Part shown: in pieces, positions 1 through 46,224 of the stretch
How positions within the stretch are numbered: position 1 is the first letter of the stretch
Layout of the letters: each line of letters begins with the position of its first letter
Assembly (NCBI GenBank): GCA_012729505.1
Contig: JAAYDA010000046.1
Coordinates: 79,384-125,607, forward strand
DNA: 46,224 nucleotides
Source of the DNA: Syntrophomonadaceae bacterium
Lineage (GTDB): Bacteria; Bacillota; Syntrophomonadia; Syntrophomonadales; DTU052
Reading direction: 5' to 3'
Notes under the pieces: model-generated
Database searches by the model: none
What the model was told of the DNA's origin: nothing
Seen by the model: the letters and a program-made list of their open reading frames with translations, nothing else
Position numbers and translations under genes: made by a program

Positions 1-438
1 ACTTCTTTGCGGCATCTGGAGATATTAGCTAATATTATTGCCCCCATAATCGTGAATCTGCGTTTTGACTCCCTTTACCCCACCGGAGAGAAACAGGAAG
101 TCATAATTCCCAAGTTTTCTAAGTACTATTATGAAGCAGATATTATCGCCGGTGACTTTCTCTATATTCGGCGCTATCTGCCCGATCATCTGGAGGGCAA
201 GGTGATCATTACTAATACTACTACACAGGATGATGTCCAGCTGTTGAAGGAGCGGGGGGTTAAGCTGCTGGTTACTACTACTCCGGAAATGGAAGGACGA
301 TCCTTCGGCACTAACGTTATGGAAGCCCTTTTAGTCACCATGATTAACAAACCGGTGGAGGATATTACCGAAGAGGATTATTTCAGTCTGATTAAAGAAT
401 TAGACTTTAAACCGGGAATAAAGTACCTAAACGACTAA
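1..438 (+). CDS. C-terminal part of a quinate 5-dehydrogenase-like protein
   Basis: The frame is open from the first base, so only the last 145 codons of the gene are present. The fragment looks like the C-terminal nucleotide-binding half of a dehydrogenase: a hydrophobic strand with IITNTTT, then LLVTTTPEMEGRSFGTN and a short helical tail ending in LND. The EGRSFGTNVMEA stretch resembles proteins annotated as quinate 5-dehydrogenase in Clostridia, but the N-terminal cofactor-binding part is missing, so substrate and cofactor cannot be judged. The next gene follows about 100 bp downstream on the same strand. Confidence 0.55.
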   Translation, partial: TSLRHLEILANIIAPIIVNLRFDSLYPTGEKQEVIIPKFSKYYYEADIIAGDFLYIRRYLPDHLEGKVIITNTTTQDDVQLLKERGVKLLVTTTPEMEGRSFGTNVMEALLVTMINKPVEDITEEDYFSLIKELDFKPGIKYLND

Positions 439-542
439 TGCCCAGAGGCAGATGCTGAACCGTCCGAAATGCCGCTGGGGAAAGGCGAAGGATGGGAAAA
501 GCAGGTTTCTTAAATATAATGGATAATTCTTGGAGGGGTCCT

Positions 543-1379
543 TTGTCCAAAACTCAGGTTTTGAACAGGATTGCTCCTTTTTTGTTGGCTCCCAGAGTGG
601 CCCGGGAAATAAGATTAGACTTATTTGATATTCAGGCCAGAGAAATCCGGCTTCCTTTGGGAAATGACAACTGGCAGGTTCTTCGGCCTTCGATTCAGAA
701 AAGCTTCTGGGAGAAAATCGACGGTTTATGTGCAAAGGAAGATATAACATCCTTGGGTATTACCAGGGGTATGAAAGCATCCGTCATGCTGCCCGGGGTC
801 AGGGTGCAGAACGGAGGCCGGTTCATAGTGGGGCTGGCTTTGCTCAGGATCGAGGAAGCCTTGAATAAAGGAACAGCTCAAAGGGTAATATTAGCTTCGG
901 ATCATAGTGCGGCCTTTTCTCTGGCGGTTCAGGTGGCTGATACCTTTAAGATGCCGATTATGCTCCAAAGTATGGCGCCGGTCCGCCATGAGGCCATGGC
1001 ATGGCAGGTTTACCGCCGCGAAGGATTGGCTTTGTCACTGGCGTGTTTTAATCCGGAAATATGGACTGCCAATGATATCATTCTGCTGTTGGATGAAGGG
1101 TATGCTGAAGAAGCAGCGCGGTTCTCCTCCGGCTGGCAAATCAACCTGACCGACAGCAGCCGGGGACATGCCCCGGAGCTGGAGGGTGAATTGTCCCGAC
1201 AGGGAATAGCGCCGGTTCTTCGCAATTTGGCGCCGTTGATGGAGGCCTGCCTGGAAGATGACAAAAAATTAGGCCCATGGGGAAAAAAGATGATGCCCGA
1301 CAGAGAAAAGCTCCAAATCTGGGAAGCCTTCCTTGACAATAAGAGGGGTGGTCATTATAATACCATAAAAGGAATTTGA
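543..1379 (+). CDS. Conserved-looking protein of unknown function
   Basis: I do not recognise this family. The TTG at 543 is preferred as start because GGAGGGG lies four bases upstream (532-538). An ATG at 492 would add 17 residues but has its GAAGG directly against the start. The product is about 278 aa, soluble, with no signal peptide or membrane segment. The middle (roughly residues 100-160) reads like an alpha/beta fold, with RVILASDHSAAFSLAVQVAD followed by a short hydrophobic strand; the C-terminus is charged. It lies between the dehydrogenase-like gene and greA, with a weak terminator after it. Confidence 0.6.
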   Translation: MSKTQVLNRIAPFLLAPRVAREIRLDLFDIQAREIRLPLGNDNWQVLRPSIQKSFWEKIDGLCAKEDITSLGITRGMKASVMLPGVRVQNGGRFIVGLALLRIEEALNKGTAQRVILASDHSAAFSLAVQVADTFKMPIMLQSMAPVRHEAMAWQVYRREGLALSLACFNPEIWTANDIILLLDEGYAEEAARFSSGWQINLTDSSRGHAPELEGELSRQGIAPVLRNLAPLMEACLEDDKKLGPWGKKMMPDREKLQIWEAFLDNKRGGHYNTIKGI

Positions 1380-1403
1380 ACGGCCGGTAATTATTGTAGC
1401 CTC

Positions 1404-1429
1404 TGGAAGCTTAACGCTTCGCTTTTTTA
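1404..1429 (+). terminator. Possible intrinsic terminator before greA
   Basis: A short stem (GAAGC / GCTTC with loop TTAAC) is followed by GCTTTTTT. The stem is only about 5 bp, so this is a weak candidate that could separate the upstream gene from greA-lysS. Confidence 0.35.
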
Positions 1430-1454
1430 TTTTGGTTTAATAAGGAGAGATTTC

Positions 1455-1931
1455 ATGTCGGAAAAAGAGGTTATTCTAACTCGTGGAGGTTTACAAAAGC
1501 TGGAGGAAGAACTGGAATTCTTCAAGTCGGTTAAACGCAAGGAAGTTGCGGAAAGGATTAAACAGGCCATAGAATTCGGGGATATCTCTGAAAGCTCAGA
1601 GTATGAAGATGCCAAGAATGAGCAGGCTTTCATTGAAGGAAGGATAATGTCTTTGGAAAAGACTCTGCGCAATGCCCGCTTGATTGAGGATGATGACATA
1701 CAGACAGATTACGTGTCTCTGGGCACAAAAGTTGTCTTGATGGACATCGAGGCTAATCGTGAGACGGCTTTTACTATTGTTGCTTCAGCAGAAACTAATC
1801 CCAAAGAGCGCAAGATTTCAGATGAATCTCCCGTTGGTCGAGCTATTATCGGTAAGGCCATCGGCTCTGAAGTAGAGGTAAAGGTTCCGGCCGGAGTTGC
1901 CAGGTATAGAATTGTAAGTATAGAGAAGTAA
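1455..1931 (+). CDS. greA: Transcription elongation factor GreA
   Basis: GreA rescues backtracked RNA polymerase by stimulating transcript cleavage through the secondary channel. The 158-aa length is typical. Residues 1-75 form the N-terminal coiled coil, with the conserved tip [16 protein letters not shown] carrying the acidic residues that act at the polymerase active site. Residues 80-158 match the FKBP-like C-terminal domain, including [31 protein letters not shown] lies about 6 bp before the ATG. lysS follows after 20 bp, so the two are probably co-transcribed, a common arrangement in Clostridia. Confidence 0.96.
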
Positions 1932-1951
1932 AGGGTCGGGGAGGTTTTCTT

Positions 1952-3418
1952 TTGTCAGACCAGGAACTAAACGAACTCAGGCAGGTTAGATTGCAGAAGA
2001 TCAAAGATTTGAGAGAGCAGGGGATCGAGCCTTTTGGCAGCAGATTTGAACGTACCGAATTTGCACAGAACATTAAAGATGATTTCGAAAACCTGGAAGA
2101 CCAATACGTAACAGTTGCCGGCCGTATTATGGCCAGACGTGGCCATGGTAAAGCGGGATTTGCGAATTTGCAGGATCCTTCCGGAATTATTCAATTGTAT
2201 TTTAAATCGGACGATTTAGGGGAAGAACGGTATACCCTTTATGAAAAATGTGATATAGGTGATATTCTGGGTATTACCGGGAAGGTGTTCCGCACCAAAC
2301 GCGGAGAAATATCGGTGGCGGTCAGTGATCTGGTTTATCTGTCCAAATCACTTCATCCACTTCCCGAAAAATGGCATGGGCTGAAGGATGTGGAGCTGCG
2401 ATATCGCCAGCGTTATGTGGATTTAATAGTCAATCCGGGGGTTCGGCAGGTATTTCTCAAGCGCAGCCAGATTATCCGGAGTATACGTCACTATTTGGAT
2501 GAACAGGGATTCCTGGAAGTTGAAACCCCGATGATGCAGCCAATCGCCGGAGGGGCAGCGGCCCGTCCTTTCATAACTCATCACAATGCTCTTGATATGG
2601 ACTTGTACTTAAGGATTGCTCCCGAGCTGTATCTTAAGCGGCTTTTGGTAGGGGGTATAGAGCGAGTCTATGAGATAAATCGCAATTTCCGCAATGAGGG
2701 AATTTCTACTAAACATAATCCTGAATTTACTATGGTGGAAATGTATCAGGCCTACGGTGATTATCAGGTGATGATGGAACTGGCCGAGAATATGATCTAT
2801 CAGGTGGTAATGGAAACCATGGGAACGCCGGTAGTTGAATACCAGGGGACCACCCTTGATTTTTCTCTGCCCTGGAAAAGAATTACCATGTTGGATGCCA
2901 TCAATGAATATGCCGGAATTGATCTGAATGACGCGGACCTGGAGGAGGCCCGGAAATTAGCGGCGAGCATTGGCATCGGACCGGACAAGAATGCTTCCCG
3001 GGGTGAAATTATCAACTTGGTTTTTGAAGAGAAAGTGGAGCCCCAGTTGATTCAGCCAACTTTTGTGTACAAATACCCGGTAGAGATATCACCCTTGGCC
3101 AAACGCAACCGGGAAAACTCTCAGTTCACCGATCGGTTTGAGATATTCATAATGAACCGGGAGTTAGGCAATGCTTTTTCTGAACTAAACGATCCCCTTG
3201 ATCAACGAGAGCGTTTTGAAAGTCAAGTGTCTAAACGCAATCAAGGAGATGCGGAAGCACATATGATGGATGAGGATTACTTAAACGCTCTGGAATACGG
3301 AATGCCCCCGGCAGGAGGCATGGGAATAGGTGTAGATCGGCTGGTTATGATCCTGACCGACTCTCCCTCCATCAGGGATGTAATTTTGTTTCCTACCTTG
3401 CGGCCCGTCAGGGAGTAG
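1952..3418 (+). CDS. lysS: Lysyl-tRNA synthetase, class II
   Basis: The enzyme charges tRNA-Lys with lysine. At 488 aa it has the usual bacterial LysS architecture: an N-terminal OB-fold anticodon-binding domain (about residues 55-145, [18 protein letters not shown]) and a class II catalytic core. Motif 2 is seen as [18 protein letters not shown] near residue 250, and motif 3 as [20 protein letters not shown] near the C-terminus. The start is TTG with GGGGAGG upstream; no ATG in frame fits better. It is followed by a strong intrinsic terminator. Confidence 0.97.
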
Positions 3419-3443
3419 CAGGAGAGCAGAATATCAGATATAA

Positions 3444-3470
3444 AAAAGCGGCTTCCCAGCCGCTTTTGAT
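3444..3470 (+). terminator. Intrinsic terminator of greA-lysS
   Basis: A perfect 10-bp stem (AAAAGCGGCT / AGCCGCTTTT) with loop TCCC lies 25 bp after the lysS stop and ends in a short T-run. The A/T symmetry could let it work on both strands. Confidence 0.8.
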
Positions 3471-3489
3471 TGTTGACAATTTAACCAGA

Positions 3490-3603
3490 CCGATGACGGG
3501 AGCGAAGATCAAGGCGCTAGGGAAGTCCGCGATTGAGGCGTACATAAGGTACGTTGATTGAGCGGGCTTTCCTGGCAACGCAGAGATTCGCTTTTGTCAT
3601 CGG
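3490..3603. repeat. 114-bp imperfect palindrome between convergent genes
   Basis: The element begins CCGATGAC and ends GTCATCGG. Between these the arms pair in blocks: AGCGAA with TTCGCT, an AGG-AAG-CCGC block with GCGG-CTT-CCT, and GTAC with GTAC around the centre ATAAG (about 3544-3548). It has no coding potential and fills the space between lysS and the convergent regulator. It looks like a member of an interspersed palindromic repeat family; a second copy is not present in this window. Confidence 0.7.
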
Positions 3604-3614
3604 CCTGGAGCAGT

Positions 3615-5585
3615 TTACCGGGAGCGGTTGCCCATATGGGGGGATATCATCCCGTATTTTACCATCTTCCGATAAAGAGTGACTCTGGATATTCCCAGCT
3701 CGGCAGCTGTCTTATTCCGGTTGTTGCTGTGCTTTCGCAGGCAGCTTTTGATGGCTTGCTCTTCCACAGATTTCTTTGTAGCTTTAAGGGGCAGAGCTGC
3801 AGGTGGCTCCTCCGAAATCTGAGGCAGAAGAGGGAACAAGGAGCCGGACAACACAGGATCTGGCGCCATATTAATGGCGCGTTCGATGACATTATTCAGT
3901 TCGCGAACGTTTCCAGGCCAGGTATAATTCATCAGGAGTTCCATGGCGTTATCGCTGATTCCTTTTATTTGCTTTCCCAGCTTGGGACCGGTGCATTTAA
4001 TAAAATGGTTCACAAGCTCAGGAATGTCATCCGGTCTTTCCCGCAGCGGCGGGATTCTAATATCCATTACTCCCAGGCGGTAATAGAGGTCAAGGCGGAA
4101 GTTACCCTTTTGGACTTCTTCAAACAGATTCTTATTACTGGCGGCAATGATACGGACATTAACCGGAATAACCTCCCGGCCACCCAATCTGACCAGAGTC
4201 CCGTCCTCCAGACAGCGCAGGAGCGAGCCCTGCAAATCCAAAGGCATCTCGCCGATTTCATCCAGAAAGATGGTGCCCTGATCGGCCAGCTCAAACTTGC
4301 CGGGGTTGCCCCCCTTGCGGGCACCGGTAAACGCCCCTTCTTCATAGCCGAATAATTCGCTGGATATGAGTTCCCGGGGCAAGGCCGCACAATTTATGGC
4401 GAAGAAGGGTTCCTCGCAACGGTTGCTGGCATTGTGAATAGCTTGAGCGAACATGTCCTTTCCCACCCCGCTTTCACCCAGCAGCAATACGTTGGAGTCT
4501 GATTCAGCCGCAATCTCAGCGCAATTCAAAGCATACTTAAAATGAACATTCCGTCCAATGATGTTTTCAAAGGAGATTTTGGCCCGGGCACCGGATACTC
4601 TTTCAATTAACCGCTTATACTGCTGTATAGGCTGAAGAATGACAACGGTGCCGGCCGCCTTATTGTTTTTCTCGGCCAGGGGAGTACAGCTGACCGCTGT
4701 CTTGACCATGTTGGTCTTGTGCCGGATTACCAAAGGCTCATTTAAGATTCTTTTATTGCTGAATATTTTAGAAAAGAAAAAGGCATTATCCGGATGCATA
4801 ATATCCTCAAGGATTTTACCCACCGAATTGGCGTAATCAATTCCCAGGTTACGGGCTGCGATAAGATTCAGATGGGTTATACGGTGTTGATGATCCAGGG
4901 TCAAAACACCGTCTGACATAGATTCCATGATAGCCGTCTTATGCAGATTAGCCATTTCACTTTGCTGGAGTGAGTGCTGGAAAGCCATTTGCCGCTCGAT
5001 GGCACAGGAAGCAGCCAAAACCATCCCCAGGGTATGCCTGTTCACCAGGGTAATGGGACCCGATACCCCCAGGAGCCCAATAAGCTTGCCACCTTCATCA
5101 AAGATAGGTGAGGAAGCACTGCAGGAATAAGCCGCTACCCGGCAATAGTTTTCATAACCAAAGAATTGGACTGGTGTTTCAGATACAATGGCCATGGAGC
5201 CGGTGTTGGTGCCCATCACTTGCTCAGACCAGTTAGAGCCCTCAATAAGATTAGCTATGGCGGCAAACTCTAATGCTTCTTTGTTTCCCGTTCTGGAAAG
5301 AACATAGTTGTCACAATCTTGAAGGAAAAAGAGGAAATCGTGTTTCTTCATAAAGTGGTTTAAGTGTTCTATCATAGAGGTGCCCTGCTCCATTAAAGCC
5401 TTGTTTTGGTTTCTTCTCTCTTCAAGTTCGTCAGGAGTCAGAATAATTTCACAGCGAGGCTTGAATGGATCAACACCGTATTCTTTACAACGAGCCCATG
5501 AGTCCCGTATCTCCTGAGAAATTTCGATTCCTTCACAATAACCGGTCTGATGTAACGATTTCCATATGCGAAGCATCTCCTTCAT
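3615..5585 (-). CDS. Sigma-54-dependent activator, AcoR-like (GAF-PAS-AAA+-HTH)
   Basis: An enhancer-binding protein of about 656 aa that would drive RNA polymerase-sigma54 open complex formation. In order: an AcoR-type GAF sensor (about residues 65-200, with SNWSEQVMGTNTGSMAI), a PAS-like domain (about 215-320), an AAA+ core with Walker A GESGVGKD (about 367-374), the sigma-54 contact loop GAFTGA (about 415-420) and DEIGEMP, then a Fis-type HTH (TAAELGISRVTLYRKM). The ATG at 5585 is chosen because GGGGAGG precedes it; an upstream ATG at 5627 lacks a site. It is divergent from an acyl-CoA ligase whose promoter is of the sigma-54 type, so that gene is the likely target. The ligand sensed by GAF/PAS is unknown. 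Confidence 0.93.
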   Translation of the reverse strand: MKEMLRIWKSLHQTGYCEGIEISQEIRDSWARCKEYGVDPFKPRCEIILTPDELEERRNQNKALMEQGTSMIEHLNHFMKKHDFLFFLQDCDNYVLSRTGNKEALEFAAIANLIEGSNWSEQVMGTNTGSMAIVSETPVQFFGYENYCRVAAYSCSASSPIFDEGGKLIGLLGVSGPITLVNRHTLGMVLAASCAIERQMAFQHSLQQSEMANLHKTAIMESMSDGVLTLDHQHRITHLNLIAARNLGIDYANSVGKILEDIMHPDNAFFFSKIFSNKRILNEPLVIRHKTNMVKTAVSCTPLAEKNNKAAGTVVILQPIQQYKRLIERVSGARAKISFENIIGRNVHFKYALNCAEIAAESDSNVLLLGESGVGKDMFAQAIHNASNRCEEPFFAINCAALPRELISSELFGYEEGAFTGARKGGNPGKFELADQGTIFLDEIGEMPLDLQGSLLRCLEDGTLVRLGGREVIPVNVRIIAASNKNLFEEVQKGNFRLDLYYRLGVMDIRIPPLRERPDDIPELVNHFIKCTGPKLGKQIKGISDNAMELLMNYTWPGNVRELNNVIERAINMAPDPVLSGSLFPLLPQISEEPPAALPLKATKKSVEEQAIKSCLRKHSNNRNKTAAELGISRVTLYRKMVKYGMISPHMGNRSR

Positions 5586-5641
5586 GCGGACCTCCCCTTT
5601 CCACGAATACGCAGATTGAATTAACATAATTATTGCACTAT

Positions 5642-5748
5642 TGAAACATATATTGCAAGAGGTTATTAGGCCAATCCCCCTGTAATAAGGGTTTCTTGTT
5701 GTTATTATGTTTCAATGTTTCAACATGAAACGTTAAGCTAATGAAACA
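5642..5748. promoter_or_regulatory. Cluster of TGTTTCA/TGAAAC sites, probable activator UAS
   Basis: Five copies of one heptamer, in both orientations, lie in the divergent intergenic region: TGAAACA at 5642-5648, TGTTTCA at 5708-5714 and 5716-5722, TGAAACG at 5726-5732 and TGAAACA at 5742-5748. The pair at 5716-5732 forms an inverted repeat with a 3-bp centre, similar in form to published AcoR-type enhancer sites. The cluster is about 75-180 bp upstream of the -24/-12 promoter, the normal distance for a sigma-54 enhancer. Binding by the adjacent regulator is inferred. Confidence 0.7.
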
Positions 5749-5819
5749 AATAAGTCTTTTTAGTGACCCAAATGTTACAATAATGCCGATAATCCATCAT
5801 TGTTTAGCAAGGGGAATAA

Positions 5820-5836
5820 TTGGCATGAATATTGCA
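5820..5836 (+). promoter_or_regulatory. Sigma-54 (-24/-12) promoter
   Basis: TTGGCATGAATATTGCA matches the sigma-54 consensus, with GG at 5822-5823 and GC at 5834-5835, exactly 12 bp apart. Transcription would start near 5847, giving a leader of about 48 nt before the ligase ATG. Confidence 0.88.
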
Positions 5837-5894
5837 ACTTGTTTTAATAATTCGATTTGTGTTAAATGCAAATCAGATTGAAAGGAGAAATGTG

Positions 5895-7562
5895 ATGTCT
5901 ATTTACGAAAGCAAGTTTTGGCTCAAAAACTATGACTGGAAAACCGATACCACCCTTAGGTATCCTAAATTCCCGGCTTATTCGCTGTTGAGAAATGCCA
6001 GCACCTATCAGCCTAACAAAGCGGCAACCTGGTTTTACGGCGCCGAAATCACCTTCAATGAGCTTTACCAAAAATGTACCCGGCTTGCAAATGTTCTGGT
6101 AGAGAATGGCGTTAAGAAAGGTGACCGGGTTGGAATCCTGCTCCCCAACTGTCCCCAGTTTGTTATTGCTTACTGGGCCATCAACATGGCTGGCGGAATT
6201 ATTGTTAACATCAATCCCCTATATACAAAAGAGGAATTGAAATTTATATTTGACGACACTCATCCGGCCGCATTAGTTACTTATGATGCAATGCTGCCGT
6301 TAGTCAGACCACTGAATAAAGAAGCTGAAAACCCAATAGCCACCGTATATGTTTCCAAGCTATCTGATTTTATGGCGGGAACCCCCATCAGCACCGCAGC
6401 CGACCTGGGTTTAGAAGAAGGATACCTTCATTTTTGTGAAGTCCTGCAAACTGATAAGACATGGGCGCCTCCCTTGGTAGACATTAAACCGGATGATCCC
6501 ATGGTTATTCAATACACGGGAGGAACCACCGGATTTCCTAAAGGCGCTCTTCTCTCCAACACCAACATTGTGGCCGGTTCCATCGGCATATGGAGATGGT
6601 GTTCGGACTATGTAGAAAGTCAGAGCTATGACAGAAGACGGGTTCTGAGTATTATACCCTTCTGCCATATCTATGGAGAGACTGCCTGCATAGGCTATTC
6701 TACCGTTCATGTGGCTACCATGGTAATCCTGCCTAGATTTGATCCGGAGGAAGTCTTCAATATCCTTCATAATTTTGAAAACATTTCCTATTGGCCGGCA
6801 GTTCCCACTATGCTTCAGGCCCTTTTCTACAGCCCCAGGGTTAATGAAATCGATTGGCACGGCAAAATTGGCTACTGTGGATCCGGTGCCGCACCGGCAT
6901 CTATAGAGTTAATCAAGAAATGCCGTGACTACGACTTTAACTTTGCCGAGGGATGGGGAATGAGTGAAACCTGTGCTACCGGTCTGGGATCTCCCGGACA
7001 AGGAAACCACAAACCCCTCAGTGTTGGGATCCCTATGATCGACTACACCGTTAAGATCATGGGCGAAGATGGCAAAGAAGTGCCGCTGGGCGAGCGCGGT
7101 GAGATTTGGATCAAAGGGCCTACGGTTATGAAGGAATACTGGAACCGGCCGGAGGATTCCAAAAATGCTTTCAGTGAAGATGGATATCTTATGACTGGCG
7201 ACGTAGCCTACATGGATGAAGATGGTGTCGTATTCATCGTGGACCGCACCAAGGATATGATCATTGCCGGAGGATACAACATCTATCCTCAGGATGTGGA
7301 CAGTGCTCTCCTCAGGAATCCCAAGGTGGCTGATGCCATGACAATAGGAATTCCCGACGAGTACCGGGGAGAGACGGTTAAATCCTTTGTAGTGCTGGTT
7401 CCGGGACAGACGGCGACTGCGGAAGAACTGACCGTTTGGTGCCGCGACCTCCTGGCCGCTTACAAGGTACCCAGAATCATCGAGTTCAGAACAGAGCTGC
7501 CCAGAACCAACACCGGTAAAGCCCTGCGCAGAATCCTGAAAGAAGAGGAAATGGCCAAATAA
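5895..7562 (+). CDS. Acyl-CoA ligase (fatty-acid-CoA synthetase family)
   Basis: An adenylate-forming enzyme of 555 aa that would activate a carboxylic acid with ATP and CoA, the entry step of beta-oxidation. The P-loop-like motif YTGGTTGFPKG is at about residues 207-217, then EGWGMSE, then the hinge region GRT/DRTKDMIIAGGYNIYP near 455, and the catalytic lysine in RTNTGKALRR near 541. AAGGAG at 5882-5887 fixes the ATG at 5895; the longer open frame has no ribosome binding site. The upstream sigma-54 promoter and divergent activator suggest substrate-inducible expression. Chain length is not readable from the sequence; a medium- or long-chain or branched acid is possible. Confidence 0.9.
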   Translation: MSIYESKFWLKNYDWKTDTTLRYPKFPAYSLLRNASTYQPNKAATWFYGAEITFNELYQKCTRLANVLVENGVKKGDRVGILLPNCPQFVIAYWAINMAGGIIVNINPLYTKEELKFIFDDTHPAALVTYDAMLPLVRPLNKEAENPIATVYVSKLSDFMAGTPISTAADLGLEEGYLHFCEVLQTDKTWAPPLVDIKPDDPMVIQYTGGTTGFPKGALLSNTNIVAGSIGIWRWCSDYVESQSYDRRRVLSIIPFCHIYGETACIGYSTVHVATMVILPRFDPEEVFNILHNFENISYWPAVPTMLQALFYSPRVNEIDWHGKIGYCGSGAAPASIELIKKCRDYDFNFAEGWGMSETCATGLGSPGQGNHKPLSVGIPMIDYTVKIMGEDGKEVPLGERGEIWIKGPTVMKEYWNRPEDSKNAFSEDGYLMTGDVAYMDEDGVVFIVDRTKDMIIAGGYNIYPQDVDSALLRNPKVADAMTIGIPDEYRGETVKSFVVLVPGQTATAEELTVWCRDLLAAYKVPRIIEFRTELPRTNTGKALRRILKEEEMAK

Positions 7563-7644
7563 TAATGGCATAATACGGAATAACAAGGCAATAAGGCAAT
7601 AAACTAGTGGCGTCTATTTTGAAAGAGGGTCTCTAATCAGGTTG

Positions 7645-7684
7645 GAAGCCGGCGGTCCTAAGTGATCACCGGCTTCTAGCCTTG
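7645..7684. terminator. Hairpin between convergent acyl-CoA ligase and murJ
   Basis: GAAGCCGG (7645-7652) pairs with CCGGCTTC (7669-7676) across a 16-nt loop. On the plus strand a T-rich tract (CTTGTTTTTT) follows a few bases later, so it may end ligase transcription. On the minus strand there is no clear T-run. Confidence 0.45.
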
Positions 7685-9226
7685 TTTTTTCACGAATCGC
7701 TTGAAGAAGTACTGGGCCTCTTCCACCTGCAGCACAGTTATGAAAGCCAGATAAATAAAGATGCCAAGTCCCATAGAGATGCCTAAATGGTAAAGCTGCC
7801 CCTTCAGAGAGGCCATAGCCAGGTTGGTGACCAGCAAGCCATTTATGAAGTAGACGCCTACTCCCATCAGCACAGAGGCCAGCAGGATTTTACCCAGATT
7901 AATGAACAGCTTTTTTTCGGGCAAGGCGGGCAGACGGTTGCGTAACAGACAATAGGCCAGAATCATATTGAGTATAGCTGCCAGGCTGTTGGCCAAAGCC
8001 AGTCCTCCATGCTGCAGGTAGCGAATGAGAATCAGGCTCAATATGAGATTGACCACAACCACGGTGATACTGATTTTTACAGGAGTTTTAGTGTCCTGCA
8101 GAGCGTAATAGGTGCGATTTATGACGTTGTAGGCGCCCTGGGCAAAAAGGCCCAGGACGAAAAACCGCAAAGCAAAGGATGTCATGGCGGTAGAGGTGGC
8201 GTCAAAGGCTCCTCGCTCAAACAACACTCGTACTATAGGCTCGCTCAGGGCAAACAGCCCTATGGCTGCCGGGATGGTAAAAAGAGCGATCAAGTTTAAC
8301 CCAAAAACCATGGTATTGCCTAGCTCTTCGTGCTCATCGCGTGCGGCAAGGGCTGATAGTGAAGGAAAAACAGCAGTATTAACCGCCACCACAAACAGGT
8401 TAAAGGGCAAAAACATGAGCTTGTTGGCAAAATTCAGGGCGGCCAGACTGCCTACTGACAGGGTGGAAGCCAGGATACGGTCAATGGTTACATAAATCTG
8501 GTTTACTCCCGTGCCGATCATTACCGGAAAAACCAGCTCACCGATTCGGCGCACACCGGTATTATTCAGGGAGATGCGGGGAATATAGCGGAGTCCCCTG
8601 CCGAACAGGGCCGGTATTTGAATGAGAACTTGAACTGCCATGCCCAGGACTGTTCCTATTGCCAGGCCGGTTACTCCCATTTCAGGTACCAGCAGGAAAA
8701 CGGAGATAATTACTGTGCCTGAAAAAGCGGCGGCGGTAAAAGCCGGCATGGTAAAATGCTGCAGGCTGTTGAGGATTCCTCCCAGGAGCATGGATAGAGT
8801 GGCCAGGAGCACACAGGGAAACATAATGCGAGTCAGATTGACTGTCATTTCATGTGCTTCAGCTGAAAAACCGGGTGCGATGAGGGAGACCAGCACCGGA
8901 GCAATCAGGATGCCTATTATGGCAATAAAGCTCATAACCACCAGGGCCAGATTTCCTGTATAACTGGCCAGACGGGAGGATTCCCGTTTGCCCTGGTTGA
9001 TGTGAGTATCGGTAAATACCGGAATAAAGGCGGTAGCCAGGGCCCCGCCAATAATAACATATATGAGGTTAGGAATGGTAAAAGCCATCAGGTAAGCATC
9101 TGTGGCCATTGAAGTGCCGAATTGTGCGGCAATAACCTGTTCCCGCACAAAACCCAGCAGCCTGCCGATGATGCTGATAGCCAGAACAAGGCCCGCCGCC
9201 TTAAGCAAGGTACGCTTTTCTGTCAT
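7676..9226 (-). CDS. murJ: Lipid II flippase MurJ (MviN family)
   Basis: A 516-aa polytopic membrane protein of the MOP superfamily that would flip lipid II, or a related undecaprenyl-linked precursor, across the membrane. The N-terminus shows the family signature GRLLGFVREQVIAAQFGTS, and about 14 hydrophobic segments follow, with LNFANKLMFLPFNLFVVAV in the middle. The length is typical. It is the last gene of the minus-strand polysaccharide operon, 15 bp after the dehydrogenase gene, so it may serve that pathway rather than be the main peptidoglycan flippase. Confidence 0.9.
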   Translation of the reverse strand: MTEKRTLLKAAGLVLAISIIGRLLGFVREQVIAAQFGTSMATDAYLMAFTIPNLIYVIIGGALATAFIPVFTDTHINQGKRESSRLASYTGNLALVVMSFIAIIGILIAPVLVSLIAPGFSAEAHEMTVNLTRIMFPCVLLATLSMLLGGILNSLQHFTMPAFTAAAFSGTVIISVFLLVPEMGVTGLAIGTVLGMAVQVLIQIPALFGRGLRYIPRISLNNTGVRRIGELVFPVMIGTGVNQIYVTIDRILASTLSVGSLAALNFANKLMFLPFNLFVVAVNTAVFPSLSALAARDEHEELGNTMVFGLNLIALFTIPAAIGLFALSEPIVRVLFERGAFDATSTAMTSFALRFFVLGLFAQGAYNVINRTYYALQDTKTPVKISITVVVVNLILSLILIRYLQHGGLALANSLAAILNMILAYCLLRNRLPALPEKKLFINLGKILLASVLMGVGVYFINGLLVTNLAMASLKGQLYHLGISMGLGIFIYLAFITVLQVEEAQYFFKRFVKKQG

Positions 9227-9241
9227 GATTTTTCCCCGATA

Positions 9242-10531
9242 CTAAATGGTTTCCAGCCTGAAGCCGTATGACTCCACCTCAGACCGCTGATAAATGTTTT
9301 TGGTGTCAACGATAAACGGCTGTGGCCCCAACAGGCTCTTCTTGAAAAGAGGCAGGTTATGGTAATCCACATCCTTCTGCAGTGCCAGAACCAGGATGCC
9401 GTGAGAGCCTTTCGCCGCCTCTTCCAGCGAATCAACTTTATACGGGTAACGGGAAGGAACTGCCGGGTCAAAAGCTTTCACCTGGCAACCCGCCTTCAGC
9501 AGATGATGGATAACATCATGAGCCGGACTTATTCTGTCATCATTGGAATAATCTTTCATAGCCAGTCCTAAAACCCCTACACAAGCCTGATCAGCAGGTA
9601 CCGGCAGGTTATTCAAAGCCATTTCAGCCACCAACCGGGGAATACCGTCGTTGGTCTGGCGGGCTAAGGTCAGCAGAGGCAGGTCAATTCCCATTTCTTC
9701 GGCTTTCGGCAACAGATAGTAGAGAGCATTGGGCAGACAGTACCCTCCTACACCTGGGCCCGGTGTCAAAAGGTTGACCCGCAGATGGGTGTTGGCCACC
9801 CGGATCACTTCAAATATGTCGATTCCCAGGGCCCGGGCAAACCGGGCGAACTCTTGGCTCATGGCAATATTCACATCCCGGGAGATGTTTTCCATCACCT
9901 TGGCCGCTTCCACCACTTCAAACTGATTGCTTTTGACGATCTCCGCTTTGGTAACAATACTGATAAGAGCATGGGCCTTTTCCAGGCTGGGTTCGTTTAA
10001 GCCGCTTACTGCCGCCGGCATATTCTCGAATTCGTGAAAGGCTCTTCCTTCAGCGATTCTTTCGGAGGAATATCCCAGGAAGAAATCTTCGCCTGCCTTC
10101 ATTCCTGATTCTTCAAGAATGGGCAGAATTACCCGGCGAGTCGTTCCGGGGATCAGAGTGCTGCGAATGAGAACCAGATCCCCCGGCTTTAATCCCTGGG
10201 CTATAGAACGGCAAACGGTGGTGACCGGAGACAGATCGTACTGGCCTTCATCCACCGGAGCACCTACGGTTACTATGATACTGGTGCATTTTTCCATCGC
10301 TTCAGTGCAATCAAGGGTGGCTTTAAAATGCCCGGAAGCTAATTGCTCTCCCAGTATTTCCTGGATACTCCGACTCTGGTATGATTCCAGGTGATGAGTA
10401 ATCCCGTTATTCAAATCCTCCACCAAGGAAGGGTCCACATCGATGCCAATTACCTGGCAGTCCCGCATGGCAAAGCTCAGAGCCAGCGGAAGACCGACAA
10501 AACCAAGTCCAAAAACAGCTACTTTTTCCAT
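9242..10531 (-). CDS. Nucleotide-sugar 6-dehydrogenase (UDP-Glc/GDP-Man dehydrogenase family)
   Basis: A 429-aa NAD-dependent dehydrogenase that oxidises C6 of a UDP-sugar to the uronic acid. The N-terminal Rossmann motif is VAVFGLGFVGLPLALSF, and the catalytic cysteine is Cys265 in GPGVGGYCLPN. The central helix (SRDVNIAMSQEFA) and the C-terminal UDP-binding domain are present. The ATG at 10531 is chosen because GGGAGAGG lies just upstream; the longer frame to 10609 has none. The family includes UDP-Glc, UDP-GlcNAc and UDP-ManNAc dehydrogenases, and the substrate is not clear. A second, only distantly similar member lies at 21.0 kb. Confidence 0.85.
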   Translation of the reverse strand: MEKVAVFGLGFVGLPLALSFAMRDCQVIGIDVDPSLVEDLNNGITHHLESYQSRSIQEILGEQLASGHFKATLDCTEAMEKCTSIIVTVGAPVDEGQYDLSPVTTVCRSIAQGLKPGDLVLIRSTLIPGTTRRVILPILEESGMKAGEDFFLGYSSERIAEGRAFHEFENMPAAVSGLNEPSLEKAHALISIVTKAEIVKSNQFEVVEAAKVMENISRDVNIAMSQEFARFARALGIDIFEVIRVANTHLRVNLLTPGPGVGGYCLPNALYYLLPKAEEMGIDLPLLTLARQTNDGIPRLVAEMALNNLPVPADQACVGVLGLAMKDYSNDDRISPAHDVIHHLLKAGCQVKAFDPAVPSRYPYKVDSLEEAAKGSHGILVLALQKDVDYHNLPLFKKSLLGPQPFIVDTKNIYQRSEVESYGFRLETI

Positions 10532-10628
10532 AACTAGTCCTCTCCCTTGTGAAATATATAACTCCCTGTATATCGCGATTATCATAACAAGCGGAAGCAT
10601 TTTCGTCAATCAGGATGCCGGAAATTGG

Positions 10629-11783
10629 TTATAAATGATTGGCTATTTTGTCCATCATAAAAGATACCCGACTTTCCCAAGAATTCTCCTGGGCCCTGAC
10701 CAGGCGGCGGTATTTTTTATCAGGCGAATCGTCCAGAGCGTCGTCGATGGCCTTCAAAAATCCTTCCCGGCCTTCACCAAATTGGACTACATCGGAGAAT
10801 TCCATAATTTCTGGCATGGGCACCGAGGCAATAGGCCGGCCGGAGGCCAGATATTCATAGAATTTCAACGGGCTGACAGTAGCTGTTAAGGCACTCATTC
10901 GAAACGGGTTAAGGCAAACATCAAAGCCTTTAAGAAAACGGGGGAGATATTTGCGGTCTTGGTGGCCGAGAAATACCACGTTAGGAAGCCGCTCCAAGGG
11001 GGAAATATCCACTTCAACACCTACCGGTCCTATCATCAGCAGGGTACAATCCGGGCGGCTTTCGGCCACATACCGGAGGAGATCAAGATCAACCCATTCC
11101 TTGATAGCTCCGATAAAACCCAGGACGGGGCCGGGCAGATCCCGTACCTCCGGGGCAATTGGCACCAAAGGATTATCTGCCTGCATAAAATGATCCACAT
11201 CGGCGGCATTAGGTGAAAGATGAATCTCGCGGCTGAAGGGTGCTTTGTCTTGATAAAGTCCGCGGGCGGTGACAAAGACCAGATCGGCTTTGGTCAGGAG
11301 CTCCTTTTCCATGGCTCTTACCGCTTGAGGATTAAAGCCTTTATATTCGGAGTGTTCGTCCACACAATCATATACCACCAGCTTTTCCCCTAATTTACCG
11401 ATCAGAGGTGCCGATGTGTGCAGATAAGTCCACAGAATAGGATCCTTCATGTCCAGGGTTCTCATAGCCTTGATGATTGAAGAGGTCAAGACCGATTGGA
11501 TTACCCGGTTCATCACCGGAAATATATTCCCAAACGGGGGCATGACTGGAGGTGAAAGCAGAAATATGTTGTCATTCAGCTGCCGGACGCCTTCTCTCCA
11601 GGTTTTCCATTTCTCTATCCGGGCTGGATCCTTAAGAGGAGAGAGCCAGGAAATCGGAGGTTCAACATATAAAATCCGGTTAGAGGCAGGCAGCCGGGAC
11701 ATTACCTGCTGTTTGCGAGTCCACAGCGGCTCCCAGTCCACCGATGAAACACAGATTATATTTTCATTTTGAAGCTCTTTCAC
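10629..11783 (-). CDS. Glycosyltransferase, GT4-like
   Basis: About 384 aa with a GT-B fold. The N-terminal acceptor domain starts with IICVSSVDWEPLWTRKQQV, and the C-terminal donor domain has FYEYLASGRPIASVPMPE, resembling TuaH-type teichuronic acid transferases. The GTG at 11783 is preferred because AAAGGA lies 6 bp upstream. The longer frame to 11825 would translate part of the hairpin repeat and is unlikely. Donor and linkage are unknown. It lies between the dehydrogenase and another glycosyltransferase in the minus-strand operon. Confidence 0.82.
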   Translation of the reverse strand: MKELQNENIICVSSVDWEPLWTRKQQVMSRLPASNRILYVEPPISWLSPLKDPARIEKWKTWREGVRQLNDNIFLLSPPVMPPFGNIFPVMNRVIQSVLTSSIIKAMRTLDMKDPILWTYLHTSAPLIGKLGEKLVVYDCVDEHSEYKGFNPQAVRAMEKELLTKADLVFVTARGLYQDKAPFSREIHLSPNAADVDHFMQADNPLVPIAPEVRDLPGPVLGFIGAIKEWVDLDLLRYVAESRPDCTLLMIGPVGVEVDISPLERLPNVVFLGHQDRKYLPRFLKGFDVCLNPFRMSALTATVSPLKFYEYLASGRPIASVPMPEIMEFSDVVQFGEGREGFLKAIDDALDDSPDKKYRRLVRAQENSWESRVSFMMDKIANHL

Positions 11784-11796
11784 GTTATATCCTTTC

Positions 11797-11887
11797 AGGA
11801 GTGAGGGGTAAGGAGTGAGGTGCAAGGTGAAAGTATAAAACGTCCCCTTTCTCCTAACCCCTCACTCCTCTCACCTCACGCCTTACT
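11797..11887 (-). repeat. GTGAGGCG-family hairpin repeat, copy 1
   Basis: Read on the minus strand, a purine arm (GAGTAAGGCGTGAGGTGAG and on) is followed by a T-rich loop and a complementary pyrimidine arm ending just before the ribosome binding site of the next gene. The arm contains the stop codon of the upstream glycosyltransferase (TGA at 11876-11878). Orientation relative to the genes is the same as in the other copies. Confidence 0.8.
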
Positions 11888-13000
11888 CTTCACGATCTTC
11901 GCATATACGGCTTCGGTGCGGCGGACCATATTTTCCATGGTAAATTCCAGGGCCTGTTGCTGTCCGTTGGTGATCAGCTGCCGCTGCAGAGCCGGGGTGT
12001 CCAGAAGCCAGGTGATGGCAGTGGCCAAAGCCTGGCTGTCGCCGGGCGTCACCAGAAGACCGCTGTCTCCGTCCCGGATGACCTCCGGTATTCCACCGAC
12101 TTCGGTGGCTACCACCGGAACACCGCAGTACATGGCCTCCAACAGGACCAGTCCCATACCTTCCATGAGAGAGGGGAGACACAACATTTCCATAATAGGA
12201 TATAGTTCACTTATGCGAGGATAGAATCCGGTCATGATCACATGGTTTTCCAGGTTAAGTTCTTTAATGGCTTTTTCGATGTTATTACGTTCCGGACCTT
12301 CGCCTACCAGAAGAAAAACCGCGTCGGGATGGTGGCGAATGATCATAGTGGCGGCCCGCAGCAAATAGATATGCCCTTTGACCAGATGCAGACGGCCTAC
12401 CACAGCGATTACCCGCCGAGACGGTCCTATTCCCAGGCTGTTTCTGACTTCCTCCTGTTTCTTTTCGGGCTCTAACCGGGCCACATCCAGTCCGTTATAG
12501 ATTACCTTAATTCGCTCCGACGGTACTCCCATGGAAATCAGATCCTGTCTGACTGCTCCGGAAATGGCAATAAACTGCTGGGTGTGGGAATTGGTCAGAC
12601 GGGTAAGGAACCGGGCCATTATCGCTTCTCCCGAGAAGGAGTAGTCATAGCGCAGCATACTGTGGGCAGTGGTCACGATGGGCACCTGCTCCCGGTTCCC
12701 GGCGATGCGGGCCACCAGGTTAGCGCGAACCCCGTGAGTGTGGATCACATCAATATTATTATCTCGGATCAAAGCCCGGATCGGGGCAATAGTACCCAGA
12801 TCCAGCTTGTGCCGCATAATTATTTCGTGAGTAGTGATTCCCTCTTTCCGGACCAGGTCCGCAAAAGGACCTCGACACAAGCAGAGGAGCTCGGGAGTAA
12901 ATCCTTCCCGATTCATGAGGCGCATGAGAGCCAGCAGGTGCTGTTCAGCCCCGCCAATCTCACCGCCGCCAATTACCTGCAAAACCTTAGTCTTTTTCAT
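11876..13000 (-). CDS. Glycosyltransferase family 4
   Basis: A 374-aa retaining GT-B transferase. The N-terminal glycine-rich loop is VIGGGEIGGAEQHLLAL; the donor-binding part has LVGEGPERNNIEKA, then PSLMEGMGLVLLEAMYCG with the conserved ExFGxxxxE-type glutamates, and VATEVGGIPEVI. The start is ATG and overlaps the end of the upstream membrane protein gene by 14 bp, so translation is probably coupled. The last codons (KSKA-stop) lie inside hairpin repeat copy 1. It likely adds one sugar to the polymer made by this operon. Confidence 0.9.
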   Translation of the reverse strand: MKKTKVLQVIGGGEIGGAEQHLLALMRLMNREGFTPELLCLCRGPFADLVRKEGITTHEIIMRHKLDLGTIAPIRALIRDNNIDVIHTHGVRANLVARIAGNREQVPIVTTAHSMLRYDYSFSGEAIMARFLTRLTNSHTQQFIAISGAVRQDLISMGVPSERIKVIYNGLDVARLEPEKKQEEVRNSLGIGPSRRVIAVVGRLHLVKGHIYLLRAATMIIRHHPDAVFLLVGEGPERNNIEKAIKELNLENHVIMTGFYPRISELYPIMEMLCLPSLMEGMGLVLLEAMYCGVPVVATEVGGIPEVIRDGDSGLLVTPGDSQALATAITWLLDTPALQRQLITNGQQQALEFTMENMVRRTEAVYAKIVKSKA

Positions 13001-14762
13001 ACTGCTCTCCAGAGCCAGCGGCTCCAGTTATTGCTCCCGGCAGGGCCACCAGCAGCCCCAGGAAAAACCAGAAGTAAGTGGCCATCATGGGAACCTCAAA
13101 TATATTTTCTACTCCATTGTGAGCTAAAATTCCTGCCAGTCCGGCCAGAACACCCAGGCCAAGAGTAACCGCCCGGGGATCGTTAGTCTCATCCAGACTG
13201 CCGCGGGCCAGACGCAGACCGCATATTACCAGGAGAAGGAAGGCCCCCAGACCTATCCAGCCCGCTTCCGCACCAGTCTTAAGATAGAAGTTGTCTGCGT
13301 AAAAAGAGTCCTCCGGATAGAAACGCGCCGCAACCGCTCCGCCAAACCGGCCTAATCCCAATCCGGCAGCAGGGGCGGTTTCCCAATGGGCTATAGTTTG
13401 AGTCCAGCGTCCGATGCGTCCGCCCCGCTCACTGGAAGCCATATATTCCGGAGTAGTCATATATGCTAATCGGTCAGCCACGGTAGGCATCAGCACCGGA
13501 GTCAATAAGGCCACCAGAATAAGGGCCCAGATTATCCGGCGATCCATCCACATCCCCATTAAAACCACGGCGAAGCCCAGGGCCAGCCAGGCCCCCCGCG
13601 AATAGGTAAACAACAGACAAGCCAGCATCACCAGGAAAACCCCGGCATAGATCAGCTTCTGCCAATAATTTCTGGTGCTCAGCAGACTTCCCAGAGATAT
13701 GGGGATAGACAACACCAGAAGCCCTCCCAGAACATTGGGGCTGCCGATAATAGAAAACACTCGGGTGGTTATACTGGTTTCCACCTTGCTGTCCGTCCAG
13801 GAGGCAGGAATGGCCACACCTACATAATACTGATATATCCCGTAAAGGGCCACCACAAAAACCACCAGGAGAAACAGATCACACAGCCATTTAAACTGAG
13901 ATTTGCTGAACAGAAGGTTGGCCGCCAGGAAAAACCACAAAACATATTGGAGATAGACCCGCAGCCCCTCCAGAGCGGCGGCTGATTCCGCGGATTCCAG
14001 GAAAAACAGGAAAAGAAAGACACACAAATAAAGGATAAAGGGTATCAGAAACCGGGTTCCCTGAGGAGACAGCTTTTGAAAACCGGTTCGAATCAACAGG
14101 ATCGCAGCTATAGCCAAGAAAAGAAGCTCATCCCATATTCCAGTCAGGAAGGGATATGGGGAATAGGAACGCAAAATCCAGTCTATCAGCACATACGCCA
14201 CTACCAGGACCAGGCTGTATTCCATACCAAAGCCCTGCTGTTTATCCGGCGTTCCATAACCATTCCACCAGGTGCAGACTTTTCCGGCCCAGCTATTGTT
14301 CCACCATTCCCGGGTGGGGTTTGCGACGGCCAGAATCAGTCCCATGCCCATGATCAGAAGCTTGAGAACCACTGAAACTCCCGAATCTGTTCCTGTTGTC
14401 AGATCGGCGGCCAGAATCAGCGATGTTATCAGGCCCAGGCCCGCCAAGGGACGGGAAAGGAAAACACTTCCCGAAATCACAGGTTTGATACCGTCACCCA
14501 GCCACCATAAAAACCGGAGAAGCTTGCTCCATAAAAGCTTTCCTCCCGATACCACTAGCCCATCTGCCGATAGAGACCGATATAAGCCCGGTACCAGCCA
14601 GCCCAGGAAAAAACTGCCCCGCAGGATTTCCAGCACCATAAGACCCAACTGCTGCAACCCTCTTATTATTATGGAATTTTCCAGAAGACCGGATCCTAAA
14701 CGAATCCGGAAAAGCCAGCCCAGGAAAAAGCTGTCTTTCAGCCATCCAGATAATTGAGACAT
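12987..14762 (-). CDS. O-antigen ligase/polymerase family membrane protein
   Basis: A 591-aa protein with about 12 hydrophobic segments and the Wzy_C-type region, including TYSRGAWLALGFAVVLMGMW and a large outer loop before it (about residues 300-420). This family polymerises or ligates lipid-linked glycans on the outer face of the membrane. The first 130 residues are an unusual extension with two copies of SFFLGWL (near residues 11 and 50) and a looser third. The ATG follows the DUF4330 stop directly (TAG-ATG), so the genes are translationally linked. No WaaL-specific feature is visible; polymerase is equally possible. Confidence 0.8.
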   Translation of the reverse strand: MSQLSGWLKDSFFLGWLFRIRLGSGLLENSIIIRGLQQLGLMVLEILRGSFFLGWLVPGLYRSLSADGLVVSGGKLLWSKLLRFLWWLGDGIKPVISGSVFLSRPLAGLGLITSLILAADLTTGTDSGVSVVLKLLIMGMGLILAVANPTREWWNNSWAGKVCTWWNGYGTPDKQQGFGMEYSLVLVVAYVLIDWILRSYSPYPFLTGIWDELLFLAIAAILLIRTGFQKLSPQGTRFLIPFILYLCVFLFLFFLESAESAAALEGLRVYLQYVLWFFLAANLLFSKSQFKWLCDLFLLVVFVVALYGIYQYYVGVAIPASWTDSKVETSITTRVFSIIGSPNVLGGLLVLSIPISLGSLLSTRNYWQKLIYAGVFLVMLACLLFTYSRGAWLALGFAVVLMGMWMDRRIIWALILVALLTPVLMPTVADRLAYMTTPEYMASSERGGRIGRWTQTIAHWETAPAAGLGLGRFGGAVAARFYPEDSFYADNFYLKTGAEAGWIGLGAFLLLVICGLRLARGSLDETNDPRAVTLGLGVLAGLAGILAHNGVENIFEVPMMATYFWFFLGLLVALPGAITGAAGSGEQYEKD

Positions 14763-15242
14763 CTATTTCACTTCCACATCCAGAATAACCGCTTTAAGCT
14801 CATATGTGTCGGTCTTGACATAATAATCGTCCTTGCCGGCTCTGACTTTTTGGCCTCCCAGCATTATCTCAACATTACTGACCGCGGTAGTTTCACCTTC
14901 GATGACCAGGAAAATATCCTTGCGAAAGGGATTCTGGGTTAGCTGCATACTGCCGTCCGGCCAGCTTAATGTGGTATTGGCCGGCTGTACATCTACTTCC
15001 TTTATATATACCGGTACCAGCTGATTGTTGGCTACCAATTGATCTCCAACCTGAACATTTTCGGTTATGTCCGGGTAAACCCATGGACACACAACCTTGA
15101 TCTGTACGGTTTTAGTGTTCACAGCCGCCGTTGGTCCTTGCCCCCGGTAAAACACCCCGACGATAACTAAGATCACTGCCAAAACAATAGCCAGATCAAT
15201 GATACTAACTTTGCCCCACAATTTGCCTTGCTTGTCTATCAT
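14763..15242 (-). CDS. DUF4330-type membrane-anchored protein
   Basis: A 159-aa protein with a short cytoplasmic start (MIDKQGKLWGKVSIIDLAI), one membrane segment (about residues 13-33) and an extracytoplasmic beta-rich domain with VQIKVVCPWVYPDI and VQVGDQLVANNQLV. This matches the DUF4330 family, often found beside O-antigen polymerase-type genes in Firmicutes and cyanobacteria. Its role is unknown; a partner or chain-length function is a guess. GGAGGG before the ATG supports the start. It is the first gene of the minus-strand operon. Confidence 0.75.
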   Translation of the reverse strand: MIDKQGKLWGKVSIIDLAIVLAVILVIVGVFYRGQGPTAAVNTKTVQIKVVCPWVYPDITENVQVGDQLVANNQLVPVYIKEVDVQPANTTLSWPDGSMQLTQNPFRKDIFLVIEGETTAVSNVEIMLGGQKVRAGKDDYYVKTDTYELKAVILDVEVK

Positions 15243-15337
15243 GGAATCCCTCCATAAATCGTATTTCTCTTACCTGGAGACGTTTGGCGCTAATCACCGC
15301 CCCCTTAACAATAAACCGAATTTACCCGATGACTAAT

Positions 15338-15447
15338 CTGCCCTAAGCCCGCCGCCTCTATAGGCGGCGGGTGCCCAAGGGCAGTTAAGCCCCTGGATCC
15401 GTGCGACTAAGATTCAGATGGAGTCAAAACTCTACCTGAATCAAGTC
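15338..15447. other. Structured intergenic element with two strong hairpins
   Basis: The 484-bp gap 15243-15726 has no gene. It holds a double stem: outer CTGCCCT (15338-15344) / AGGGCAG (15378-15384) around a 10-bp GC stem CCCGCCGCCT / AGGCGGCGGG (15348-15357, 15362-15371). A second hairpin, GACT-GATTCAG / CTGAATC-AGTC, is at 15405-15447. Read on the minus strand it would be the leader of the DUF4330 operon. The GC stem also resembles right-end hairpins of IS200/IS605-type elements, but no transposase or tnpB is present. Class unknown. Confidence 0.6.
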
Positions 15448-15665
15448 TTACTTTAATCAATTACCAACTTTATCACTAAGTATAGCAGAAACCGGAGAAG
15501 GCAGGCACTACTTCAAAAATTAACCGGAGTGGTCAGGTGTGAAAGACCGAGGCAAAATTCTCCTGATTGATAAATAGTTTTCGCAATATCTGTCGGAATT
15601 ACCAGAATAACTAGCAGGTTTCGGAGGTGGGCGTGTAGAAGGACAGATTAACCATAATTAGTTGA

Positions 15666-15695
15666 TAGACAGGCTAATCAGCCTGGTGATAAAAT
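15666..15695 (+). promoter_or_regulatory. Probable sigma-A promoter of the TagO/WecA gene
   Basis: TAGACA (15666-15671) and TAAAAT (15690-15695) are 18 bp apart, and a TG at 15687-15688 makes an extended -10. The start of transcription would be near 15702, leaving a short leader with the GAGGGAG ribosome binding site. Confidence 0.5.
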
Positions 15696-15726
15696 TTGTC
15701 TAGTCCAGGGGAGAGGGAGAAATATT

Positions 15727-16797
15727 GTGGACAGCTCATTAAAAATATTTGTATTTGGTGTAATAATTGCATTTGCTGTTGCGTATTTGATTATGCCACT
15801 AGTGTCCAGGCTGGCTTTTCACATAGGTGCGGTAGATCAGCCTGATGCTCGTAAGGTTCATGACCGGCCTATGCCGCGTCTGGGCGGATTAGGAATCTTC
15901 GTCGCCTTTGTCCTGGCGATTCTGGTGACTATGGATATAGACCGATCTCTGACCGGTATTTTATTGGGAGGATCACTGATTTTTCTGGTAGGAGTCCTGG
16001 ATGATGTTTATGATCTGAGCCCCTGGACTAAATTGGCGGCCCAGATAATAGGGGCCTTGATTGCCGTATATTTTGGAGTCCGGGTCCAGGTAATGACAAA
16101 TCCCTTCGATGGGATGCTGCAGTTGGGCGCCATGAGTATTCCACTAACTATTTTGTGGATAATTGGGGTGACAAATGCGGTGAATCTCATTGACGGCCTG
16201 GATGGCCTGGCGGCGGGAGTCTGTGTTATCGCCGCTATAACAGTAGGTATTGTGGCCTGGCAGGGCCAGCAGACGGCAGTAGCTTTTGCTTGTATGCTGC
16301 TGGCGGCGGCCATCAGCGGCTTTTTGCCCCACAATTTTCATCCGGCCCGGATATTTATGGGAGACTCAGGCTCAATGTTCCTGGGATTTGTCTTATCTTG
16401 TCTGTCCATATCCGGACTGGCTAAAGGAGCGACACTGATATCATTATTTGTCCCGGTATTGATTTTGGGCATTCCTGTTTTTGACACCCTGTTTGCCATT
16501 GTGCGGCGGGTAAATAATCAGGCTCCCATATTTAGCCCCGATAAAGCCCACCTCCATCATCGTTTGATGGATATGGGCCTCAGCCATCAGGGCAGTGTCC
16601 TGGCAATATATGCGATAAGTGCCATGTTGGGCGGAGCGGCGGTAATCATGACCAATGTCACCAGCCCTAAAGCGATAATGATCCTGGGATTGGTGATGGT
16701 GTTGATGGTAATTGGCGCCAGCCGGATTGGGATAGTCAGCGGAAAGACCACTAAGGCTTCTGGTAGTAAGGCGGGAGGCGTGAGGCGTGAAGCGTGA
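15727..16797 (+). CDS. Undecaprenyl-phosphate sugar-1-phosphate transferase (TagO/WecA/MraY family)
   Basis: A 356-aa polytopic enzyme that starts polymer assembly by moving a HexNAc-1-P from its UDP form to undecaprenyl phosphate. Family motifs are all visible: GAVDQPDARKVHDRPMPRLGG near the start, DDVYDL, NAVNLIDGLDGLAAG, FMGDSGSMF and the C-terminal HLHHRL. These fit the TagO/WecA branch better than MraY. The start is GTG with GAGGGAG upstream. The last eight or so residues (KAGGVRREA) and the stop codon are encoded by the hairpin repeat, so the C-terminus was probably altered by repeat insertion. Confidence 0.9.
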   Translation: MDSSLKIFVFGVIIAFAVAYLIMPLVSRLAFHIGAVDQPDARKVHDRPMPRLGGLGIFVAFVLAILVTMDIDRSLTGILLGGSLIFLVGVLDDVYDLSPWTKLAAQIIGALIAVYFGVRVQVMTNPFDGMLQLGAMSIPLTILWIIGVTNAVNLIDGLDGLAAGVCVIAAITVGIVAWQGQQTAVAFACMLLAAAISGFLPHNFHPARIFMGDSGSMFLGFVLSCLSISGLAKGATLISLFVPVLILGIPVFDTLFAIVRRVNNQAPIFSPDKAHLHHRLMDMGLSHQGSVLAIYAISAMLGGAAVIMTNVTSPKAIMILGLVMVLMVIGASRIGIVSGKTTKASGSKAGGVRREA

Positions 16798-16810
16798 GGC
16801 GTTAGGAGTT

Positions 16811-16885
16811 AGGCAGGCGGAAGCCAAATCTCACTTAAGAGATTTGTGCTTCCCGCTTGGTTCAGCGTGGAACGCTGAACTTCCT
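16811..16885 (+). repeat. 75-bp double-hairpin element, copy A
   Basis: Stem 1 pairs GCGGAAGC and AAATCTC with GAGATTT and GCTTCCCGC around ACTTAA. Stem 2 is GTTCAGCG / CGCTGAAC with loop TGGAA (16860-16880). A second copy at 22892-22966 is nearly identical, but stem 2 there reads GTTCGACG / CGTCGAAC: two base pairs changed on both sides, keeping the stem. Confidence 0.85.
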
Positions 16886-16915
16886 TTGGTGACACGGGAG
16901 AAACGGGGAAACGAA

Positions 16916-16954
16916 AACGCAGATGAACACAGATTATTATGATGAACGCAGATA
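16916..16954 (+). repeat. Short CGCAGATGAACAC tandem tract
   Basis: AACGCAGATGAACACAGATT is followed by a second, similar unit (GATGAACGCAGATAG). This kind of tract is a common intergenic repeat in anaerobic bacteria. A shorter piece (AACGCAGATGGGAAC) appears near 22855, beside the other nested element. Confidence 0.55.
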
Positions 16955-17027
16955 GAATAAGGGAGAGGTGAGAAGAGTAAGTGGAATTTATTTCATCTCA
17001 CTCCTGACGCCTCACACCTGACGCTAA

Positions 17028-17036
17028 TGGTATAAT
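17028..17036 (+). promoter_or_regulatory. Extended -10 promoter of the LCP gene
   Basis: TGGTATAAT is a perfect extended -10 directly after the pyrimidine arm of the repeat. No good -35 hexamer is seen at the right distance; the region that would hold it is the repeat itself. Transcription would start near 17043. Confidence 0.55.
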
Positions 17037-17111
17037 TAATCGTGTTAATACACAGTGAAATCACCTGGCTTATATATATTCTCAGCCGCAGGGCTATAAA
17101 GGGGAAGGGTT

Positions 17112-18281
17112 ATGCAAAAGAAGAAGAAAGGCTTGCGAAACCGTAAAATATTGATATTAATTGTTCTGTTTGGGATAGCATTTGGAATAGGCTGTGCTTT
17201 GCCCGAATTAACAAAGATATGGGCTGATGAAGAAGCAGGTGGCCCGGCAATTGAAAAGGGTGAACCCGTGAACATTCTGGTTCTGGGCATAGATGCCCGG
17301 CCTAATGAGAAAATGACCCGCAGTGATACTATGATGCTGGTTCATGTGGATCCGGAGACGGGGAAAGTGGTAATAATCTCTATTCCTCGGGATACCAGAG
17401 TCAAATTGTCAGGGAAGACCAACCGAATAAATGCCGCCAATGCTCTGGGTGGCCCGGAGGCAGCCTGTAAGGCAGTTGAAGACCTTATGGATGTGAAGGT
17501 TGACTACTACTTATTGACTAATTTCAAAGGCTTTGAAAATATCATCGATATCCTGGGCGGAGTCACCTTAGATGTTGAAAAGAACATGTATAAACCCTCC
17601 GAAGGCATTAACCTGCGCAAGGGGGATAATCAGCACCTGAACGGCAAGAATGCCCTGGACTATGTCCGCTACCGAGACGATGCCCTGGCCGATATCGCCA
17701 GAACCCAGCGTCAGCAAAAATTCATCAAGGCCCTGGCTGATGAAATGCTGCAGACCAAAAACATTTTGAAAATACCGGCATTGATTCCGGAGTTAAAAGA
17801 TAATGTCCAGACCAACATGGGGACCAGGACTATGTTGAAGCTGGCTCAGGAAGCGGCTGAGTTTTCCACCGAGAATCTCATAACCCAAACCCTGCCGGGA
17901 TACTTTTATGATGATCCTGACACAGGGGTCAGCTATTGGATTGTGGACGAGAAAGAAGCCAAAAAAATGCTTGATACTCTCCTTTCCGGGCGGACGGTGG
18001 ATACAATTAAGGAATCTCCTTATCCGCCGGTAACCAAAGATCGTGATAAAAAAACGGACGAAACGCCTCCGGTCACTGATGCCGGAGGCGATACCGATAA
18101 AGATGACCCCATAAAAGATCCGGCCGATCCCTGGACAGATCCACCGGACGACCCTGTAGAAAAACCGGTGGATCCCGGAACGGGTCCGCCGGATGAGCCC
18201 GACGACCCGGCAGAATCCCCGGTCATACCGCCTCAGGAGCCGGAACAGCCGGAAGAGCATCTTGGCCCGGAGGGTTACTGA
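17112..18281 (+). CDS. LytR-CpsA-Psr (LCP) family cell-wall polymer ligase
   Basis: LCP proteins transfer undecaprenyl-linked polymers to peptidoglycan at the outer face of the membrane. This 389-aa protein has a basic start (MQKKKKGLRNRK), one membrane segment (about residues 13-33) and the LCP catalytic domain (about 50-290) with NILVLGIDARP, RSDTMMLVHVDP, SIPRDTRVKL, the YVRYRDD motif and RQQKFIKALADEM. The last 80 residues are a low-complexity, acidic, proline-rich tail (repeated DPP, PVDPG, PEQPEE), likely a flexible wall spacer. It follows the TagO/WecA gene, which fits a role in anchoring the polymer made here. Confidence 0.92.
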   Translation: MQKKKKGLRNRKILILIVLFGIAFGIGCALPELTKIWADEEAGGPAIEKGEPVNILVLGIDARPNEKMTRSDTMMLVHVDPETGKVVIISIPRDTRVKLSGKTNRINAANALGGPEAACKAVEDLMDVKVDYYLLTNFKGFENIIDILGGVTLDVEKNMYKPSEGINLRKGDNQHLNGKNALDYVRYRDDALADIARTQRQQKFIKALADEMLQTKNILKIPALIPELKDNVQTNMGTRTMLKLAQEAAEFSTENLITQTLPGYFYDDPDTGVSYWIVDEKEAKKMLDTLLSGRTVDTIKESPYPPVTKDRDKKTDETPPVTDAGGDTDKDDPIKDPADPWTDPPDDPVEKPVDPGTGPPDEPDDPAESPVIPPQEPEQPEEHLGPEGY

Positions 18282-18293
18282 TTATTACATAAC

Positions 18294-18323
18294 AAAAGAC
18301 TGCCGAAACAGGCAGTCTTTTTG
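18294..18323. terminator. Bidirectional intrinsic terminator
   Basis: A 10-bp stem, AAAGACTGCC / GGCAGTCTTT, has loop GAAACA, with T-runs on the plus strand and TTTT on the minus strand. It sits between the convergent LCP and TetR genes and can serve both. Confidence 0.85.
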
Positions 18324-18347
18324 TGAGTATATAGTTATTTAATAAAA

Positions 18348-18950
18348 TCAGTGGTGGAGGAAAGGCTTGAGATTTTCCTGGGAGACGTCGGGAGATGCTC
18401 TCACACTATCCCAGATGAAATTCATAGTTTGATCCACATATTCCGGATCAGTTGCCAGATGGGAGTTATCCATGAAATGAAGTATCACTATATGAAGGAC
18501 TTGGCAGGAAATATCCAGGATCAGTTCAACCGATGTATCTCTGAAGACTCCCTGCTCTATGCCGGGCATAATTATCCGTTCGATATATTCGCTGAATATT
18601 TCTTGCTTTTCCAGTTTCGAACAAATGGTTGAACTCAAATATTGGTTAATAATCAAATATTGCTCAGGCTGATCAAGGGCAAAAGCCAGCCAGTTTTTAT
18701 GCAGCTGCATAAAATTATCCTTAAGCGGCTTAGTCCTGTCCACATTTTTCCGATAGTACTTATCGACATTAATACTGCAGAATAAAAAGACGGCATCGAT
18801 CAGGTCGTCCTTAGTCGCGAAATAATGAAACAAGGTTCCGTTGGCAACTCCGGCTTCCCTGGCAATTTGGGCAGTAGAAGTATCCCGGAATCCCTGTCGG
18901 GCAAATAATATCAATGCCGTATTTAGAATTTTTTTCTTATTATGTTCCAT
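18348..18950 (-). CDS. TetR/AcrR family transcriptional regulator
   Basis: A 200-aa repressor-type protein. Residues 1-50 form the TetR HTH, with ILNTALILFARQGFRDTSTA, IAREAGVANGTLFHYFATKD and a recognition helix of typical sequence. The C-terminal ligand-binding part is divergent, so the effector is unknown. Members in fatty-acid-using Clostridia often control lipid metabolism or efflux, but nothing here shows the target. It is divergent from the dehydratase gene at 19.2 kb; the gap is mostly a hairpin repeat. Confidence 0.88.
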   Translation of the reverse strand: MEHNKKKILNTALILFARQGFRDTSTAQIAREAGVANGTLFHYFATKDDLIDAVFLFCSINVDKYYRKNVDRTKPLKDNFMQLHKNWLAFALDQPEQYLIINQYLSSTICSKLEKQEIFSEYIERIIMPGIEQGVFRDTSVELILDISCQVLHIVILHFMDNSHLATDPEYVDQTMNFIWDSVRASPDVSQENLKPFLHH

Positions 18951-19000
18951 ATTCTCATTTTGCGGGAGGCGAAAAGAAGAGTCAACTATTATTTTGTGGA

Positions 19001-19146
19001 GAGGCGTAAGGAGTGAGGCGTGAAGCGTGAGGAGGAGTGAGGCGGGAGGAGGAGTGAAGGGGGAGGAGTAAGGCGTGAGGCGTAAGGAGTGAGGCGTGAA
19101 GGGGGATTTTATATTTTCGCCTCACACCTTGCGCCTCACTCCTCAC
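19001..19146 (+). repeat. GTGAGGCG-family hairpin repeat, copy 3 (longest purine arm)
   Basis: About 100 bp of purine arm, built from many variants of GGAGTGAGGCGTGA, is followed by a T-rich loop (GGGGGATTTTATATTTT) and a 34-bp pyrimidine arm (CGCCTCACACC...CTCACTCCTCAC). The arm is far longer than its partner, so it seems to have grown by tandem duplication. The orientation matches the downstream dehydratase gene. Confidence 0.8.
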
Positions 19147-19184
19147 TATAAAGGGTTTTACATGTTTATAAAGAAACAGTTTAT

Positions 19185-19192
19185 GTTATACA
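19185..19192 (+). promoter_or_regulatory. Possible extended -10 promoter of the dehydratase gene
   Basis: TGTTATACA gives TG-N-TATACA in AT-rich DNA just after the hairpin repeat. The -35 region is poor. It would start transcripts near 19199, 25 bp before the ATG. Confidence 0.35.
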
Positions 19193-19223
19193 AATTTTTT
19201 AATATATGAACGAGGATTAATGT

Positions 19224-20975
19224 ATGAAACTCCATAGGTATATCCTGGTTTTCATGGATGTCTTTCTGGTGGTCTTATGCTTCTTTCTGGCTCTTTTTCT
19301 CAGATTTGAAGGAGATATTCCTGTCGAATATGCGAACAACTATGTAACCCTTGTCCCGGTTATAATAGGCATATCAGGAGTTACCTTTGTTGTTGTCGAC
19401 TTGTATAACCGTCTGTGGGAATATGCCAGTATCAAAGAACTGGTAGCCATTGTAAAGGCCGTTTCAATCAGCATCGGAATTATGATAATAGCTATCTATT
19501 TTCTGAATCTGGGCAAACTGCCCCGCAGCGTATATATAATCGCCTGGCTGCTGGGAATATTCTTCATCGGCTCCTCCCGGCTCTGGTGGAGGATGACCAG
19601 GGAGTATCTTATGAGCCGCAAATCCCTGAAAAGGGTGTGTATTGTTGGGACCAGTGACGAGGCGGTCAGGGCGGCTCATTTAGTGAAAAGCGACTTGGTG
19701 GGATTTGTGGATGACGACAAAAGAAACGTGGGCACATCGATTATGGGCTTCCCGGTACTGGGCACTACCTCCAGAATCGCTCAGGTGATTAATGCCTACA
19801 ACATAGATGAAGTAATAGTAGCCAGGATCATGAAATCATCAGGGCTGCGGACCCTGATTCATACCTGTAAAGATTTGAAGGTAGTTGTCAAGGTAATCCA
19901 GCAAAGCAATGGGGGGATGATACCTAAGCTCAGGCAGGTGAATCTGGAAGATCTGTTGGGACGAGCGCCGGCGGCTCTGGATATGGACAGTATTGCCGGG
20001 TACATCGCCAACCGTACCGTTCTAGTCACCGGAGCAGGGGGCTCTATCGGCAGCGAGCTATGCCGGCAAATTGCCCGTTATAACCCTCAGAAGCTCCTGG
20101 CCCTTGATTGCAGTGAAAACAACCTTTTTGAGCTGGAAATCGGACTTCGCACCATGTTTCCGGCCCTGTCCCTGGAGGCTATCCTCTTGGATGTAAAAGA
20201 CTTGAACCGCTTAGATGACTGTCTCAGGATTTACCGGCCCCAGGTGGTATTCCATGCCGCCGCCTATAAGCATGTTCCTATGATGGAACGGTTCCCCTCT
20301 CAGGCTTGGGACAACAACGTCATAGGAACCAATAATCTGTTGACATGTGTTCAGAAGATCGAGGTGGAAAGATTTATCCTCATTTCCACCGACAAGGCGG
20401 TAGATCCGGCCAATGCCATGGGAGCCAGCAAAAGGTTGGGTGAGATGCTGGTTATGCAGGCCAATTCCTCCAATCCCGGAAAGTATTCCGCCGTCCGTTT
20501 TGGCAATGTATTAGGAAGCCGGGGCAGTGTTATTCCCATATTTCAAAAGCAGATTGAAAATGGAGGGCCGATCACGGTTACTGATCCTGAGATGACCCGG
20601 TTTTTTATGACCATACCCGAGGCGGTGCAGCTGGTGATTCAGGCCGGCGCCCTGGCCAAAGGAGGAGAAATATTCGTCCTGGATATGGGCGACCCGGTAA
20701 ACATTCTGGAACTAGCTGAAGACCTGGTACGGCTTTCTGGATTAACTCCGGGTGAAGATATTGAAATCCAAATAACCGGCAGCCGACCGGGAGAGAAAAT
20801 GGATGAAGAGCTGTTCACTTCGGAGGAACAGCTGGACCAGACTACCCATGGCAGAATTTTCGTTTCCAGAAACGGTCACTTCAACAGATTTGAAGTGGAA
20901 CGCCTTACCCAAAGATTCTTTGGCGAAAGAGCTGTCAGTTCTATTAGTGATTTCAAGGCCAAAGGATCTAAGTAA
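19224..20975 (+). CDS. UDP-GlcNAc 4,6-dehydratase, membrane-bound (CapD/WbpM/PglF family)
   Basis: A 583-aa protein with four N-terminal membrane segments (about residues 8-125), a CoA-binding-like Rossmann domain (about 130-255) and an SDR catalytic domain with TGAGGSIGSELC near 271, AAYKHVPMMERFP, and STDKAVDPANAMGASKR, where Met replaces the usual catalytic Tyr as in PglF/WbpM. The family makes UDP-2-acetamido-4-keto-6-deoxyhexose, precursor of QuiNAc, FucNAc or bacillosamine. It is the first gene of the large plus-strand locus; the reductase and WbpL-like transferase that would use its product are the last two genes of that locus. Confidence 0.92.
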   Translation: MKLHRYILVFMDVFLVVLCFFLALFLRFEGDIPVEYANNYVTLVPVIIGISGVTFVVVDLYNRLWEYASIKELVAIVKAVSISIGIMIIAIYFLNLGKLPRSVYIIAWLLGIFFIGSSRLWWRMTREYLMSRKSLKRVCIVGTSDEAVRAAHLVKSDLVGFVDDDKRNVGTSIMGFPVLGTTSRIAQVINAYNIDEVIVARIMKSSGLRTLIHTCKDLKVVVKVIQQSNGGMIPKLRQVNLEDLLGRAPAALDMDSIAGYIANRTVLVTGAGGSIGSELCRQIARYNPQKLLALDCSENNLFELEIGLRTMFPALSLEAILLDVKDLNRLDDCLRIYRPQVVFHAAAYKHVPMMERFPSQAWDNNVIGTNNLLTCVQKIEVERFILISTDKAVDPANAMGASKRLGEMLVMQANSSNPGKYSAVRFGNVLGSRGSVIPIFQKQIENGGPITVTDPEMTRFFMTIPEAVQLVIQAGALAKGGEIFVLDMGDPVNILELAEDLVRLSGLTPGEDIEIQITGSRPGEKMDEELFTSEEQLDQTTHGRIFVSRNGHFNRFEVERLTQRFFGERAVSSISDFKAKGSK

Positions 20976-21030
20976 ACCAAATGACTATCAGGCAGCAGCA
21001 CCTGAAGCTGCTTATAAATAAGGAGAATAA

Positions 21031-22350
21031 ATGTCCATAAAAGAGTTACTGCTGAACAAAATTGCCGGCAAAGAAATCATTGTAGGAGTTGTGGGTCTCG
21101 GTTATGTGGGCCTGCCTTTGGCGGTAGAAAAGGCTAAGGCCGGATATAAAACTATTGGTTTTGACATCCAGCCTCAGAAGGTGGATATGGTCAATCAGGG
21201 CATTAACTATATTGGAGATGTGGTAGACGCTGAGCTGAGTGAGCTGGTAGCCGGGGGAATGCTGTCTGCTACCATAGATTTTTCCTTTATCAAAGATGTA
21301 GATTTTGTGGCTATTGCCGTGCCCACACCCCTGGATCAATACCAGCAGCCAGATATCAGCTATGTCAGAAGCAGCACCATGGAAATAGCGCGTTATATAA
21401 AGAGAGGCAGCATAGTAGTTCTGGAATCGACTACCTATCCAGGAACCACCGAAGAATTGCTGCTGCCCCTGCTGGAAGAAGGTTCAGGACTAAAATGCGG
21501 GGAGGACTTCTACCTCGGCTTTTCACCGGAGCGGGTTGATCCGGGGAACCGTATCTATCAAACTAAAAACACTCCCAAGGTTGTGGGAGGAGCAGGCCGT
21601 GATGCCACAGAAGTCATTGCCGCCTTATACCGCAACGTCTTGGAGGGTGAGGTATTCGAAGCCAGTTCTCCTCGGGTGGCCGAGATGGAGAAAATACTGG
21701 AGAATACCTATCGCAATGTCAACATAGGACTCATCAATGAGCTGGCCATCCTCTGCCACAAAATGGACATAAACATCTGGGAAGTCATCGAAGCAGCCAA
21801 AACCAAACCTTTTGGTTTCACACCCTTCTATCCCGGACCCGGCCTGGGAGGACACTGCATACCTCTGGACCCGTATTACCTATCCTGGAAAGCACGGGAA
21901 TACGGCTTCCATACCTCTATGATCGAAGCCTCCATGATGATAAACGATAAAATGCCGGAATACACTGTCGAACGGGCCGGCAAGATATTAAACCGCTTTA
22001 AAAAGGCCCTTAACGGCGCACAAATACTTATCCTGGGTGTGGCCTACAAACAGGATATCGACGATTACCGGGAAAGCCCGGCCATCCGGGTCATAGAAGA
22101 ATTCCATAAAACCGGGGCCGAAATTGAATTCTATGATCCATACATTAAAGAATTCAAAGACAAAGGTAAGACCATGACAGGCTTAACTGAGCTCACAGCC
22201 GAAAAAATACATTCCGCAGACCTGGTAGTAATCACCACCGCTCATACTAAGGTAGACTATGACCTGGTGCAGCAAAACGCTAAGGCCGTTTTTGATACTA
22301 AGAACGCCATGAAAAATGTGAAAAACCGGGAGAATGTGGAACTTTTGTGA
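21031..22350 (+). CDS. wbpA: UDP-N-acetylglucosamine 6-dehydrogenase, WbpA-like
   Basis: A 439-aa NAD-dependent dehydrogenase, close in length and motifs to WbpA: GVVGLGYVGLPLAVEKAKAG near the start, ESTTYPGTTEELLLPLLEEG, KPFGFTPFYPGPGLGGHCI with catalytic Cys276, and a C-terminal GVAYKQDIDDYRESPA. It would oxidise UDP-GlcNAc to UDP-GlcNAcA, the first step to UDP-GlcNAc(3NAc)A. The genes for the next three steps lie downstream, separated by a four-helix-bundle gene and repeats. The stop codon TGA is the first base triplet of hairpin repeat copy 4. Confidence 0.85.
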   Translation: MSIKELLLNKIAGKEIIVGVVGLGYVGLPLAVEKAKAGYKTIGFDIQPQKVDMVNQGINYIGDVVDAELSELVAGGMLSATIDFSFIKDVDFVAIAVPTPLDQYQQPDISYVRSSTMEIARYIKRGSIVVLESTTYPGTTEELLLPLLEEGSGLKCGEDFYLGFSPERVDPGNRIYQTKNTPKVVGGAGRDATEVIAALYRNVLEGEVFEASSPRVAEMEKILENTYRNVNIGLINELAILCHKMDINIWEVIEAAKTKPFGFTPFYPGPGLGGHCIPLDPYYLSWKAREYGFHTSMIEASMMINDKMPEYTVERAGKILNRFKKALNGAQILILGVAYKQDIDDYRESPAIRVIEEFHKTGAEIEFYDPYIKEFKDKGKTMTGLTELTAEKIHSADLVVITTAHTKVDYDLVQQNAKAVFDTKNAMKNVKNRENVELL

Positions 22351-22440
22351 GGAGTAAGGCGTGAGGCGAGAGGCGTGAGGCGTGAGGTGAGAGGCGCAAG
22401 TGGATTTTATTCACCTTACACCTAACGCCTCACTCCTCAC
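22347..22440 (+). repeat. GTGAGGCG-family hairpin repeat, copy 4
   Basis: The purine arm GTGAGGAGTAAGGCGTGAGG (from 22347) pairs with the final arm CGCCTCACTCCTCAC (to 22440); the loop region is GTGGATTTTATTCACC. Bases 22389-22419 are identical to 22805-22835 on the other side of the small gene that follows. Confidence 0.85.
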
Positions 22441-22457
22441 GAAAATGGAGGGATGAC

Positions 22458-22802
22458 GTGAGACAACATCATAAGCTTTTGGTTTGGCAGGAATCAATAA
22501 GGTTAGTTAAACAAGTTTATGAAATTAGCTCACATTATCCTAAAGAAGAACTCTATGGAATTGCAGCGCAAATGCGTAGAGCAGCAGTATCGATACCAAG
22601 TAACATAGCAGAAGGAGCTGCAAGAGATAGCTCAACTGAATTTGCCAGATTTTTAATTATAGCCAGAGGGTCGTTAAGTGAACTTGAAACACAGATAATA
22701 ATAGCTCAAGAGCTAGGTTATTATCATGACAACACAGTGCTTGGGCAAATAGAAAAAGTGTTTGCACTAATTGGAGGATTAATTAGGAAGATAAGGAGTT
22801 AG
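22458..22802 (+). CDS. Four-helix-bundle protein (S23/IVP-type family)
   Basis: A 114-aa all-helical protein of the family first seen in 23S rRNA intervening sequences. The signature is clear: LLVWQESIRLVKQVYEIS, then MRRAAVSIPSNIAEGAARD, ARGSLSELETQIIIAQELGY and a final basic helix. The start is GTG with GGAGGG upstream. The function is unknown; related proteins bind nucleic acid or form pentamers. The stop TAG lies inside repeat copy 5, and the gene is flanked by two repeats sharing a 31-bp exact block, so it looks like a cassette inserted between wbpA and wbpB. No reverse transcriptase or rRNA is nearby. Confidence 0.92.
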   Translation: MRQHHKLLVWQESIRLVKQVYEISSHYPKEELYGIAAQMRRAAVSIPSNIAEGAARDSSTEFARFLIIARGSLSELETQIIIAQELGYYHDNTVLGQIEKVFALIGGLIRKIRS

Positions 22803-22857
22803 GAGAGAGGCGCAAGTGGATTTTATTCACCTTACTCCTAACCCCTTACCCCTAACG
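22792..22857 (+). repeat. GTGAGGCG-family hairpin repeat, copy 5
   Basis: A shorter copy with purine arm TAAGGAGTTAGGAGAGAGG, loop AAGTGGATTTTATTCACC and pyrimidine arm TTACTCCTAACCCC. The first bases encode the end of the four-helix-bundle gene. Pairing of the arms is looser than in copy 4. Confidence 0.8.
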
Positions 22858-22875
22858 CAGATGGGAACATAATGA

Positions 22876-23039
22876 TAAGGAGAAAGGAGTAAGGCAGGCG
22901 GGAGCCAAATCTCACTTAAGAGATTTGTGCTTCCCGCTTGGTTCGACGTGGATCGTCGAACTTCCTATGGAGAAACAGGAGGCGTAAAGAGTTAGGAGCA
23001 AGGATTTTTTTCACCTCACACCTAACGCCTCACTCCTCA
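22876..23039 (+). repeat. GTGAGGCG-family hairpin repeat, copy 6 (composite)
   Basis: The purine arm (AAGGAGAAAGGAGTAAGGC) is interrupted by the second 75-bp double hairpin, resumes as GGCGTAAAGAGTTAGGAGC, and is followed by a T-rich loop and the pyrimidine arm CACCTCACACCTAACGCCTC, which ends 7 bp before the wbpB-like ATG. The layout matches copy 2. Confidence 0.8.
22892..22966 (+). repeat. 75-bp double-hairpin element, copy B
   Basis: It matches 16811-16885 at all but a few positions. Stem 2 is GTTCGACG / CGTCGAAC with loop TGGAT (22941-22961). Compared with copy A, two adjacent pairs are exchanged on both strands (A-T to G-C, G-C to A-T), so the stem is kept. Confidence 0.85.
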
Positions 23040-23046
23040 TGAAAAT

Positions 23047-24120
23047 ATGAATTATGCGATAATCGGTTGTGGTAGGATATCGCCCAATCACATTATGGCC
23101 GCGATTGAAAACAATCTGAACATCGTTGCTCTCTGTGATCTTATTCCTGCCAGCATGGAAGATAAGATTGAGAAATGTGGTTTGCCTGCAGATATAAGCC
23201 AATACACCGATTACAGAGAAATGCTGGATCAGGAAGAAATTGATCTCATTGCTATTGCCACTGAGAGCGGCAAACACGCTGTAATTGCCTTAGATTGCAT
23301 AGAAAAAGGCATTAATGTGATTATTGAAAAACCCATAGCTCTTTCTCTGGAAGATGCCGACGCCATTATAGCTGCTGCCGACAGGAAAGGGGTACTGGTT
23401 TCAGCCTGTCATCAGAACCGTTTCAATAAATCTGTCCAGAAGATCCGGGAGGCAGTAGAAACCGGACGCTTCGGCAGGCTGTTCCACGGTACAGCTCATA
23501 TTCGCTGGAACCGGGGGCCATCCTATTATAAACAGGCACCCTGGCGGGGTACCTGGGAGCAGGATGGCGGTGCCTTGATGAACCAGTGCATTCATAATAT
23601 TGATCTACTTCGCTGGATGATGGGTGATGAGATAACTGAAGCCTTTGCCTATACCGACCGCTTGAACCATGATTACATTGAAGCTGAGGACCTGGGAATA
23701 GCTCTCATCAAATTCAAAAACGGGGCCTATGGCATTATTGAAGGGACTATCAATGTTTATCCGGCTAATCTGGAGGAAACCCTGTATATTTTCGGAGAAA
23801 AAGGTACTGTCAAAGCGGGAGGTCATTCGGTCAACATCATCGAAGAATGGTTCTTTGCCGACCAGTCTGATGACCCAGAAGCAGTTAAGGCAGAATATCA
23901 CGAGAACCCGCCCAACATATACGGCTTTGGACACAAGCCTTTATATGCCGATGTAATAGACGCTATAAGGAATAAGCGTAAACCTTATATAGATGCAGAG
24001 GCTGGCAGGAGAGCCATAGAAGTTGTTTTGGGGATATATAAATCGGCGGTCGAAGGAAGGCCGGTAAAGCTTTCCCTGGACAAATGCAATACTCGGGACT
24101 TTAAAGGCAGGTTTGATTGA
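23047..24120 (+). CDS. wbpB: Gfo/Idh/MocA oxidoreductase, WbpB-like 3-dehydrogenase
   Basis: A 357-aa NAD-dependent oxidoreductase with an N-terminal Rossmann motif (YAIIGCGRISPNHIMAAIEN), the family motif IIEKPIALSLEDADA with its catalytic lysine, and HQNRFNKSVQKIREAV. In the Wbp pathway this enzyme oxidises C3 of UDP-GlcNAcA, giving the substrate of the WbpE aminotransferase. The role rests mainly on its neighbours: wbpA-like upstream, acetyltransferase and aminotransferase downstream. The pyrimidine arm of repeat copy 6 ends just before the start, and no Shine-Dalgarno sequence is visible, unlike nearly every other gene here. Confidence 0.8.
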   Translation: MNYAIIGCGRISPNHIMAAIENNLNIVALCDLIPASMEDKIEKCGLPADISQYTDYREMLDQEEIDLIAIATESGKHAVIALDCIEKGINVIIEKPIALSLEDADAIIAAADRKGVLVSACHQNRFNKSVQKIREAVETGRFGRLFHGTAHIRWNRGPSYYKQAPWRGTWEQDGGALMNQCIHNIDLLRWMMGDEITEAFAYTDRLNHDYIEAEDLGIALIKFKNGAYGIIEGTINVYPANLEETLYIFGEKGTVKAGGHSVNIIEEWFFADQSDDPEAVKAEYHENPPNIYGFGHKPLYADVIDAIRNKRKPYIDAEAGRRAIEVVLGIYKSAVEGRPVKLSLDKCNTRDFKGRFD

Positions 24121-24686
24121 TGGCTGAGTATTTTGTACATGAGAGCAGCTATATAGATGAAGATGTTGTTATCGGTGAAGGCACGAAGATATGGCACTTC
24201 TGCCATATCCAGAAGGGTGCCGTAATCGGGGAAAAGTGTGTATTAGGACAAAACGTCAACATCTCCAGCAATGTAAAAATCGGTAATTACGTCAAGATAC
24301 AGAACAATGTTACCGTTTATGAAGGGGTTCAGTTGGAGGACTATGTGTTCTGCGGGCCTTCCATGGTCTTTACTAATGACCTGACCCCCCGCAGCAAATA
24401 CCCTAAAGGATCCGCAAGATATAAAAAGACATTGGTGAAAGAAGGGGCCACTATCGGTGCTAACGCAACTATCGTCTGTGGCAATATCATTGGTAAAAAC
24501 GCCATGATCGCCGCCGGGGCGGTAGTAAGCAAAGATGTCCCTGACTATTCCCTCATGGCCGGTGTTCCCGCCCGACAGATGGGCTGGGTGTGCGAGTGTG
24601 GAGAAAGATTAGATCCTCAATTACTCTGTCAGCAGTGTAATAGGAAATATAAAGAGGTAGAGAGCGGCTTAAGTCCGTTAGTATAG
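24120..24686 (+). CDS. wbpD: UDP-sugar N-acetyltransferase, WbpD-like left-handed beta-helix
   Basis: A 188-aa hexapeptide-repeat enzyme. Repeats such as VVIGEGTKIWHFCHI, VIGEKCVLGQNVNI and IGNYVKIQNNVTV form the left-handed beta-helix, and a loop with NDLTPRSKYP is typical of WbpD/WlbB. It would acetylate the 3-amino group of UDP-GlcNAc(3NH2)A. The ATG overlaps the upstream TGA (TGATG), so translation is coupled. The C-terminus has an added CECGERLDPQLLCQQC segment, a four-cysteine, zinc-ribbon-like tail that classical WbpD does not need. Confidence 0.87.
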   Translation: MAEYFVHESSYIDEDVVIGEGTKIWHFCHIQKGAVIGEKCVLGQNVNISSNVKIGNYVKIQNNVTVYEGVQLEDYVFCGPSMVFTNDLTPRSKYPKGSARYKKTLVKEGATIGANATIVCGNIIGKNAMIAAGAVVSKDVPDYSLMAGVPARQMGWVCECGERLDPQLLCQQCNRKYKEVESGLSPLV

Positions 24687-24704
24687 ATGAACAGAGGTAC
24701 TAAT

Positions 24705-25838
24705 ATGGAATTCCGTGACCTGAAAACCCAATACCGGATCTTGAAGTCCCAAATAGATAAGGCCATACAGACCGTTCTTAACGAAGGCCAATTTATAATG
24801 GGCCGTCAGGTACAGGAATTGGAAGAAACCCTAGCTGAATATGTTGGTGTGAAACACTGCATCACCTGTGCCAATGGTACTGATGCCTTATATATGGTCC
24901 TGATGGCCTGGAATATCAAAGCCGGAGATGCCGTCTTTGTCCCGGACTTTACCTTTTTTGCCACCGGTGAAGTTGTTTCCCTTATGGGGGCGGCTCCGGT
25001 ATTTGTAGATGTGGACCCCGCCACCTTTAATATTGATCCGGTTAAGCTGGAGGCCGCTCTTCAAAAAGTCTTAAAAGAGGGAAGATATCAACCCAAGGCG
25101 ATTATACCTGTGGATCTTTTCGGACTCCCGGCCAACTACCCGGAGATTGCGAAGATAGCGGATAAGTTTAAGCTGCTCATTCTTGAAGATGGCGCACAGG
25201 GTTTTGGCGGCCAAATAGGGAATCGTTGCGCCTGCAGCTTCGGTAATGCAGCAATAACATCATTTTTCCCTGCCAAGCCTTTAGGCTGCTATGGTGATGG
25301 GGGCGCAGTGTTCACCGATGATGATGAATTGGCCGAAAAGATACGGTCTATTCGTATTCATGGCAAAGGCACTTCTCGTTATGATAATGTTCGCATTGGT
25401 GTGAACTCCCGGTTGGATACTATGCAAGCTGCCATTCTCCAGGTTAAATTTCAGGCCTTTACAGAGTATGAGCTGGAAAATGTGAATCAGGCGGCCCAAT
25501 TATACAGTGAAAGATTGAAAGCTGCGGTTAAGACTCCTGTCATACCGGAAGGGTATTACTCCAGCTGGGCCCAGTATACTATCCGGCTGGAAAACAAAGA
25601 ACAGCGGGACAGCCTGCAGGAGAAGCTCAAAGTGCAAGGGATACCCACGATGATATATTACCCGAAACCCATGCACCGGCAGAAAGCTTTTGCTGATGGA
25701 GAGGGCCTGGCCCAGGATAACAGTGAAACCGGCTATTTATGTGACCGGGTGCTGTCTCTGCCTGTTCATCCGTATTTAGAGAAAAGCACTATAGTTTATA
25801 TATGTGACGAAATACTCGAACATCTGGGAGAGGAATAG
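24705..25838 (+). CDS. wbpE: PLP-dependent sugar aminotransferase, WbpE-like (DegT/DnrJ/EryC1)
   Basis: An aminotransferase of 377 aa that would place an amino group on C3 of UDP-3-keto-GlcNAcA using glutamate. Cofactor motifs are visible: CANGTDALYMVLMAW, LEDGAQGFGG with the Asp that pairs with the pyridine, and the Schiff-base Lys191 in FFPAKPLGCYGDGGA. AGAGG lies 7 bp before the ATG at 24705; an ATG at 24687 is less likely. It sits directly after the acetyltransferase, as expected for a WbpA-B-D-E set. Confidence 0.88.
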   Translation: MEFRDLKTQYRILKSQIDKAIQTVLNEGQFIMGRQVQELEETLAEYVGVKHCITCANGTDALYMVLMAWNIKAGDAVFVPDFTFFATGEVVSLMGAAPVFVDVDPATFNIDPVKLEAALQKVLKEGRYQPKAIIPVDLFGLPANYPEIAKIADKFKLLILEDGAQGFGGQIGNRCACSFGNAAITSFFPAKPLGCYGDGGAVFTDDDELAEKIRSIRIHGKGTSRYDNVRIGVNSRLDTMQAAILQVKFQAFTEYELENVNQAAQLYSERLKAAVKTPVIPEGYYSSWAQYTIRLENKEQRDSLQEKLKVQGIPTMIYYPKPMHRQKAFADGEGLAQDNSETGYLCDRVLSLPVHPYLEKSTIVYICDEILEHLGEE

Positions 25839-25839
25839 G

Positions 25840-27294
25840 GTGGGACCGGTTCAAAAAATTCGAGAGAGGCTGCCGGAGGGCAGCTTTATTAAAAATGTAC
25901 TCACTCTGATGACAGGCACTGTTTTTGCCCAGGCCCTGCTGATACTTCTGGCACCGATTCTGACCCGGCTTTATGACCCGGAAGCATTCGGTGTATTTGC
26001 ATTATACACTTCTATAGTTGGATTTTTTTCCGTTATAGCATGTCTTCGTTATGAATGTGCCATAGTATTGCCGGAGAAGGATGAAGATGCCGCTAATCTA
26101 TTGAGCTTATCGCTGCTCATATGCTTGGTGGGGGGGGTTATTGCCTTTATTCTGATGGCATTGTGGCGTCAGAATATAGCCGAGCTGCTGGGGTCCCCTC
26201 CTTTGACATTCTGGCTCTGGTTTCTGCCTTTGAGTATTATTGTCGCCGGAGGATTTCAGGCCTTTAATTATTGGAGCACCCGGCGCAAGCAGTTTAAGCG
26301 CTTGGCACTTCGCCAGGTAACCAACAGTACGGTTATGCTTTTTACCCAAATTGGCACCGGCGCCATAGGGCAGCCTGGGGCAGGAGGCCTGATATCCGGC
26401 CATATTATTGGACAGCTGGCTGCTACCGGAAGGTTAGCAGGGCAGATTTTCCGGGAGGAAGGCCGGGAGATTCTGTCATCTATAAACAGAAAATCCATGG
26501 GACAAATGTTAAGCCGTTACCGGCGTTTCCCCTTATATGACAGCTGGTCGGGTTTGTTGAATACCGCTTCCGCATTGGTTCCGGCCCTGATACTGGCCTA
26601 TTTTTTCAACCCGGTTATTGTAGGCTTCTATGCATTGGGCCAGCGGGTGCTGGCCTTGCCCATGGGAGTTATAGGCAATGCGGTGGCACAGGCATTTTTC
26701 CCCCGGGCGGCGGAAGCCGGAAGAACCGGAGACTTAAATCGGGTAACCCTGGATATGTTTAGAGGGCTCTTAAGCTTGGGAGTGGTACCTATATTTTTGA
26801 TTGCCATGGTGGCCCCTCAGCTTTTTGCCCTGGTATTCGGGAATGAATGGTATACTGCCGGTGAATATGTGCGTTGGCTGAGTATGTGGAGTCTGTTTAA
26901 ATTCATATCTTCCCCTATCTCCACCCTGTATTTTGTGTTGGAACGGCAGAGTGCCTTGCTCTTTTTTAATATCGCCTTGTTATTGACGGGGCTGATTGCC
27001 CTCGTAGTCGGAGGGACCCAGGGAGATGCCTTATTGACTATACAGCTGTTTGGAATTTCAGGCGTAATTATGTATGCTTATTTCAGTCTTAGAATTATGA
27101 CCATGTCGGGCAACGGTATGAAAAAAACTCTTATGGTTTTTATCAAGGCCATAGCCGCGGCTATTCCTTATATAACACCTTTACTGGCATATATGATTTT
27201 GGTGGGTGATCCCAAAATTTCGGTGATTATTGCCATTGTAACCGGTATGGTTTTTTGCGGAATAAAAGCAAGAACATTGACAAGGCAGAATTAA
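25840..27294 (+). CDS. Polysaccharide flippase (Wzx-type)
   Basis: A 484-aa protein with about 12-14 membrane segments, of the MOP superfamily. It opens with a short amphipathic region and VLTLMTGTVFAQALLILLAP, then ILTRLYDPEAFGVFALYTSI, which is typical of Wzx-like exporters. It would flip the undecaprenyl-linked repeat unit outward. The GTG at 25840 has GGAGAGG upstream; the longer frame overlaps the aminotransferase gene. Followed by chain-length and polymerase genes, which supports the Wzx/Wzy scheme. Confidence 0.87.
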   Translation: MGPVQKIRERLPEGSFIKNVLTLMTGTVFAQALLILLAPILTRLYDPEAFGVFALYTSIVGFFSVIACLRYECAIVLPEKDEDAANLLSLSLLICLVGGVIAFILMALWRQNIAELLGSPPLTFWLWFLPLSIIVAGGFQAFNYWSTRRKQFKRLALRQVTNSTVMLFTQIGTGAIGQPGAGGLISGHIIGQLAATGRLAGQIFREEGREILSSINRKSMGQMLSRYRRFPLYDSWSGLLNTASALVPALILAYFFNPVIVGFYALGQRVLALPMGVIGNAVAQAFFPRAAEAGRTGDLNRVTLDMFRGLLSLGVVPIFLIAMVAPQLFALVFGNEWYTAGEYVRWLSMWSLFKFISSPISTLYFVLERQSALLFFNIALLLTGLIALVVGGTQGDALLTIQLFGISGVIMYAYFSLRIMTMSGNGMKKTLMVFIKAIAAAIPYITPLLAYMILVGDPKISVIIAIVTGMVFCGIKARTLTRQN

Positions 27295-27329
27295 ACCCGG
27301 GACAGTGGGAAATGGAGGATATTGTTTTC

Positions 27330-28418
27330 ATGCAAGACAACAAAGACAATTCCGTGGAAAATGCAATCAATGAAATCCGTTCCACCCTGGAACGGGGAGA
27401 AGCCATTGAGGTGCGGCCATTACCCCATGAGCCCCCCGCCTTTGAGATGGATCTTATGAAAGCATGGCGGATTCTGCTGGCCAACTGGAAGAGGATTGTT
27501 TTAATTACCCTGGTCTGCGGTGTAATTGGGGCGATAGGGGGGGCCATATATTATGTCACTCCGAAGTCTGCTCCCGAGCAGCAGCTTGATTTTTATACCG
27601 GGGTGGAGATTAATACGGAGGATTCCTATGGGGAAGCATTCAGCAATGCCGGCAGGTACAGAACCGAAATAACTGCTTATATTGATGGCTTGTACCGCCA
27701 TGTAAGTGCCGGAGAGTATGAGGAAAAAGAAAACGACAAAGAATACCTGATCACATTGAAAGAGGATATAAATGAGGTTTATGCCGATACGTTCTTGTAT
27801 GCAAAGAAGCTGGCCGACCTGTATTCTCCGGTGCGTGATGATGAGATCGAGGAAAAGCTGATTACTCTGGAGCTGAGGCAAAAGGAGCTGACGCAGGAAA
27901 TTCAGTGCTTGCAGCAGGAATTATACTATTTATCCGGCATTGCCGGTGCCGGAGTGAGCACCATGGGGGCGGCCACAGATGCGGCCATAGCTCAAGGTGT
28001 TGGGAAAGCCCGGAGCTTAGCCAATTATCAGCAAGAATTGCAAAACAATCTTCTGCTCATTAATAGTTTATTAAATGAGGCCGGCGATTCTCAGCGGGAA
28101 CAGCATATGGAACGGATCGAAAATCTGCTGGACCAAGGGATCGCGGCAAATCAAGGCTTTGAGCAGGAACTGAATCAATTCGCAGAAAAGTATTTCCACA
28201 GCCGTCATATAAGTATAATCGTGGCTCAGACCCCGGATGAAGGGAATCCTGATTTTCTGAATTATGTGGTCAGGGTAGAAGACGCCCGGCAGCAAGCATC
28301 CCCATTGCGTATTCCCCAGGCCATAACGCTGCTGTTTTTATTGGGAGGGCTGGGGTTGGGTTGTGTGTGGGTACTATGGAAGCATTATAAGCCGGACGAC
28401 AACAGAATGAATGGATAA
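27330..28418 (+). CDS. Chain-length determinant (Wzz-like) protein
   Basis: A 362-aa protein with a membrane segment near residues 50-72 (VLITLVCGVIGAIGGAIYYV region), a long, largely helical extracytoplasmic part (residues 80-325) with coiled-coil character (ELRQKELTQEIQCLQQELYY) and a second membrane segment at the C-terminus (about 330-352). This topology fits Wzz/copolymerase proteins, with no kinase domain. The ATG at 27330 follows GGAGGA by 10 bp; the alternative ATG at 27312 is possible. The gene overlaps nothing if this start is right. Confidence 0.75.
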   Translation: MQDNKDNSVENAINEIRSTLERGEAIEVRPLPHEPPAFEMDLMKAWRILLANWKRIVLITLVCGVIGAIGGAIYYVTPKSAPEQQLDFYTGVEINTEDSYGEAFSNAGRYRTEITAYIDGLYRHVSAGEYEEKENDKEYLITLKEDINEVYADTFLYAKKLADLYSPVRDDEIEEKLITLELRQKELTQEIQCLQQELYYLSGIAGAGVSTMGAATDAAIAQGVGKARSLANYQQELQNNLLLINSLLNEAGDSQREQHMERIENLLDQGIAANQGFEQELNQFAEKYFHSRHISIIVAQTPDEGNPDFLNYVVRVEDARQQASPLRIPQAITLLFLLGGLGLGCVWVLWKHYKPDDNRMNG

Positions 28419-28424
28419 CAGAGC

Positions 28425-29753
28425 ATGACAAGTGTAACCGCCAGGCATCTTAATAATATTCATAGCCTATATGACCGGATAAAGCCCTTTCAAGCTTACT
28501 TAGGCATTATTTTACTGCGCTTGACTTTTGATATTGTGTATTTATTTATAATTAACCCCGTTTATGGTTATAGCGGCTTTTTATTGGATTTCGTTGCATA
28601 CAAATATGTTTTATCCTGGCTGGTTACCTTGGGGATGACTCCCTTTATCGTTAATTTGTATAATAACTCGTCAGTATCCTCCACCATTATTTTATTGATT
28701 AACTTAATCTATTTTATCCCCGGATGTACCTTGTATTCTATGGCAGGGCTGCCTGATTCCTATTTTCTTTTCTATGGCTTGTACTGGATTATACTCATGA
28801 TTTGGCAATACAAAATCCCTTATATTCATTTCAGATTACCGCCGGAAAAGCTGTCCCGGCTGGTTTTTTATGCAATCATCGTTTTAATCGGCCTGGGAGC
28901 AATAGCTATCAGCGGAATGTATAACGGATTCCAAATGAATTTTCGGCTGGACAATGTTTATGAATTGCGAATGCAGCAGCGGAGCTTGGGGCTTTTGAGC
29001 CTGGTGGGATATTTTCAGCCTTTGGCCAGTATTTTTCTTCCCCTGGTATTAGTATATTTCCTGGCTAAGAAGAGGTATCTTTTATCCCTGGTGGCCCTCA
29101 TTATACAAATGCTGCTTTTTTCCTTTGGCGGTATGAAATTTACGCTGTTATTAGTGCCGGTTGCCCTTTGCGGCTTCTATCTTTACCGGGAAAAAAGGAT
29201 GGACTGGTTTTCATGGGGGATGGTGGCCTTTAATTTTATGGCCTTGTTTGAATACCTTCTGAGAAAGTCTTACTGGATTACCGCCTATTTTCAAAACCGG
29301 TCAATCATGCTGACAAATCTTATTTCTTATCAGTATTATGATTTCTTTTCCACCCATACGCCGGATTATTTGTTCCAAGGGATTTTAAGGCGATTGGGTT
29401 TTTTGTCTCAATACGATATTCAGATCCCATATATTATAGGGTTTAATTATTATGGCAATATTGCCAACCGCGCCAACAATGGGCTGGTGGGAGATGCCTT
29501 TTCTAATTTTGCCTGGCTGGGCCTTATTGTTTTTCCCTTATTCATTATTTTGGCATTGAGGCTGATGGATGCCTGTGCCCATGGTCTTGACCGGCGGCTG
29601 CTGATAACGGTTTTTGCAGGATATGCGTTTTTGTTTACTAACGGATCGTTCTTTACCATCATGCTTACCAATGGGTTTATATTCATGTGTGCCGCACTCT
29701 TTTTCATGCCTCGTACCGGAAGAATAATGAATACAGCAGGAAAACCGCTATGA
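28425..29753 (+). CDS. Repeat-unit polymerase (Wzy-type membrane protein)
   Basis: A 442-aa protein with about 11 hydrophobic segments and a large loop (roughly residues 290-350, SIMLTNLISYQYYDFFSTHT) that resembles oligosaccharide repeat-unit polymerases. Sequence similarity in this family is always weak, so the call rests on topology and on its position between the Wzz-like gene and a glycosyltransferase. The stop overlaps the next start (ATGA at 29750-29753). Confidence 0.75.
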   Translation: MTSVTARHLNNIHSLYDRIKPFQAYLGIILLRLTFDIVYLFIINPVYGYSGFLLDFVAYKYVLSWLVTLGMTPFIVNLYNNSSVSSTIILLINLIYFIPGCTLYSMAGLPDSYFLFYGLYWIILMIWQYKIPYIHFRLPPEKLSRLVFYAIIVLIGLGAIAISGMYNGFQMNFRLDNVYELRMQQRSLGLLSLVGYFQPLASIFLPLVLVYFLAKKRYLLSLVALIIQMLLFSFGGMKFTLLLVPVALCGFYLYREKRMDWFSWGMVAFNFMALFEYLLRKSYWITAYFQNRSIMLTNLISYQYYDFFSTHTPDYLFQGILRRLGFLSQYDIQIPYIIGFNYYGNIANRANNGLVGDAFSNFAWLGLIVFPLFIILALRLMDACAHGLDRRLLITVFAGYAFLFTNGSFFTIMLTNGFIFMCAALFFMPRTGRIMNTAGKPL

Positions 29754-30850
29754 TTAAAGTATGCCACATGACCTCCGTCCATTCGCGGCAGGATACCCGC
29801 ATATTTGTTCGCCAGTGCCGGAGTCTGCATAAAGCAGGATATGATGTTACTCTGATAGCAGAGAATGACAGAGATGAGGTTATAGAGGGCATTAAGATAT
29901 GCGGGGTAGATAAGGAAAAAAAACGCCTTGCACGAATGGCCGGAACAACCAGACAAATATATAAAAGAGCGGTGGAATGTGATGCGGACATTTATCACTT
30001 TCATGATCCGGAGCTGATTCCTCTGGGAATGTACTTAAAACAAAAGGGCAAAAAAGTGGTTTATGATGTTCATGAGGACTTGCCCAGAGATATCTATTAT
30101 AAGCCCTGGATTCCCCGGCATTTCAGGGGGCCAATATCCAGGCTGGCGGAAACAATCGAAGCCTGGGCCGCGAAACGGCTGGATGCGGTGATTACCTCCA
30201 CTCCTTATATTGCGGAGAGATTCCGGGGTTTAACGGATCTGGCCGTAGATATTAAGAATTATCCTTTATTACAGGAGGATATAGCACCGGTTGAATGGAA
30301 CGCCAAAGAGGAAAATATCAGCTATATCAGTTCTATTTTTATTATTGAAAGAGCGGTCAGAGAAGTTATAAAGGCTATGGAGTCGGTGGAGGCGGGATTG
30401 ACTCTGGCAGGCCGTCTGGAAGAGTCTTTGCGGGATAAACAGTTATCTGAGCTGCCCGGATGGGAGAAAGTCAGCTACCTGGGCTGGGTTGACAGAGGGC
30501 AGGTGGTGGAAATCATGAAAAAATCCAGAGCGGGGCTGTCCTTGTACTACCCGACTGCCACTTATCTGTATGCCATACCCACCAAGATGTTTGAATACAT
30601 GATGGCCGGGATACCGGTTATAGCGTCAAATTTGCCTTATGAGACCGAGATAATCAATAAATATCGATGTGGCATATGTGTTGATCCTTATCACCCTGAA
30701 CAAATAGCCGAGGCGATGAACTGGGTGCTTAATAATCCTGAGCAAGCTGAAGAAATGGGGCGTAATGGCCGATATGCAATAGAGAACGAGTTTAATTGGG
30801 CCACTGAAGAAAAGAAGCTTTTGGCCCTTTATAATGAATTATTAAGGTAG
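29750..30850 (+). CDS. Glycosyltransferase family 4
   Basis: A 366-aa GT-B transferase. The acceptor domain begins MIKVCHMTSVHSRQDTRIFV, and the motif ADIYHFHDPELIPLG is typical of this GT4 branch; the donor domain has LAGRLEESLRDKQL, then PTKMFEYMMAGIPVIASNLP. The ATG overlaps the polymerase stop by four bases, with AGGA nearby, so translation is coupled. It probably adds the second or third sugar of the repeat unit. Confidence 0.9.
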   Translation: MIKVCHMTSVHSRQDTRIFVRQCRSLHKAGYDVTLIAENDRDEVIEGIKICGVDKEKKRLARMAGTTRQIYKRAVECDADIYHFHDPELIPLGMYLKQKGKKVVYDVHEDLPRDIYYKPWIPRHFRGPISRLAETIEAWAAKRLDAVITSTPYIAERFRGLTDLAVDIKNYPLLQEDIAPVEWNAKEENISYISSIFIIERAVREVIKAMESVEAGLTLAGRLEESLRDKQLSELPGWEKVSYLGWVDRGQVVEIMKKSRAGLSLYYPTATYLYAIPTKMFEYMMAGIPVIASNLPYETEIINKYRCGICVDPYHPEQIAEAMNWVLNNPEQAEEMGRNGRYAIENEFNWATEEKKLLALYNELLR

Positions 30851-30859
30851 TGATGAGAA

Positions 30860-31723
30860 ATGAAAGGTATTATTCTGGCAGGTGGCAGCGGAACCAGGCT
30901 GTATCCTCTTACCAATGCCATCTCCAAGCAATTGCTGCCGGTTTATGACAAGCCCATGATTTATTACCCATTATCGGTGCTGATGCTGGCAGGAATCAGA
31001 GAGATTCTTATTATCTCGACTCCGGAGGATACCCCCCGGTATCAGCAGCTGTTAGGTAATGGCCACCGGTTTGGCTTATCCTTATCTTATGAGGTGCAGC
31101 CTTCCCCGGATGGCTTGGCCCAGGCCTTCATAATCGGAGAGAAATTTATTGGCGCCAGCAGTGTGGCCCTGATATTAGGTGACAACATTTTTTATGGTCA
31201 GGGCTTTACCCCCATGCTGCAGCGGGCTGCAGCCAGACCCGAAGGTGCCACGGTATTTGCTTATCTGGTAAAAGACCCTTCCCGATTTGGGGTAGTAGAG
31301 TTTGATGAAAATCTGGTGGCCCAATCAATAGAGGAGAAGCCGGAAAAGCCTAAATCCAATTATGCAGTTACCGGCCTGTATTTTTATGATAATCAGGTGG
31401 TTAATATGGCCCGGGAGCTGCAGCCATCGACTCGGGGTGAGCTGGAAATCACCGATATCAACCGGAATTATTTGGAGCAGGGCAAATTAAAGGTGGAGAT
31501 AATGGGACGAGGCTTTGCCTGGCTGGATACGGGTACCTTTGATTCCCTTTTACAGGCAGCCCACTTTGTAGAAACCGTTCAGAACCGGCAGGGCTTCAAA
31601 ATTGCCTGCTTGGAGGAGATTGCATTTAACCAGGGCTTTATTACCGGGGAACAGCTTAACAGACTGGGAGAAGAGCTGGCTAAAAGTGAGTATGGTCAAT
31701 ACATATTGAGTATCAGGTCATAA
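30860..31723 (+). CDS. rfbA: Glucose-1-phosphate thymidylyltransferase
   Basis: A 287-aa nucleotidyltransferase that makes dTDP-glucose from Glc-1-P and dTTP. It has the signature [37 protein letters not shown], the metal-binding LGDNIFYG and the sugar-site [16 protein letters not shown] region. Length and motifs match RmlA/RfbA closely. rfbB follows after 14 bp; together they supply dTDP-4-keto-6-deoxyglucose. No rmlC or rmlD is present, so the product is not rhamnose. Confidence 0.96.
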
Positions 31724-31737
31724 GGGAGCTGACAACA

Positions 31738-32766
31738 ATGGAGGGTAATATAATCATCACCGGTGGGGCCGGGTTTATTGGCTCCAACTTTATTCCTTAT
31801 ATATTAGACAAATATCCCCGGTGCAATATTATTAATGTGGATCTGCTCACCTATGCCGGGAACTTGGAAAATCTCAGGGAGGTAAGCGGCAATAAGCGTT
31901 ACAGCTTTGTCCACGGAGATATCTGTGACCGGAAATTAGCAGAAAAGTTATTCATCGATAATGAGATATCCGGGGTAATTCACTTTGCGGCTGAATCCCA
32001 TGTGGACAATTCCATAAATGGCCCCGATGTTTTTATAGAAACCAATGTAAAAGGCACCTTTACTATTCTTGATGTGGCCCGAAATCATTGGATGGTGGAG
32101 CCCTTCGTCTGTAAACCGGGCTGTGAGAGAAATCGGTTTCTCCATGTTTCTACTGATGAGGTTTATGGCAGCCTGGGCAGTGAAGGATATTTTACCGAGA
32201 AAACCCCCTATGCCCCTAACAGTCCCTACAGTGCCAGCAAAGCCGGGGCTGATTTTATAGTGCGGAGTTATTTTCATACCTATGGCATGAATGTATTAAT
32301 CACTAATTGCTCCAACAATTACGGGCCCAAACAGCATTTTGAGAAGCTGATTCCAACCATCATAAAGAATGCCCTGGCCCATAAGTCTATTCCTATTTAC
32401 GGAGACGGAAAAAATGTCCGTGACTGGCTGTATGTTGAGGATCACTGCCGGGCCTTGGATAAGATCTTCCAGGCAGGTATCTCCGGGGAAACCTATAATA
32501 TTGGCGGTAATAACGAACAGAATAATCTGGCCATAGTAAATGCCGTCTGCCAAAAGCTTGATGAGCTGGCGCCCTCTGAGAAATTAGAGAGCTACAAGGA
32601 GCTGATCACTTTTGTCAGGGACAGGCCAGGCCATGATCGCCGCTATGCCATTGATGCCGACAAGCTAAGAGATACTCTGGGCTGGGTGCCGGAAGAGGAT
32701 TTTGCCGCCGGTATACAAAAGACGGTGGAATGGTATATTGAGCAACTGCCAACAGCAAAGGACTGA
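31738..32766 (+). CDS. rfbB: dTDP-glucose 4,6-dehydratase
   Basis: A 342-aa extended SDR enzyme that makes dTDP-4-keto-6-deoxy-D-glucose. Seen: the nucleotide-binding GGAGFIGSNFIPYI, HFAAESHVDNSI, the catalytic TDEVYGSLG with Asp-Glu, and YSASKAGADFIVRSY with Tyr-Lys. The C-terminal RPGHDRRYAID motif is diagnostic for RmlB/RfbB. It is upstream of the isomerase of the 3-amino sugar branch. Confidence 0.96.
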   Translation: MEGNIIITGGAGFIGSNFIPYILDKYPRCNIINVDLLTYAGNLENLREVSGNKRYSFVHGDICDRKLAEKLFIDNEISGVIHFAAESHVDNSINGPDVFIETNVKGTFTILDVARNHWMVEPFVCKPGCERNRFLHVSTDEVYGSLGSEGYFTEKTPYAPNSPYSASKAGADFIVRSYFHTYGMNVLITNCSNNYGPKQHFEKLIPTIIKNALAHKSIPIYGDGKNVRDWLYVEDHCRALDKIFQAGISGETYNIGGNNEQNNLAIVNAVCQKLDELAPSEKLESYKELITFVRDRPGHDRRYAIDADKLRDTLGWVPEEDFAAGIQKTVEWYIEQLPTAKD

Positions 32767-32770
32767 TTTA

Positions 32771-33187
32771 ATGGAGCCGGTGCTTTACCCGCTGCGGAAA
32801 ATTGAAAATGCCCACGGAAGTCTGACTGCCATTGAAGGTCTAAGGGATATTCCCTTTGAGATCAAACGGGTTTACTATATCTATGCCGTGGCTGAAGGAG
32901 CCCGGCGCGGGTTTCATGCTCATCATGAGCTTCGGCAGGTTCTCATCTGTGTCCATGGAAGCTGTAAGGTATTGCTGGATGATGGGGTCACTAAAGCTGT
33001 GGTGGTCTTAGAGGACCCTGGTCAGGGGCTGTATATCGGGAGGATGGTCTGGCGGGAGATGTTTGATTTCTCTCCGGATGCTGTGCTGCTGGTTTTGGCC
33101 AGTGATTATTATGATGAGGAAGATTATATACGGAGCTATGATGAATTCCTCAGCGAATGCGGGAAACAAGGTGATTTAATTGATTAG
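32771..33187 (+). CDS. fdtA: dTDP-4-keto-6-deoxyhexose 3,4-ketoisomerase (FdtA/QdtA family)
   Basis: A 138-aa cupin-fold enzyme that moves the keto group from C4 to C3. It has the family features RRGFHAHHELRQVLICVHG and KVLLDDG, with two adjacent histidines for catalysis. The ATG at 32771 starts 5 bp after the rfbB stop; the longer upstream frame overlaps rfbB. FdtA (galacto product) and QdtA (gluco product) differ in stereochemistry and cannot be told apart here. Confidence 0.85.
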   Translation: MEPVLYPLRKIENAHGSLTAIEGLRDIPFEIKRVYYIYAVAEGARRGFHAHHELRQVLICVHGSCKVLLDDGVTKAVVVLEDPGQGLYIGRMVWREMFDFSPDAVLLVLASDYYDEEDYIRSYDEFLSECGKQGDLID

Positions 33188-33905
33188 CGAAAAAGCGGTG
33201 GTTCAGTCTGAAAATATTGGGATCAATGCGGTTATAGGCGAATTTGCCGTGATCAGGCCCGGGGCCGTAATAGGCAATAATGTAACTGTTCACCCCCAGG
33301 TGGTTATCGAATCCGGAGTTGTCTTAGGTGACAATGTGGAGATATTTCCCGGCGCATATATTGGCAAGGAACCTAAGGGGCCGGGACTGGCTCGCAAACC
33401 CTCCTTTGAACCATGGGTCAGGATCGGAGATCATTGCAATATCGGGCCACATTCGGTTATCTATTATGAGGTTGAGATCGGAGCTAATACTCTTATCGGT
33501 GATGGAGCATCCATAAGAGAAAAATGCACCATAGGCCGCAGCTGTATAATCGGGAGAAATACAACCATCCTTTATTCCACTGTTATTGGCAGCAACACCA
33601 AGATAATGGACCTGGTCAACATTACCGGCAACAGCCTTATTGGAGAAAATGTATTTATTGCCGCTAATACCGGCTGTGCCAATGACAATGCTATGGGAAA
33701 GCTGCCTTATGATGAAGCCGCGATGCTGGGTCCCACCATCAAGGATGGTGCTTCCATCGGTTTGGGAGCCCTTTTGCTGCCGGGTGTGGTTATAGGGGAA
33801 AAGGCTGTGGTGGGGGCAGGTGCAGTAGTCACTTCAGATGTGCCCGACTGTGCGGTGGTCATGGGAATACCGGCTAAAATAAAAAGATATGTTTCGGAAG
33901 GATAA
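33180..33905 (+). CDS. fdtC: dTDP-3-amino-3,6-dideoxyhexose N-acetyltransferase (FdtC/QdtC-like)
   Basis: A 241-aa left-handed beta-helix protein made of hexapeptide repeats ([19 protein letters not shown] and so on through the chain), with a C-terminal [20 protein letters not shown]. The length is close to that of QdtC/FdtC-type enzymes, which acetylate the 3-amino group. The start is TTG and lies inside the last codons of the isomerase gene (8-bp overlap), with AAGGTGA before it. Position between the isomerase and aminotransferase supports the role. Confidence 0.82.
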
Positions 33906-33910
33906 GGAAG

Positions 33911-35005
33911 ATGATACCGTTTTTGGATCTGGAGCGTATTCATAAGCCACTGGAAAAAGAAATAATCAGTGCCATCAGTAAAGTTATCCGGTCTAACCGG
34001 TTTTTGCTGGGTGAAGAGGCTGAGCTTTTCGAGCAGGAATTCGCCCGGTACTGTAATACCGGATACTGTGCCGCAGTTGGCAGCGGCCTGGATGCCCTCC
34101 ATCTGATTCTGCGGGCCTATGGAATTGGCCCGGGGGATGAAGTGATACTTCCCGCCAACACCTATATCGCAACAGCTTTGGCGGTTACTTATGCAGGTGC
34201 CACACCGGTATTTGCTGAGCCGGATGAAAAAACCTTCAATATTGATGCCGCCGGGATTAAACCGGTCATATCCCACCGGACCAAAGCCATAATTCCGGTA
34301 CATCTTTACGGTCAAACTGCTGACATGGACCCGATTCTTGAATTAGGCAGGCGTCATAACCTTAAAGTAATAGAAGATGCGGCCCAGGCCCATGGTGCTT
34401 TATACAAGAACCGCCCGGCGGGGAGTTTAGGAGATGCAGCGGCTTTCAGCTTTTATCCCGGCAAAAATCTGGGGGCATTAGGGGATGGGGGAGCGGTTAC
34501 CTCCAATGACCGGGAGCTGATTGACAAAATTAAAATGCTTCGGAATTATGGCTCTGCCCGGAAATATGTTCATGAATATAAGGGTTTTAATTCGCGGCTG
34601 GATGAAATACAGGCGGCGGTATTAAGGATAAAGCTCCGGCATCTGGAGGAGTGGAATTCCCAGAGATGCCACATAGCCAATCGGTACCTTAAGCAAATTA
34701 CTAATGTTAATGTGGGGCTGCCCTATGTAGCCCCTGAGAATAAACCGGTTTGGCATGTGTTTGCCATCAAAAGCCGGAAGCGCAATGAATTGCAGCAAAG
34801 GCTGAAAGACAGCGTTATTGAAACCTTGATTCATTATCCGGTTGCTATCGTCAATCAAACCGCCTACAGTGAGCTTAACCTGGATGCCAAAGGCTATAAG
34901 CTTTCCCAAGCTCTGGCGGACAGCATCCTTTCCTTGCCTGTTTATCCCGGTTTGACTGAAGAAGAAATAACCAGGGTTGTTAATGTCATAAATGCCTGGG
35001 TCTAA
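33911..35005 (+). CDS. fdtB: dTDP-3-keto-6-deoxyhexose aminotransferase (FdtB/QdtB-like)
   Basis: A 364-aa DegT/DnrJ/EryC1 aminotransferase. Cofactor features: [31 protein letters not shown] and Schiff-base Lys185 in [15 protein letters not shown]. It would aminate C3 of the dTDP-3-keto sugar, giving dTDP-Fuc3N or dTDP-Qui3N. It is distinct from the aminotransferase at 24.7 kb. The ATG starts 5 bp after the acetyltransferase stop. Confidence 0.9.
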
Positions 35006-35025
35006 TCATTTGGAGAGTGATAGCT

Positions 35026-35868
35026 TTGAATCCTGACCCTTTGGTATCAGTTATAGTACCGGCCTATAATCATGAGAAATACATTAATGATTGTCTCCGG
35101 AGTGTGGCAGACCAGTCCTATGAAAATCTGGAGCTGATTGTGATAAATGATGGGTCCGCCGATAATACCCCGGAGCTTATCAAATTGTTTATTGCAGAGA
35201 ATCCCCGGCTTAACATTCGCTTTTTAAGCAAAAGCAATGAAGGGGTCTGCAAGACTTTGAATAAAGGCCTGGAGATGGCGGCCGGAAAATATGTGACTTT
35301 TCTCGCCTCTGACGATATGTGGGAACCGGAGAAGCTGAAAACACAGGTGGATTTCATGGAACGGAACGCTAACCTGGGTTTGGTTTTTACCGATGCCTGG
35401 TTCCTGAGGTTTACCGAGAGAATGAATATTAAATGGTCAGATTATAAGAACGGCATTGATAAGTATTTTAAGAACGGAGTTCAAAATGCCGATATGTATT
35501 TTCTGCTGCTGATCCGGCCCATTATACCTGCCCTGACGGTAATGGTGCGCAAAAAGGTTTTTGATGAAACCGGCGGGTTCGATGAGAAGCTGGTTTATGA
35601 GGATCTGGATATGTGGCTGAGAATAGCCCGGAAGTATCCCCTGGGATATATTGATTCACCCTTGGCCCGATATAGAATCCATGACAGTAACATCAGCAAT
35701 GATACTTTATTGATGATGAAGGGCCTGCTGCAAACCTTAAAAAAACATTCTGCTCAGATGCCCTTGCGTTCTCAGCCGTTAAGACGGGGAGTATTGCTGA
35801 TGCGGCTGAGCTTTAACCTGATCAGTGACCGGATCAGAAAAATGAAAAAACGGGGCGGGGAAATATAA
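35026..35868 (+). CDS. Glycosyltransferase family 2
   Basis: A 280-aa inverting GT-A transferase with LVSVIVPAYNHEKYINDCLR at the start, VINDGSADNTPELI, the metal-binding DDM motif in FLASDDMWEPEKLK, and YEDLDMWLRIA near the middle, which holds the catalytic-base region. The TTG at 35026 has GGAGAG 8 bp upstream; the GTG at 35017 lies inside that site. It most likely adds one sugar to the repeat unit. Confidence 0.9.
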   Translation: MNPDPLVSVIVPAYNHEKYINDCLRSVADQSYENLELIVINDGSADNTPELIKLFIAENPRLNIRFLSKSNEGVCKTLNKGLEMAAGKYVTFLASDDMWEPEKLKTQVDFMERNANLGLVFTDAWFLRFTERMNIKWSDYKNGIDKYFKNGVQNADMYFLLLIRPIIPALTVMVRKKVFDETGGFDEKLVYEDLDMWLRIARKYPLGYIDSPLARYRIHDSNISNDTLLMMKGLLQTLKKHSAQMPLRSQPLRRGVLLMRLSFNLISDRIRKMKKRGGEI

Positions 35869-36744
35869 TTGCCGAAAAAAATCCTGATAACCGGGGAAAA
35901 CAGCTATATAGGTAGCTCCCTGTCCCGATGGCTGCAAAGGTGGCCGGAGGATTACGGGGTTGATACTGTTGATATGAGAGGTGACGGATGGGAAAAGAAA
36001 TCCTTCGCCGGCTATGACGGGATTATCCATGTGGCCGGGATAGCTCATATCAAGGAAACTCCTGAAAATACGGACTTGTATTATCAGGTGAATCGTGACC
36101 TAGTATATGCAGTGGCTCAAAAGTCCAGGGAGGATGGGGTGGAGCAGTTTATCTTCTTAAGCTCTATGAGTGTTTATGGCCTTGAACAGGGGGTAATCTC
36201 CCGGGATTCCTCGGAAAATCCCCGCAGCCACTATGGCCGATCAAAGCTTCAGGGTGAGAGGCTGTTATTAAGCTTAGAGGATGCCGCTTTTAAAGTTGCC
36301 ATTCTTCGGCCTCCCATGATATATGGCAAAGGGTGCAAGGGCAATTATCCCCGATTAGCAAGGATGGCCCGCAGAACACCGGTTTTCCCCGAGGTCAGGA
36401 ATCAGCGCAGCATGATCTATATTGATAACCTGTGTGAGTTTATAAGGCTGTTAATTGATGACGGGGCCGGGGGGGTCTTCTTTCCCCAGAATAAAGAATA
36501 TGTGTATACCGCCGACCTGGTTCAGCTCATAGCTGAGTTTCAGGGCGGCGGGATGCGAATCACCCGGCTGCTTAATCCCCTGGTAATGCTGCTTATGCCT
36601 TTCAGCACGACCCTGAAAAAGGTTTTCGGCAGTCTGGTATATGATAAAAGCCTGTCAGAGCCTGCAGGGGAGTACAATGTTGTCGGTTTTCGGGATTCCA
36701 TCAGGTCAACTGAGAAGTATAATGAGTCAGGACTAAAGCTATGA
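35869..36744 (+). CDS. NAD-dependent epimerase/reductase, WbpV/WbpK-like
   Basis: A 291-aa extended SDR protein. It has ILITGENSYIGSSLSRW at the start, IIHVAGIAHIKETPENTDLY, and the catalytic YGRSKLQGE. Proteins of this type next to a WbpL-like transferase reduce UDP-4-keto-6-deoxy-GlcNAc to UDP-FucNAc or UDP-QuiNAc, the product of the dehydratase at 19.2 kb. The start is TTG directly after the previous stop, with GGGGCGGGG upstream. Whether it is the gluco or galacto reductase is not clear. Confidence 0.82.
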   Translation: MPKKILITGENSYIGSSLSRWLQRWPEDYGVDTVDMRGDGWEKKSFAGYDGIIHVAGIAHIKETPENTDLYYQVNRDLVYAVAQKSREDGVEQFIFLSSMSVYGLEQGVISRDSSENPRSHYGRSKLQGERLLLSLEDAAFKVAILRPPMIYGKGCKGNYPRLARMARRTPVFPEVRNQRSMIYIDNLCEFIRLLIDDGAGGVFFPQNKEYVYTADLVQLIAEFQGGGMRITRLLNPLVMLLMPFSTTLKKVFGSLVYDKSLSEPAGEYNVVGFRDSIRSTEKYNESGLKL

Positions 36745-37784
36745 CCAACCTGCCGTTAGCTAAGCTCATCATTTTTTGCACAGGCCTGTTCACTTTATCC
36801 GGGGGCCTTACCTTCATGGTCAGAGGATATGCCATTAATAGAAGAATTTTTGATGTTCCCAACCATCGAAGCTTACATTCTGTCCCGACTCCCCGAGGGG
36901 GAGGGCTGGCTTTTGTGGCCGTTTTCTTAGGGGCTTTGGTGTTCCTGTATCTGACGGGCACTATCCCCAAGGATATTTTCATGGCCCTGGCAGGCGGGGG
37001 AGGATTGGTGGCCGCCGTAGGCTGGGCAGATGATAACCGGGGAGCAGCTCCGGGAATCCGGTTGTTATGTCATGGGGTGGCGGCTGTCTGGGGTGTAATG
37101 TGGCTGGGTGGTTACCCTGCCATGAGCTGGGGCGGGGGAATCTGGAATCTGTCCTGGGCAGGCGGAGCCTTGGCGGTTCTGGGAACGGTGTGGATGATTA
37201 ATCTCTATAATTTCATGGACGGAATAGATGGTATTGCCGGTACAGAAGCCGTAACTGCCGCTGCCATAGCCGGTGTCCTGCTGTATTTCACCGGTCACCC
37301 GGGAATGGCCTTGATTTGCGTGGCCCTGGCTTTGTCGGTGGGCGGGTTCCTGATATGGAACTGGCCTCCGGCCCGAATATTTATGGGGGATGTGGGCAGC
37401 GGTTTTCTGGGCTTTACCTTTGCCTGTCTGGCCATGGCCTCAGAAAATAGCGGGGCCTTGCCGGTGCTGGTCTGGGCAGTTCTTCTGGGGGTTTTTATAG
37501 TTGATGCAACAGTTACCCTCATAAGACGATTTATTAACAAAGAAAAATTGTATGAGGCTCACCGTACCCATGTTTATCAGCTGGCGGCCCAGGCGGAATT
37601 TTCCCATAAGCAAGTAACCCTGGGGGTGCTTTTCTTAAATATTTGTCTGGGCATGATTGGGGCGGCTCTAATGAAATGGCCGGGCTGGCTTCTGCCGGGG
37701 GCAGCTTTGACAGCAGTGATATTAACTATAATAGAGGTCCGACTCTATTATAGATTTTCGCAGAATGAAGAAAATACAGGATGA
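36741..37784 (+). CDS. WbpL-like undecaprenyl-phosphate sugar-1-phosphate transferase
   Basis: A 347-aa polytopic protein of the WecA/WbpL family. Motifs: FDVPNHRSLHSVPTPRGGGL, GWADDNRG, NFMDGIDGIAGTEAV, FMGDVGSGFLGF and the C-terminal YEAHRTHVYQ. The HR-H-PTPRGGG and YEAHRTHVYQ forms match WbpL, which accepts UDP-FucNAc or UDP-QuiNAc, rather than TagO. The ATG overlaps the reductase stop by four bases. It would start the repeat unit of the plus-strand locus, and is the second such enzyme in the window. Confidence 0.88.
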   Translation: MTNLPLAKLIIFCTGLFTLSGGLTFMVRGYAINRRIFDVPNHRSLHSVPTPRGGGLAFVAVFLGALVFLYLTGTIPKDIFMALAGGGGLVAAVGWADDNRGAAPGIRLLCHGVAAVWGVMWLGGYPAMSWGGGIWNLSWAGGALAVLGTVWMINLYNFMDGIDGIAGTEAVTAAAIAGVLLYFTGHPGMALICVALALSVGGFLIWNWPPARIFMGDVGSGFLGFTFACLAMASENSGALPVLVWAVLLGVFIVDATVTLIRRFINKEKLYEAHRTHVYQLAAQAEFSHKQVTLGVLFLNICLGMIGAALMKWPGWLLPGAALTAVILTIIEVRLYYRFSQNEENTG

Positions 37785-37946
37785 AGGGACTTAGTGTTCT
37801 GCCCCTGCCTCCTTGACACCGTCATGTGGGTATAAATTCCGTGTGAGCATATCTTGACTGCCATAGGTCGTAGATCCCTGGCCCGAGCTTCTCCAGATAA
37901 TTAAATTGTATAAAATATCTCACCAGTTCTATGGAGGCCTTGGCGC

Positions 37947-38501
37947 TTAATGAATTAGCCTTTCATCTTTAGCCCGTTTAGTCAAATCGTCGACTTTTTT
38001 GATTGATTCAACGGCTTGTTCAATAGCAATATGGGGTTTGAGCTCGTGAACCAGTTTCCCTCGTTCAGCCGTATCTTTACATTTTTCATTTTCTAACGTT
38101 ACATAGAGTGCTGTTGCTAACCGCTCTAACTCCGCAACACCCTTACCTGAAAATTCTTTCGCAATAAACTCAATGCTGCCACGGAATTCCTCAGCTGATT
38201 TTTTATGGACTTCCTTCAGCTTGCCTGAAGCTGCGCCAGGTGTATAGGATGGCTTATATGGATATGGTTTTGCGCTAAATTCCAGAGTCGTATTTGCGCG
38301 CATAATACTTAACTCATCACGAAGATCGAAAGAAAATGGCCCATGCTTATAAAAAATGAAATCAAAATTTGTTGGCACTTTTAATAATTCTTGGAGAAAG
38401 AAAAAGCTTTTTTGTATGTGTGTTTCACCACACCAACTGCCATGTTCCTTTAAGGACTCAACAAGCGAAAGAACAACAGCTTGTCGTTTGATCCCTTCCA
38501 T
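37947..38501 (-). CDS. YwgA/Panacea-like protein, partner of HD hydrolase
   Basis: A 184-aa protein with the layout of the YwgA and DUF4065 (Panacea) group: an N-terminal helix with THIQKSFFFLQELL, then FDFIFYKHGPFSFDLRDEL, and a helical, charged C-terminus (EELERLATALYV-type). Panacea-domain proteins act as antitoxins in several toxin-antitoxin systems; YwgA itself has no known role. AGGAGG lies within the end of the HD gene, and only 2 bp separate them, so the pair is co-translated. ywgA and the HD gene ywfO are also neighbours in Bacillus. Confidence 0.7.
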   Translation of the reverse strand: MEGIKRQAVVLSLVESLKEHGSWCGETHIQKSFFFLQELLKVPTNFDFIFYKHGPFSFDLRDELSIMRANTTLEFSAKPYPYKPSYTPGAASGKLKEVHKKSAEEFRGSIEFIAKEFSGKGVAELERLATALYVTLENEKCKDTAERGKLVHELKPHIAIEQAVESIKKVDDLTKRAKDERLIH

Positions 38502-38503
38502 CT

Positions 38504-39835
38504 TTATTCCTCCTCTATCAAGTTAGTGTTTTCAATTAGTATTTTCAATCGGTTACGTTTCAGCCATCTGTGACCTTCGCCGACATATTCAGGATTAATG
38601 AATACATAATCAAAAGAAGCAACCGGAAGCCTTTGAATAGTGCTTGATTTAGAAATGGAACTAGTTATACGTCCATCATTACATAATACCGGAAAATCTG
38701 ATGAAGCACTTTTCTGGGTATAATTATCCCTTCTAATTGATTGGACACCAAATCTGGATGTCGCCGATTCAAAAATAGTTTTCCCGGGTTCGGGATTGAT
38801 AGTAGTATCGTCGGGATGACGTTGATATAATAAGCGAAAATGCTTCCTGCCCACAAACCTCCGCGCCGACTCATGGGCTTTTTTACTACTATTGTTGGCT
38901 GCTTTGGATATTGCTGCAAGCACCTCGTTATCGGTTATTTCAACAATTTTATTTGCATTTGGAGAGAATTTGCCTCTCGGCAACCATTCCATAAGAAAAT
39001 CCTTAAGATGTATATCGTAAATTCTTCGTACTGGATGGAAATAAACTTGAGAATACATGAAATATCGTGCCAGCAAAAGTGCTTCGGATGAATGCAGACC
39101 ACCTTCTTCAATTCCCAGTGCAGGCTCTATGGAATCATCATCTTCACCTGTGGATTTTGGTAAAATTCTTAACGTGTCGATTAATCGGAAGTGATCAAAT
39201 CTACCATATGCAACACCAGCGTGATAAGAATCTCTTAATAAGTAATCGATTCTATCGACACCAAAAGCATCACCAACGATTACTTCAGATAATACCGCTT
39301 CCCAATCGGAAAAGACGATACCTTTGGTTTTGTTAGGTCCAACTGCAAGCTTGATTATGTCATCAGTCCTAAGAGGGGGAGTGACAGATTGCCATATTTG
39401 CTGCATTTCTTCACTTCGAATCAATTCAACAGTGATTGTTTCATGATCAACTCCCTCGGGCAACAAATCATCTTCTGCTGCATGGGAAAAAGGTAAATGG
39501 CCTAAATCGTGGCAAAGAGCTGCCATTCTGAGAACCCTTCGCCAATATTGCAACTTATTGTCTAGAGTTATTTCTGGTATTAAATCTTTAATTTTTTCAT
39601 GCAGGTTTCTTGGATTAGTTATAACATCAAAAACACGACTAGCAAGCTCCATGACTCCAAGTGAATGTTCAAAGCGTTTATGGGTTGCTCCCGGATAAAC
39701 CAAGTAAGATGTGGCGAGTTGATGAATATTTCTTAAACGTTGAAATGGATAGGAATCCACGACTTTTCTTTCATCACTATCAAGCTTGATAAAAACGTGT
39801 ATCGGATCTCGAAACTCATGGAAGTGTTTGGTCAT
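38504..39835 (-). CDS. HD-domain phosphohydrolase, YwfO/dNTPase-like
   Basis: A 443-aa HD hydrolase related to SAMHD1-type dNTP triphosphohydrolases. It has the family start DPIHVFIKLDSDERKVVDSY, then QRLRNIHQLATSYLVYPGAT, HKRFEHSLGVMELASRVFDV near residue 55, and the metal-binding HDLGHLPFSH near 107. These residues form the HxxxHD set of an active enzyme. GGAGG precedes the ATG. It lies in a region that is AT-richer by eye than the polysaccharide genes, which hints at transfer. Confidence 0.88.
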   Translation of the reverse strand: MTKHFHEFRDPIHVFIKLDSDERKVVDSYPFQRLRNIHQLATSYLVYPGATHKRFEHSLGVMELASRVFDVITNPRNLHEKIKDLIPEITLDNKLQYWRRVLRMAALCHDLGHLPFSHAAEDDLLPEGVDHETITVELIRSEEMQQIWQSVTPPLRTDDIIKLAVGPNKTKGIVFSDWEAVLSEVIVGDAFGVDRIDYLLRDSYHAGVAYGRFDHFRLIDTLRILPKSTGEDDDSIEPALGIEEGGLHSSEALLLARYFMYSQVYFHPVRRIYDIHLKDFLMEWLPRGKFSPNANKIVEITDNEVLAAISKAANNSSKKAHESARRFVGRKHFRLLYQRHPDDTTINPEPGKTIFESATSRFGVQSIRRDNYTQKSASSDFPVLCNDGRITSSISKSSTIQRLPVASFDYVFINPEYVGEGHRWLKRNRLKILIENTNLIEEE

Positions 39836-39985
39836 TCTCAGATAACCTCCATTAAATTGAGAAACAATTCTACATAATATAGCAGTATCCCTTTAATTCA
39901 TGAATCACGTATTTATAGCATAAACCAAACATATGTTCGTGTAAAGCATTTTTATATAGATTTGCGGTAAGTCACTGATGACCGG

Positions 39986-40288
39986 TTAGCCATTATACAG
40001 AAGCATCTCTTCTTGTTTTATCTTACGAAGAAAATTTTCTTCCAGGCTGCCTGTTGTCAAGACGTCGACTTTGGTCTGCAGAGTTTCTTCAAGTTCTGTA
40101 TATAACCCGCTCAGAGCAAACATTCCTTTAAGTGAACCTTTATCTATGCGCAAATCTATATCACTGTTTTCGCAAACTTCTCCACGGGCATAAGAGCCGA
40201 AGAGATACACACGTTCCACACCATATTTTCGGGCGATTGGTTCTACAACAGCTTTAAGCTCTTCAATCGTATATTTTTTCGCTGTCAT
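39986..40288 (-). CDS. MNT-type minimal nucleotidyltransferase
   Basis: A 100-aa protein of the minimal nucleotidyltransferase family (MntA-like). The signature is YLFGSYARGEVCENSDIDLR, holding the GSxARGxxxxxSDxDL motif with both metal-binding aspartates. AAGGAGG lies before the ATG. MntA usually pairs with a HEPN toxin, which it adenylylates; no HEPN frame lies on either side, so this looks like an orphan copy or a solitary regulator. The 150-bp gap before the HD gene holds nothing recognisable. Confidence 0.88.
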   Translation of the reverse strand: MTAKKYTIEELKAVVEPIARKYGVERVYLFGSYARGEVCENSDIDLRIDKGSLKGMFALSGLYTELEETLQTKVDVLTTGSLEENFLRKIKQEEMLLYNG

Positions 40289-40363
40289 GCTCCCGCCTCC
40301 TTGAAAATACCTTTGATTAATTATATCATAGCTGTTTATGCAATCTACTTGAATCTGGAAATG

Positions 40364-40400
40364 AAAAAAGCCCGGAATACTCAGAGAGCCAACCGGGCTT
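40364..40400 (-). terminator. Intrinsic terminator of the esterase gene
   Basis: On the minus strand AAGCCCGG and CCGGGCTT (8 bp) are separated by a 17-nt loop and followed by a T-run (six A on the plus strand at 40364-40369). It lies just downstream of the esterase stop codon. Confidence 0.8.
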
Positions 40401-40416
40401 ATGAAGCCTGTGAGAA

Positions 40417-41682
40417 TTAATCCGGGATACGAATATCCTTTATGTCCTCCCAGATGGCCTCATTCAAATCGAACTGACAGCAGACCTTTCCGATGAGAGG
40501 GATGGGCAGATATTGAGGACCCATTGGCCAGGTATGGCCCATTTCGTCGATCTTGTACAAAATCACCTTAGTATCGCCGGCACCGTTTCCATAAGTGTAT
40601 TTGGTTACCTTGGTGGTATCATCTTCAACGGTCTGGGGATATTCTTTGATTTCGGGATCAGTATTGGTCTTATTCATCTGCTTCCACCAGGCGATAGTGC
40701 TGTCAACGGAAACGGTTCCATAGGCCTCGGTGCCATCCCAGTTCAAGATGGGATCACCATTTCCGCTGGCCTGAATTATGGTTATGGGTCTTTTAGGGGT
40801 TTTGGGCTGGGACAGGATGCACATTGGCCCGGTAACGCAGACGGCGGCGGCAATCTTGTCAGACAGCTCAATAGCCAGCTTGTGGCAGAATATACCGCCG
40901 TTGGACATGCCGGTGGCATACACCCGTTTGCGGTCAATATTAAAGTCGCCCGGAGCGGAATCGGTGCCGGCCAGCTTGTCAATCAGAACTGAAATATACT
41001 CCATATCGTTTATACCCTCTTCGAGGAAATTCCACATCCCCTGGTATCCGGCCAGCATACTGTCAGCCTGAAGAATTCCGGCGCCCTCCGGCAGTGGCTG
41101 ACCATCAGGATACACCATTATAAAGCCTTCCTTTTCCGCCAGAGCATCCAGCTTGGTCAGGCTTTGCTGTCCGTTGCCGCTGCTGTTGATGCCGTGGAAG
41201 GAAAACATGAGCGGGACCGGGGTTTTGCCATCATAAGATGAGGGAACGTAATAATAATAATTGCGGGTCAAGCCTGCTAATTCCAGACTGCCCTGGGTCA
41301 GCGGATAGGATTCAACGGTGAGTGAGCCGTCCTCAGACAGACTTCGGTCAAAGGGATATGAGGGGATAATCTTGGCGAAATCCCCGGCGGTCAGGGCGGT
41401 CATCATTTCCACCCGCATCTGACCCCAATTTAGAGGATTTTCTGCTTTGACGTTTTCGCCCCAGTTGTACATAAAGCCCAGATTATCCTGGAAAAAGACC
41501 ATGCCTGACGGATCGGCCAGTGCTTCCGCATACCTTTGCTGCAGAGTGTCCCACATGGCCCCTCCTTTTGTCACCGCTTTCCTGTAGTCGGCCTGGGCAT
41601 AGTGGCCGTCACCGGTAGTAAAAAAAACATATCGGAGATCCGGAATATCAGTTCCAATAGAGTTCTGACCTGAAATACTCAT
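40417..41682 (-). CDS. PHB-depolymerase/esterase-type alpha/beta hydrolase
   Basis: A 421-aa serine hydrolase. The catalytic half (about residues 130-400) has VPLMFSFHGINSSGN (oxyanion region), the nucleophile Ser260 in YATGMSNGGIF and the catalytic His383 in EMGHTWPMG, as in the LpqC/PHB-depolymerase group. The first 130 residues, with DLRYVFFTTGDGHYAQADYR and MVFFQDNLGFMYNWGENV, do not match a domain I know. There is no signal peptide, so it is probably cytoplasmic. AGGAGGT before the ATG fixes the start. The substrate is unknown: a short polyester or an acyl ester is possible. Confidence 0.82.
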   Translation of the reverse strand: MSISGQNSIGTDIPDLRYVFFTTGDGHYAQADYRKAVTKGGAMWDTLQQRYAEALADPSGMVFFQDNLGFMYNWGENVKAENPLNWGQMRVEMMTALTAGDFAKIIPSYPFDRSLSEDGSLTVESYPLTQGSLELAGLTRNYYYYVPSSYDGKTPVPLMFSFHGINSSGNGQQSLTKLDALAEKEGFIMVYPDGQPLPEGAGILQADSMLAGYQGMWNFLEEGINDMEYISVLIDKLAGTDSAPGDFNIDRKRVYATGMSNGGIFCHKLAIELSDKIAAAVCVTGPMCILSQPKTPKRPITIIQASGNGDPILNWDGTEAYGTVSVDSTIAWWKQMNKTNTDPEIKEYPQTVEDDTTKVTKYTYGNGAGDTKVILYKIDEMGHTWPMGPQYLPIPLIGKVCCQFDLNEAIWEDIKDIRIPD

Positions 41683-41910
41683 CCTTATTAAACCTCCTCA
41701 TTAATTTAATGGACAGGCTGGAACCCCGGCTGTCACTCTTTAAATAATAGTAAATTTATTCATACATCTCTGGAGTGACCGGTCGAGGAACAGAACAATG
41801 GATGTGATAACCTGAAAAATAAGAGTGTGTTTGTGGCCGCATATTAAAGCGGTTTGATGCCCGCTTTAAGCGGCGCCCGCAAATACCGGGTATTGAAAGG
41901 GGAGTTAGGA

Positions 41911-42867
41911 ATGATTATTGATGCCCATGTTCACTGGTGGAAGAAGGGTTTTCTGATGCCCGATGAGTTCTGGCCTTTTTTTACTGTCGGCCTGGCCCAA
42001 GCGTACAATGTCCCCTGCGGCATTGAATTGAGTCCCGAGGAGCTGGAGAGGTCATTTCTTGACCCGGATGGAAGCGCTTTGCTGCAGCGCATGGATAATG
42101 CAGGGATTGACAAATCTGTATTGCTGCCTTTGGACCTGGCCATAGTCAACCAGCAGGAAGCTCCTATGGACATTCTGGCGATCAATCGTGAATATGCGGA
42201 ACTGGCTCAGGCCAATCCGGACCGGCTCATATCTTTCTTTTCCATGGATCCCCGCCGGGACAATGTTGAACGCCATTTCCTTACGGCGGTTCAGGAATGG
42301 GGGATGAAAGGACTTAAGCTATATCCTCCCACCGGCTTCTTTCCTGGTGACGACTGTTGTGCGGCATTGTACCGCATCTGTCTGGACCGGAATCTGCCGG
42401 TGACTTTCCACTGTGCCATTGCCGCCATGTCGCCCCAGGATCATGGTCATCCCGGGAACTACCGTGCTGCATTGGAGAAATTCCCGGGATTAAAGATAAT
42501 TCTGGCTCATGCCGGAGGAAGTGATGTTCTCAATCCGGAGGTATGCAAATTTGTTCCCGGGCAGGCGGAAGCCAGTCTCTGGTTTGATCTGGCTCTTAAT
42601 CTGGCAGCGGATTTTGACAGCGTTTATCTTGATATTTCGGCGTGGGAGGTCTATGACGACCAGAAGATCAGCGAATACCTGCAGCGGGTCATCAGTAAGC
42701 TGGGGTCACTGGACCGGGTTCTTTTTGGCACGGATTATCCCATCTTTTTTGGGATGAATTCCTCCCAAAAATGGGTTAAACGTATTCAGGCCACGAATAT
42801 TCCGGAAAATGAGAAAGCGAATTTATTGGGTGGTAATGCGGCCAGGCTGTTGGGACTGGTTGATTAA
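41911..42867 (+). CDS. Amidohydrolase (PF04909-type TIM-barrel metal hydrolase)
   Basis: A 318-aa enzyme of the amidohydrolase-2 group, which includes decarboxylases such as ACMSD and related hydrolases. The metal ligands are visible: DAHVHWW at the start, FHCAIAA with a central His, ILAHAGGSD and the late Asp in LFGTDYPIFFGM. The ATG at 41911 has AAAGGGGAG upstream; the longer frame to 41854 has none. The substrate is unknown. The 228-bp gap before it holds the esterase ribosome binding site and no other feature I can name. Confidence 0.88.
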   Translation: MIIDAHVHWWKKGFLMPDEFWPFFTVGLAQAYNVPCGIELSPEELERSFLDPDGSALLQRMDNAGIDKSVLLPLDLAIVNQQEAPMDILAINREYAELAQANPDRLISFFSMDPRRDNVERHFLTAVQEWGMKGLKLYPPTGFFPGDDCCAALYRICLDRNLPVTFHCAIAAMSPQDHGHPGNYRAALEKFPGLKIILAHAGGSDVLNPEVCKFVPGQAEASLWFDLALNLAADFDSVYLDISAWEVYDDQKISEYLQRVISKLGSLDRVLFGTDYPIFFGMNSSQKWVKRIQATNIPENEKANLLGGNAARLLGLVD

Positions 42868-42905
42868 TTAGTTAGGTCTCTCTCCCGCGAGGGGAGGTGA
42901 TGCCT

Positions 42906-42944
42906 ATGATTACATATGGCGAATTGTTTCAATTCTTTGTCAGC
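42906..42944 (+). pseudogene. Possible 5' end of a holin-like toxin gene (Hol_Tox type)
   Basis: A strong ribosome binding site (GGGGAGGTGA, 42891-42900) precedes an ATG with the start MITYGELFQFFV, which is the usual N-terminus of small 'putative holin-like toxin' proteins of Firmicutes. After about 12 codons the frame turns into antisense of the M15 peptidase gene (open to 43133) and loses the expected membrane helix. It may be a truncated remnant. The evidence is one short motif and its leader. Confidence 0.35.
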
Positions 42945-43528
42945 ACCCTCAGCAGGTTAAGAATTACGGCCAGGACGAAGGCTTTGTCAGCAGGCTCCTG
43001 GGGTTTATGGATATTGGGCATGATGATTCCGGCCTGGGCGGCCTCCTTCATAACCTGGTCTTTCCAGGGGGGGATTTCCGGCATGGGTTTTTCCTCCTTC
43101 CAGGTGGCAATGAATTTGCTGGGGGTACCGTAGACGGTTTCTAATCGGCTCCATTCATATCCGGGGAGTTGAAAGTGAGGGCGATCCGGGAAGCCGGACC
43201 ACCGTCCTCCCCAGACCAGACCCAAGCTTTCGCCAATGGGTCCGATCCGGTCATAATAGGCCACATTCCAGTTGGCCCGGCCGTCGATTATGACGGCGAT
43301 GTCAAAGGCCAGGCCCCAGCAGTGCAGACTTTGAGGGTATCTGGCCTGAGTTACTATGGGGCCGGGTCGGGTGCGGCCCTGGGCATAGAGGGCATCCTGC
43401 TCCTCCTTAGTTCGGAGGGTCTGAGTAATTATGATTCTGAATCCGGCCTCAGCAGCCCGGTTAATGAGCAGCCGGGCCTTGGAGCGCAATACCGGGTGAA
43501 GCAAATCTATCTTTTCCAATTCATTCAT
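42929..43528 (-). CDS. M15-family L-Ala-D-Glu peptidase (phage endolysin/CwlK type)
   Basis: A 199-aa zinc peptidase that would cut peptidoglycan stem peptides. The metal site is clear: SLHCWGLAFDI (SxHxxGxAxD) near residue 95 and DRPHFQL with the second histidine near 130. TLRTKEEQDALYAQGRTRPG is typical of phage endolysins of this family. The C-terminal 60 residues form a helical region with EPADKAFVLAVILNLL. There is no signal peptide, so export needs a holin or leakage. The start has AAGGA directly before ATG. It is likely a prophage remnant or domesticated lysin. Confidence 0.87.
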   Translation of the reverse strand: MNELEKIDLLHPVLRSKARLLINRAAEAGFRIIITQTLRTKEEQDALYAQGRTRPGPIVTQARYPQSLHCWGLAFDIAVIIDGRANWNVAYYDRIGPIGESLGLVWGGRWSGFPDRPHFQLPGYEWSRLETVYGTPSKFIATWKEEKPMPEIPPWKDQVMKEAAQAGIIMPNIHKPQEPADKAFVLAVILNLLRVLTKN

Positions 43529-43805
43529 TCCTTAATGACTGGAATTTTATGTATTATATGCGGAGGCAAAGGAAAAAGCCTATCCTGATTCCAGGGGGAA
43601 ATTCAATTCGTTAAGAATTTATTAATCTTTTATCCGGTGTTTTTATGGAACAAATCTGTCCGGCTTACCGTCTACAAACATAGCCAAAGGTTACATTGTG
43701 AACCAAATGGACAGAAAACTCCGAAAGGAGGGCATTTACTCTCATCAGATGTAGTCCGCAAGGGCTGATCACCTAACCAAAAAAATTATTAGAGGAGGAA
43801 ATAAA
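43529..43805 (+). other. Long leader region of the S-layer-like gene, no class recognised
   Basis: This 277-bp gap holds a weak hairpin (GGTTACA / TGTGAACC around 43690-43705) and the ribosome binding site GAGGAGGAA at 43792-43800. I found no clear -35/-10 pair and no known riboswitch pattern; an mRNA leader that stabilises the transcript is possible. Confidence 0.4.
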
Positions 43806-46043
43806 TTGCTAAAACATAGAAAATTAGTTAGCGTAATCGCAACTATAGCGTTCTGCCTGACTTTCCTGGCACCGGCATTTGTTGCACCGGCTACAGTTGA
43901 AGCAGCAGGCAGCATCTCGGCACTGAGAGTGCCAATCGTAAAGGACGATACTACTAGTGCAGCACTGGGTACTGTCAGAGTTACTGTTCCTGCTGGATCA
44001 ATAGACGTGAACGACACAGTCATATTCGAACTTCCAGATGACTGCGAATTTGTATCTGCTGTGGATGTAAGTGGTGGAGATAACAGCTTGGAAGTTCCGA
44101 CTGCCATTGGTGGGGATGCCAACGGCTTATATTCGTCAGGCGCATCACATCTGCAATTAGTAGCAGGCACAGGACAAGCGGGTGACAGCAGCGTCCAGAT
44201 TAAAGCAATCACAAAGCAAACTGCTGAAACAGATGGTGTCTTCTATATCCATCTGGGTGCAATAAAGATTGATAAAGGTGTAGAAGGCGATCTTACGGCC
44301 AATTTCGATGGGCCTTCCGGTTTTGGATTCCCCTTGGGCAGCGTTGTTGTGGCCAAAACCTCAAGTGATTCGTCTGTAACCTTAACAACATCAAGTACTG
44401 TGACTAAAAATGACAACTTCACATTTACACTCAGAATCAGAGAAGATGTTGCCGGTGCCCTGAAAGCGGGAACCGACAGTTTGGTGCTTACCCTGCCGGA
44501 CGGTTTTGAGTGGGATGAAACTAGTGGAGCTAAAACTCTTACCAACGTATGGGGAGCGGACATCAATGTGACTTTCGATGTAGATGAAGATGAATTAGCA
44601 ATAGATGTTGCAACTGCCGATATTAGCACGGTGGCTTCTGCTTGGGATGTTCCCTTGAAGTTTGAAGTAGTTGATGAGTCGGAGGTTAAAGCAGGGGACA
44701 TAATGGCTAAGGTCAAAGGAAAGAGCAAAATTAGTCCCAAAGAAATAAAGGTTGGAAAATTTGGCGATTTCGGAGTAACGGTTGAATGTGATGATCCTAC
44801 AGAAGTCTTTGCAGGTCAACTGAAGCAAGAGATAGGTGACTTCGTTATTGAAGAGAATATTTCGGCTACATTAATAAAAGACCGGACCATCACTCTTACT
44901 CTTCCCAGCTATGCCAAATGGACAAAAGAAAATACGCCTAGCGGTTTGACTTTTGCCGGTATTTCAGGGTCAGAGGGCAATGTCCTCAAATATACAGTTA
45001 ATGCTACCAGTAGCTCAGCTGCGGATTTCGAGTTTGAGGACTTCGAAGTAGCCTTGGATGTGACTGCACCTGGCGATTTGGTTGTTGAAATCGGCGGTAA
45101 TGCAGGAGTCAAGGGAGAAGTAGTAGTAGCCAAGATCGCTCTGCCGGTTACCTTGAAAGCGGAAAATGCCACCGAAGTTAAAATCGGTTCCGCAGCTCAG
45201 AAGATAGCTGATTTTACAATAACCGAAGCCGTAGCGGGTGGTATAGGCGATGATACTGGTTTGGATTACCTTCTGCTGAAGGTGCCGGCTGGTTGTGAAT
45301 GGGCGAAACTGCCAACAATAACAGTTGAGTCTGGCGATTTAAAACTTGATCTTGATCAAATGACAAGAATTAAAGGTGTCGGTACTATAACTACGGACTA
45401 CTATCAGTTCATTAAAATTCCCGTACAGCGTGACAGCAATGAGCCAAGTGTTATCAAAGTAACTGATTGTTATGTTACTGTTGACAGAACTGTCCCAGAA
45501 GGTAATATGACTGTAGCTCTCTTGGGTCCTGCAGTACTTCAATCTAATGGTGCCGCGTCAGCAGGTACTTATCTTAGTGGTGCCTATACAATCACGACAA
45601 ACGGAATGTTCCCGCAGACCGCAGCTATTGCCGGCGCAGTAGCAGCCAAGGTTGTTACCCCAGCCGGTGGTGACAGCACTGTATTCTTCTATATCGGTTC
45701 CAGCGTATACACCGTTGGCAACAGCACCTTCGGCATGGATGCAGCTCCTTACATCAAGGCCGGCCGCACCTATGTACCGGTTCGTGCCATGGGCGATGCT
45801 CTGGGCGCAACCACCAGCTGGGATGATGCTACTAAGACCGTTACCATAACCAAGGGTGACAAGAGTATTGTTTTGGTTATTGGTAGCACCATTGCTAAAG
45901 TAAATGGCGCTGATGTTCAGATGGATGTTGCTCCGGAAATCGTAAATCCTGGCCGCACCATGCTGCCTGCACGTTGGGTAGCTGAAGGACTGGGCTATCA
46001 GGTATTCTGGAATCAAGCACTCCAACAGGTTATCATCCAGTAA
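43806..46043 (+). CDS. S-layer-like secreted protein with copper-amine-oxidase-N-type domain
   Basis: A 745-aa secreted protein. Residues 1-35 are a signal peptide (basic start, VIATIAFCLTFLAPAFVAPA, cleavage near VEAA-GS). Then come about four beta-rich repeats of 120-150 aa, each with a core of the type LTLPDGFEW (also FELPDDCEF, LTLPSYAKW, LKVPAGCEW). The C-terminal 120 residues match the Cu_amine_oxidN1 fold: SFxMDAAPYIKAGRTYVPVR, AMGDALGATTSWDDATKTVT and APEIVNPGRTMLPARWVAE. This plan is common for abundant cell-surface proteins in Clostridia. The start is TTG with AGAGGAGG upstream. A strong terminator follows. Confidence 0.88.
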   Translation: MLKHRKLVSVIATIAFCLTFLAPAFVAPATVEAAGSISALRVPIVKDDTTSAALGTVRVTVPAGSIDVNDTVIFELPDDCEFVSAVDVSGGDNSLEVPTAIGGDANGLYSSGASHLQLVAGTGQAGDSSVQIKAITKQTAETDGVFYIHLGAIKIDKGVEGDLTANFDGPSGFGFPLGSVVVAKTSSDSSVTLTTSSTVTKNDNFTFTLRIREDVAGALKAGTDSLVLTLPDGFEWDETSGAKTLTNVWGADINVTFDVDEDELAIDVATADISTVASAWDVPLKFEVVDESEVKAGDIMAKVKGKSKISPKEIKVGKFGDFGVTVECDDPTEVFAGQLKQEIGDFVIEENISATLIKDRTITLTLPSYAKWTKENTPSGLTFAGISGSEGNVLKYTVNATSSSAADFEFEDFEVALDVTAPGDLVVEIGGNAGVKGEVVVAKIALPVTLKAENATEVKIGSAAQKIADFTITEAVAGGIGDDTGLDYLLLKVPAGCEWAKLPTITVESGDLKLDLDQMTRIKGVGTITTDYYQFIKIPVQRDSNEPSVIKVTDCYVTVDRTVPEGNMTVALLGPAVLQSNGAASAGTYLSGAYTITTNGMFPQTAAIAGAVAAKVVTPAGGDSTVFFYIGSSVYTVGNSTFGMDAAPYIKAGRTYVPVRAMGDALGATTSWDDATKTVTITKGDKSIVLVIGSTIAKVNGADVQMDVAPEIVNPGRTMLPARWVAEGLGYQVFWNQALQQVIIQ

Positions 46044-46075
46044 TTAATACTCGATAACTTAATTAAAAAAAGAGA

Positions 46076-46103
46076 GATCCCGGGCCATGCCCGGGGTCTT
46101 TTT
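46076..46103 (+). terminator. Intrinsic terminator of the S-layer-like gene
   Basis: A 10-bp GC-rich stem (GATCCCGGGC / GCCCGGGGTC with one G-T pair) has a 3-nt loop CAT and ends in TTTTT. The T-run runs directly into the putative intron 5' end. Confidence 0.9.
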
Positions 46104-46224
46104 GTGCGACAGGCAGTCGCATCATATAGCGGCGAAAGCCGCGTATAGTCTTACACGCTAAGGGCGGCGTGAACGATACTTCGGTAAAACGGCACAAGAG
46201 TCGGGAAGTGTAAGGAGTCTCGGA
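46104..46224 (+). mobile_element. 5' part of a group II intron, probably class IIC (truncated by window end)
   Basis: The sequence starts GTGCGAC, matching the group II 5' consensus GUGYG, immediately after the terminator T-run. The next 110 nt fold as domain I of such introns: TGCGAC / GTCGCA stem, GCGGC-GAAA-GCCGC hairpin (46129-46142) and a long stem CTTACAC / GTGTAAG (46150-46156 with 46208-46214). The order GGCA...TATAG..GCGAAAGC resembles the Oceanobacillus IIC intron start. Class IIC introns are known to insert just after intrinsic terminators. The reverse-transcriptase gene would lie outside the window. Confidence 0.7.

Follow-up and report, generated by a model that had tools for sequence, protein, structure and literature searches.

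S23 genes framed by inverted heptamer arms point to a probable mobile element family in bacterial operons and structured RNAs

The S23-type gene that lies between a wbpA-like and a wbpB-like gene in the window (the whole stretch of 46,224 nucleotides of a Syntrophomonadaceae bacterium analysed here) probably belongs to an element that is, or once was, mobile and that is of one kind with the S23-encoding intervening sequence (IVS) of 23S rRNA, inserted in a nucleotide-sugar operon and accompanied by derivatives that lack the S23 gene. The unit would consist of a heptamer arm, an S23 gene read in the direction of the host operon, and an inverted heptamer arm. The original prediction of a cassette inserted in this operon is supported by the comparisons described below, albeit with different borders.

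The S23 gene (positions 22458–22802; all features are on the forward strand) has a GTG start with a GGAGG ribosome-binding site a short way upstream, and encodes a four-helix-bundle protein of 114 residues that belongs to PF05635 (E-value 3.7e-35; 120.8 bits, curated cut-off 33.8) and to TIGR02436 (1.7e-34; 118.3 bits, cut-off 24), and is a homologue of the structurally solved XCC0516 (PDB 2gsc, E-value 1.8e-31). It is preceded by a wbpA-like gene for a nucleotide-sugar dehydrogenase (21031–22350; PF03721, PF00984 and PF03720, TIGR03026) and followed by a wbpB-like gene for a Gfo/Idh/MocA oxidoreductase (23047–24120; PF01408, PF02894), after which come genes for a hexapeptide acetyltransferase and then an aminotransferase (wbpD/E-like). 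No rRNA was identified in the window at the Rfam gathering score, the S23 neighbours being protein genes, and the element does not lie in helix 9, 25 or 45 of 23S rRNA, where an IVS of that molecule has its site.

Both flanks of the S23 gene carry members of one hairpin family, as originally predicted, and the hairpins of the window are built from 7-bp units of the GTGAGGC type. The upstream hairpin H1 (22347–22441; heptamer family D1) has a minimum free energy of -47.6 kcal/mol and a 5' half formed by a purine-rich heptamer arm (GTGAGGAGTAAGGCGTGAGGC...), with the TGA stop of the wbpA-like gene (22348–22350) inside the first repeat unit of this arm. Arms often start where the preceding gene ends in its stop codon (also at loci L063 and L132), the first unit supplying or following the stop. 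The downstream hairpin H2 (22792–22850), which is similar to H1, overlaps the 3' end of the S23 gene. Relative to dinucleotide shuffles, the folds have z-scores of -6.5 (22347–22445) and -3.6 (22788–22860). The apices of H1 and H2 hold the two copies of an exact 31-bp direct repeat (22389–22419 and 22805–22835), which direct reading confirmed to be identical without a mismatch. It forms the core of a longer repeat (22378–22448 versus 22794–22864, 86% identical over 71 nt), with diverged copies at 22978–23048 (69%) and 16960–17030 (61%). The S23 stop codon (22800–22802), which had been placed in the downstream copy, does fall within H2, but ends 2 nt before the exact 31-bp copy.

In addition, a pyrimidine-rich inverted heptamer arm is found further downstream (23008–23041), which pairs with 22362–22390 across the S23 gene; the best inverted pair enclosing the gene is 22362–22390 with 23011–23039, leaving a loop of 620 nt. 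The S23 open reading frame of the window is thereby situated in the loop of an inverted-repeat stem, as in an IVS, although each flank can also fold alone. Since the gene is flanked by two complete hairpins plus outer arms, there is more than one candidate border. The 31-bp repeat is beyond chance, and its two copies are dependent on their own hairpin family. Its interpretation as a cassette border or target-site duplication was dropped because the repeat represents the tip of hairpins of one local family, and because relatives do not as a rule carry direct repeats.

The generality of this anatomy was examined in 80 relatives of the window protein from named genomes of many phyla, of which 76 were usable; these loci are the best matches to the window S23 protein, and hence a non-random set that is not fully independent by descent. 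With 326 other genes on the same contigs as controls, 43% of the 76 S23 genes had an array of period 7 on their upstream side and 47% had one on their downstream side, against 4.6% and 7.7% of the controls. Inverted arms across the gene were present in 64% versus 1.8% (Mann-Whitney p 1e-26), with 7 as the dominant period, and the upstream arm was purine-rich in 91% of cases. Direct repeats across the S23 gene, by contrast, were not significantly enriched (13% versus 2.8% at one threshold, Mann-Whitney p 0.38), and the family arms are inverted, which leaves the direct-repeat boundary proposed at the outset unsupported. In an enlarged set, 78 of 114 elements had inverted arms, and a clear period could be assigned to 80 of them (7 in 65, 8 in nine, 11 in three, 4 in two and 9 in one). 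Inverted arms also occurred in all five cyanobacterial plasmid copies examined, which were not chosen by their flanks. The type of arm tracks the relatedness of the proteins significantly but weakly (Mantel r 0.125, p 0.003). The clearest case of arm and protein going together is a clade with 11-bp instead of 7-bp units, common to three families (L137, L139, L190).

S23 genes are located between genes that are usually adjacent, i.e. sdhA/sdhB, hemC/hemE, gmk/nadD and rfbB/rfbA as judged by reading the neighbour proteins, and nrdB/nrdA, cas10/cmr3 and cas6/cas4 by annotation. The S23 genes at cas10-cmr3 and cas6-cas4 (L117, L118) reside on cyanobacterial plasmids. In Dokdonella and Luteimonas (L052, L076), relatives of Xanthomonas, the S23 arms consist of GGGATTC / GGGAATC units, 3' of an accB-like gene; this arm heptamer is the same as the dispersed Xanthomonas repeat described in PMC4692102.

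One alternative is that the arrays came first: heptamers would expand independently, e.g. by slippage, and S23 genes would insert in or near them by repeat recombination or target preference, the protein having no part in their spread. Random landing in an array would not, however, place arms in inverted orientation across the gene. Furthermore, arm, gene and arm form one homologous block at unrelated loci of different families. Two genomes from different families (G019 and G045) share 452 bp with 79.7% identity, in which homology starts and stops at the arms while the neighbours are unrelated, and loci from Atribacterota and Omnitrophota are homologous over arm, gene and arm only (74%). As far as comparison of sequences goes, the anatomy, its generality and the joint arrival of arms and gene are established. 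The site between flgK and flgL is compatible with either order of events: two genomes (G015 and G098) carry the full element there, whereas a third of the same genus (G132) has only the downstream array, without an upstream arm or gene, a state that fits partial loss as well as prior presence of the array. Both G015 and G098 also have an internally deleted element (L207, L208), which retains the two arms but no more of the S23 gene than its C-terminal end. No target-site duplication was seen at the flgK-flgL site or at the RNase P site described below, the borders being ambiguous inside the tandem repeats, and no fixed insertion sequence was found among the compared sites.

Structured RNAs provide further insertion sites. 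Several S23 genes from the phylum of the window, two of them in genomes of its order, lie in 23S rRNA at the classical IVS position, and the stems of these elements are also heptamers. Identical S23 copies within a genome were considered as proof of transposition and rejected, as these copies lay in duplicated rRNA operons. In two genomes (G050 and G123; L200, L201) an S23 element with the same kind of heptamer stems is found inside the RNase P RNA gene. Their relative within the genus (G088, L199) has at this site an ordinary short hairpin (GGCGCGAAGCGCC), judged from its position apparently helix P12, and no heptamers; in G050 this hairpin is replaced by about 430 bp comprising a heptamer arm, the S23 gene and an inverse arm. 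Such an empty site, devoid of heptamers, speaks against arrays having preceded the gene. In a tree of the proteins, albeit based on few columns and with many unresolved forks, the copies from 23S rRNA and RNase P RNA group in a single clade (100/100), in which those from RNase P are nested, apart from the intergenic copies that make up most of the other S23 genes and in which phyla are mixed.

The association was also surveyed at the level of genomes, as the original prediction had proposed. Among 249 genomes of the window's phylum, with PF05635 as the marker for S23 and six successive GKRRNNN units as that for an array, arrays were found in 24 of the 45 S23-positive and 21 of the 204 S23-negative genomes (odds ratio 10, p 1e-9, kinship among genomes being ignored; the tally takes in 45 of the 46 array-positive genomes), whereas a control pattern of period 8 did not differ (4/45 versus 15/204, p 0.76). 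Four sister genomes from the window's family lack PF05635 and have only 0–1 matches each to a pattern of five units, and show no array expansion; the source genome has 53 (overlapping) matches to this pattern. This co-occurrence of S23 and array-only sites makes it plausible that the protein helps the arrays to spread. The arrays in those 21 S23-negative genomes can be put forward for independent expansion, as can the many arrays of single orientation without S23; one genome (G135) contains 40 array matches and no S23 gene. Arrays lying far from the S23 gene on its contig fit the arms of their own genome only moderately better than arms of others (at 14 loci, a median of 16% of the others were equal). 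Taking the inverted arms, the shared homologous blocks and the empty RNase P site together with these observations, we consider it unlikely that the arrays came first.

Candidate derivatives without an S23 gene occur in the source genome, which has about 20 other heptamer array sites. Solo heptamer hairpins occur in the window at 18999–19147 (z -4.5) and 11797–11893 (z -5.3). A dispersed double stem-loop of 75 nt, D4, is found beside heptamer arrays in at least ten copies in the source genome, in a search that covered the DNA near arrays (22892–22966, 16811–16885, L248, L021, L025, L015, L009, L012, L030 and L238), and its stems show compensatory changes. At the best-preserved sites D4 is located between an arm and an inverse arm, in place of the S23 gene, as in the S23-less relative at 16752–17018, where the D4 copy at 16811–16885 is enclosed in this way. 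D4 has the look of a passenger that these arms carry in the absence of S23. Neither the hairpins nor D4 correspond to an Rfam family, and sub-threshold matches to microRNAs were discarded as chance fits to hairpins. At L009 (G000:C4:8403-8647) the heptamers are arranged in a 35-bp higher-order repeat (5 x 7).

A second alternative is a sub-hypothesis of the mobile-element reading, in which S23, which we take to be a relative of the DGR protein Avd, would act with a reverse transcriptase supplied in trans, which would turn the RNA hairpin into DNA again. Matches to RVT_1 are indeed more common in S23-positive genomes (33/45 versus 96/204, odds ratio 3.1, p 0.0016), and in gaps between co-directional genes 40 of 45 S23 genes are in sense. 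This association may, however, reflect only the load of mobile elements, ordinary operon genes are also in sense, and 12 S23-positive genomes have no RVT_1 match, leaving a strict need for reverse transcriptase unsupported. No reverse transcriptase was present among the ten window proteins scanned, while the source genome has two RVT_1 matches, one of which, among the matches listed, is on another contig. Copying by reverse transcriptase appears quite improbable.

Thirdly, the S23 gene and its hairpins could serve to regulate the polysaccharide operon as a module passed on by vertical descent, with the hairpins as RNase III sites, attenuators or elements of translational coupling, and without any mobility of relevance. 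The wbp site itself gives this some ground. In G213, which belongs to the order of the source genome, wbpA is followed by an S23 gene that is 66% identical to that of the window, and then by a wbpD-like gene; this S23 protein is closer to the window copy than its neighbour genes are to theirs (54–55%). An S23 gene following wbpA in both genomes means that the window copy need not be a recent arrival, and the insertion may date from long ago, or may be carried along when the cluster moves. The position of the hairpins between operon genes, and the compensatory changes of D4, as in functional RNAs, agree with a regulatory function. On the other hand, unrelated operons as well as 23S rRNA and RNase P RNA show the same anatomy, and a genome of the window's own family (G001), with a wbpB protein 86% identical to that of the window, has wbpA and wbpB but no S23 gene anywhere. 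Its wbpA-wbpB gap contains no hairpin and is likely the empty site that had been sought in related genomes, although it is not a clean one because 129 N cover the end of wbpA. A purely regulatory, immobile module is thus very unlikely. At L193 (G213:C59:3784-4240), G213 also has a fragment of S23 followed by a heptamer array and then a further S23 gene, a tandem arrangement that looks as though an element had inserted into an existing one. Finally, readings as a defence system (no PADLOC match) or as phage cargo (no match in 50,697 phage records) were rejected.

The mobile-element reading connects several known systems. An IVS of 23S rRNA is cut out by RNase III and the ends are not religated. 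S23-encoding IVSs of 23S rRNA are known from Leptospira, Coxiella, Xanthomonas and Brucella, and both these IVSs with their S23 open reading frames and their excision by RNase III have been published (PMC4990558). For the S23 protein of Xanthomonas, a pentamer composed of four-helix bundles has been described, and heptameric repeats (GACAGAT) have been noted upstream of Coxiella S23 (PMC4990558); a mobile origin of S23 IVSs has been proposed since the early 1990s, as cited in PMC4990558. The element of the window resembles an S23 IVS in its protein family, in having the open reading frame in the loop of an inverted-repeat stem and in its sense orientation, but differs from it in being intergenic, outside rRNA, and accompanied by S23-less hairpins.

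Dispersed heptamers have been described from Xanthomonas (GGGAATC) and Nostoc (GGGGA(T/C)T), each Xanthomonas genome having 70–75 close convergent pairs, without S23 and generally without a tie to mobile elements (PMC4692102). Short tandem repeats within cyanobacterial RNase P RNA are among the work cited in PMC2858038. Like the S23 arms, the short tandemly repeated repetitive (STRR) sequences of cyanobacteria are short tandem repeats that also occur within RNase P RNA, and no link between STRR and S23 genes was found in the literature searched. The STRR units are heptamers, and Vioque reportedly described them in 1997, including those in RNase P RNA. There is also a likeness to REPIN/RAYT systems and MITEs, in which small dispersed palindromic units accompany one gene that possibly mobilises them. 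Unlike the gene in these systems, S23 lacks a transposase domain, and the unit of the S23 element is a tandem 7-mer with a sequence that varies by lineage; neither a target duplication nor a conserved end sequence was seen, the borders being ambiguous within the tandem repeats. The S23 protein matches no transposase family in Pfam or NCBIfam, as a cognate transposase of a transposon or MITE would, and the gene adjacent to the palindromes is S23, without any other family match, instead of the Y1 transposase of a RAYT system. A literature search that did not extend to preprints and most subscription journals found no publication linking heptamer arms to S23 genes located outside rRNA.

How such an element could move is suggested by its architecture. 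The two arms would pair in RNA to form a long stem with the open reading frame in its loop, so that insertion would be tolerated in structured RNAs and between co-transcribed genes. S23 encodes no known catalytic domain, and its likeliest role would be to bind the arms as RNA or single-stranded DNA. We infer that it also serves to spread the arms, and propose that S23 together with host enzymes would promote their copying, while the S23-less hairpins and the D4 double hairpin may be derivatives mobilised in trans.

S23 genes, which are known chiefly from insertions in bacterial rRNA, are present in many bacterial genomes, where they are usually annotated only as "four helix bundle protein". 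The recurrence of the same anatomy suggests a widespread and little-noticed family of mobile elements around S23 across many phyla. More tentatively, and with considerable doubt, S23 could represent phylum-spanning minimal mobile elements, consisting of one small non-catalytic protein and inverted tandem-repeat arms. These would insert into operons, 23S rRNA and RNase P RNA, and would both create the long-known heptamer arrays and spread them, along with D4 and other RNA-like passengers, by a mechanism unlike that of any described transposon. If S23 is the core of a mobile element with heptamer-array arms, three separate puzzles would merge into one, namely what S23 does, how the IVSs of 23S rRNA arose and where dispersed heptamers come from.
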